Shown here one piece after another: positions 1-64,000 of a DNA stretch of 64,000 bases. The first letter of the stretch is position 1. The number at the start of each line of letters is the position of its first letter. Source of the DNA: Tomocerus qinae (Eukaryota > Arthropoda > Collembola > Entomobryomorpha > Tomoceridae); contig CM034547.1 of the NCBI GenBank assembly GCA_020055645.1, positions 7,301,280 through 7,365,279 on the forward strand. Direction: 5' to 3'. The notes beneath the pieces were generated by a model. That model was not told where the DNA came from. It searched no databases and saw nothing but the letters and a program-made list of their open reading frames with translations. The position numbers were made by a program, and so were the translations under genes.

Positions 1-3000
1 TACTTTAACTGCTCAGGCAGATAACTTTGTCTATTAGTTATTCCACAATTTCCATATGTTAATGCATTATTACAGGAGAATATACAATACTCTCCCTTCA
101 TTACGTCCTTTGCATGACTTGCAGGTGTAACAGGTACCTTACGTATATATTCACATACCTGTTTACAATGTACTAATTCCATAAAATAACACGTGTAGGT
201 AGGTAAATTATTTTTGCAAGGCAAAATGTGAGTCAATGGGTACGATGAGATGTAAAGCTTTGAGAAATTGGCTAGACTTAGGTTAGGAACAGCAACACGC
301 TAAGCCATACCGAATGAAATTCATTTCTACGCTATACCTATCCAACAACTCCCAAAGCTTTGACTTCACTAACATTGAACGTGAACTATGATGTTAACCA
401 ACAAATTTCAACCCAACTCTTACATACTCGCTTTCTACACAATTTGCATAATCTTCTGCTCAAGTACATACATAATCCTTGAGCACTATTTAATACCCGA
501 CAACAAACTTTTAATGACACAACATCATAACATCCCATTAAGTGCCAATTTTAAACATATTTAGACTTGTACATCATAACTGTGCTTACAGATACAATTA
601 TTATTGAATAAATTTTAATTATTAATTTAGTATCAATAATTAACGCCGTTACTTAATGAGGGGACAAATGAAATTGAACTAGATGTATACTGCAGGTCTA
701 ATTTCGCCGCTGCTATACAATATGTTGTGTGGGTATACTACAAGTATTATGTCCAATGCACGGTTCTGTACATGCTAGAGACTATAATGTAGTCCAAAGA
801 ATGACAACTTTCATCTTTTCACTATCACTTTAGTTTGTATATGCATAACGTTTTGGTAAATGAAAATTTAATAGTTAAGCTTAGCTTTTGTATTCGTATT
901 TATTACAGAATGTGCTTCATCTTATTTAGTGAATGGACAATGAAGACCATGAGTTGCAAGATTACCTACATACTATTCATTTCTGTGTAATCGCCAACAC
1001 AGCGGGTTTAATACGTTGAGTAAGTACTATCTGGTATTACTAAATAGGAACGTATAACTTTTCATTTCTGTCAGTGTAAGTAATTTAATGAAAGTAAGTC
1101 TATGTGTATGTGGGTAAGTGTTCGTTTCTCATTGTGAAAACATTTTAAGCTAATCTCTACTTTGCCTATATCTCTTGATTCTCAATTCCTCCTTTCTCAA
1201 TGCGCTAGAACAATTCGATAGCTCCAATGGACGTTTCTGTACAGTAATAGCTAATAAATTATTAAAATATATTCCCAAAGTCAAGATAATATTGATCGTT
1301 ATAACTTCAGGTTCAATTTTTCCATAAACTCAGCTACACTAATGATTCCTCAACCATGACATTTAATTAAAACTAATGTAATATCATGCTACTATAAAGT
1401 ACCTCTAAGTAATGCTATAAAATGTACATAGTGAAAATTGAATATGTTCCTCATTCCATTAAGGAAGTTTATGTAAGATAGAAGATGAGTATCTACATAG
1501 CGTAGCAGTACAGTACCCACTCACAGAACGATTACTTGAGGGATAATGGGATGAAGTGAGATGAGGATGAGGATGATATGCAAATGAGTAGCCAAATAAA
1601 AATGCATTGAATGGCGAAGTAAGGGGACTTGAGCTAAGGGAGAGCTTAGTGCTCTGCTGAAGTTCAATGCTTCCTCTCTCCTCCTGCATTGTGTACTTTC
1701 CCATGAAATCCAATCCAAGATACACACACAGTGAGGTAGCATAGAGAGGTATGTCCCTTAAGGGAATGAATTGAAATCCGTGCATAGAGCTATTTATACA
1801 TATACACTGATGACCAATACAAAAATGGACTGACCCCTTTCCTATAAAGCTTCGGATTTTTTAAAAACTTCTCTTTTCCTTGCCAAGAAAGACAAATAGT
1901 AAATCCTCTATTGCTCTTTGCCCTGCTCTCTCGTCTGGACTGAAAGCATAGGAATCCGTGTACTACTCATGTGCATTATCCGCATCGACGAAGTGTGAGA
2001 GCCAAGAGGAGACTGCGGGACTTCAGCTGCCCTTCGCCCATTCCAGTTCTCTCCTTCTCCAGATTTTTATAAAAATCATCTCGTCAAATAGAAGAACACA
2101 TTCATAGAGACTCCTTTTATTCGCATCTCTTACCCACGGTATTCTTAGACTCATCATACTTATTCAAACGAGAATATTATAGCTATCCATACACAATACT
2201 TGATCATACCAAATGTATTTGTGTATGTGACGCATCAAATGGCAATTGTTCCTAGCTATACATATTGTACAGTGAATTGTTCTAATCTGCTTCGATGTGG
2301 ACCACGTATATTGAAATACTGATACACTAAGCAACATAATGCGTAGATACTTGCACTGCACTGACTTAGAAGAATGAATTCATCTCCGAAATCTACTTTA
2401 CGCATACCAAACAGAGATTATATAGCCATTGACAGATTTATATTTTCTTTCCCTCTTTGCTATTACACTGTCATAATTTACTATACCAGATACACAGATA
2501 TTAATTGTTGGTTCTCTGTCAATGATCCACATATAAGTATATACTTTGGCGAATCATCTATTTGACTACAATTTACTGGTCTCTTCCATTATAATAGTGT
2601 TTCTCGCTTTACAATTGAATTTCCACGTTAACCGAGGTACCCAAAACATAAAAATGTCCTAATAGTATTCCAGGAAGGATGGCGAGTAAAATTCCATATG
2701 TTCTTTCGAAGTGTCAGTTACAATATGTAGACCAAGTACCAAAAACTACTTCCTATATCCAATTCGTCGGTTGGAACCAAATACCATAGGTGTTAATGTA
2801 ATGTGTACCTAATACAGTTTGAAATACTTATATCTGTAACATAATGCATCGAAAATCATACATGAAATAATTACATATGTCTTCCATATACCTTTTTGAA
2901 TTGTAGTAGTGTGTCCATACATATGTAACAATTTGATTTTAGATAAAGATGCCCAGTGAAGAGGTGAACTGGGGAAGTATGTGTGTCAAGTCACGAAATG

Positions 3001-6000
3001 TTGAGAAGGGTTTGCAGTCAAATCTGGAAATCAAAACGAACGGGCAGTAGAAGACACAGATACACTATTATATAGGTAACCACTAAATTGTCGGTAGGCC
3101 AATTGCTACGCAGCTGTACTCAACTGCGTGTCATGTCTGTGACGCAATAAACATACCATATGCTGGCAATAATAATAACACGTAATTTTAACATGGCCCA
3201 TGTACATCACTCACTATCAATATTATGATTAGGGAAAGGTTTACTTACACTCGCATAAAAACAGGTACCTCTGTATCTAAAAGACACATATACTACACTT
3301 TCGGTTTACTTAGCTGGGCTACCCAAAGATCGTCCTATTACAAAGTTTTAGTGAGGAATATATTTATCATGCATATTTGTTATGCGTCTGCATGAATTGT
3401 ACTGTAGTGTGTAACCTTAAGGCAGGTAGGTACTTTAACTTTTGCACGCATATGTAAAAGTACAAGTACAAGTAAAATAAAAGGTACATAAGTAACATGT
3501 CTTAACTAATAGTAAGCAAAACGCAATTGGCCGCAGCACGGAAAGGTTAATTGGAATTCAGGGAAATTGAAACGAAAGAATTTTCGAAAGAAAACACTGA
3601 AAAGAAAAGAGCCGCAGTTTGACTAAAGCTCATTCTTACAATACAATTAGATATTTGCTCAGAGGCCATGCCAAGCCAGGCTAGACTATTCATCAGCACT
3701 CGGTTGACTATTCAACCTTTCCACTATCGCCATAATCGTCAGAGCATCAAAATTCCAATTCTTTTGTGTTAATAATGCAAAGCAATTACCATCTTTTGGC
3801 TTCACAGACCAATTCCCTGCGTTTCCACTCAAACATTCCTTTTGCATATGAATTGCAAACTACAGAAATCTCCTGAATACATTAAAACTGTACACAATGG
3901 ACTTTTACATGCAAAAAACTCAATTAGCTTACCTGCAGTTCACAATAGCGAAATGAATCTTTAAAACATTAGCAATAATAAAGAAAAATCTTTACAAACT
4001 CTTTGTTAGCTTAGAGAATGGTTCAGCAGGTGAAACAGAAAATAATTTATTTGAGAATTCAATTTGATTTTTCCATAAACAAGCACCAATCATTGTTTCT
4101 TCAAAAATCTGAAAACTTTATTTGGCTACTTCTCCAGGCTATTGTTCAACAAAATGGAGATTCAAGATTTTTCATTTCAATTATTCCTGAATTGCAAGCC
4201 ATTTCCCAAATATCATCGGGCTTCAAATATACCAATTAAATAACTTTAGATTTTATCAATTCTTGTTAATGATTATTTCTGTAACAAATAACATGCTATA
4301 GGATTAGGATCTGTGCTTTGATGGTTAATGTGTTGGTCAGTTAATCCGTTTAGCAATTAAAGGCGAGAAAACGGTATCTGTGTGGTCTACATTTTTTGGT
4401 AAGATATACAGTTAAACTGTCATTGTTTATGTGGCTTCATTAATTTCTGCTCATTAAGATTGGTATGGTCAGATATGTAGGGAGTAAGGGTTGATTGTAA
4501 AAATAAATGAGGGAGATGATGAAATAGCTTAAGTGTCTTGTCTGAGCAGACGTACCTATGATGGTAACAAGTAGGAAGGAATCAGATCATTAGCAAGGAG
4601 TGCACAATATTTTATCTTTAGTTAGCTGTATAAGTACTATTTGCAAATGGGATTGTGTTGTGAGTTCTGACGTTTTGTTAGGAAGAGTGTCTGCACAGTG
4701 CAAAGTCAGGTGTAGTCGTGTAGAGATAATATATCAAAGGAGAGATGTGAGTCGTTTGACAGAGAGCAGGCCAAGCCAAGTCTCGAGAAGTGAGTCAAAA
4801 AATGGAACTTGAGAAAAGACGTGAGGGAGAGGAAGAAGGAGCAGCCACTTCTTGCACTGACTCTGTGTGCATTAGATATTACAGAAATAATCATAATCTG
4901 AGATGGGTAATAAGGTGGATTGAGTTTAGCAGAGTCTGCAGATTGAAAAGTGGAGTGTGTATGTACAGTAACCGCGACAATCGCCCAAAAACTAGAAGGA
5001 CCGGTTAGCTCATCATCAATGAAACGGTTCTTTTTTGTGAGGGTGGAGACCTGCCCATCTCCACTCTGCCTCACTCACAGACTTGTCTTCTTATGTATGT
5101 TGGCTAATGCATGACATTGGCATTGCACTATTGGCATCACATTATGTACTCGTTCGTACCAAAGGTGAAACACAAAGATCATCTCTCCAACACACATAAT
5201 ACTTACGTGTAGCTATTTTATATATGTACACATGCTATGTATTATTATATAACAATATTGTACAGCTCAACGGTATAAAAACAAATGCCCCATCCTACCA
5301 TGTGAGTGAGTAATACAACAGCAATGGATGGAAATATAATGGTTTGTGTTCACAACATTTCTTCAGCACTACAATTTATATGATCTTTGGTCTGGTCGGG
5401 AAAATATGATGCAGTTCCGGTTTGTCTATAGCCTACTGCCTCACACACACAGACAGCCCTCCACTAAACTACTGTACTCCACTCTCTATACTTACACTCA
5501 TATTTTATTGCACTACATTATTAGCACTCTTTTGTTTTCTTTGGTTTACCTTATTGACTTACTGTTCTTACTAGCCACTACTACTACATTACCTACCTAA
5601 TATTATTATACCTGCCTTTTGCTACTTAATACCTTGATTCATCTCTTTTTCCCGTTAAATATTTCTCATAAGCCTCTCTCTGATCAGTCTCTCTCACCTG
5701 TCAGATACTAATGTAACTTATTATGTCCGAGTACTCTGTATTATTCAACTCCTAACCCATATCATCATAGTGCTATCATCTAGTACTCAATTCTTTTGAA
5801 CACAGTACAAAATTATAATTGTTACACTTATGTACACGTACAATTTTCTAGAAGCATTTTTTGTGGTTTACCCTATGCATAAATACATATATAGTGGCCA
5901 TAATCAAATTCCTGACATTTGTGGCCTAGTTAGTCTTTTGCTTCTGCAGTAGCAATATTGCACAATACTGTTACATACTTTAAAGGAATACAGTATACTT

Positions 6001-8280
6001 AACTCGGTTTTTGTCTGTTATTAATACATATTTCTTTACAAATCATGGCGAATAGGAATGTAATACACTATGGGTAAGGATTAGCAAAAGATGTGACTTT
6101 GTCTTAAAACAGTACTTACAATCCCATTCGTTTTAACCTTCCACCTGAAGACAATAGTTAAAGACACATTAATCCAAAATGTAAATTTTGCCTTATCAGT
6201 TTTAGGTTCAATTAAAGTTAATTTTAAGATAAATTCATAATCAGCATATTATTTTTATGATTTACACAATTTTAATCATTGCATCTTCATAAATCTTCCT
6301 TCTGTGATGTACATTTGCAAGTCTATATGGCCATTAGAAGTGATAGCTGTTGTTTATGGCTGATTGTTGTATGTATGCAAGTTCCTTGCATTAGAAGAAT
6401 AGATTCGTCTTTTGTATAATAGCAGATAACTTGAGTTGGGTTGATTGAGACTTGCAGACACGCCTTAGCCAATCTGACTTTTTTAGTGTTTCAAGTGCTG
6501 TCCCTCTCACAAGTAGTAATGGCTGTCCTATGTTATAGCTTACCTATAGGGCATATTAGACTAAGTAATACAATAATAATACCTATAGTGGCTGCTTGTA
6601 ATCATTTTATTATAAGAAATTACGTTTGATATCCACAGTAGCAAGAGAGAAAACAGGATATACAATTTCCCAATTCGCCAATATATTATTTCGTCTCACG
6701 CCCACCTGCTCACTTAATTGGGGGCTGTCAGTGGACACAAATTAGCGAGCCAACTGTCAACTGAGCAGAGCTGAAGTGCGTTGGGCTGAACCTAACTCAC
6801 ACCAAGTGTAATAAAATGAATCTTGTGCAAAAATAAAAAGAAGATGAAATCGATAGACAGATGCAAAACAAAAGCGCCCACTAAACGGAACTTGCAGTGG
6901 GGATATAAATTACATAATATAAACTTTGAGCTGTTTTATCTGTATAAAATGGTAATCTGATCGAAATGTATGTGATCTGACAGGTAGGATAATGGAAATG
7001 TATAAAATGTAATCCTTCACTCTGCCTTTAGTTACGTCTGTTGTATACAGTATTAGTTTCAGTCCAGTACTGTTATTCGAAACGAGAGCTCCTTCTTCTG
7101 CTTACTGCACGTATTTGCTTTTATGGAAAGTTCTACAGTTGCATTGAGTGCATAGCCAGGGAAGATACCAGAACGTTGACTTCCCTAAGTCCTATTTTAC
7201 TCTCCACTACTGACATTAGTATCCCACATATTATTGAAACAACAGAGTTGACTCTGCACATAAAGAGGTTCAATGCTTTCTATATGAAAATGCAGGAGAA
7301 GTGCTTCATCAGACTACAAATTATGGGCATCTAAGGAAGCAACTCACAAAAGCACTAACACACTGTCTATTAAACCAGCCATAAAAGCAAGGAGCATTTA
7401 ATTCTCAAGCGGAGGAGTAAATCGTCGGATCCTTCGTTATGTTGCTATAATAATACATATTATTCCTACAGAATACTGTATTTTAGCGTTGTTGTTCTTA
7501 TTTGTACTTTTCACATCTTCCTCCTTTATCCTTAGCCAGACATCTATATGCTCTCTTCGCCTTTTTTTGAAATCTTGATAGTGATGCCCAAACGACACAA
7601 CTCAACAGATGTGTGGAAAGGAATTATTCCCAAGTTGTCTCATTTGCTGCTGTTTTCTTATCGTCTTCGTCAATCATGACGTGACATCATATTTCATCGT
7701 TCATAAGACCACAAAAGATAATAAAGCCTACGTAAAAATTATTTACTCCTGAACTAACTTAGAAATCTTAAAAATAACTACATTTAATGATGCTCAAACC
7801 ATGAAACGTTCTGATTCTCTATAGATAAAAATACCTACAGAATATGTCCATTAGGAACGGTTATAACCGTTATGTGGTACATATTTATTTTCCAAACTTA
7901 CTAAAATCACGCTTGTTGTATCTAATATATTCTTCAAAGTATTAAGCAACGACCCAAATGTATTCATTTCGGCACTCAGCTTATTATATGTATTAACTTA
8001 ATTCAAATAGCAAGCTAAAACCTGGCAATAAGTACCATGTAATAAGTTCACTAGGTATAAGAGGACAGTATTGTTATTATGCTGAATTATAGCAGAATTA
8101 ATCTTATTTCCCTTCGTACATACATTAAATAGGTTTGTAAATTTACGTCTAGTAAAAAGAAAGAGATAAGTTGTATAAGGTGTAGCTGAGTGTTATGAGC
8201 TATTTGTAAAGTACAAGGCGATGGCTACTGTTAACTGTCTAGAGGATAAAAATGAATTTTCTGTAAAAATCGCCGTGTTT
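1..8280. other. AT-rich non-coding sequence
   Basis: No gene is recognised here. Open frames are all short; the longest is 122 codons at 4706-5074 minus, and its translation shows no motif I recognise. Visible small features are a purine-rich ATGAGG-type simple repeat around 1551-1580, a short AAGTAC repeat around 3456-3475, and a TATA-like string (GGTATAAAAAC) near 5270. The TATA-like string has no supporting initiator or downstream reading frame, so it is not called as a promoter. The segment could be intergenic or intronic. Confidence 0.6.
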
Positions 8281-11200
8281 CTCGAATGAGTAATGAAGCC
8301 GTGAGAACGGAACGAGACGGTCCGAGACGAGAGCAAGTAAAGATAGAATGATGGCCCTTGGTTGGTATAACTAATAGTTTTTCGTCGTTTAGAGCTGATC
8401 GTCAGTTGAGTTCAGCACCTATTCAGACTGAGGGAAAAGAGAAGGGCAGAGAGCATTGACGAGTTTTTAAAAAATGAGAGGACAGCAAGGCAAGTGCGTA
8501 GGCCATGCACATCGAAAGGAATAGTCAGTCAGTAAGCGAGCTGGAAACAGTAGGAGTAAGTAGGACCCCGATTGTATAGGGACGTATAGAAAAGAGTTCA
8601 AGTCCTAATTTGGGCAGTTGGAGACCCCACCTGGCTGGACCCTGTTCGTTGGAAGGAGATAAGGAGACCCTAATAGTATACGGAGGAGAATTATAGGCAT
8701 TCACAGAACGGACTCTGCTCATCACTCCGTAATGATAGAAGAAGCATTTTATGTCGGAAAATCGAAAAAATTCTCGTCTCATCTCATTTCGTATGCATCG
8801 AACGTAAGCTTATGTATAGATGGTGGCTTGGATTTCCAGCCTCTCTCCTTAAACTCTGCTTTTGCTTTATAGCCAGCGATAACACGACCAGCTTCCTTCA
8901 CTCTGCTAGCCTCTCTTTTCTCATCTCTCTCCGGCTAAATCCTTTTATTGCCTTCGGCTTCCATTTCATTACATTACACAGGAATCTCTTATAGCCTTCT
9001 CATCCATTGCTTTAATAAGTGCTCTCTCTCTCTTCCCATGAAATCAAATGGAGGAGATCCACAATCAACAGTCTCGCATCTAAAGCCAAATAACTGTCTT
9101 TAACTATACATTTCTAATATGCTACGTAATATGCATCTATAATATTTTCTGGCTTAATGTAATGGATCTCCTCAGCTGATAAAATGTTTGCTTTCCTCAA
9201 CCTGACTGATTGAATGCCCCTGCCAACCTATTCATTCCCTCTAATTTTCTAAGTAATTGCATTACCTATCTCCTATAAGCTTCCTAAAATAGTAAATGTT
9301 GTATTAGTTTAAAACTGCTTTATTCCACCAAACCTTCCTTGTATTGATAAGACAAAGTAATACGCAACTATAAACTAATAACTCATAGCACTTTGAGAAT
9401 GATCTGCCTTTAGTAAATTTACATCTATACAATAATAATACAATAATGATTAGGAACTGCTAAAGTGTTCAAAGGCCTACTTCCTAGAAATAATTAATAT
9501 TAGGTTCTCATCTATTTAGAGGTCCTGCAAGCCTGGAGCATAGATTTAATAGTGTAGGACAATTTTTTCCACTTCCGCAGTAAAAATTCAACCTTCACTT
9601 GGCTGGTCTTTCCAAAGATATATTGCCGCTGTAAGAAAGGTAATGAATCATTACTTTATCAAGACTGCCATATCAGTTAACATTGAAATTAGAGTAATAG
9701 TGTAGTAGGCAAGCCATATTAATTAGTTGTAACTCGTAGTAGTAGCATGCCTATTTAGCTCTCATTAAACAAACGTACTTAGTAAATGAGTGAGTTAGCA
9801 AATGCATTCAAATATAACTCACCTACCTCTACATGATGCAGATATTTAGCTACATGATAAAAATTGATATACCCCTGTTGATAGCATGATTATTTACTAT
9901 ATTTATTAATATGATATTATCCAACAACATTATTCAATGTTTATAAGTACCTACAAGTAAGTAGTATGTGAATATGTAATGAGTTTGTGCGTCAATGCGG
10001 CTGTAGTTGTATAAGTAATAATAACAATATTATTATAATCTCTGTGGACGTTTTTTGTAGGAAAAGTGAGTACGTACTTGGTATAACAATGCCTGTCTAT
10101 GCACATAATGATAATGGAAGTAGAGTCAAGTGAAGCTTGGTAGAAATATTTAACAAACAGAAAGTTTGGATAGATAGATCCCATCGATAACGATCGACAT
10201 CAACATTAACCTTGACTTGACTCGAATCTACTCGACTACATATTTTATTTTATTATGTAGACAAAGTATGTAACAATAAGTGAAATAGTACACAAAGAGA
10301 AGAGGAAGACAGGGTAGGTACTTATAATAGTACATAGCTGAACGTACACTATCTATAGACATTTCTTTCACTCTTGTTTTGTTAAATGTGTTTCAGACAT
10401 GGCACATACAATACAATTGCTCTCCCTAATCGTAATGTATTCACTACGGAGAAGATAATATGTAATATCATGTCCTAGCAAGCAGCTAAGCATTTGTTGT
10501 GAGTGCCATGTAGAATGGTTTATTTAGGTAGCACTCTATATGTTGTCAATGGACATGACAATCCTACATGGAATAACAGAGAACTAGAAACATATTTTAC
10601 ATCGTTTATAAGGCTTTAGCACAGACAGAATAGAATAAGCACTTTATGTCAGTAGAATCTTTCTCACATAAACATGCCTGTATTAACAAAAACATCCAAG
10701 TTGACTTTTATTTTTGTAGTTCTGTTGTTTGTCCTGTCTTGTTCTAACGTAAGAAAGGATTAAGAGCACCAAAGATGGTGGATTGGATTATATAAAATGG
10801 AATATTACAGACTCTGCTTGGATTTCTTAGTTTCATCAAGATAGATTCCCAAGAAACACATTCCATTTCTGTTAGACTCTTTTAAAACTCTGTTGAAAAA
10901 ATGATTTGGCTACAAAAATCCATTTTTACCATTCAAAACTATAGCAAAGACAGTAAGGCAGCGGTTAAATTCACATAGTTTTTTTCAATCTAGGAAAGTC
11001 AGCATGTCTAGCACTTTTAGTACAAGATTGCAAGTACACCACATTACCTGATACAATTAAAAGGATTTTTATTTCCGTTCTTACGTACGTGAGTGAATGA
11101 TACGTAATAGAGGTATGCCCAGCTGCAATTCTGAACTAACAGCAGGTAATTAGAATTGCATGCAAAGAAAGCAGCAGCATTTGCTATGTGCAGCAAGATA

Positions 11201-13440
11201 TTTGTATTGTAGTAGTTGCAGATTTAAAATAAATGCTCTGGGTATGTTATTAAAGTTCACATAAAAGTATTTTCGTTACGAAAAATAGGTGGGAGAGCAG
11301 GATGCTTGTTTGTACACATATTATTAGAGACTAGTGCATATAGAGCGATAACAAAAACAAGCAACAATAAAATACAGTGTAGGTGCTAATAATTTTGGTG
11401 TGAGTTCAGTGATTGTGAGTTGACTGAGTCGATTCCACAAATCTTGGGCTCAGCACTGTGTTGAGGTGTTCAGCCAGCCCTGATGTGTCTTGTCCATAGA
11501 AAGAAAGAATAGATGGATGAACGACTATAAAGTGAAGTTCTAATCAATCACAGTTTTCTCCTGTCAATCCTAATCTCTTATCCCATAGCATTATATTAGT
11601 TCACTCTGCCCCTGGCTTTGCTTGGCTACGCTAACAATATATAAGATCTACATCCTACTACTAACAAACGCTCCTCACATAACAAAGATCAAAAAGATTG
11701 ATCTGCACTCATTTTAAGCCAGTTAAAGAAGTTTATCATTAAATTACACACTGCCAAGTCAAGTCAAGCCACACCAGAATGCTGTAACCAAACCTCTGTA
11801 TATAGCCAAAGCCCACACTCTCAATACCCTCACGGACAATATGAATCTGGAAACTTTTATATCATCTTTTTTATTTCTTTCTACAAAAATGCCCAATAGT
11901 CCTTAAACGACTCCTTACTAGTATTTATAATATGATTACATATCTTTATATGCACAGTCTGTAGGATTCTGAGATATAAAATACAAATCAAAGCAAGGCA
12001 GAATGTAATATGCCAATTTCCCAAATTGAAAGCTCTGTTATCATCAAAGTAGTAAAAAGGAGGATTACTATGTATTTGCATGTAGTACATAGAAAGGAAA
12101 TGGATTATATATATTTATGAGTTAAAGTAATCCTACCTACCTTAACTTTAAACTTCTGTTGGTAATGAAGACGGAATTGAAGAATCTTGGCTAACTATCA
12201 TCGTTTTAATAAATTTCTCTTGTCTCCACTCAGCATCCTAATAAAACATGAAATTATCTTGAGTGTAAGAGCGAGGGACATGCCTATTGGCAATTTCACA
12301 GTGCAAACGTATGATACATTCTTATGTAGATCTATCGACATAACGTAACTTAACTATTCAACTAGTACCTACTACACCTAGTATTAAATCTAATGTTTTA
12401 CATTCCACACATAAAAATGCAACCAGAGACATTAAGAGAAATAACAGAAGAGTTCAGAATACTTTGGTGTGTAATATCAACGTTTGCCAGGGATGGGATG
12501 AGGAATGAGGCAAAGTGAGCGCAGTTCGTAAATCTTGAGTGGATAGAGACAGTTTGAGATTAGCCGTTGTCTAGCAAATGGGATGAGATATGTTGAATGT
12601 TCAAGTTGAACTGAACACTGAAGATGTTTCAGAGATTGCAATGATATGATAAGTAATAGGGCGTGGCCATAATCGACTCCTCAGAGGCAGTGCACAGCTA
12701 CGCAAAGGCAGGACAGCACGTAGACAGAAGCAAAGCAACTCTGGCCAAATTCACAGCAATCAACCCTTACATACGCCTGCCATATCTCCACACTCTCAGC
12801 ATTATCCTCTGCTAAAATACATTTTCCTAATTAATATCACCTCTTTCTCCTCCACTAACATCTCCAAGCACTAACTGTACCATAAACACACGCATAATTA
12901 CTTATCAATCATGTACTCAGCTGACAACGAGTATCTAAAAATATGTTACCAGACATAATGCCATTTTTTCATATCCTACTTCTAATTAGTATTTTTCGAA
13001 TTAGGTAAAATTCTCTCTGTGCTGTATCATGCTTAGAATTATGATGGAGTAATCAAACTGACTTTGCTACTTTTGTAGCTACAAAAAGTGGACAAATTCA
13101 AAAATGTTCATGTTACTAACAATTATTACAAATTATTCCAACATACCACATAATTCATCCATGAATTTACCAATTTGGTAATTAATTATAATCTTTGAAG
13201 TACATAATACACTAAGTTAACGTCTCTAGGTAAACATTGGGTTTGGGCTACAAATTCTCGTTCAACTAGAATCCATAGATAAATCCTCTCGTTGGGAATA
13301 CAAGGTAAAAATAATGTTGGTTGAAATTTGCTATTATCATTCAATTGGTGCTTTTACCAGAGCAGTTAAAACCTTTGGTCAACATTTGATGATTTTGGAA
13401 TTGTCATTTTCGGAATGGCCTAAGCTGTGACTGAAATAAT
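8281..13440. other. AT-rich non-coding sequence
   Basis: No convincing gene. The first 500 bases are slightly richer in G and C (repeated GAGACG-like words near 8310-8335), and an 85-codon minus frame at 8525-8782 falls in this part without recognisable features. CTTGACTTGACTCG-like strings at 10211-10236 and CAAGTCAAGTCAAG at 11755-11768 belong to a dispersed degenerate motif described in the findings. Nothing else stands out. Confidence 0.55.
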
Positions 13441-13860
13441 ATTTATTGGGATGATTTTGGGGTGGGTTAGGTATTGTGTGAAGAGAGGAAGGTAGGAAAG
13501 GAATAATATCCCAAAAAATGTTGGAGTGAGTGAAGTGAGCGGGTGCTGTGGTGTGCAGTAGTAGTGAGTGAGTAGGGAATTCATGTCGTTGAACTTTTAA
13601 CCACTTGACTACTTCGTCTCTTCAAGAAATTCTATATCGTCTCTGTCTGTTACTTTCTTGCTGTGTTTGTTCGTTTCTACTGTTGTCTTCTTGATACCTA
13701 TATGCACATTTGTAGTAAGTAATATGCATCTTTTAACCTATCTAACCTACAGGCAACCTGCCTGTCTATCTCTGCCTTAGCCTATCACTCTACCTACTCC
13801 TTGTTTATGCTCTTCACTGTTTCACACTGTGCTGAACTAAATTGTACCACGCAAGTATTA
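13441..13860. other. Strand-asymmetry switch block
   Basis: The plus strand is G- and purine-rich from about 13441 to 13575, with words such as GAGTGAGTGAAGTGAGCGGG. It then turns abruptly T- and C-rich to about 13860. No reading frame or repeat copy explains the change. This is a compositional description only, with no function assigned. Confidence 0.45.
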
Positions 13861-16800
13861 ATTACATATATTGCATCCATATCGTATCACTCTGTATTTA
13901 GAGCGGATTGAATATAAATCTCTAGCAGTGTAATGTAATACCGTATATCTATACACTTAAATTCTATTCTGGCAATTTTATCCAAGTACACTTCCTTAAA
14001 CTAGATTATGAGTGTATGTAATTCAACTGAGCACCACAAAATTTAAATATCTAAAATATTTTTTGAAAATTAAAATGAATACATTCGTTAAACTAGTAAC
14101 TGACAATTGATTTGAACATAAAAAAATTGTGTTCATTGTATCATTATCGGGATCTTCAGGCAGGTGTCTTGGATTCATACGAAATGCTAAATATTTCAAT
14201 CAAGTCATTCGAATCCCAAGTACGTACTATATCAATCAAGTGGTTTAAATGATATAAGTTAATTGTAGCTGGCAAGGAATTCCTAGTGTTACATACCGGT
14301 ATCATTATAGTTAGTGCAATTATGTTGGAAATTGTAATGAATGCAAATCGGTAGTTGATTGTATTCATTGGACAGACACTAAGAACATGCTTTACACATT
14401 ATAAATGATGGCTATTACAAATAATGTTAGACATAATAATAAAAATCATAGATTTTTTGGATTTGCACTTTTAATACCAGCATCTATAGAATAATAAATT
14501 GTAGGATGCAATAAACATAAGTTCTCAACTGCTGAATTAAATGTTCCTCCTAAATACAAAATTGTTGACAGTAATAAAAATGGTTAGTTATTTTTTAATC
14601 TTTTTCCTCAGGTAGGCATTAAAGCCAGTGGGGGTAGAGAGAACCATTACATGTTTACGCAAATAAAATATGAGTATAGTTAATAAGATATCCACATTAC
14701 TATGAGACGGTATACGTAATAATATTTTATACTGTCTCTTGTATGCATTAAACATTTCATAATGTATATATATAGATATATGTGTATGATATCATCGGGG
14801 ATAATGCGGAATGGATTAGGTAGCCTGGCAATAAGAAATTAAAATGTAAAAGATAGTTAGATAGATACACGAAATCGGTTTCTTCCTTAGTAGTATTATT
14901 AGTGGATTAGGAGAGAGGTAGAGATAATAAGGAATAGTGGTTGAATTGATGCTAATTCGATGCAAAGGAAGGCCATAAAAATAAATGTGTTTTTACAGTC
15001 ATACATCAATTGATAGTGAGCCCGACTTCTTTGGATTTGTAATAGCAAAGTGATGTTGTGTGTATGAATGTGTACTGGTTTTGGAGTGGTGGTGGTGTAC
15101 TCACTTATTGCAATATGCATGCAAGCAGTAAAGTAAGTAGCATTAACATTCAACTAAAAGTCAATCTGTATGTAGGATGTGTAGCAGCCTTAATATCTAT
15201 GTCCGTTGATTCCCTTTCTCTAAGTGAGTATGCGACTCCAACTAACTCCTCTCCACTGGACTCCATCATTAAATTTTAGAACTTAATTTCAGAAAAAACA
15301 AAAGCTCGTCAGCCAACTCACTACAAAACAGTAAACCCAGTCAAGTGTAGTTATAGTTAAATAGTCATATACGAGATAAAAGAGCGGCTGCTGCACAATT
15401 GGATCTTTTAGCTCAACGAGCCCAGCTATAATAATTCAACTACTGTTACTCCTTAACTAACTACCATCCATTTACCTATCGATATTTAGTTCAATAATCT
15501 GTAATGACTAAAGCTACCATTCGCACACTCAATTATCCACTCTTCCTAAATCCTAACAAAATAGCTATTGGCCAACACAAATCCCTTTATTTCTCCCGAG
15601 CTACTTACCAGTAGTCGCATATGGTCACATAACATTCCTATTACTTCAACTAACTAAACAGCCAAAAGTCAAACTCAAACCACAAACATACAAAGAAGCC
15701 CAGGAGCTCCCAATATACATTTCCATTCCAATACTCACCTAATAATATACGATCACTTGTTTCGAGAAACAATATCCTTGTCATAAAAATCTAACCGTCA
15801 AACACCTAATCACCGTTTCACGCTCTTCAACAAACTAGATCTTCATACTAAACAATTCCCAATGTTGGTTTTGTAAAAATTCAATGAGATACGGGATGTA
15901 CATTCACAGAGAGATAAGCGAATCTAATTTTTACTCATGACTTTGGATTATTTACTTGTTGGCCAATCCATCGCCACTGCATGAACATCAATTCCGACTC
16001 TGCTCAGCCACGCTACGCCAGCCTTCCTTTTCGTGTTCAATCAATATTCAGAATATTTACTACAAACTGCGGGATACTATCCTAATATATACGAACCACA
16101 CAATGGAACTCGCAAAATACCTAAATTCAATGTCAACGTTTTCCCTCCCACTTCTTATGTGTTAAATGGTAAAAGCAATAACTACTACTCAAATTTCTAT
16201 TGATAATAAATATGTAAATGATTAATTTCACTACTAGCAATTCACCTGTTGCAATTAAATATCACGAAATCAAAATCCATTACATGTCAGCAAATTTTTT
16301 GCACTAACGGCGTTTCGAAAATATTGGGTTAATTCCCATTCTAGTAAATCTTGTATTCAAATCGCTCAAATGCAAATTGATAGTGTACTTTTTAGATTTA
16401 AGTTGAAGAGTATGAAGTTCGTCATCATAAGAACTACATGAAATAGAATTCATTGATTTTATTCAAGTTGTTGGCTAGGGCTAGTTATGGTGTGCATGGA
16501 TTTCCATATTATCCACCCACCACACAATTAAGACTAGCCTAATTCGTACGGTAGTAATAAACAAAAGGAAATGAGATAATTAAAAGAACTCTTGTTAAAA
16601 TGTTTTGTATTCGCATGCGATGGAAAACAAATCAATGCCTTTAGAGACACTAATGAACCCAGTGCATTTCTCAGTCATTAGTCAATTGTTATAACATTCT
16701 TTCACATACATTAGGCTCTAGATAATTTTCAATTAATTAGCTACTTTACCATAAACTTTATATCCTGCACATTCAAAAATCCCAAACTTTCATGTATTTT

Positions 16801-19800
16801 AATTTTTAGTACCCAAAATGAATCTGCAGGGTGTGTCTGTATTTAATTTACTTATGATGGAATATTTACTATTAATTTACATAATATTTTAACATTTTTG
16901 GCATGCAGTAAGTAAGGACAGTATTATACTACACGAATTAAATAAATAAACAAATTGTAGTATCATCATGGCTATCAGTGTTTGGTAAATGTAAATCAAA
17001 CTGTAAGTTAAACAATATGAGATAGAGCAAGTCTGACTGAAGAAAGACTGACCTTGGCTTTGAACTGTCGGGTCACTCGTCAGTTGCTACAACATTTTCT
17101 ATCGCCTTCCTTCTCTCATTTGTGCGATATTATGTGTATCATTCAAGATCCAAGATTTTCCAATTTCAAAGACACTGAAAATGTGAACCAGTTATTCCAA
17201 TCAAGGTTTGCAGATTCTTATGTACTGATGTACTAACGTATTTTCATACACCCTTAGATGTTGCCGAGGAAGGAAATTGAAATGAGAAAACTAAATAGAG
17301 TGGTTCATTATAGCAGTGTTTCCCAAAAATATATTACAGAAAACACAATAATTGCCAATTATTTAGAATTTCGCTAATATTTGTTGGCTATTTAGTGTTT
17401 TATTAATAACTGATTTGTTAAAAACTGGATTCTAACTTAGAAAAGTTACCAATCCATATCTTGTTCTCTTCATGCTAATGCTCTTCATATCAACATCAGC
17501 CTTGAAGTTATAACTTTGTGTGTGTATTGATATTTACCAGTTATTAGCACTTTGTGAAGATATTAGTGAAGCAAGAACTGTAGAATTCTAAATCATTTTC
17601 CAATTCAATTTTTTAACTCAGTAATTAGATTTTACAAGTTTTAAAATTCCATTTAGTTAAATCATTGGGTGCAGGTTGTTCTTTTGTGAAACTTATGTCA
17701 TTTACGTAAGCTACTGAAAAACTGCTAAAAGCTGAACTGAAATGCTGTTAAAAAACCTACATTTTTAATAGTAGGAAAAAATTCAATCAGCGAAGAATAT
17801 TTATACTGCAACTGAAGTCTTTCACTTGTACGTATAACTTTAAAAATAGAAATCCAGTAGAGTTGTGTATTTTCTGTGCTGATTTAGGCAAAAACAATTT
17901 GGAACTTTTATTGATTGAGTTTGGAGTATTAGACAAGGAGTCCCGAGAAGAACAATTTATCTCAAGGGCTAACAAGATGTAACTAAGGCTATTCTTAATC
18001 TTCTTCACCCCAACTTACATGACACTTTACTAAATATGCATTGGGCTAAACCGTGTGTATGTTTTTCCTGACATGTATAACTACTGTAGACATATGGGTA
18101 AAGCTTTAGTGCCTAATTTTATCCATGTGCTCAGTATTTAGAGAGAATAGAGTGTGCAGAAAGTGTCCTTAGCTATTACACCACATCTGTGTGCCATCAT
18201 AATAGATGGATCAATCATCTTGTACATAATCTTGTATCTCTGTGTATGTACATTAGCATGGTGGATAAAGTTATGCAATGCAATGTGGGATTGTATTAAT
18301 TTGGATTTTATCAAATTCTTTCCACTTCAGCTTCACATACATATTATACAGACATGCAGGGATTGAATATGTAGGAGCGATGAATTGACTAATACTAGTA
18401 TCTGCATTTAAAGAGAGACGGATTATATAAACATGAATTTTTTACAAGAGGTAATTCATAAGAAAGTTTTAAATTCATCTGTATAGGGAAGCAAATACAA
18501 ACATCAGTGCAGTGTAATGTGTGACACAATTTTTACTATGTTAATTCTCCTTCAGTAGAGAATGCTTTGTATGAATAGCAGAAAAGATATCTATAATTCA
18601 ATAATGTGTATGCATTGACATTAGTACGTGTATGTAGAGTATTGTATGTATAGATTCGACTAAATATACATATTTACATTTAGTAAGATTACTGCTTGTC
18701 AAAAACATCCGTAGTCTGACTAATCTGAATTTCTATATTGAAGTGGTTGGATCTTTCTGGAGTGAGACCTTTCGTGTGCCAATGTATGGATCTTTGCTTC
18801 TCATAAATGAATTACCATCTATTTATAATTAATTGTTTTTATCTAATAACCAGACTTGACTCGACTGTTCTACAAGGCCGTTTTCCAGAAGGTTTAACTT
18901 TATCAATTCAAATATAATGATCACTTATCGCTTATGCTATTCCTAATCTGGAACTCTACCTCTTAATTGTCAGTATCTTGTATTGGATTACATTATGAAA
19001 ACAAATGTTTTCCAAATTCATCTCATTCAACTGCAGCGTGGAATTTAATTTATCATTTTAAATATTTATTCATATACCTCCGCAATTTCTAAAGTTTAAA
19101 AGGATATATGCATTACTTATGCATTATATTTATGTATTCTACTAGCCAGATTCAAATGCCTTGAATACTGATATTTATATTTACCTGCGTAATTTCAGTA
19201 AAAAATTACAGCGTAGTAAGAAGCTAAGCTACCTGAACTGCAAATGCCAAATGTCTGATTTTTATGGGGATTTCTAAGGAATTCTTATTTTGGGAATAGA
19301 ATCCATTAAGCAATTTGGCACGTCGACTCCTGCAAAGTAATCTAGTGATGCGAGAGTAAAGTAATTTGAGCTCTTTTGTTGTCCTCGACACCCCTTTGTG
19401 TAGATAAGATATTACAATGTGGAGTTTCTTATTGAGTTTCTAATGAGCTCTTATGACGAATGATGATTGCACCCACAATTAATAACTCACAGAGCATCTG
19501 TGCACTAATCCAAGCCAAATAGGTATATTTTTCGAATTCCATGAAGAGTCCTGAGAGATGTAACTCTTTCTCTTTTATGGACTTACAGACATCAGTTATT
19601 TCTATTCATTTGGCTTTGACTTTTGCTGCGGAGTGCTCGGAGTAGAGATACAAATACAATGTTAGGTATATATATTAGTCAGTAGGTACCTACGTATCTA
19701 TAGGATGGTAGTAGTTGATTGTTCACATCTTTTTATTCTATTCTACAGATCTACTCCCATTGCATTGTTAGGCTGCATTGTGCTCTCTTCCTCTCGTATA

Positions 19801-22800
19801 TCGCGAACCTCTTAGCTACAGTGGGATTGTAGTGAGCTCTCTTTTCTATATCATCGGCTGTAATAAATTTGCGATCTTTCTTTCGTATGCAAATTATAAT
19901 GGCTTTCCATATTTCATATTTTTTTCCGTTGACTTGCCTCCCTCTCTTCTTTTTATTCATTCATCTGAATGCACTAGGATGTCCTAGCCTGGGCTTTACT
20001 ATCTTCGTCTTATATCTCTCTAGCATAACACACACTTACAATTACAGCACATAAGTTACTCGCGTCAGTTAATGTGTAGAGTCAGTTTCTAATGTTAGCT
20101 ATAGATTTCCTTAGACTCAAATGAATACAAAGTCCTTGGCTCCTCTTGCACACGTATAAAACTGCCATAGATGTCTTGTAAAGTTTCTCAGAAGGTAATT
20201 CTAACGTATATTACGCAGCTCTTACTCCAGCAGGCAACAGTTAATATTTATGTGTGTACAATAATAAGATATCTTAGTATTGCAAAGCTGGACCTTCTCG
20301 GCCTGGATTAATATTAATATATGGTGTATTAGTAGACTTTAGTTAGGTAGTCGTAGTAGGGAGTTGAGGAGAGATAGCCAAACGGTGTAATAAATCAGTT
20401 GCACACAATTATGAATAGTCATCTAGTCGAGCACAGCATTTAACTCGCACTTTAAAATCTTCCTTCCTCACAAACTGACTCCTTCCCATAAACTTACATT
20501 ACCCACACTGTATTAACTGACCAACATAAAATAAGAGAAATATATCTGCAGATAAGGTCGGTTGACTTCGTTTCCACTAACGAAAGGAAGGTAGTATATC
20601 TATAACTTTTATGATTAGATGAGTGTATTGAAATTATGAGTCTCACTCACTTCACTCTATCTTTGCCTTGCCCATCGCGCTACAATTACAATGCGGCTAG
20701 ACAAACGGAGAAAAGCAAATAACTAACAATAGTCTTGGGAGAAGAAAAGAAGTATGTTCTACTATCACAAAGCACGTAGAGAGAGAGAGTCTAGTAAATA
20801 GGGAGCTTGACTTATTGTTAGCTAAGTGAGTAAAGTCAAGTGGAGGAGCATATGGAAGCAGTTAAGGTAGACGGATGCCTAAGCACGGAGAATTATGTAT
20901 GCATGGAGAAGAAATGTAATTGCCACGAAAGAAGTAAAGAAAAAGTTAACAATAAGTTAAGAATGAACCCATTGATTTCCCATTGAACTTGTAGTAGGCT
21001 CACAATGGATGGGATTACAATTAATGAGCCGTATACACATCAACATGCATTCTTTTCCCTCGTAGGTACGAATAAGAGGACGAGAAAAGCAATTCTCATA
21101 TGAGATTGGACTGATTTTGTATTTGAGACAGGAGTAGAGTACTTTGGGTTTAACTCTACTTGCCAATTTTGACTCATTGATACTAGTCCGGGAAGTAGTT
21201 ATTAGTTGGCTACATGCAATGCATCATTCATTATAATACAATACACAACTTAATGTTAATAACTATCCACTATAGAGTGTAAGCCGTAAGAAATTATAGT
21301 GTACAGGGTTCTCTTGCACTTAGATATTCTACAGAGTTACGCTCGGTGGTTGAAAACGCTAAATTATTTTGAAATCCTGTACAGGCTGAGATCAAAAGGT
21401 GATACGATAGTCATATTACGCTTTTTCATTCTGTGCCGATGCATTAGGCGAAGCCAAGAGCTATATCATTCCATTCCTATGTAAATGTAGCCAGCATTAG
21501 TTATAATTTCCATTTGAGCTAACAATAAGTAAGATGAAAATTCCATTGCGATTCAGACTGCGGCAGAGAATACTCTTACATGCATTATACATCAGACAGC
21601 ATGTGTTATTACCGTATTATTATATGTAGATAGTTAGCCTCTCTATATATTTATGTTTTATGCATACCTCAAATAAAAAAGGAATTGTAAGCCTTATTGT
21701 TGTTATATAATGTAATACATCAGTAGCTGTTTGTTATTTATTTTGCCTCCGTCCTCCATCCATCCCCAATACTTAATACGAAACGCTGAACGTCCGTGTC
21801 CGTCATATGCGAAATGCGATTCCACACTTTTTACAAGGGAAAATAATTTTGCATAATTTTTTGCCTAGGACTTACATTACATTTCATTAGAGATAAGCAA
21901 TTGCTATAGATCAACGTATAATGTAATATTTCCCCAGCATAGTTCGGGAGATAGAGCTTAATGTAATAATAAGGCTGCTATTCAATTCAGCTGATACAAG
22001 AGAGATAATAGGAAGGAGCATTAGCTAAGCTCACCATTGAAGATGTACTATGTGTGTGTGTTGTGATAGTGCACGACTTATTTTGCTCAGCTTCAGTCCT
22101 TTGGTTTTGTTCGAAGAATGATTTATTGTTTGGACTCAATAATTATTGAGAGGGCTACCCCCATAAAAACTTGTCAGGAGTTTCAGAGATTCTCGCTGAA
22201 CACAAAATGAAACTCTTATCAGTCTTCTCCATCTACTCCCAGCCATCAATAAGTGCAATACATAACAACAGAACATAGACAATGCATTTCAATTCCGTGA
22301 TGGCCAACACATGTGTAACTAGATACACACATCATGCACTCACTCTCAAGTCTCGGTCAAGTCACACATAAAATAGATACAATGAAATACACTTAGCTTT
22401 GCATGTTTAGAAGAAAATCGCGTCGTGTAACACTATTATTAACGGCAGGCATACAGAGCAAAGCAAAACAAGTCGACAGTGTAACTTATGTGATCTCGGG
22501 ATTCCATACGATTATATTGTGCTCACTAAAATGTGGAAGAGATATCTGTCTCATCAATAAGCAATAGGTCTGCTAATAATAATGCATGCTTCATATCTTT
22601 CCATATATTTAGCCATTTAACATGTAGGTAGGGAGAGTAGGGAAGAATTTGCTTATTGTTCAGCCAGATATCGTGCTGTCACATTCCTACTCATATTGTG
22701 TCATGTCTAAATAATATACAGAGCACAGTCACTCGCTTTAGAGTCAATTGGATCGCATTACACTATAGGGAAAGGTGAACTAAAACTAGACTTGCCTTAA

Positions 22801-23699
22801 ACAGTTTTCTTTCTGTAGCAAACTTATAGCATCCAACATTATTAAATACATGCGTACTTATGAGACGGAATGTTGAATGCAAAACTTTATTTTGCCATCT
22901 ATTTTTTTAAGTTATAGGAAAGAGTAGCCATGAATCAGAATCGAAATCAGAGCTCCATCAAAAGAATATGAGCAACAGTAAAAGAAGTATCCTATGTACA
23001 TTTCCATATTGAAAATCTGTTACATTACATTCTACTTAAATTCCTAAGCATCTTGGCACAGAGATTCATAAAATCCTATCTAATCCCAACCATGCTTTAT
23101 ATGGTCAGTATTAAATTACAATTTATTCAACTACCTTTTCCATCAAACCCATTCTACAATAATTCACCAGCCTTGTCCCTTACTCTCTATTGCATTCTGT
23201 ACTAGCACCTCTTTTACACTCCGATAATACCTATTCACATTTTTAATTTGCCAATCTCATCTCACATATTTTATGTACTAACAACTATCAACATTTGTCA
23301 TTTTTATCAATTGTTGAGTATTTCAATATTGTTTATCAATACCGTTTTTGTATCTACACTGTATGACACTTTACATGATGCAAAATAATGTTCAATGTAA
23401 ATGAATTCAAAAAGCTATCCATTTACAAATTGTGACTATCTAAGTAGAGAAACTTCCTTGTTTTTCAGAAGTTAAAAAGTCAATATAAGCAAAAGAAAAT
23501 TGAGCGCAAGGGTTGGGATGTCTCAAAAATTGGCAATGACAAATTTTAAAGCAAGTTATGAAATTATAGTTAGGTACGTATAAAGCAAAGTCTGTAGTAT
23601 TTTTTCCTAATGTTTGGTTGAGTAATTTTTTGAGCCGTAAAAGCTTTCAATGAATTAGTATAATACGCTGTGGGTACTTATGTTGACAAATTTTGACTA
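13861..23699. other. AT-rich non-coding sequence
   Basis: No gene is recognised. Frames of 60-84 codons occur on both strands without recognisable domains, as expected by chance in this much AT-rich sequence. Simple repeats include an AT-rich run of TATATATA type near 14764-14785 and an (AG)6 run at 20778-20789. A CAGTGTTTCCCAA string at 17314-17326 resembles one hAT-type terminus, but no partner end was found. Confidence 0.55.
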
Positions 23700-24330
23700 G
23701 TAGAGATGTTTAGGGTTTTAGTTCAGGGTTTAAGGTGGGGTTCATTGTTTCATAGCGGAATCTATAGTCTGCGACAAAACTTAAAAAAATAGGGTGTGCG
23801 CGTAAATTGTGGATGAGAAGGAATTGCTGCGAGTTGTTGAGTTGTTTTGATGGTTGTGGGCTTTTGTTTGTAAAGAAATTGTTTGTGGACGTCTCCTTGT
23901 TCTTCCCACAAAATTTTTCGCAGTAATTATCAAAAATTTTACATGGAAAATCGCATTTTCCAAATTGCGAAACTTTAGGACATTGTGCAGAGGTGAAATA
24001 AATTTCAAAAAAAAGACGATCAAAATATCTATCGAACCTGAAGCCGCTTTTTTCAGTTTTCATCATTTAAACAGTAAATAAAAATGTAAATACATTTCTG
24101 CAATGCATTTCTCCTACTCAAATTAAATTCAAATTTTCAGCTTTCGAAAAATGTTTTTGAAATTTTGGCCTTCAGGTTCGATAGAGAAATATGCGTAGAT
24201 TTCAAAAGTGTCAATTTTATTACTATACTCTTTGCCGTTCTCTCTGAATCTGGAATTTGCGAACAATAAACCCACCCTTAACTTTAAAAAATTATTGTTT
24301 TGTTGGGCTTTGTTTACTTTACGTATATCC
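23700..24330. repeat. Diverged foldback (inverted repeat)
   Basis: The motif CTATCGAACCTGAAG at 24029-24043 is present as an exact reverse complement at 24170-24184. Outside these anchors, the left flank near 23727-23765 and the reverse complement of the right flank near 24235-24290 share a weaker similarity: a GGGTTTATTGTT-like word followed by a GGAATCTA/CCAGATTC-like word. The order of these blocks is mirrored, suggesting an old palindromic element whose arms have diverged and differ in length. The three short frames here (118, 75 and 105 codons) overlap the foldback and probably result from it. The outer limits are approximate, and a chance arrangement around the 15 bp match is possible. 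Confidence 0.4.
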
Positions 24331-27300
24331 TGAGAATGCATAATGATAGAAAACTGTAAAACGTAACACTGTATTCCCATTTTTAAATTAGTAAATAGGA
24401 GTAACTCTTGGGTAATATGATTTAGGCTGATGAAAGTCAGATGCAACAGGTGTTACATTACATAACGCTAGTTTTTTACTTAGTAAATGAATATCCTCGG
24501 TAATAATAGGCTAGGTGACCCGATAGATGAGATGAGGATGAGATGAGACTAGTAAAGAAAGGATTTCCTGACATGAGTGACATGACAGTCCACTACCAAA
24601 ACATCGTGGAATGAATATCTCCTGTCTTCTGTTGTATGTAGCCCTCTGATCTCTATTTCCCTACATTACTCAAACTGTAAGAAAAAGAATACACATCATG
24701 GTTAATAATAAGTAAGAAACTCATTCGAAATACACACACATACTCCGCTTGTGCTCTGCTCATTCAACGGCTTTCCCACACAGCACAAGAAACATTTTTC
24801 AATTAAATTGGATAGGACGCTGTCACGGTGTTTCTCAACCGATTACTTGTATTAAATGTATTAATGATGAGAGTTTCGGCTGTAACTGTGACTTGTACAC
24901 AAGAATGAACTATTCCCTTCTAAATATCAACGAAAGTGGAAAAGAGAAGGTAAGAAAAGCAGACGAAGGATGCAATGTGAGAAACAGTTAGGTTATACTT
25001 TGGTTAACCTCCTAATAGGATTATACAAATAGAAATGGATTGTAAAGGAAAAGGACCGTGCCAGTGGATTTCTGTACACAAAAGTATCATTGCATTTCAC
25101 TTGTGTCAATTTTACAATGCAAGTGTGTTATGATTTGGAATATATTTATATACTGTAAAAGGATATAAGGTTAGCTTTGTGGAAGAGTCAAAGGTAGATA
25201 TATTATATTTATACGAGGGACATGACGGAAAGCTTCGAATCACCTGTGTCATTTTGACGAATGACACTTTTCGGCATTCCAAATGCAAGAAGGAAGAAAT
25301 GAACTTTATTTTATGTAAGTAGAGATATTTGGCTGACTGGGAGATAGGGACCTAAATAGTCAGTCTGTCGCTTAGGATGCATTTGGTAAGTTTACCTTTA
25401 TTTACAGTATTACATACTGTATGATATCATACAGGACATCAAAACCCATCCCCTCTCGGGACTTAGGTACTTGCACCAAAATAAAGGTAGAGTATTCTGT
25501 CCTCTTTTTACCATTTTCCTATCATTTCACACATGACACACTTATGTCGCCTATTCTTCTCACAATCAGACAGAAGACATTAAACACTCGATATTATTAT
25601 AAGCCAACTTTTAGAAGTGACGATGAGTAAATAAGTAAGTACCTACAATTGTCATCCTAAGGCTCTTCTTTCCTCAACTCAAGATGCATTATTTATTTAC
25701 ACAAATCCTATTCACATTTATCTCTGTCCAAAGGGAATCTCAAATGGGCCATTACGAAATAAAAGTACAAGGACTCTGTCTCCAAGCTTATTGTTAGCTC
25801 ACTACTTACAGATATCGCAGTATCACCTCTCTCAGGTACCTACACATACCTCCCGACTCTTATTCCTCAACGATCATTGTTGCTACAAGCAGAAACAATA
25901 AGCTTGTTGGTATATTTTATTTCCTCCGTGGTAATTTAACTGCATAGTAAATACAATGACACATAAAACCAAACGACATGGCAGCTTTAACAATACCAAG
26001 TCAACCAACTTCTATAGTATTTGAGGTACACAATTTATGCATAGCTGGTAGCTTTTACTCTTTACGTATTTATTATCCGTACTAGACTCTGATGTGACGT
26101 ATATCAATTTAGATGTGGCATCTCACGTATTTTCCTGTCTTATTATATGTACAAGCTAGGATATTGCATCACAACTCATCATCATCCATTATTGCTTGAC
26201 TTTTCTGTAATGCCTCTCTCGATTACTCGATTTAAAATATTTCCCACAACTCCCTACCAAAGAAACTATTTCAAGTACATAGATATTAATAAGTTACGTA
26301 AGTGCATTTTCTATTAAAAAGTCAGTAGGCAAGGCACAAGGTACATTATTGTTTGTAGTAAGTAGCGTGGCTAATAAGCTTAACTGAAACATTTTATCGC
26401 GGCTTAGAATCTTTAAATAGCTTTACTTTCCTCCTCATTTTTTCCGTAAATGAAAAAAGTGTAGCCGAGAAAAGATTCTCTATCTTGAGTGTATAAAATA
26501 CTCTCGACTTGACTGCCACACCAAAGCTACTAAACCAAAGCCAAGCCACGCCATTCTACATCATTTTCAGTTCAGCCTCACCTTCTCGGACTTTTTTCCA
26601 AAGATAGTGTGTCCAGATAGGGAAAATGAAACTCGAACTTTACTTTTAGTAGTCTCACCTAACATAAACTTATATCTGGAACACAAAGATCAGTGCCACA
26701 GATACAAAACACTCTATATTATACTCTCAAATGCTAAAGCAATTGCAATCTAATCCGTGCTGTAACAGTATAAAAATAGCTTGATGCTCCCTGTTCACAT
26801 GACTAGACTAGTTTACTTGCTTAACTAACAATCTCGATACATATACCCATTAATAGGGCAGGAAGGCAAACTCTAATTAACATTAAAGTAACGAGAAAAC
26901 ACAATAATTTTCCTTTTAGAACATACAAAAGAATCACAATCAGACTAAATTCCACGTGCTTAAAAATCATTACAGGTTATTGCTTAATACTACGTAGTGC
27001 GCTGAAATTTTCATCGTTTTACCTTTTATGTGCAGAAATCTCAAGCAAATTCTCCAATTCCAATTCATAAAATTGCTGATTAATATTTTTCCATTCATTC
27101 TTTCGAACTGGATTTATTAAATATTATTTTCAGCATTTTGCAGGTTTTGGAGTTTCAACTCGGTAAAGTTGCATACGGAAAAATAAAAAAATGAAAAATG
27201 GGTCGATTATTTGGTCCTAGTATACTACACTCTATTTTCCTTGTTCGAGTTTTATTTACTTACGTCAAAGCTATTGAGATATAGAAAATAAATTACCAGC

Positions 27301-27440
27301 AAATCAATTATAGATTTATTGTACCTGAAATCAGAAATGATACTAAATTAAAATATTACAATGCATGTTTAGTGGTTTCTTTTAGCAGTTCATACTTTGT
27401 CGAAAACACAGCCTGTAAACATTTAAATTAACCCTGTAGC
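24331..27440. other. AT-rich non-coding sequence
   Basis: No gene is recognised. Small imperfect hairpins occur, for example CATTTTTTC paired with GAAAAAAGTG around 26436-26461. A CTCGACTTGACTGCC string at 26503-26517 belongs to the dispersed motif in the findings. Nothing else is visible. Confidence 0.55.
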
Positions 27441-27691
27441 ATTTTATTAGTTAGGTGAGTAATATGGAAATGGAAGTGTCGGATGTGATATCAGCGTAAG
27501 CAAAAGTAAAGTGGTCAAGTTCTAATAAAAGAGTAAAATATTTGAGTGTGTTGTGAAGGTGCGAGGAGTGTTTGATGTTGAGTCATATGGGAGATGTGTT
27601 TGTGTAGTAAAATAAGTAAAGTAGTGAAGTTTAGTGAGATTGGAGTGCAGACTGCTGTAGTTTGAGAGAAGAGTTAGAAACGTGTAGAGAA
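27441..27691. other. Cytosine-depleted, G-rich block
   Basis: The plus strand is strikingly short of C. In 27541-27600 I count 24 G and 2 C. The block ends abruptly near 27692, where CCTATCCCCTTGACCCCTCT begins a C-rich stretch. No open frame or repeat explains it. Such skew can come from strand-biased mutation or simple-repeat drift; no function is inferred. Confidence 0.55.
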
Positions 27692-30600
27692 CGACCTATC
27701 CCCTTGACCCCTCTACTCAGACTATCTCCATAAATTTCAAAAAATGTTTCAGACTTGTAATTTATACTGCGATTACGCTGAGAAAAGTCTGGCCAACTTT
27801 ACTCACTACATTTATATCATCTTATAGATTACTCATACTTATACATACAACATGTACACTAATAATGTTACACCAAAGCACTACCTACCTACTACTCATA
27901 CACTTTTAATAGTAAATCCCTAATGTGCAACGGATAAGATGATCTAACAATACCAACACAGGTTCTATAAATATTCTTAGCGTAGTAAAAAATTAGTATA
28001 AGATACGCAGGACATTTTTCATTGTGCATCTTAAGTGGAAAAGTAAGTGTAGTAAGAAGTATATCTTTTATACGTAGCCAGCAGACTTACAATAGCACAA
28101 GATATATCACCTTCGTCTAAAATTCAGTTCATTGTCAGCACATAAGTCTATTTATGTGTGGAAGAGGACACGATGCACATGCATAGTGTACCTTATGTGA
28201 AATGAAAGCTGAGCAAATACTCAAATGCACACATCATGTTCGAATTCGTTTTTTAAGTAGCCTGTACGTTATTCCTTAGCTGATCCTCCCATTATTGTTC
28301 CTTGGATTGAATTATTTTGCCATGCACGAGGAGATGCATGAATTCCCAATTTTCTAACAATAAGAGAATTCAATAGATTCTTATATTAAACTGCATCGCT
28401 AGAACACAATCTCACGTATGAACTTGTGAACTTGTGAGTCTGACGTTGTAAAATTCTTATGCGACTGTATTTGTAGACCCCTGCCATAATTACATCGTCC
28501 TGCTTTACACAAACATTACAGAATTTCGGCTATACACTCTTCGGTACCTACACCCATCTCAGTATACAAAGGAGAAAATTGATGAAATCAAATTAGGACA
28601 TACTCATATAGATAGGAGTACATACTATACGAACACTACACGTCCCTAGAGTAATAATACAGTGATATGAGTATAGCACTTAGGTATTATTATCTGTTAG
28701 TTTTAGTTCGGCTCATGCTACAAATTTGGTACATTATAGTTTACAGGTAGATTTTGCTATAATAGAAAATTGCCTTATATGTCCTTCATGCCTCTATACA
28801 GCGTTTGACTTTGGTTTAATAAGAAGGAAACGGTGGAATGTGACTGGCCACACCACAACCCACAATGTTTCTCGGTGCGGTGGTGGACTGGACGTGCAAT
28901 GGACTTTTCACATAATTTACGTGGTCTGACTTGCAGAGTTCGGGAGCAGAAAAGTAGCGGCGAGGCAATATCTAATCTAACCCAAATGTATAACCTCCAC
29001 CCTCAACTCACAAATTACACTCAATGGCTTATATCTGTTCCTTGCTTTTCTAAGCACGGTTACTTGCTTCATTTGTAATGATTTACTCTGGACCCAATAA
29101 TATTATGACCGACTCAACTTAGCAAGTTATTTATATTATGGAAAATGCCTTTTGTACTGCGTAATATTTATATTATTTAAAAAAATTCAACGCATCCTAA
29201 TTTTAAATCCTAATTTCAGTTACCGCATCTTAATGCCTAGGATTATTTCTATTTTCTTCGCAATTATTTACATAACCATTGACATTAGATCCTATGAATT
29301 ATGTTTGTATCAATGCCGGTGTGTATGTTAGACATCAAATATTTTTCGCAACCTAGTTGGTGTGCAGCCAATGAAATCCTAGTTGAAATATAATATAATC
29401 GCTTGTGCATCCAAACTTTTATGTAAGTGTACCTACGTCATAATAATATGATGATAGTCTGTAGTAACAGCATGGTTTGTATTGTAAAGACTGCGTGCAA
29501 TTGAATTCTCAATTACAAGATGCATAAGCATAAGTTATAAAAAATAAATGAGTTGTGCACTAAATGACATGTAAAAACATTAACTAAATAAGTCGGGATT
29601 GGCATGAATGGGAATTAGAAGTGTATGGTTATGGTTTTGGTAATAAAATAAAACGTTTGTGTAAGTATTGTTCATAAAAACGGTTCCGACGAGTGTAGAA
29701 AATAGGAGACGAGAGGCAAAGTGCAGAGACCTGATTGACTTGCTTGGACTGTGCAGTTTGTGCAATGTGAATTGGTCTGGAGTGGATGGTAATAATTTGG
29801 CGAGAAGCCGATAATGATGTGAATGGTTGGTGTTGGTGTGTAGTTGTTGTAAGTTGTGTCAAGTCGTCAGAACAGAAAAGATGAGAGACTAACGGTTCTC
29901 TTCTACATTATTATTGCACATTAGGTCTCAGCTTATGCTTAGTATACCAAAGAAGCAAAGATCAACTTGGAAAATACTCAATCTTAGTTAAGTAGCGTGT
30001 AGTTTAGTTTGCAGTCGTGAAGTCTGCAGTATTGTGTGTCTGTAGTGCATGGACGTGCCTATATAAACAGATATTATCCACTCAACTGCAACATTATGTT
30101 AGTTTGCCTTTATTTAATACAATGGTCAACTGGGTATAGACAAAGATGTATTAGATATTATACATTGTATAAGCACTAGGGGAAATAAATATTATATTTT
30201 CTGCAAGTACAGTTACTCACTCTACTGCTCTATCCGACATCATCACAAACAACTAACTGAAACACAAGTCTCAACAAATCCCGTCAATAAAATACATTCT
30301 AAGTAGGAATTCAATGATTGCTATTATGCACAATAAAGAGAAACTGTTCTTACATTTCTTTCCCCGATCTCATTCATCTTCTACAATTACCTACACTCTT
30401 CGTGTGTGTAATACTATATTTTACGCCATGCTATACCCTATAGCACTTAAACTGTCTATAGTTATAGCAAAGATGCATTCCGCAAGTAAAACACACGTAA
30501 TCAAATCACATGTAAGTAAGTAATTCCCATCTCATCCCACTAACATAACGTACAAGTAATTCCATATTGAAGAAAACACAGGTATGCATGTAATGGCAGG

Positions 30601-31661
30601 AGAGATGCAATCAGCCGGAATCCCAAGACATGGCATCTCACAGAAGAAGCAAAGCAACCGACCAACCCACATTGCATTAACTCTGATTGTAGGTTGCCAT
30701 TACTCACATTTTTTTCTGAGTCATTATTTCCAACTTCCCTATAGTAAATATCATACACCAATTCATGGCCAGTACCTACTTATAGCTATACGTGAACTGC
30801 TTAGCACAGTTTATGCCAGTAGAGAAACAACAGAAGGAAACACATTGTTTACAACTTACAAGCAGCTGTAATAATTGTAATTTGCAAAAAATCTAATAAA
30901 TACATAGCAGGGAATGTACATGTGTGTGCAGTTGCTAAATTAGAAGCTTATAACTGTCAAGAGATTATTTGCTGGTGTGTAGAGATGCATCTGCATAGAA
31001 TTGGGATGAAGAGGAAGGTGAAGGTAAGGAGCCAAGCCACCGGGTCACTCACTAACAACATTTCTCACAATCACATTCATTTTTCTTTTTCCTGACGCAT
31101 TCTATATCTCACATAATGGACACTGCCACCCCAAGTCATGCCATGTCAAGTCATTACGTGATCTATATACTCTGCATCTGACTATCTCAGTCTGCAGATT
31201 GCATTTTACAAGAGATTACACTCTGCAATCACATATCAACGCTCAACATCACGATCATGAAATATTCATAAGATATATACAGGAGGAAATGCAGAAAGAT
31301 GACACATCTACCTTGCCTAAATAAATATTACAAATAGGGTGGTAGGTAGGTTTGCTTGTAAACAACTAGTTAGCATTTTATAGACTAAGGAAACTTTGGA
31401 GATAAATACATTATATAGGTACTAATTCAAATTAAGTGTATAAAATGTCATTTGTAAGTCTAAATAGTGAGGAAGTCTCTGAAAATCATATCATATTTCA
31501 TATCTATAAAACTTTATATTTCATATTGTGGGGATGACTATTAATTTTAAGCACAAACATTACTTGATTCCCATTTCTCAATTCTAGAATAGAAATGAAA
31601 CACTTTGGGGAAATGGAATTTTCTTTCATTTAGGAAAACCAGAGATAGATATATGATATAT
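27692..31661. other. AT-rich non-coding sequence
   Basis: No gene is recognised. Overlapping frames at 28726-28929 and 28833-29078 (67 and 81 codons) lie in a small GC-richer patch but show no known motif. A G- and T-rich patch covers about 29630-29880. The stretch ends at the terminal repeat of the next element. Confidence 0.55.
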
Positions 31662-32495
31662 TGAGTGGTATGAATAAGAATAAGTATTTACTACAAAGTA
31701 AAAAGTAGAAGTAAAAGGTCTAGACTTGAAGTAAAAGGTAGAAGTAAAAGCATTTGCTTCAAATCGAATGAATAAAAGAAAACTTTTACTGTCAAGCAAA
31801 TACTTTGCAATTTGTAGTATTTACTTCTCATTTTGTACAGAACAAAATTTGGTTACTATGACTCAGCCAATCAGAGACCAGCAACGAATCACATCTACAG
31901 TCAGATCAGAAATGGATCGAACTCCATGCGACATAAACGGCCGTCAAGCGGTTAGTTTTCTGAGTACTATACTTTATTATTCACCATTCACCAACATGAG
32001 AAATTGAGCTGTTGTTATGGTGATAATGAATATGTGCTCAGAAAACTAACCGCTTGACGGTCGTTTATGTCGCATGGAGTTCGATCCATTTCTGATCTGA
32101 CTGTATATATCCTTCAATTCACAAATGCAATTTCGTGGTCATGGTTATAAGTAACCGGTCCGAGTTATCTATGAGATACTTTAGAAAATTAATCGTGAAT
32201 CCTACTAATCCTACTCTTTTGCATGTGGAAGTAATAGGTGAAGTTGCTATCGGAGAAACTTCAAATTTTTGAATCAAATACTCAAAGTAGAAGTAAATTC
32301 AAGGTGTTATTCATACCAAAATGTAGTATTTACTTCTAACGGTAGTAAATGCTTCATGCAAATTAGCAAATACTTTTACTCCTAAGATTAAGCATAAGCA
32401 AAAGTAATTGCTAATATTTTTATTCATACCAAAGGAACCTTTTACTTCAAAAACTTTAAGTAAAAGCATAAGGTAGACCTTATTCATACCACTCA
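31662..32495. mobile_element. 834 bp TIR element, non-autonomous
   Basis: The left end TGAGTGGTATGAATAAG (31662-31678) is the exact reverse complement of the right end CTTATTCATACCACTCA (32479-32495), giving 17 bp terminal inverted repeats. Subterminal regions are packed with short repeats. GAAGTAAAAG-type words occur at 31706-31750. TTATTCATACCA recurs at 32307, 32420 and 32480. TGTAGTATTTACTTCT occurs directly repeated at 31813-31828 and 32322-32337. No transposase is encoded: the only frame (79 codons, 31768-32007) runs across the nested insertion. Clustered subterminal repeats are typical of binding sites for a transposase supplied elsewhere. A clean target-site duplication is not visible, so the superfamily is unassigned. 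Removing the nested 206 bp insertion and one TA gives a host element of about 626 bp. Confidence 0.8.
31898..32103. mobile_element. 206 bp TA-flanked palindromic MITE, nested
   Basis: Positions 31898-31964 and 32037-32103 are inverted copies with one mismatch over 67 bp, or 69 bp if the flanking TA on each side is counted. Ends are CAGTCAGATCAG and CTGATCTGACTG. The 72 bp between them continues the symmetry weakly (CACCATTCACC against GGTGATAATGAAT). TA sits directly outside both ends (31896-31897 and 32104-32105), as expected for a TA target duplication of the Tc1/mariner type. It lies inside the 834 bp element, so it inserted later. The near-identity of the arms suggests a young insertion or recent gene conversion between arms. 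No coding capacity. Confidence 0.75.
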
Positions 32496-33960
32496 TAATG
32501 AAATGATTTATTTCCACTGAATTTGTAGCATAGATTGGAGATAAATAATATCGTAGATTGAATAGAAGGTATTAAAGTTGTGAATAGCAAGAATGTTTAT
32601 TTGGAAATGTGAACACAATATACGATTTCACTGTAATAAAATGGTCTGTTGTTTAGCTATGCCAAGTTAGGATTAACACTATTGCAGAGAAAATTAGGAA
32701 TGAACCCAGAGGAAGAGAAAGCTGAAAGTTAGGATTTGGAAGAAAGTAGATATTATGAAGATGAAGTCCTTGAGAAAACTGGACAGAGTGATAGTGTTAT
32801 GTATCAATATTATTATGTAAGTGCGAGGGTGTATTGAGGAAGTGATTGAATGACTGGAGAAGAAAGAGTGTAAACAATGGAGGGTGATGATAAGGCTTAC
32901 AAGTTCAAGTGTATTGCTATTGAAGTGAGAAAACTGGAAATAGGAGCAGAAGAGAGCAAGTGATTTTGAGTTGAGTAATGTAAAGTAAAGTAAACTGGTC
33001 GACTTTGAGAGTAAAGTAGAGTTGTATTCTATCTCATCGTAATCGTAGTAGGAAAGTACAGCGTAACACAGAGAGAGAGTACAGAGCAATGTTATGATGT
33101 GTAAAATGGGCTGATAGAATGGAGAGACTTGCATTGTGAATGGGTAGGTCGGAAACAACTTTTTGAAAATGGGTTTAAGGAGAAAAACCTGCTGGATCAT
33201 CATGACTTGCTTTGCTTTGCGAGCTACAGTGTTTCTCCGACTATACCACATTTCTATAGTTGGGATATAATATTATGTAGTTCTATCCACTCTTCTGATA
33301 TGATTGTTAGCTCGGCCATGTAGGTACAGTATTGGATCTGGTTTCGAAAAAATATGAATGAACAACTTTTTTCATTCAACTCCTCCAAGTGATCATTCAT
33401 AAGAAGAAGAAAACGGACGGACACTCACATCACCCTCGCCTTCCTCCAAACATCACACTATCACCGCGTAGCTCTACTTCGTTTCGTTGACCGACTCACT
33501 ATTATCTAATGTGATGTACTACATCGTCTTTAAGGAAAGCGACCTTCCCGTCTATTACCGTAGGACTACACGAGCGAACTTCAAGTTAGTCCTGTTCCGT
33601 CCCACCCAGCAGTTTCACAATTTAACTAAACCACCCGACTGCAGAAAAAGTAAACTTTTCCTCGCTTTTCATAATCCACTGACCCTCACAACAAATCCTA
33701 ATGCAATTTAAATATGGTTAAATTGAATTTTGTAGGTTCTTCTAACAATTTTTCATGAATAATGTATTTCCTTTTCTTGATGGGCCATCGTTGTTACGGC
33801 AATGGTGCAGGCTTCAAAAGACTCAGATTGTTTTTGCCACAAATGGGGATGTTGCTGGGCAACCAGCAAAAATGTGACCTTATACAGGAATTTACACCAT
33901 TGGCTAAATTTATTTTAAATGAGTTAGCCTTATCAAAAAAAAGCCTGAAACATTCTCTAC
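32496..33960. other. Non-coding, with purine-rich plus strand
   Basis: From about 32694 to 33130 the plus strand is rich in A and G, which depletes TTA, CTA and TCA and so opens a 185-codon frame on the minus strand (32694-33251). Its translation is dominated by Ser, Leu, Phe, Ile and Thr with no domain I recognise, and the plus strand is interrupted by stops in the frames I checked. I treat the frame as a composition artefact. The region 33330-33960 holds only short frames (64-75 codons) of no recognisable kind. Confidence 0.5.
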
Positions 33961-34160
33961 ATTTTTAAAAAAAATTCGAATTTTTTATGTCATTCCTTCT
34001 ATTTTTAATGAGCATTTCAAATAAAAGCATTCCAGATAGTCAGTCAATATTACTAAACCACTTCAATGACACAAATCACCCGAATTCCATCAAAAGGAAA
34101 CCCGATCATGTTACACACTTAGACAAAAACTTTGAAAATGTAAGAATTAAAAATTGGTAC
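33961..34160. other. AT-rich left flank of the satellite
   Basis: This spacer before the palindromic satellite holds a perfect 18 bp palindrome, AAAAAATTCGAATTTTTT, at 33969-33986. No monomer-like sequence is visible before about 34161. Confidence 0.5.
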
Positions 34161-35770
34161 TCATCCCTACAGGGTAAAAAATTATGGCTTATTCAAATAT
34201 GGACAGCGATATAGAGTAAAACTAATACCACGCTATATAGGGGATTTACCCCCATATGGGAGGAATGTAAATATTGGATTTGGATGTTGAAATTCATTTC
34301 ATGGGAAAAAGAATATGGCGAATTTAAATATGGAGACTGCTATAGTGTGAAAATATTACCCGCTATATAGGGGTTTACCCCCAAATCGGAGGAATGTAAA
34401 TATTGGATTTTGATGTTGAAGCTTATTTCTACAGGGTAAAAGAATATGGTGAATTTGAATATGGACACCGCTATAGTGTAAAAATATTACCCCGCTATAT
34501 AGGGGGTTTACCCCCATGTCGGGGGAATGTAAATATTGGATTTTGATGTTGAAATTCATTTCTACGGGTAAAAGAATATGGTGAATTTAAATATGGACAC
34601 CGCTATAGTGTGAAAATATTACCCCGCAATATAGGGGGTTTACCCCCAAATCGGAGAAATGTAAATATTGGATTTGGAGTTTGAAATTCATTCCTACTGG
34701 GTAAAAGAATATAGCGAATTCAAATATGGACACCGCTATAAAGTGAAACTAATACCCCGCTATTTAAGGGGTTTACCCCCATATCGGGGGAATGTGAATA
34801 TTGGATTTGTATGTTGAAATTCATTCCTATGAGGTAAAGAATATGGCGAATTCAAATATGGACACCGCTATAGTGTGAAAATAATTCCCCGCTATATAGG
34901 GGGTTTACCCCCACATAAGGGGGATGTAAATATTGGAATTTGGATGTTGAAATTTATATTCTTTCATCCCGTAGGGGATGAATTTCAATATCCAAATTCA
35001 ATATTACATCCCCCGATTTGGGGGTAAACCCCCTATATATTATTTTCACACTATAGCGGTGTCCATATTTGAATTCTCCATATTCTTTTACCTGTAAGAA
35101 TGAATTTCAACATCCAAATCAATATTTACATCCCCCGATTTGGGAGTAAACCCCCTATATAGCGGGGTATTATTTTCACACTATAGCGGTGTCCATATTT
35201 GAATCCGCCATATTCTTTGACGTCGTAGGGACAAATTTCAACATCCGAATCCAATTTTTACATTTCCCCAATATGGGGGTAAACCCTTTATATAACGGGG
35301 TATTATTTTCACACTATAGCGGTGTCCATATTTGAATTCTCCATATTCTTTTACCCCGTAAGATGAATTTCAACATCCAAATCCAATATTTTACATTCCC
35401 CCTATGTGGGGTAAACCCCCTATATAGCGGGGTAACCATTTCACACTATAGCGGTATTCATATTTGAATTCGCTATATTCTTTTACCCAGTAGGAATGAA
35501 TTTCAACATACAAATCCAATATTTACATTCCCCCGATTTGGGGGTAAACCCCCTATATAGCGGGGTATTATTTTCACACTATAACGGTGTCCATATTTGA
35601 ATTTGCCATATCCTTTTACCCCTTAGGGATGAATTTCAACATCCAAATCCAATAATTGCATTCCCCCGATTTGGGGGTAAACCCCCTATATAACAGGGTA
35701 TTATTTTTACACTATATCGGTGTCCATATTTGAATTCACCATATTCTTTTACCCCGTAGGGGTGAATATC
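34161..35770. repeat. Head-to-head palindromic satellite, ~132 bp monomers
   Basis: Six monomers run forward, with the GCTATATAG landmark (or its variant) at 34232, 34362, 34494, 34626, 34759 and 34891, so the period is 130-133 bp. Six more run in reverse, with the reverse-complement landmark near 35033, 35153, 35285, 35417, 35552 and 35683. The orientation flips at about 34950-34985, where GAAATT and AATTTC flank a ~22 bp spacer containing CATCCCGTAGGGGATG. Each monomer carries, in order, CCCCGCTATATAGGGG, a TTTA spacer, C5 then G5 separated by a variable pentamer, AATGTAAATATTGGATTTGG, GATGTTGAAATTCATT, a TACGGGGTAAAAGAATATGG box and AATATGGACACCGCTATAGT. The first reverse copy lacks the AGCGGGGTA part. 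No coding sequence is maintained across copies; a 67-codon frame at 34356-34559 merely crosses two of them. I do not recognise the family. Confidence 0.9.
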
Positions 35771-35990
35771 AAAATTTAATATGGCCGATTTTAAATTATT
35801 CATAAATTTTGGTGGTTATAAGCTGTTGGGTGAAATGTGTATTTCATGGTGATGAATAATATGAAAGGTTAAATTGAGTAGGCTCGCTTCATCTTGGCTT
35901 TTCTCAATAAGTGGTTTGGTAGCGGATGGTGGATTTTCCCTTATAAAGTCTCAAATTATCATAGAGGGTAAATGGGAATCGGAAAAATTC
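35771..35990. other. Spacer between two inverted repeats
   Basis: AT-rich spacer with no gene. A short inverted pair, ATTATTCAT near 35797 and ATGAATAAT near 35852, flanks about 45 bp. Nothing else is visible. Confidence 0.45.
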
Positions 35991-36326
35991 GTACTTTTTT
36001 TTGAAAATTCCCTAAGGATCTGAGACCACTAGTCCTACAGCCGTACAATAATTTTTAAAAAATTCTTCGATACTTATTCTATGATAGTTATTTTGAAAAT
36101 TCCACATTTTGGTCTTCGACTTGAAGACATCATCGTTTGAAACCGAAAAATGTGTGTTTTTTTGTGAATTATATATTGCGAATTTATATCTTCAAGCCAA
36201 AGCCCAAAATGTGGAATTTTCAAAATAACTATCATAGAATAAGTATCGAAGAATTTTTTTAAAATTATTGTACGGCTGTAGGACCATTGGTGTCAGATCC
36301 TTAGGGAATTTCCAAAAAAAAGTTAC
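35991..36326. repeat. 336 bp foldback with ~138 bp arms
   Basis: Positions 35991-36128 and 36187-36326 are inverted copies differing at scattered positions, separated by about 58 bp of unrelated AT-rich sequence. Each arm contains, reading inward, an A/T run, GGGAATTTT or its reverse complement, CCTAAGGATCTGA, GTCCTACAGCCGTACAATAA, ATTCTTCGATACTTATTCTA, TGATAGTTATTTTGAAAATT and CCACATTTTGG. Outer ends are poly-T and poly-A runs rather than a crisp terminal repeat, and no target-site duplication is evident. It may be a palindromic MITE with eroded ends, or two copies of a dispersed repeat joined head to head. No coding capacity. Confidence 0.8.
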
Positions 36327-36481
36327 TGGCAAATTTGATAGTCGAGAAATCATTTTCGTTTCCATGCACCTGGGCTTTAAACAAATCTTATTTTAATCTT
36401 TACTCTACATAAACATAATCTTTTAAACATAAAGTGGGACATGCGCATGGAATTCTTTCACCATTCTTGAATAAAGGATTG
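36327..36481. other. Spacer between foldback and MITE
   Basis: AT-rich, with no gene or repeat seen. Confidence 0.4.
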
Positions 36482-36483
36482 TA

Positions 36484-36858
36484 CAGGGTGACCCACTAGT
36501 CGTGCACGCCTAGTTGAGAACTTGAGAACCAGTGCAGCTAGAGACAAATGGTTACCACTGTTGGAAAGAAGAAATTCTAACTTAAAGATTGGTGTATCAT
36601 ACGTAATGATTGAAATGATATCTCGGGTCAAAAAAATTAATTCTATTTGTAAAAATGTGCTACTCCCGCAATGTATTAAAAATTTTTTTTAATGAATTAA
36701 TTTTTTTGACCCGATATATCATTCTAATCATTACGTATGATACACCAATCTTTAAGTTGGAATCTCCTCTTTCCAACGGTGGTAACCATTTGTCTCTAGC
36801 TGCCCTGGTTCTCAAGTTATTAACACAAACTATGTGTGCACGACTAGTGGGTACCCCG
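36484..36858. mobile_element. 375 bp TA-flanked palindromic MITE
   Basis: Arms at 36484-36643 and 36694-36858 are inverted copies with scattered differences, around a 50 bp centre. The termini are CAGGGTGACCCACTAGTCGT on the left and, read inward on the other strand, CGGGGTACCCACTAGTCGTG on the right. TA lies directly outside both ends (36482-36483 and 36859-36860), consistent with a TA target duplication and a Tc1/mariner-type transposase acting in trans. The inner arm contains TTGGTGTATCATACGTAATG in both copies, followed by GGGTCAAAAAAATTAATTC. A 72-codon frame (36655-36873) runs through the right arm and is not a gene. The arms are less similar than those of the 206 bp nested element, suggesting an older copy. 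Confidence 0.85.
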
Positions 36859-36869
36859 TATATTTGTCC

Positions 36870-36923
36870 GTAATATTTTGCAATTAATGAGTACGGGTAA
36901 TATTTTGTAATTAATGAGCAAGG
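36870..36923. repeat. 27 bp tandem duplication
   Basis: GTAATATTTTGCAATTAATG followed by AGTACGG (36870-36896) is repeated directly as 36897-36923 with differences at a few bases. It begins about 10 bp beyond the right TA of the MITE. Probably a local slippage or repair product. Confidence 0.7.
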
Positions 36924-39900
36924 ACTAGACGACTGAGTCCAATCAACGGTCTATGAAATTCGGGCCAATGCGCAGTCGCTAGAAATTTACTGATTGCAAC
37001 ATAACTAGTGTACGATATAATTCGAAAATTCTATGTCTATAATGTTACACCATAAATCAAGGCTTATTATTGAGATTTTTACAGCAGAGCACCGCAATGA
37101 TGTGATGTCAAGCTTCCAGATCAGTGTAAAAGTATTATGCAAAGGAAAATCTATAGCAGAAATTGAATTTCTTAACTGTACTGCAATGTTGAGTGTCTTT
37201 AGTTGTTGTAACGGCCTTTTATTTGGTCCCGGTTTTCAGCATTTTCATTGCTATTTAGTTAATAAAAATTATGCTGGTAATAAAAATGGTAGTGACTATA
37301 TTGCTTAGCTGTGTGCTCTGTTTTTAAAATGGAAATACAATACAAAAGGGTTATTACATTTGGTAGTGCGTGCAATTAAAAAGTTTGTATGATTTGAGAG
37401 TGGACAAAGTTGGTGGAGCTCTTTGGTGCACTGCAGGATAACGTCCTAATTTTTTTGGCAGAGACAAGAGAGACTTAAAATGAGTATTTATGCGAGTAAA
37501 ATAAAGGACCACATGCAGTCAAAAGAACCAACTGTTTGCATTTTATTTATGTGGAGCTGATTGTGAGCCGACTCGAGTTGACTCCATAGAACAAGCTCAA
37601 TAGGCATGAAGTTCGTAAAAGTATTACGCTGTACCACACAATTGTAAATTTGAAAAGGACTGACCAAGAGCAAAAGAAATTTTAAAGATGGACATACTTC
37701 TATTATTTAGTATGGTTGTCCTAAGTATTTGTGCTGTATAGCTTAGGGAATCTACAATGGACACTCATCACCATTTATTACCTACACACATACGTACACA
37801 ATTTCAACCAAACACAATAGAATAATTATTCCCTTGCATTCTATTGTGTTTGAATTTATTCTACGCTTAAGCCAGGCCACATTGCAATGCTAGGCTCCCT
37901 GCAATATTTAAGTCAAGAATTCTGCTGGCGAGCACTGAGCATGCTTACTGACATGACAATGACAATAATTTGAGCCCCGCTAGCCAGCCCAGTCGTCTTT
38001 TCCTTTAGTGCAAATTTCTTTTTTTTACTTTACAAAACATTACATGCTGTATGATTAGTTTGTCTGTGGAATGGATTATTTATATTGCATTGAGCGTTAT
38101 ACAAGAACACAAGCCCACCTCGTGTTCCTCACTCCCAGCACAACATAAAACAGAAAAAATTCAAGCAGAAATTGTTTTCCTACGTTTACTTACGAAACAT
38201 AGATTCGTCGTATGAATGTAATAAAATATGTACCTACTAACTGTATGTATTTGCGAGTATTTTTCATTCCATACTAGCTGATATAGACACCTTTGCAGAA
38301 TGCGATGCCTTTGTAGCACTATTTAGAAGAAACGCATGAAAATACGTATTTGTATGAACGTATAACGAATGTTATGTAATGTCCATAAAGTATAAAGTCT
38401 GCAGGTAATAATAATCCCTTCTCAATTCAGTTTTTGTCGACTGCCCAAAGAGAAATCTATAGCAAGAGTGCATTGAAAGTGAAGGAAACGAAGAAAAGAT
38501 GCTCAAATCCCATCTCAAATATATTTCTATAGCGCATAATACCTTTCTGTACATCTCTGTATTAATACTAATCGTAAACTTGAGTAGTTTGTGTAGCTAG
38601 CAACAAGAAAAGGCTTATTTTACATATAAATACACCACACTTGCATAATACTACAACTTGGACACTTTATACTCCGTAGTTTGCATATGTATCTGGTAGG
38701 TATACAGATACAATTTTTATTACGCTATAATATTGAAAGAAAATCTTATTTATATACATAGAGACACAAAGTAAGTGTAAGATAAGAAAAGAGACGCACA
38801 TAGTAAGTACCTATCGTTTCTGTTGCATTCAACCTGAACAACATAGATAATACATAAAGTAAAATGGGCAAAGGTTAGGATATACTTATAAGTGTTATAT
38901 AATACTCCCTGTAGGGAATGTTGATAAAAAAGGGAGAAGAGAGCTCGACCTTCACTATAATGAGACGAATTCGAACAGAATTTAAAAAAACAATGAGAAA
39001 AAGAAGCGAGCATAATAAGTCGAGGGGAAGCGTAGAGAGAAGGATGATATAAAACCAACTGCGAACATTCTAACTACATGCATACTTACTACATCTGAAT
39101 TTTCTTACGCTTATTACTACATCTTTTGGGCATCTGATTCAGAGTTCCTATAAGATTTCCTAGAAACAGTCAATCTGGACCCAAGCCCATTCCTACAAGG
39201 CATAGTTTTCTCGACTGGCCAAAATGCAGTATTCTGTATAATAAATAGCATAGCCTTCACATGGAGAAATAAATTCATTTTATATGCAAAGGTATTCCGT
39301 ATGGAAGGAAAAGATGAGTTTTATGATAATACAAGACGTCAAATCAGATGAGACGAGGTTGGAATGAAACTGAAATTGAATTGAAGTTGCTAGATGAGGA
39401 TTACATTTTGTTTTGCTCAGATCAGGACAGGAGTCGTATTTCAATTCTATATATCTCACAAATCTCACTGTGAAGAATCAACTGGAAAACACTCTGCCTC
39501 CTACAAAACTCAGCAAAAGTTAAGTAAAAGCTTGCTAGTCCATATTGCATTACTGAAAGGAGATACTCCACCTACTAATTCATATACGCCAAGAATCGTT
39601 CAATGCATTATTATTAGCTTTTGTCCATGATGTTTTTGAATGTATAGAGTTACACAATATAGTAGTAGGTACTTGTTATTTCAGTTGTGTGTGTACAGAT
39701 AGGCGAGAAATCTTGGGAACAAATCTTGTGCTTTTATTACTTACTCACTCTGTGAATCTGACTCCACTCCACTCTTTTTTCTATTTTATTATATCAATCA
39801 GAATCATCAGGTACATCCATAAATATCAGAAAGAATATTGCTATTGTGCTGCAGTTCCTTCACTTTGGAGTAGAATCCATTTAAACTCTTATCACTCTCA

Positions 39901-42900
39901 GCAATTCTTCATCTTTAGAAAAAAGCCAAACATTATTAAACAATATGATGCGGTGGAGGTACTTAACTACTATTTTACTACTACTGACTAGTATAGCCTG
40001 CCTGACGCACAGAGTTGTTGTTTGTAGGCATTGTGACCACAATGACTCTGAGGTAGATATTAAAAGGAAATATCTCATTTTTATATAATAACAGCAGAAT
40101 TTATTATTGCAATTACATGCTCAGAATATTATACGACTTTTGCATGCCTCTCTGTCTATCTTATCCAAACAAGTGGAATTAACTCCTAGGCTTTTTCAGT
40201 TCACGATTACACAGACAAACAGAGAAAGAGACAAAACATAGACATCGTCGTTTTATGAGCCGAGAGTTGTAAAGGAAAATACATATAGCTAGACAGATAA
40301 CTGCAGAGTCGAGCCGAGTAGTCTCTTATCTGATTCGTCTGACTAAATTCGAATGATGATATAATAAGATATGCCTAGCCAGTCTAGTCAAACAAATGTC
40401 CCTACCAAATCCATTAAACTGTTTAGAATTTTCTTAGGATAGGGACTGATTTTATCTACTTTAAAATGCTAATACATAAACATTCACAGGGGTTGGCTTC
40501 TTTGTGCAAATAAATAGCAATGGTGTAAACTAATTCAAGACAAGGAAAATAACAAGAGAAGGTAACCTTAAGATATCAAGTGTTACTATACAAACTCAGG
40601 TAGTTAGATAAGTAGGTAGGTAGTGAATAATTGACTGTGGATTTGCATTCGCACTCTTCACTTGCTTAAGTAACTTTTGATCTGCACGTGGACACATGAC
40701 AAAGCAGGTGTTTTGCAGTTCACATAAAATCAGTTCTCACATATATAACTAATATAAAACAGAGGTCCTTGATATTGCTATAAGGATTTTTATGGATTGG
40801 CATACAGATTATCAAAATAGAAAATACTAATAAGCATGTCACCAACTTTTGATTGGTCATTCTCTCTCGAATAATTGGATTATGTATTTTACTTACCTTT
40901 AGTATTGAGTGGAGTTGTGTTTGTTATGTTTTGCTTTGTCACATTTGATGTCTTTGGCGAATCTCCAACAGGCTGAATGTAGGAAAATTTAATTACGCCA
41001 ATCAACCTCGTTTTTATGACATATCTCACTCAAGCTATAAAGAACTCATTTTAGTAAATCATTTTATCATTAGAGTTCCAACTGTTGACTACCTACCTAC
41101 TCGATTTCCATTGACTGTCCTGTTTTATCTGGGCTATTTGCATTTGTGCTAATAGCCATGCCTTATATGTCGTTAGTTATCTGTATAGTAGTGAATGAGT
41201 AGATTAGTACGCGAGTCATGTCGCACTAGCAGAGAGTAGTAAAACTCAAATGGGATTTGTAAGTATAAACTCTCCATGTTGCAGATTGGGTGCCGGAGGG
41301 GTTAGTCTTGCGATGTTGGAGGTATTCTGGGTATCAGCATCTTTGCATTAGACTACGGTTTTATAGCTTCAGTCCAACCAATAATAAAAGCAACTGATAT
41401 TTAAGTGCAGAAAGCATGGAGACAAGTGAAGTGGAGTTTGAAGTTTGAACGTCAGTCAGTCACTCACTCATTTCAAGACGCTGGGAACTGAGAGAGCGAC
41501 TATGGCAGAGACTAGCAATAAAAAGTCTACATTTATTACTTAATGCAATGAGGAACAAGTGCACGGATTTTAAGGTGTGCTGTCCCAGCTATATTTACTT
41601 AGAGACAAGTACTATCTGCTGAAACAAGTCAAGAATAGTGATTCACGCTATTGTGAAGCGTCCGGCATTGGATTTGGATTGGCTTATGCATTGCAAGACT
41701 GATGCGCATCTTTAGTTAGGCGGAGTATGAGTTACTATCGTCTATTCATCTCTATATGGGGCCACATTGTTCTCTTCCGAGACATGATCACTAAACCAAA
41801 CCAATTCCCATGCCATGCATGTCATGCTCTACCATCACAACTCCGGACAGACGTAGCGAATAGCCACACACTCACCAAATCTAATCCGACGGAATATTCT
41901 CTCTGCCGACTCCTCTATCCTCTATTTCGAATCTTTGATTGAATAATACAACGTCAACTCCTCTAACTTATCTCTCTAAACAGACAAGACCAAATCTCCA
42001 TACCTTCATGCAGCTAATAAACAAACCGTCAAAAATCAGCAACCACTCAAGTTAATCTCTCTCCTCGTCCCAAACTTCAGCTTCAATGAATCTCGTTGAC
42101 TCATTTTCATCAGAATTGTTATCTATGCATACCAAAAGTTTATTTTTTAGTTTCCATATTTAAAATCACAATAAATATTGTTATTAATTGAATTAGAAAC
42201 CCACAAAAATTTTAATACAGCAGAAGAATTTATATTACAATAAGGTAAACAGATTTAATGATGTTTTTTTTATGTTTAGAGAGACTAGGAATTTGTAACT
42301 TACCAACTAGTGCAGATGGCAAATAGTACAAATATAATGTTTCAGTAATTTCTTTACTTCTTGACGAATATTTAGGACAGTTTAATTGGTATATTAGCTT
42401 TGAAATAATCACAATACTCTATGTCCAGTGTGACTTAGCTTTCACAATTAAAATGACTTCTCCGTGCAATTGATAAAAATGCGAGATTTTTTACCATTTG
42501 TGTAAGTAATAACTATGAGAATAGTTTCTTCTGAGTGTGTTTACGAACTTACACAGCTTAGTAATAAATTCTAAGTTTACGAAAGTCAGGTTTCGCAGAA
42601 AAAGGTAAAGGACATGGCAATTAGTAAAAACATACGAAGGATGTTCATAAATATGTACATATTTCTATGTGATGTTAATATACCTGTGCTTTTCTTTATA
42701 TTGCCAATTATAACATTCATGAATTTCAAATTGTTTTACTCGTTCCATGAATGGGACAGGACATAGTAATTCACAAAGCCCAATTTAGCATTTTGTTTTG
42801 AAACTTCTTTGTAACGATGTACAAGAGTGTGTGGCATGTACAAATAGTAAACTGTATACTAGATACTAGTCCGCACAAAAAATACAGCACAAATTACCTA

Positions 42901-43727
42901 CATGCATATTTTTGTTGTACTGGTAATTGGATTGTAAGTTTATACGTCCTTGCAGTGACTTTCCTAGAAAATTTAAGATTGACATTCAAAGCTAATTAAA
43001 AGTAAACCGATACAATTTTTTTTGCAAAGATGCATTTTTTCACACGTCTCAAAAGGCAGAATTGTAAATCACAATGCTCTACATATTGCATAATGCTCGA
43101 TAGGGTACATAATATGGGAAGAATTGACATTCTTATTTTAATGTGCACCTGTAAATATGTTTGCGAAAGATTTGCTTGGACACGATATGATTAATTCATT
43201 ATTGTGTGGATCTGTTTTAAAATGGAGTAGGATAATTTGTGCATTCTCAGATACATAAATGCATACAAGGATAAAAGGCTACACTTTTACTATCAACTAA
43301 AGAATAAATCTGGGAATCTTACAATGTGATAATTGAAGAGATGATAAAAAGTTTTAAGGGTATTATTAGTCGAAGGCAAAGCCACCAACCCAAACCACAA
43401 ATAACCTCGAAATATCTTTTCGAGTCCATTTTAATCCTTTCCTTTAAATTCTCTGTGCGTCATTTCTCAGCCTTTCTATCACCATCAAAGCATTTCTCTA
43501 ACCTGTAATGTCTTCTTAAGAACAAATGATTAACCACAGTCTAGATAGATCACCGAAACTACAATACTGGACCATCTGTGCTCATACGTACTTCATTCCT
43601 TAATTCTAACATGCCCCATTACTATTTATATATGGCATATTTAGTAGCTTTCGTCTTTCGTACAATTACACAAAACATTTCACTTCAGTATGCTGCATTT
43701 TAAAACTGCTATTCATATCTGTATTAT
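36924..43727. other. AT-rich non-coding sequence
   Basis: No gene is recognised. Frames reach 102 codons (38750-39058 minus) and 100 codons (39689-39991 plus) without recognisable motifs. The perfect hairpin at 37809-37852 is listed separately. A GACTCGAGTTGACTC string lies at 37570-37584. Confidence 0.55.
37809..37852. repeat. Perfect 15 bp-stem hairpin
   Basis: CAAACACAATAGAAT at 37809-37823 is the exact reverse complement of ATTCTATTGTGTTTG at 37838-37852, with a 14-base loop. The stem is shorter than a typical animal pre-miRNA hairpin and is not followed by a T run. It may be a remnant of a small palindromic element. Confidence 0.65.
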
Positions 43728-44219
43728 GTGTGGACGGAGTTTGATGCAGTCAAGTCAGAACTTTTCATTTTCATGCATGCTTTCTCAGATTGCTGGCTTA
43801 GTCTTTGCTTAGGTATGGCTCGAATGTGTCACGCTACACTGCGCTCTTCTGGCCTGTCTCTGATAATATTCTTCACAAGTTTTGTCACCTGGATAGGAAT
43901 GTCTCTTGCTCCTCCCCCGTCTCCACCGTGTCGTCTTCCTTTGTCGCGTCCAAGTCAAAGCTTACTAATGCTAAACATATTCTCCTCTATATTTTCAAGC
44001 GAGACAATTACAGATAGTATTAACAAGAATTTCACAGAACTTTTGCTAAATAAATGCTTAAAACATTGCGAATTGGTATTTTGTCTGTATGCGAATTGTT
44101 TTATTTTAGCCAATGAGTATTTGGAAAATAGTCTTGATACTCATATTTAGTCACTAAAAAATAAAATGATTATTTAACATTGTAGATAGAAAATCTCTGG
44201 ACTGAAGTTGTCTATATTT
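43728..44219. other. GC-richer patch with overlapping short frames
   Basis: A 140-codon plus-strand frame (43728-44150) overlaps a 70-codon frame in another phase (43805-44017). Both cross a stretch near 43800-43975 that is richer in G and C than its surroundings. The longer translation has a hydrophobic middle and a Pro-rich stretch (APPPSPP) but no family I recognise. This is the least unlikely coding candidate in the window, yet two competing frames and the lack of any recognisable domain keep me from calling a gene. Confidence 0.25.
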
Positions 44220-44345
44220 AGAAAATCTCGTTAGAAAACGTTGAAAGATGAGTTAGTGAAGAGTAAAAAGATAATAATAATGGGATGGTTATCGAAAGGC
44301 GAGTGGGTCAGGTAGTGAAGTAAGTGGTAGTTGAGATGAGTTTGT
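44220..44345. other. G-rich, C-poor block
   Basis: The plus strand is rich in G and A and poor in C, resembling the block at 27441-27691, with words such as GGCGAGTGGGTCAGGTAGTG. No gene is seen. Confidence 0.4.
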
Positions 44346-47300
44346 TTATTTGGTTAGAGGAGGAACCCGTCTTTCGAGTACAAAGTAAAGCACACCGCAT
44401 CTGATTTCAGTCGTAGTGATAGTAAGTACACCGCAGCAAACATTCAAGTGCAAGTCGAGGGAAACCGCTTGCTCTTTCCAGTTGTAGGTACTTCTATTTA
44501 TTATTATAATTTTATTTGCAGATTGCAGACACTCTCCTTGTAGTTGATAATACACGTACTATAATATAGTCGACATTCAACACTTGATGTGTTTATATGT
44601 TGAGTGGAGATCAAAGAAATACTGATGTATGTTGGTAATAAGAGACTGAACCTGCCAAAATTGAGAATCCCGGAAAGAAGTTTTTCAAACTGGAAAAACA
44701 TGAAGCTACAAAACTAGTTTTAAATCCCAGGCAGGTCAGAAAGAGTTGTCCAGCATCTCTCTGATATGTCCATAGAAGATCACTCGTTTCCTTTGGCTAT
44801 CTGCCTACATGCATATTATTTTAAAAAACACTACCTACACATTAGTCGATGGAATTCCAACACACTTGCATCCTACTTACTAGTATCGTAAATAGCTTTG
44901 AGTTTGTTTGTAAGTTGTAGCAAGAGGAAACTAGATCTTCTTTCTATTCAAGTCCATCTCATCTCCTTGCATTGATAGGAAAACCTGAAATCGGGCGATT
45001 CCACTTCGACTTGTTTGCTTAGATTTGGAGTTGTCTACAGAATGCAGTCAAGTCAGTCAAGTCACCCTGTTTCGGAAAATGCTCAAGAGCCCTTCAGTCC
45101 AGCCAGCCCAGTCTCATCCTCAACATCTCGTCAATAACACCTAAAAATCTCTCTCGTCCTTTTTATTCAAGTTTCAGAAATATCCAGCGAAATAAGAACA
45201 GTGCGAAAAACAGCAGTTCATCATTTTCATAGCCTTTCGTTTCCATCATGCCATAATAATTACTTAGACCAAAGATAAGGTTCTTGGTTGTCAAATATAT
45301 TTCAGGCTTGTTAGACGGTTAGTGTAATATACAGTGCACTTTAGAAATCATCCGCTGTTGCAACAGTCAAGTGAAAATTATAGTAGTGTGCAAAAAATTG
45401 TTTCTTCAATCAGTGACTCACCTGTGAATGGACTGAATTGAATCTAAGCAAGTTACGACACAGAAACAATTAGCAAAGCCATCAGCAATTGCGGACTATT
45501 GTTAGTTTATAAAAACAACTTTGTTATTTTACGTGTTTATCTGGACTGATCATTACGTGCAAGGCTTAAGTTAGATCTCCTGTTGCAGAACCTCTATTCT
45601 TTTAAAAAATCCTACAAGATATCATACTTATATTTATTATAATACCATATTAGTTCATACTCCGTGTTAACTTCTGGCGTTTCAGCTATGAAAGCCTCAA
45701 CATAAACTATTCTTATTAACGATGCAAGCTTAATAAGCACAAACTACGTGATGTGCTTCTATCGAATTAAAAAAATTATTAGACTAGACGTAGTAGAAAG
45801 ACTTTTGCGATAATTTCTCTGCTACAATTTCCTCCAGTCGGTCTTAGTGTTTTCAGTATAGCAATTAATTTTCTGTATAAATTCAGACACTAACAAGGTG
45901 GTGGGTAACTACAAACAAATTGTAAGTACCTATGGAACTGTAGTAAGTAGTAGTAGAACCTGGGCATGACTGTTTTTATAATGTAATAAATACTATCTGT
46001 TCTCTGTTGCATACTACACACACTTAAGAAAATGTACGTCCTAAGTAATAAAATGTGTAATATGGATCTTTGCTGTGGTCTGAGTGGATACAAGTGTGTG
46101 TAGTAGACTAGACGTGTGGCAATAAAACTGCCATTATTATTATTATCATCGTAGGAAATTGCGTTTATATCACATCGCACTCAAGTGTCCATGCATACAC
46201 AAAATTTCATTTTTGAGGTCGAGGGAGTCTTTTTACACGCTAAACTTTACTAATACGGCTGAGAAGAGATGCAAAACAAAGAATACCTAAGATATTTACT
46301 GGGAGCTACTAGAGGTCAACTAATCCCTTCTCTCACAAAATAATACAACTCGTCTCTTCTTCACAGACAGCATTTATAACTCGAATTGCCGAGAAAAATC
46401 ACAAAATAAGTTTGTGACTCTAATAAAATAATTATTTCTTGTTGTTACTAGTTTAAAGGCTAGCATTAATAGTACAACTGCACGAACTGTCGAGTAGGCA
46501 TTTACATAAAAACATTTCTACTATATTAGAGGAGCTATACAGCTTTATAAAAAATACTTAATACTATGCTAGACTCGTATAGTGGTATATGTCTTCTCTT
46601 CTTTAACTTCTTACAGACAAACAAATAATAATCCGTCATCACATCAATCCACTACATTACTACTTACAACACTGTAAACTAAAATGGTATGAATACTAAA
46701 AGACAAAAAGAATATCAATAAAAAAGAACATTACCACATACACCACAAAAACACGTACTAATTACTGTAAGAATAAAATTGAAAGAATAGTGCAAAACAA
46801 TCATTGTCCTTAGGCATGTATTCAGATAGCTTTTAGTAAATGGGATTTGCTTGTCAAGAGGAAGGCTGGAGAGCCATTAAAATTTTATTTAGTTATGATG
46901 AGCCAAAAGCAATTAAATGTATCAACATTTATCATTTATCAATATAGTACACAATTTATATACCTTTCTAGAAACAATCCTTGATGGTTTCTTTGCATTC
47001 TCTTCATTATCATAACTTTCATTAAGGGCTTTTGAATTTTTAAGTGGGGCTCGCAGTAATGTGTCAAATACAATTCGGATAAGGCAAAGTAGTGTAATCA
47101 GATTGGGAGAGACGCTAAATACAATAGCGAGTATATTTAAATATATTATGCATCCCTTCTCTATAAACATTTTGTATATGTTAGGGGTAGAGGACACTTT
47201 TGGATTTTATATAGAAAATATTATCTTTTGTGCATTACATAGCTATCAAAGTTTCTACGGTCTTTTAATGCGTCTCCCTTTCCTTGTGTAATAAATGTAG

Positions 47301-49490
47301 TCTGATGCATTGATACTTTCTAAGCTGACATGGCATGGCGCATTAATGTGATGCTGTACAAATAAGGAATTAAAAATCTAATACATTAACAATAAAACAT
47401 TCTTTGTATGTGCATACACGGCTACTTAATGTTTCTTTACACTTACGCCAACAGAATACAATTGTTCAGAATTTAATGCATTTACTCCGCTCATAATGCA
47501 TTAGCAGATATTATAGCATCAGAATGCAAATAATTAATGTTTAGCTTGGGCTTCTTAGCTTTGGCCATTGTCAGTATGCAATTGTGTGCAGAAATGAAAA
47601 ATGACTGCTGTCTTGTCTTCGTGCTTTCTGCTCTGATCTGATAATAGGAAAACATTCACATTTACAAAAGAATCTATTGCATTATATCAAAATACACTTG
47701 ACTACTGAAAAGTAAACAAAAGTATAAAGTGACATGACATCGACAGAGTAACAAACACGACACGTCATGTCATTACATTGTATTAGCCGATAAGCAACTG
47801 CCTATTAAATACTACTCACCTAAGCTCCAGGCGATGCTGCTCATTGCTCATTGGCAATCTAGTGAAAAAAATAATTCCGCAGGTAATTTAATATTGTAGC
47901 CGCATTTTTGTGTAATCAAAAATCCCAGATTGGTCTGAATGAATTCTCTCAGGTAAAGAGTAGAAGGTACCTTAGCATCTTATAATCGTATTTGCTACTC
48001 TAAAATTAGACAGACAAGCAGACAGAGATTTGACATGTAAATTACTAGTGAGGGATTTCGAAGGATTCGCAAAGAGAAATAATTCGTGAGTTGGTATCTG
48101 CGTGTGTTGATGTTTGCAGGATTGCAATATCTTAGTATAAATATATGAAAAATGTCTTGCTCTCTGATGTCCTTCCTTCATTTCTTTCGTGCATGATCTT
48201 CTGTTGTAGATGGAAAGAAATAGTAATTATGAAAGTATGTGCATTAAAGTTGTTGTTTTCGGAAGAGTTTCAACTTCAGCTCGTCAACTCACATGAGAAT
48301 CTTTCCTACGTTTCATTTTGATTGCTTTGCCTCATTTCATTTTCCATTTCCATGAACGCGAGTTTCGCTCACCTCTTCAGTTGCTGCTTCTGTCCTGTCT
48401 GCGAACTAAAGGAGGTGGGCTTTCTACATCCTTACATCAACCCAAATCAATACAGGAGGAGATGAAACGAACAAAAGTCAAAGATGATGAGCCGTTTGCC
48501 TCAAAGCACCAAAAAAGATTATACCGTACTTATTCACTACACTACAGACAATTTCTTTGATGCACTAATCCCTACTACTTACTTTCCTTCTAACCATCTC
48601 TCCTAATTCCTCCTATATGATGACTCCAACTAATCTAAGCACATTTTTATCTAACTTTTTAAATCTCTCTTGAAGACAGAAAATTATCAGAAAAATACAA
48701 TTTGCAATTCTTTACATAGTTTACCCAAGTAATTTTAATTCTGCTTTCCTGGGCTAATAACAGATGATGATGTAACCAGGAGCAAGACCAGTAGTTTACT
48801 TACCTTATTCTTCGTGAGTTCCTTTGCATCAAGAGAAGGAAAAGATTTCTATTAATTTTTATAATACCACATCCCATCCTTCATAATCATCTTTAATAAA
48901 CCTTTATTATTACCTGACTCTTCTCATGCTACATGCCATGCATGCTACAGAGCCACCTTATGCATTTCTTACTCATTTCATATACAATCTCCAGAGTTAT
49001 ATTTAATAACCTATACGTAAGCAGTAAACTTTGCTATTATCTGAAACGGTAACGTTGTAGACGACTGACTTAATGACTATGACGTGTCCTATTGCTGTAT
49101 ATAGCTGGAAAAGACAGTAACGACCCAAGCAGGAACCATCCATTAGTAATTTAATTATTCTAAATCCTGCCATAAAAACATCCACAGTTACAATGGATTT
49201 TAGAAACTATTCAACCTGCAATTTTAATTTTATTGCAAAATGTTTTAAAGATTTCCAGCATTAAAGGCGTTATAACGATTAAGTTATGATATTTTACATG
49301 TGTATTATTGTTTGTAATCTACAGTAATTTATTAAGGACAGATAATAAGTAGGTATATGTGAAATGAGGAATAAAGACTCGTTGTAAGAGTATGCGATAG
49401 AAATCTCCCATTAGCAGATGTCTTCATTACGACTTTTATTTTGTATTAAACGCAGTGATCATAAATCATCGGTACGTCTTGTAATATGAT
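44346..49490. other. AT-rich non-coding sequence
   Basis: No gene is recognised. The longest frames are 96 codons (45890-46180 minus) and 91 codons (46922-47197 minus). A CAGTCAAGTCAGTCAAGTCA string at 45045-45064 belongs to the dispersed motif in the findings, and CATGCTAC repeats at about 48925-48948. Nothing else stands out. Confidence 0.55.
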
Positions 49491-49830
49491 TCATCTGTGA
49501 AATAATTGAAGTGTATGTAAATGATGTCTTAAAGGGATTGGAGAAGTAAAAATGTTGTCGGATACGTCTGCGAGGCGAAGGTAGGGGTCTGTGTATGTAC
49601 AAGTGGTGGACTGAAGTTGATACGCAATGCCACCATGGTCGCATCCCAATTCTAAAGAAATGCTCGTTTGATTAGATAAATAGAAGTGAAGTTGGCGATG
49701 TAGGAGCAAGAAGGAAGGGAGTCAATAGTAGCACTTTACCGGAGGGGTATCTGTAGTAGTAGTGGCAAAACTAGGGAAGACGAGGGTAGTGAGTGCCAAA
49801 GATAAGCTCAGGTCAATTAAAATGACCCAG
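49491..49830. other. G-rich plus-strand block
   Basis: G clearly exceeds C on the plus strand, with GTAGTAGTAGTGG near 49751-49763. Two overlapping minus frames of 61 and 72 codons result from the same composition. No gene is called. Confidence 0.4.
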
Positions 49831-52800
49831 ATAGAATCACAGTGGCCTTAAGTAACTGTACCAACATAGTTGAGTCCTAATGGTTGCTCTTTTAATCGTT
49901 CCGACAAGGCTGAGCGGAACCCAAAGCGGTAATCAAAAGTAAAAAAGTGGTATTTGTATTAGTAGGATTTAGCTCTGGTTGAGTAGAGTAGAGTACAGCT
50001 ATAAGGCAGAGACGAAATTAAGTTTGTTTGGAGAGAAAAGAGTGAAGATATAAATTATGGCATCGCATTGTTGATTGTATAGGATTCATTTGTAATGGAA
50101 ATGGGTGTCTTGGTTGTCGTAATGGTCGCAGTCTCAGTCTAATCTATGTCTGTGCAGATAGAGCGGATGGATAGTTTGGATTCGAGTGCACGTAGATTTC
50201 TTTGTATCCTGCAGATTTATTTATGAGTGATGCCTCGGCACGACCCAGCCATTCTACTCGAACAGATCAGACTCAGGGAAATATTAGCTGACGAGGCATG
50301 TAAAATAAAATAATCATGGCAAATCCTTTATTTGTATGCATATGCATATGAGCATGCCAACGCTACATAAACAAACAATTAAAACATGCAAACTGGTTAT
50401 TTATGTTTATGTGCGTTGTGCATGGTTTGGCTTATGTAGTGGTAGTGTCATGTCGAGTTGAGTCGTTATCTAGCTACATATTTACTACAGAGACATTTCA
50501 TTTCGTTTTACTACCTATTTCATATGAAATCGAACTAACTCGAACAATATTATAGGCCCTGCTACAATAGAATACTATGCGAGATGGACAAAAACTGAAA
50601 AAATTCAATTCCACCACAACACTTCACATAGAAACTTTTTTGTATTTATTGCTAGTGTTAGTTTGTTCATTTAGATTTACATTTGCATGAATGTAAGCAC
50701 CTACTCCTATCTAATACTTACATAACAGACGTTGTTAACTATACTATACTGTCTATTCACAATCTTTATTGTATTGTATATGAAGATTTTTTAGTTAAGT
50801 ACTTAACTGCTCTCTGTATATTATTGTTGTTATAATAAAGTGTATGGTAACTAGCAAGGATAACAGTAACAAATCAACACAGTTTTCGTTTGTACATAGA
50901 AATACATAAAGTTATGCATGCAAATTCTACGATTTACACGAGTGCTGCGCACCGCATATTGAATAGAATGGAAAAAATGAGTTAAGAAGAGATAAAAGAG
51001 CACGAGTAATATATGAGATGAGATGCCATTATCCAAGACGTAACTAATAATAATAATGGAGTGATAAGAGTCTGGCTTTCCATAGACGCTCTTGTTCTAT
51101 TGTTACTTCTTCAAGATACATTGCTATATTTCTGCTGCTGCGTACTTGACTAAGAATACTTCTAGTAAATAATAATGTAACCTTTGGTAGTAATGTACAG
51201 ATAAATTCATTATTAGCGATAAGTTGGCTTGATTGGCTACATCACAATTTACATCTCTCTGACTAAGTATAACGTATGGACATTAATTTAGCATAGTGGA
51301 GTGAGAAGGTACATCATAAAGTGGGAAAGAATACGCAAAACTCTTACAGCATGTGAATACTAACTAACTACTAGGAGTACAACTACCGACGATACTCATT
51401 AGGAAAACTACATTAACATTACATTATAAATACAATCAACAATGGAGTCGACTATCATAATATCATTCTCCACTTGTAATCCCAATTTTTTGCATAGAAA
51501 TAAATTTATTCGCATCTTTGATCTGTCTGTGTGAGCTATGCTACGCTAAGCAATGCTCCTTTGACGTAATAACTTTTTGCCTCTCTCGCAAACATAAACT
51601 TCTAACAATCCGCCTCGCAACTTGCAAGAGACATGCTAAGAATTAAGGAATCTTTAAGAGATACGATCTCCCAATTCCTACATCAACATACCTAATAGTT
51701 ACTACTACACATAGAAGTGTACATACACTGATAACAACTACTCAAACAATATCTCAGTTCCTTTATAAGGCAGACAGACGTTGTCGCATTGCTTTACATT
51801 AAATTCTTGTGTACTTATAGCCATGTGTACCTGCGTATGCATAGGATCAGAAAGGTTAAAGCTTAATTGAGACAAATAAATTACAAAAGGAGGAAAGAAT
51901 TGGAATTTAATTTGCAGAGAATTCGTCGGGTGATACTATGAAGGAATGGCTCACTTTTTTACATTTCTGCAGAGTGTATGTGTATACAGCTAAATGTTAA
52001 TTAATTATTGTAATTGGAGAAGGAAAATAAATATCTTGTGAATGTGAATTGCTTTACCTTCCTAGATTAAGTGATGCCGTTTAGCTCGGGAAAACTCTGA
52101 ACTCATCTGAATAAGTTTGTCTACATAATTCGTTTAACGTTAGAGAGTTGCAAAAAAGTTGCACTTTACCCGAGACTACATCTATTTGTTAATGTAAATT
52201 GTATTTATCTGCAGTAGTTTAGTCAGAGGAGGAAGATATAATGGGGATTTAAGTATATACCGTGAATTAGGCAAATGTCCAGCTAGATTGCAAACCAACT
52301 TAAATGAATATAAATTGTAGCTTGGGCAAAGATTGTTTAACTGGTTACCGGATAGCATAATCTGTCTGCACTTAGACCTACCTTAAGTACTAAAGTCAGT
52401 CTTGTATTACTATAAACAATAAAATAAGTATAATGTACTTAGAGACAGTTGGGATCGTAATTTGATGATTCTATGTAGGAGCTATATAGGCAGAGCATAT
52501 TATTAGTGTATTTTGTCTAAATAAATGGTTACATTTTACATAAAAGATAATTTAATAATGAATCAAGATGAGTGGAGAAGAGGAGACGAAACGAGACGAG
52601 AGAGTGTGTGTAAGTGTAGCTACATGTGCATCTATGCATAAAATGAGTTGGTGGATGTAGTCGAAATAATAAAAATAATAAATGATGATCGAACGGGAGT
52701 AATAAAGAACCAGAGATGATTGTCGAGATTGTAATGAGAATGAGATTCAATTAAAATTTAATTTAGTGAGTCCAAGTCTAATACTCTTGGTCAAGTCAAA

Positions 52801-55800
52801 AGTGCTCGCACAACACAATTAGCTATATACTTGTACATTATAGTACACAGTCTCATATAGTAGTAAGTAGTATAGCCATCTGCACATATTTTATTACCAG
52901 CAACATAACATTATAGAGGTAATCATAATATTATCAGTTCAACTCGACTCAGCCCATATGGAAATGAATAAATGAATGGGTAGGAAAACAAAATGTTAGT
53001 CTGTGTAATACAATACAATAAGATAATTAATGTGTGCATATCCATAAGTTAAGAATCAGATGGGACTTCGTGTGGGTGATGTAATGTGATGTGAGTACAA
53101 CAAAAGAAGTCCTTAGCGTATTAATATTATTATATAAGGAAAGTATAGTACTTATTATGCTGACTAGTATATGCTTGATAAGGGAATATTCTTTATGGTC
53201 GCATACCTAAGAATGAGTGCCGTTTCTATCTTACTCTATTAATCCCACTATATGTAATAATGTGGTAGTTAAACTGACTAACTAAACTACGTGCTTAATT
53301 AAGATTTGAGGCAAGCCCAAAGTCGTGCACCGAACTGCTCTCTATATATTTAACATTTAGCAGAGGATGGCGATAGACCAATAAATCCTGTAGAAATAGA
53401 GAAAGATATAGGGAAAGAAATACAATTAGGATAGGAAGGTGCAGGTGTAGAATAACAAAATAACATAAATAAACCAAACTTATGTTGTATACTCAAAGGA
53501 ATAAATGTATTCTAGCTAAGCACAATAGTATAGAGGAGATGTTCATCTGATTTGCCGATCTTTAAGACTAATTGTCAGAAATGTTTATCTGTTTATACGG
53601 AGGAGGGAATATTTGTACGTATTTCATCAAGTAAATATAGTGGTAAAAGTTTGGTCTGCCCAACGTTATTTGTATATTAATTTGCAATTTAGTGGGTTCG
53701 TACTTGTTCTAAGGCTTGCTTTCCAGGTTAAATTAGTATTAGCAACATGATGGTATGCAATGCATTAAAAGAAAACACTAGTTACTTTTAGACATTAAAT
53801 AATGAAGGTGGCCAACACCCATTGTGTGTAGTTGTAATAATGTTCTACCCGTATAACTTTCCCATTCACATAATAGTCTGTGGAGGAAAACAAATCGAGA
53901 TGATCACTTACACTAGGTCCACACTACATAAAACAAAGATGGGTTGGTTTTAATTGCATTGCGTGTAAATTGCCTATTTTTCGCACAAAAGTACTTTCGT
54001 CCTTTCCTTCCCTCTCTTCAAGTGTTGTACTTGTAATGTAATACCTAAATATCTTTGGCAGACCATTGCTTTTACGTTACGTTTGCTTTGGTCGGATTCG
54101 TTGAATTGGTCATGTCCACTCTAAAATATTATCATCTCCTTTCATATACAATTAAAGTAATTTACGAACTACAACCAAAGCAACTGCCTCGTATGACCAG
54201 AATGCTAATTACCATTATATTAAGTACACTCTAATGCATTGCATTGCTTACTCACCCAATCCAATACACAATCAACTCTGTCTATATACACATTTTTTCT
54301 CTTTCTAAATATCATATTCCCATATATACTTTATTGTAAGTAGTCATTCAATACTTACGATAGCTCTTTACAAACAAGTAATGTAATCCATTGCCCAGGC
54401 TAAACGAAACTTTAAGGATTCAGACTAAACTTAACGACTTACCTGACCAGACTACATTACAGTTGACTTACTTACATTGTTACACTACCTACACACAAAA
54501 ACAATAAAGAAATACAAATATAATTACTTCACTACGAAAGCAAAACTATCTACTAATTCCTGAATACACTTTTTCTATTGCCAATTAAATCAGCTTTATG
54601 GAAAAGAGCTATTATTTACTAGTGCTACTTACATATAGGTAAAGCAATCCTATACATAGTCACTATAGGTAGTAAACATCATGGTGAAAATGTGCTTATC
54701 TTCTCTGTACAATTTTTTGTGTTGATTTGTAATTTGTTTACTTATTTTAGTACTACGCACGATAATTTCTAAGAAAGCATTCCCATTTTCTATCTGACTG
54801 ATGACTAATTCTTTTGCTATTAGACAACAAAGTCATTGAGAAGGCCCCTGCTAAGAAAATGCTTTGTAATTTGCAAAAAAAGTGAAATAGTAGAAGTTTA
54901 GACATTTTAAACTCATGACATCTAAGATTTTATTTATCTAGTACATTGTGAAGATACTAATAGCGCACTCCATGCATATCTCCTACACTAGAAATGGTGA
55001 TGAGAAATTGAGAATATGGAAAACGATAAAGGGAAATGAAATAAAGTGAGGAGTCCCTGCCGAGAAGTTATTAAAATGTAGAGATGCAAATGAAAATTTA
55101 AATTATCGAAACGCATTAAAATGGTAATTTGTAGGGATTCCGAGTAACAAGCACACAATTACAGAGGAGCAGACAATCGTATCGTAAGATTATCAAGCTA
55201 CGAAGGAAAACTATCGCATCAGTCACTTACTGTGGGTAATCTTTATTATATCAGTTTGAGTGGTAGTTGGCTGGCAACTTTAGCTGAATTGAGTTGAGTG
55301 AGTGAGTGATATGATAAGTGAGAGCGTCCGTGAATCAGTTAATTACTAAGAGACAACGATAGAGAAGAGCCTTTGTCTTATTTATGATCCTTGCCGAGTA
55401 ATGAACGAAGCAATAAAAGCTCCACTAATAATTATCACCATTAAAATACTTGACTACCATAGCACGACATTACACATGCATGCACAGCACAACTAACGCA
55501 AATCATATTAAAATACTTGTATAAGTACTCAACTGACGATTAAGATTTACTGTCAGAGTAGTACCTGTTCTCTCTTTATAGACATGTGTACTTACCACTC
55601 CACTCTATACATTAATAGTCCTGCATACAGTAATACATACATTTATATGTAACACTTCTAATCAAATGAGCTAATTGTAAGATTTCCTGCATTTTTATTT
55701 GCGCCAGTGACAAATTCCTTCTGTCTGTTCTGTTTTGACTTTGTCTGTCATTAATAATATCTGTACTTTATTATAACCACTCTTCTTGATTGGCTTTAGT

Positions 55801-56900
55801 AGTTATTATTACAGGTAAGGTATGTTATAATTTATCTGCACACATCTACATATACAGAGATTTTTAACAATGCTGTTAATGTAGCATTAATATTAATGCA
55901 TATGTATGATGATGTTGCATTGTTTTATGTTGATCTGTCGATTAGTATTCATGGAGAGTTAATGGATGATTACTCACACTATTTCATTAGTCGAGCTACC
56001 ACAATAACACTAACTTGGAGTTCACAAACGGACAAGTTGATAGCTAATGGTGTTAACTCTAATAGAAAAATAATAATTGTTAACGAATGTAGCTATTGAT
56101 TTCTGAGTATGTAAAAGATCCCCTATAAGTAGGCACTTATATAGGTATATAGATATTGTATGTGAGATGTAGATCTATATCATTAGTTAAATGAAAAGGG
56201 CATAGTATAACCACGAAGGTTGACCGGCTTTATTTATTTCAATTAGCCTTAATTCTAATATTTAAAGGTTGTTAAATATTTTTTGTCTCTGTGTAATGTG
56301 CCATTATTGAGATAGTGGTAGATATTTAGTACAGAGATCATACTCTCCATACAAAACGATCCCCGTCCTTACTCTTGTACGGATTGCAAAAATCGAATGT
56401 CAGAATGAGCTTACAAGACAATCACTCAATATGATCAAATATCAAATCTAAAGATTTGCATGCAAAACTTCAATTCTCAGGCAATTATTATTATTTTTTG
56501 TTTCGTGGTCGTTCTTACATTATTTACTGAGTGTCTACGATCGATGCGTGGTATTGTTGGTAGCGAGTGTTCTGTCTGTTTATAAAATTATATAGTATAG
56601 AAAAATCCAAAGTTACTGTCTATCTGGATTTCATGCTTTGCATTGGGAATGACCTACCCTTCTGTTTCATAGTAGTCAAAGTAATAAGGTACACAGACAC
56701 TGAATTGAACTGAAGAAACCTGTGATTATTAGTTTAATTTCTTTTCTATGTATCTGTAAGCTGCAAATCATTTTAATTTCTTCCATCCGTCGGAAAAAGT
56801 GAAGCATAGACACTTAGTTAAGGAGCAGAGCATACTTAAGGCATGTCTCGCGTACCTACTGTTTATACACAGATAAATAACAATTGTTTACATTCATAAA
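49831..56900. other. AT-rich non-coding sequence
   Basis: No gene is recognised. A GCATATGCATATG alternation lies near 50339-50351. A purine-rich run with GAGACGAAACGAGACGAGAG lies at about 52580-52600. The 54241-54300 line is strongly C-skewed, with 18 C and 3 G. Short frames of 60-73 codons are unremarkable. Confidence 0.55.
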
Positions 56901-59900
56901 ACAAAACCCTTCGTTCAGGTGAGATTTCCCTGTTATTATTCATTTTCTTCTTCTCAGTCCGCAACAGATAGTTAAAGTGTCAAAAGAGTGGCAGAACTAT
57001 TACTATTACACATTAGCAACCTGCATCATTGCTTTCTATACTATAAAATCACTTTAGCCAGTCCTTTACCTACCTAATTGTATGCAAAAGTTAGCTGAGC
57101 AATAAAAATCCAATACAATTCTTTTCAACTTAACATAGTCCAGTCCAACAGACAATAGACACAATTTAATTGTCTGTTTATTAGTTAGTTAGCATATATC
57201 ATGCCATGCCATGTAATAATCCCATTGCTTATTGAATTGAAATGAAGTCTTGTAATTGCTTTGTAACCTATTCCCCTCAACATATAATTCTATTCAATTC
57301 TGTATTTGCAATAGTCCATACGAAATAGTGTAAATTTTACTTAAAGCAGTAGCACTAACTTCTTCTGTTTAATAATCTAATCAGGTGGTAATTCATTTTA
57401 TATGTAGCATGCAAAGCAATGCACATTTTAAAGTGAATAAGAATGTCGGCCCCACAAAGTGCACGTGAGTAAACAAATCTCAGCCCACACCAATCCTAAG
57501 CACATTAGATAAAGTAAAGCAGCGCAATAAAATGTGTATCTCATCCCTCTCTATCAATACCAATAGAGAAACTCTCTTCCAATTTTTATTCACAATTTAA
57601 TTGTCATATATGATCAAAGTATCAAATATTCGCATCACATACGAAGCATTAACATGCATTTCTACTCTCCCTCATAAAATAAAATCATTCTAAATGTTCC
57701 TATCTCAAAATCACAATGCAGCTAACTGTTCTGTGTAAGTGATGGGATTTTTTGCCGCAGAAAAGAAAATTATGTGTCTATAGCCAACACCACAGATGTT
57801 GCTGCATTGTGTGAAAATTTACATAGACTCAATGATTTGCAATCTTGGTTAGTACTTAAATTATTCAGAGAAGAATGCAAAGTAACGTGATAGGACAGCA
57901 TATAGACTCTGAGACACACTAACTCTCAAAGAAAAAGGCTTTGGATTCGCCAACACGTTTTACAATTATCCTCTTTGAATTGAGCTCCTGGGTGAAAGTC
58001 ATTAGTCTTTTAGCACTTCACCATTTAGGTACATATTTATTTCTATGACTAACAATAAGTGGAATCTGCGAGTCTGCTGACAATCGCCTACAATGCAATG
58101 TGATGTATTGTCCTCCATGTATTTCTGTATGAAGTAATCACAATGCAAAATACAACTGTAAACAAAACCAGTAAGTCATGTTTTCTATAATGATGCTCAT
58201 TCACCAAACATAGAGAGGAAATTCATACGAGTACCTAATACTAGGAACACAAAATCTAATCTCCTTTCATTTCATTAACGAGCCTGATAAAATAAATCTG
58301 AGTGAAACCTTTTATGTTTACTACAGCTTCGATAAGTCTACCCAATCGAACATTATCATAGGGAAAGATGTCTTGCATTCAGAGTGGGATTAGTGTCATT
58401 AGCTTGAGTTGACTGCATCAACTACAGATTAAAAGTTCACAAACACCAACATTTAGTTTGCAAATGAACTTTTCCTTTAATGTACCTACTTATAATTCCA
58501 TACATTAGTAATCCTTCAAACTCTAACGCATTATTTTATTCACCTCTTCAGATTTGCATCATAATTCTTTATGATTACAGATTTACTGTGTAAATGAATA
58601 ATATGCTCTGATTAAGAAATTTTTTAAGCATGTTAATACGGCTTATTGTATATCTACAAGAGATAAATAGATAAATGAAAAAATGGCAATAAAATGGAAA
58701 AGGTAGTGATGTAAGCGTCTTGTGATGTACCTAATGTACTTAGAAAAACATCATCTACAAGCGAGAGAGCAGGTCTTTAGTTTACGACCCGAATTGACTA
58801 GTTGTCAATAATACTGTACATATAGAAGAGTGATGTTAGCAAGAGTAGCAAAAGAAAAGTCATTTACATATTATGTACATGTATTAAAGTATGAAATTAC
58901 AATTGGTTCTTATAATCCATCCTGTTGAAGGTTGTTATTGCATGAGAACAGTTTAAAAATCCAGAGTATAAGTATCAGAAGACAATGTTTATGTTGTAAA
59001 AGGGATTTGGGTGGAGCGGGGAAATTTTGCAGTAATAACATTTAATACATAAAACACTCATTATTTATACCTACATATATTTATTAGTTGCGTAACAATA
59101 GCCAACTCTCTACCATGTCAGCCGTCAATAGTATTAAATTGAAGTTTGTATAGTTAATCAGATGGTAAGTTCCGATAGAGATCAATAGACAGGAGAATGT
59201 CTTGAGTTGATGCAGAATAATAAATGTTTGGCAAGAAGAGCAAGATATTAAGATAGCCAAGTAAACATGTGCAAGAGAACTAACATAAACTTACACAGGT
59301 AATAATAAATATAGTTTTGAGATAGTGCATACTGCATTTCATTACTAACTCCCTGCTATACTATGTATAAGTAGCAAGTCAAAGGCAGGAGTCAACAATC
59401 CGCTGATGTTAGTTAATGGGAATGCTATGTTAATTGTCTATATGGGCACATTGCACTCCTGCGTCCCGCACTCCTTTAGTCCCTCCATCCACAGCTAAAC
59501 GGCTGAACACCCTTCGCCTTCCACTGCTCGACTTCACTCACACTACATAAAATAGCCATCAAATGCTTTCTTCATCCTATACCACTTCGTATCAAATTTA
59601 AACCTATAATGTAAAATAATAGATGATCGTAAAATAGATAGAATAAAATGAAGAGGCGAGTTAAATCGATAGATCAGATCAGTCAGATCTGATCAGAGAG
59701 ACCAGTCCGACAATCACGCATACATAACAAAACATTCAACAGGTGGAAGAAAGCACACAATGTACATACAATTCACATTAGTGAAAATGGAACCATTTTA
59801 GATTGCTTCATTCAATGTTGCTCTGTATTTCTTTATCACAAGACTGTCTCTATTTATAATCTATTAAACATTTCACACAGTACAAATCAATATATTAATT

Positions 59901-62900
59901 AGATTGTACCGGATGACAGTAATGTTGAATAAAAAATGATGAAATTGAAAAATTATTATGATGAAGCAAGAGAGAAGGAATTGCGTTAATTTAGTACGTA
60001 TTGGCATTGAGTTGGTATTTGTAGTGAATAGAATAGGAAATGTTGACCATGGCCAGGTTGTCTTGAAATATGTTGGAAGCATTCTACAGAGCATTCATAT
60101 TTCATAAATCTTAGAATCGTAAATAGAGACTAGTACATCCCAAAAGCGAAGATTGCACTCGCCCATCGATTACCTAAAGAAAACAGAAGGGAATATTAAA
60201 GTCTTTAGAATCATTTGCTAATTTCCATTCAGAGTTGTAAATAAGTCGAAAGAATCCTTCCCATCTGAATTATTGCACACAGAAATTATAGCCAAATGCA
60301 TTTTTTAACGAATCTCTTGTCTTAGACAGCAACTTGTAAAGATTTGCATCGCACTCTGAGAATTATTATTAACTACTCTTCTGAGGTCTTACATGCGTTG
60401 AAACTCCTGGCAGGGCTATAGAGTACTTTGAAATATGTTCTATTAATTGTAAATATGTATTTTTTGCAGTGAGACTTTTCGATAGAATTTCTCTTTTGTC
60501 TGGTCTATCCTATCGGGGTTAAGTGGTTCTTTGCAGATGGTCAAACACTAAACTGAAACGTGTAGTTCTAAGATATGTACTGTTAGGAGGGCTAAGGAGA
60601 GGCTGCAGAAGTAAGTAAGTGAGCTGCCGTGTCCTGGCCTGTCGTTATCTCGGAATGAGTCTCAGTGTATGCATAATAAAGGCCAATCGAATCTTCAACA
60701 GAAGGATCTTACTTACTTATTGGCTATTTTACGAGTTGACTTCTCATCTCGTCACTCGTAAATAATGCCGTTTCGTTTGCAGACAGAGACTCCTACTCAT
60801 TCACACTTATCCTTCTTTCCTCACTCATTTTACAATCACCTCGCTTGTTTATTTCACTGCAATTTGCAAAATTGCAACTTGTCACTTACCCTGTTACTGC
60901 TATATTACACTTGGCTATTAAATTAACTTTGCCAATTGCCATCACTATCGCACATTCATTATTTCTGAATTGTGAATTATGATTTGCCTTACTTGGCTTC
61001 ACGAACACATGTTTAGTCTTTAAGATTCGTCAATCAGTAAAATACTTGTAATGATATAACCTATTTGAGTTTCGAGCACAATCCATTCCATTCTGTTTGT
61101 CTGAACCAAAGACAGACATATGTCAGGATTCGCAAGTATTGTTATAAATAGGTCAAAAATGTATGAATTAATTTCAATTATTGATGATAAATATTTTAGT
61201 AATCCGACGTTCAAAAATAATAAATAGAAGAATATTAAATATGACGTATATTTGTAGGTTTAGGTCTTTCACGCCCGTTAATACATTAATTTCTTTAAAG
61301 GAATCAGTTTATTGATAGTCCTAATGCATTTTTATCTAATATTACAACTTTATCTAATGTTAGGTGTAAAACTCAATGGTAGTAAGTACATCAACTACAG
61401 TTATCTAGTAGGCAAATAAAATGACATTAAAGGAAGAACTGTACATGGTCTGTGTAGTGCACGAAGTAAACAGCATGTGTCATTTAAGAGTGCAAGAGGT
61501 AAGAAGTGTATTTTTCATGTTTGTTTTAGGATTCGCTGCATTAGTATGTTATTAAAAAGAAAGAAGCAGACAAGGAGGGAGCTCGACACGCAAACATCAC
61601 TATTTACTATTGAATTGCAATTCTATATGTATGAAATAAAAGTCTCTAAAAGAGTCCGTCGGTTCAGTCATGTTTGCGTCTCGTCTTTTTTATTTGCCGA
61701 GAAAAACATTGAACTGTTCATTTTCTAATTTCACAGCTCGTGCAAACCGGAATAATCTTTGTCTCATCGCACACATACACAAACACAAGTATATAATAGT
61801 ACGTGCATTGTTACAACAGCATGCCTGCATTACACAAAAGCACAACTCATAATACTTGTCATCCTTTCTTCTCATGAAAGACAAATACACATAAATACTA
61901 CAAGAAAAAGTTTGTTTCTTGGAAAAAAAATTACGATTACAATTATTTCCATGTGGGCTACGGTTCTTTTATTACATTTTACCATTGCAATGTGGAATAT
62001 TTATTTTGTTTTCCACTGGGGCACTGCTCAAACTCAAAACTCTGGGCCTTACAATTAACTTGAGCTTTAGATAACATTTTAAGTATTTTGTGTACATTTC
62101 AAATAAGAATGACAAGCTAATAGCTCCATATATCAATTGGTGTTCGCCGTGCGCTACTCTTCTGTTATTTTCTCTGAGGAAAATAATAAGAGGAAAATAC
62201 CTGCGAACAAAATGAGTACAGAAAAGGTTGAGGAGCAAAAAGTAGCTGAAACTGAAAAGCAAGCAATATATAAGCCAGAGGAGAGAAACTTTATTATCAA
62301 GACTAACTCCCTACTTTACATTACCTACATTCTATTACATTAATTCGATGTTTGCTTTTGATTTAATAACAAGTTTTCTCATTTAATAGGTAACCGCGAA
62401 TGCGTCCGCCCGCTTGCTTCTTCATTTTAATCGGCCATTTAATGAATATCTACCCTGAAAACAAATAGTAACATACAGTAACGGCCAACGCACCACATCA
62501 ACCATCCCAGCCACTCATTGCTCAAAAGGAAAACGCGACTCGGAGAAATATTTAGACTAGACTCTCATACTAAATTCTAACAAATAATGAGCCATAATTA
62601 AAATTATTTATTGCTTATTCCTTATATTCAAGTATTTAAGGCATTTATTTAAACACTCGTGCACTTTTTATCAATTTCCTGTGTTAGTCCATTTTACGAC
62701 GAGGCTTTAGGTTGTAATGATTTATTCACGTAAAGATATGGAAATGGAAGTTTCCCTAAACATCCCTACCATTTGGATCATTTTTCGAAACTTTGATTTC
62801 TTCTTATTTTTCCTGCACGTGAAATAGGAAATTGCAATTTAAGTAGAGCCATTTTCATATTTTTCACAATTTTCTGATGTTAATTGGTATTGGTATAGTA

Positions 62901-64000
62901 TTATACTAATTTGTAGCGATAAATATCAACAAGACTATTGTATTTTTCACATGTCAGTGTTTGTTCTACAAGAAAAACAGTTTTTTGTCCTTTAACAGTT
63001 AAGTTGACGTTTGTAGGTGCTACTAGCACTAATAAGCTAACAACTGCATGCCATGCAACAATGAGACTGGGTGTTGATGTATACTTCTCAAAGAAAAAAA
63101 TGTGATATTAAAAAACAGTTCAACACCTACACTCTTCAATCGTATATCAACACATCAGACATGCACATCAAGAAAATAAACCGAACAAGATTGACTTCAT
63201 TCACAAATCTCAGATGTACTTAAACTGCCTAGAAAAACTTTCAACTAAGATTCAGAAAAATATATTGCTTACTAAGTGCGAATGTTCTCCTAAGTTCGTT
63301 CTTCATAGTCAAGAATACATTATTTTGATTCAACATTGGAATTAATATTTTGATTAAAAATCGCTCTATAAAATACACACAAATGATAATTTTCTTTAAA
63401 ATTACATTGTAGATAAATTGTCGAAAAACGTGGAGAGCACCGAGTGAGGCAAATAGAGTCAGGTAAAGTGAGAGGGGAAAATGGAGAAGTTAGTCCACAC
63501 ATTCCGATGGATTTTATATAGACACACCAATTTATTTAGCATCAGAGAAGAGTGGAGGGATAGATTTACGTGTCCTGTAATTGTGTTAATGTCGTTCTAG
63601 AGTACGTACCAGTTATTTTATGTTCACTAAAGCGTTAATTCATTAATTCCTCTCTATAATAATGTATTGATGAATAAAAATGTGTTACGCATTGAATATA
63701 CAAAATTAGTGTATCATATCAGTACATAGTTCTGTGTTTTCAAATACGAAATCAATAAAATCAGTACACGTAACATAAGATTGCGAAAAAATTTGTAGAA
63801 AATGGTACATACTTTTGATTTGCGACAATTGTAGCACTAATGTAAACTAAATAAATAAATGTTTATTACTACGAACCACATTAGTTCATAGTTTGGAAAC
63901 ATTTGACTTATATAGCTACGCACAAATGAAGATAAGATCTACAAGACGAAGCAAGTCTGAATTTGGCATGTTTTTTTGTAATTTTCTCATTTTCTCTATG
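56901..64000. other. AT-rich non-coding sequence
   Basis: No gene is recognised. An imperfect palindromic cluster of GATCAGATC words lies near 59671-59698. Overlapping frames of 60-99 codons at 61477-62343 lie on both strands, and none has a recognisable motif. A TAAATAAATAAAT simple repeat lies near 63848-63860. The window ends in AT-rich sequence. Confidence 0.5.

Follow-up and report, generated by a model that had tools for sequence, protein, structure and literature searches.

Tetris, a foldback element of Drosophila virilis, is described in the available sections of its report as an outer flanking domain joined to a tandem array (~220 bp), with target-site duplications of 8–10 bp; these sections give no coding copy and suggest that the element belongs to Mutator (PMC4079207). 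Galileo, a member of the P superfamily in Drosophila, has sites in its long inverted repeats that are bound by the THAP domain of its transposase, according to the available parts of two accounts (PMC3573991, PMC3688188). Sola2 elements, in the excerpted account, make 4-bp AWWT target duplications, ATAT, AAAT and ATTT being named, and have inverted repeats of 12–13 and 21 bp that are partly imperfect (PMC3627910).

The DNA analysed here, referred to as the window, is a stretch of 64,000 nucleotides of Tomocerus qinae, at C2:7301280–7365279, in which an earlier note had described a 132-bp satellite flipped head to head at 34161–35770. This palindrome was found to lie inside a 2,079-bp DNA transposon copy flanked by AAAT on either side (Table 1). 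Judging from the sequences compared, it is very probably a non-autonomous foldback copy of a cut-and-paste DNA transposon that has lost its interior and would be moved in trans by a protein with the uncharacterised Pfam domain DUF7869. As in foldback elements generally, the long inverted repeats are built of direct tandem repeats, and non-autonomous copies composed mainly of inverted repeats occur next to rarer coding copies.

The likeness to Tetris, within the available sections of that report, comprises long inverted repeats with an outer domain and an array, non-autonomous copies and a variable repeat number; the differences are its 8–10-bp duplications and its lack of a coding copy, as opposed to 4-bp AWWT duplications and DUF7869-coding relatives here (PMC4079207). 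Gene-bearing relatives in the same genome are thus what this family adds to the Tetris study. Galileo, in the parts available, also has foldback-like long inverted repeats, with tandem repeats in some subfamilies (PMC3573991, PMC3688188), but its 7-bp duplications and its THAP-domain P-type transposase have no counterpart in our element (PMC3573991). A foldback element of the Mutator or P type, like FB, Tetris or Galileo, would therefore have the right architecture and the wrong duplication length. In addition, only DUF7869 passes the Pfam cut-off among the coded proteins, weak matches to DUF4835, RTBV_P46, CDC45, RFX and Acetyltransf_19 staying below it, and we regard that assignment as very improbable.

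Sola2 is closer in two respects, namely the AWWT duplications (20 of 24 copies of the window family and both copies of a sister family) and the short imperfect inverted repeats (24 of 33 positions matching here), whereas inverted tandem arrays go unmentioned in the excerpted Sola2 account (PMC3627910). On these sequence features the element may be called Sola2-like, not Sola2, the likeness covering duplications and inverted repeats. A literature search, with most subscription journals outside it, returned no paper that joins Sola2 with foldback elements and none that names DUF7869.

The palindrome and the element around it

Tandem Repeats Finder, run on the window, reported a forward array at 34167–34962 (period 132, 6.0 copies, score 1105) and a reverse array at 34956–35772 (period 133, 6.2 copies, score 1161), and the monomer matches at locus L012 lie on the plus strand across the first array and on the minus strand across the second. 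An inverted-repeat search found two stretches of arm, one of 422 nt with 85% complementarity and one of 273 nt with 89%, around an unpaired centre of 26 nt that was read from the sequence. Both the period and the flip, for which the earlier note had proposed tandem-repeat finding, are thereby confirmed, as are its roughly six forward and six reverse monomers of ~132/133 bp opposed around a spacer near 34965.

The predicted fold of the plus-strand RNA (1,610 nt) has a minimum free energy of −1074 kcal/mol, compared with −357 to −370 for five mononucleotide shuffles; it contains 713 centre-spanning pairs, and its longest perfect helix is 37 bp. RNA of the palindrome would thus fold almost entirely back on itself, and together with the inverted-repeat arms this supports the suggested hairpin with arms of about 780 bases. 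Such a fold, in an arthropod host, is what one would expect of a hairpin-RNA locus, a palindrome kept since its RNA feeds an siRNA pathway that represses the family. The genome has 114 matches to a cuticle chitin-binding domain, as an arthropod would, against matches in 0 of 14 control genomes. However, the structure is explained by the transposon design. The hairpin consists of array sequence and the DUF7869 gene is absent from it, so a self-silencing role is weakened; we consider this explanation very unlikely. Hairpin RNA, cruciform extrusion and fragility are possible side effects of the foldback structure.

The boundaries of the element follow from comparison with other loci. Similarity to the window copy stops about 290 bp outside the array at end A, in a comparison with 32 other loci, and about 200 bp outside it at end B, with 27 other loci. 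The termini, GTGACC... and ...GTCTC, form an imperfect inverted repeat of 33 bp.

Table 1. Parts of the transposon copy in the window, with the basis of each assignment
Feature	Position in the window	Strand	Basis
Left target-site duplication, AAAT	33870–33873	.	Aligned ends, duplication tally
Complete transposon copy, 2,079 bp, GTGACC...GTCTC, read as a non-autonomous foldback element	33874–35952	+	Similarity limits, aligned ends
Left imperfect terminal inverted repeat, 24/33 matching the right one	33874–33906	+	Exact-end comparison
End A, outer region of ~290 bp, monomer-free	33874–34160	+	Similarity limits, genome search
Forward array of six ~132-bp monomers	34161–34954	+	Tandem-repeat finding, monomer matches, centre comparison
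Example of the monomer dyad, GGGGG-loop-CCCCC between AT-rich arms; the sister-family consensus keeps its core	34490–34525	+	Monomer comparison
Palindrome centre, 26-nt loop, read as an internal-deletion junction	34955–34980	.	Sequence, centre comparison
Reverse array, about 6 monomers	34981–35772	−	Tandem-repeat finding, monomer matches, centre comparison
End B, outer region of ~180–200 bp, monomer-free	35773–35952	−	Similarity limits, aligned ends
Right imperfect terminal inverted repeat	35920–35952	−	Exact-end comparison
Right target-site duplication, AAAT	35953–35956	.	Aligned ends, duplication tally

Dispersed copies and varied centre junctions

A search of the 334-Mb genome gave at least 176 matches to the array (best 40 of 75 candidates scored) and at least 40 to end A (best 40 of 115 candidates scored), some of the latter spanning part of end A. 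The element is thus dispersed in many copies. Thirty-seven loci were extracted for comparison. Twenty-four copies could be read at both ends, and 20 of these have identical 4-bp target duplications, all of the form AWWT (AATT in 3, ATTT in 5, AAAT in 5, ATAT in 7). The four without a matching 4-bp duplication are L016, L020, L034 and L041. L016 is flanked instead by a direct duplication of 24 bp, which suggests an aberrant insertion, and L041 has flanks in common with L036, so these two loci are not independent. At L018, end A is present and a match to end B is absent, while L035 is a short copy with a B-type end at either side, perhaps a recombinant of two elements. L014 lies within a local repeat, and the 18-bp string of its unoccupied site occurs 4 times in its flanks; a 20-bp string, two bases longer, does not occur there.

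The family has moved recently. L025 and L026, which differ in site, flanks and duplication, have 100% identity over 2,002 bp; L014 and L016 are 99.96% identical, again with different flanks. Within the window's six-copy subfamily pairwise identity is 97.2–99.96%. These six near-identical copies, all with the window-type junction, sit at different sites, five of them with matching duplications. Palindromic repeats are error-prone in assembly, and a false join at the junction, the artefact that the earlier note had warned of, had to be weighed. Since the same junction recurs at unrelated sites with intact duplications, and other junction types occur elsewhere, such an artefact appears extremely improbable.

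True satellite DNA with one inversion would account for the period and the array form, which are satellite-like. A satellite is a head-to-tail array without mobile-element ends, whereas here readable ends A and B surround the arrays in the 24 copies with their 20 identical duplications. Moreover, monomers in both orientations are present at 27 of the 37 loci (one orientation at 10), with different centres, and the inverted layout around a gene is kept in two families. No long head-to-tail arrays were seen among the 37 loci, the genome search having covered the best 40 of 75 candidates. We judge the satellite explanation to be highly improbable. The earlier note was therefore right about the head-to-head geometry and the capacity to form a hairpin, and not about the satellite or the single flip: the arrays are subterminal repeats in a transposon that has defined ends and is flanked by target-site duplications, and the flip, taken to be single and unusual, is common and has junctions that vary by group.

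At least six types of centre junction were distinguished by eye in the short copies: the window group, L019/L021–L026, L020, L027–L029, L030/L011 and L032/L034. The junctions of L036 and L041 differ again from these. Because the short copies show several centre types, the interior appears to have been lost repeatedly, opposed monomers being joined each time. The palindrome is apparently an internally deleted, non-autonomous foldback derivative that arose several times, and its centre reflects the meeting of two element halves rather than an odd satellite. In the course of events that we propose, the parent would have had the layout of the longer relatives, namely end A, an inward array of ~133-bp units, an interior of 4.5–6.7 kb with DUF7869, the opposite inward array and end B. 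The interior was probably lost via aborted repair or recombination between the inverted arrays, which would bring the two arrays together head to head and so create the palindrome. Having kept both ends, the short copies could be mobilised in trans if the DUF7869 protein acts on them, and this protein would make the 4-bp AWWT target duplications. Separately, an 874-aa frame that looks like a reverse transcriptase (named by sight) was noticed within the reverse array of L011, at 1618–4242 on the minus strand.

Gene-bearing relatives and the DUF7869 protein

Two relatives of the window copy carry a gene between inverted arrays. L009 is 9,012 bp long and has an AATT duplication; its interior of ~4.5 kb lies between monomer matches, 15 of them forward and 16 reverse. 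For L010 the counts are 10 and 11, around an interior of the same size. The A end absent from L010 was found in L045, ~6 kb away along the sequence. Read by eye, L010 has AATT after its B end, with a terminal motif that is off by one base, and L045 has AATT before its A end, which fits one element that would have been split by a nested insertion. The interior frames of L009 and L010 (675 and 570 aa) match DUF7869 with E values of 4.7e-16 and 4.2e-16, and only these two places in the genome match this protein at >90%. The ends of the DUF7869-bearing relatives are only 91–95% identical to those of the window copy, so none of these relatives is identified as the mover of the window subfamily. Upstream of the DUF7869 frame, three related short frames with an EANGG...SNGQ-like stretch in common are seen in both elements (L009, 5132–6487 on the minus strand; L010, 2872–4236); they are perhaps repeated exons.

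More distant DUF7869 genes are found in compact elements of ~2.5–2.7 kb with inverted repeats of 30–41 bp. They form three groups with copies >99% identical, L056 being single. Four have frames of 472–552 aa, the proteins of which match DUF7869 at E values of 1.2e-11 to 9.3e-7, and the frames of L059 and L060 are broken. AATT stands at both sides in seven of nine compact copies, L056 and L058 lacking a matching duplication. In the tandem repeat that flanks L053, the empty-site string with a single AATT occurs 7 and 22 times, and in this case AATT is therefore a target duplication and not element sequence. At L053 (867–1071 and 3546–4253) the compact element is inserted in this repeat, which runs in 27-bp steps. 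At L060 (1–3829) a compact element was observed beside an inverted partial copy, the whole being nearly palindromic over 2,304 bp.

The compact elements with their AATT duplications support DUF7869 as a transposase, and the aspartates D323, D402 and D444 (L009 numbering), candidates for the catalytic acidic triad of a DDD/E transposase, are among the invariant columns in an alignment of 7 proteins. We infer from these comparisons that the DUF7869 protein would be the acting transposase, which links an uncharacterised domain to a likely role. Searches for known transposases gave little. A PDB search with the protein retrieved 16 matches (E 0.11–8), mostly designed proteins and no solved transposase, and one with the DUF7869 profile retrieved only 3 engineered proteins (E 0.65–0.68). 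None of three proteins scored above the NCBIfam cut-offs, the sole transposase-named match being ISNCY (E 0.015, 14.4 vs. 250 bits). Relatives of the DUF7869 protein accounted for none of 65 pattern matches in viral contigs and none of 44 in genome contigs.

A sister family and the conserved monomer

A second family turned out to have the same design. Its protein is 54% identical to that of the window family by genome search and 51% in the alignment, and the protein at L046 matches DUF7869 with an E value of 1.5e-13. The two sister copies, S1 and S2 (12,431 and 12,296 bp), both have ATAT duplications and differ in their outer flanks. Each contains 27 monomers in forward orientation and 12 or 11 in reverse, with a period of 133 bp, and their arrays are oriented relative to the gene as in the window family. 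The consensus monomers of the two families, built from 58 monomers of the window family and 37 of the sister family, match at 89 of 129 positions, or 69%, and the matching blocks include the GGGGG-loop-CCCCC dyad. Its inner-stem pairs hold in 80–91 of 92–95 cells across the 95 monomers and are nearly always the same pair, so that they say little on selection for pairing. The outer pairs differ between the families. When the dyad was slid without gaps, the best shift was −1 (0.56, against 0.44 at shift 0), an offset that a bulge of one base would account for.

Period and orientation have been retained despite the divergence of the two families, which points to a function of the arrays. Because the transposase of Galileo binds to the repeats of that element through its THAP domain, the arrays are best read, by analogy, as docking sites for the transposase, the monomers most likely being repeated sites of this kind. 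Ends A and B share only 8-base matches with the monomer and no monomer-like blocks, so the docking idea is unsupported there. A broader proposal is that the inverted 133-bp arrays of DUF7869/Sola2-like transposons are an old pair of docking arrays under selection, their period, orientation and a dyad core of ~30 bp having been maintained as the protein diverged to 51–54% identity, and that repeated losses of the interior turn such elements into palindromic parasites of their parent. We put this forward tentatively, as a possibility somewhat short of even. If the docking-array reading is true, the elements would represent a line of foldback transposons separate from FB, Tetris and Galileo, and DUF7869 would gain a function. 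With the 133-bp inverted arrays that they share, the two diverged families offer a test case for why transposons keep long arrays.

Two shorter palindromic repeats of MITE-like appearance were noticed in the window. One, at 35985–36330 just beside the element, has arms of 138 nt (93%), and its family occurs at 95–100% identity in the best 40 of 719 candidate places. The other, at 36505–36830, belongs to a different family with arms of 131 nt (92%), the best 40 of 186 candidate places being 92–100% identical.
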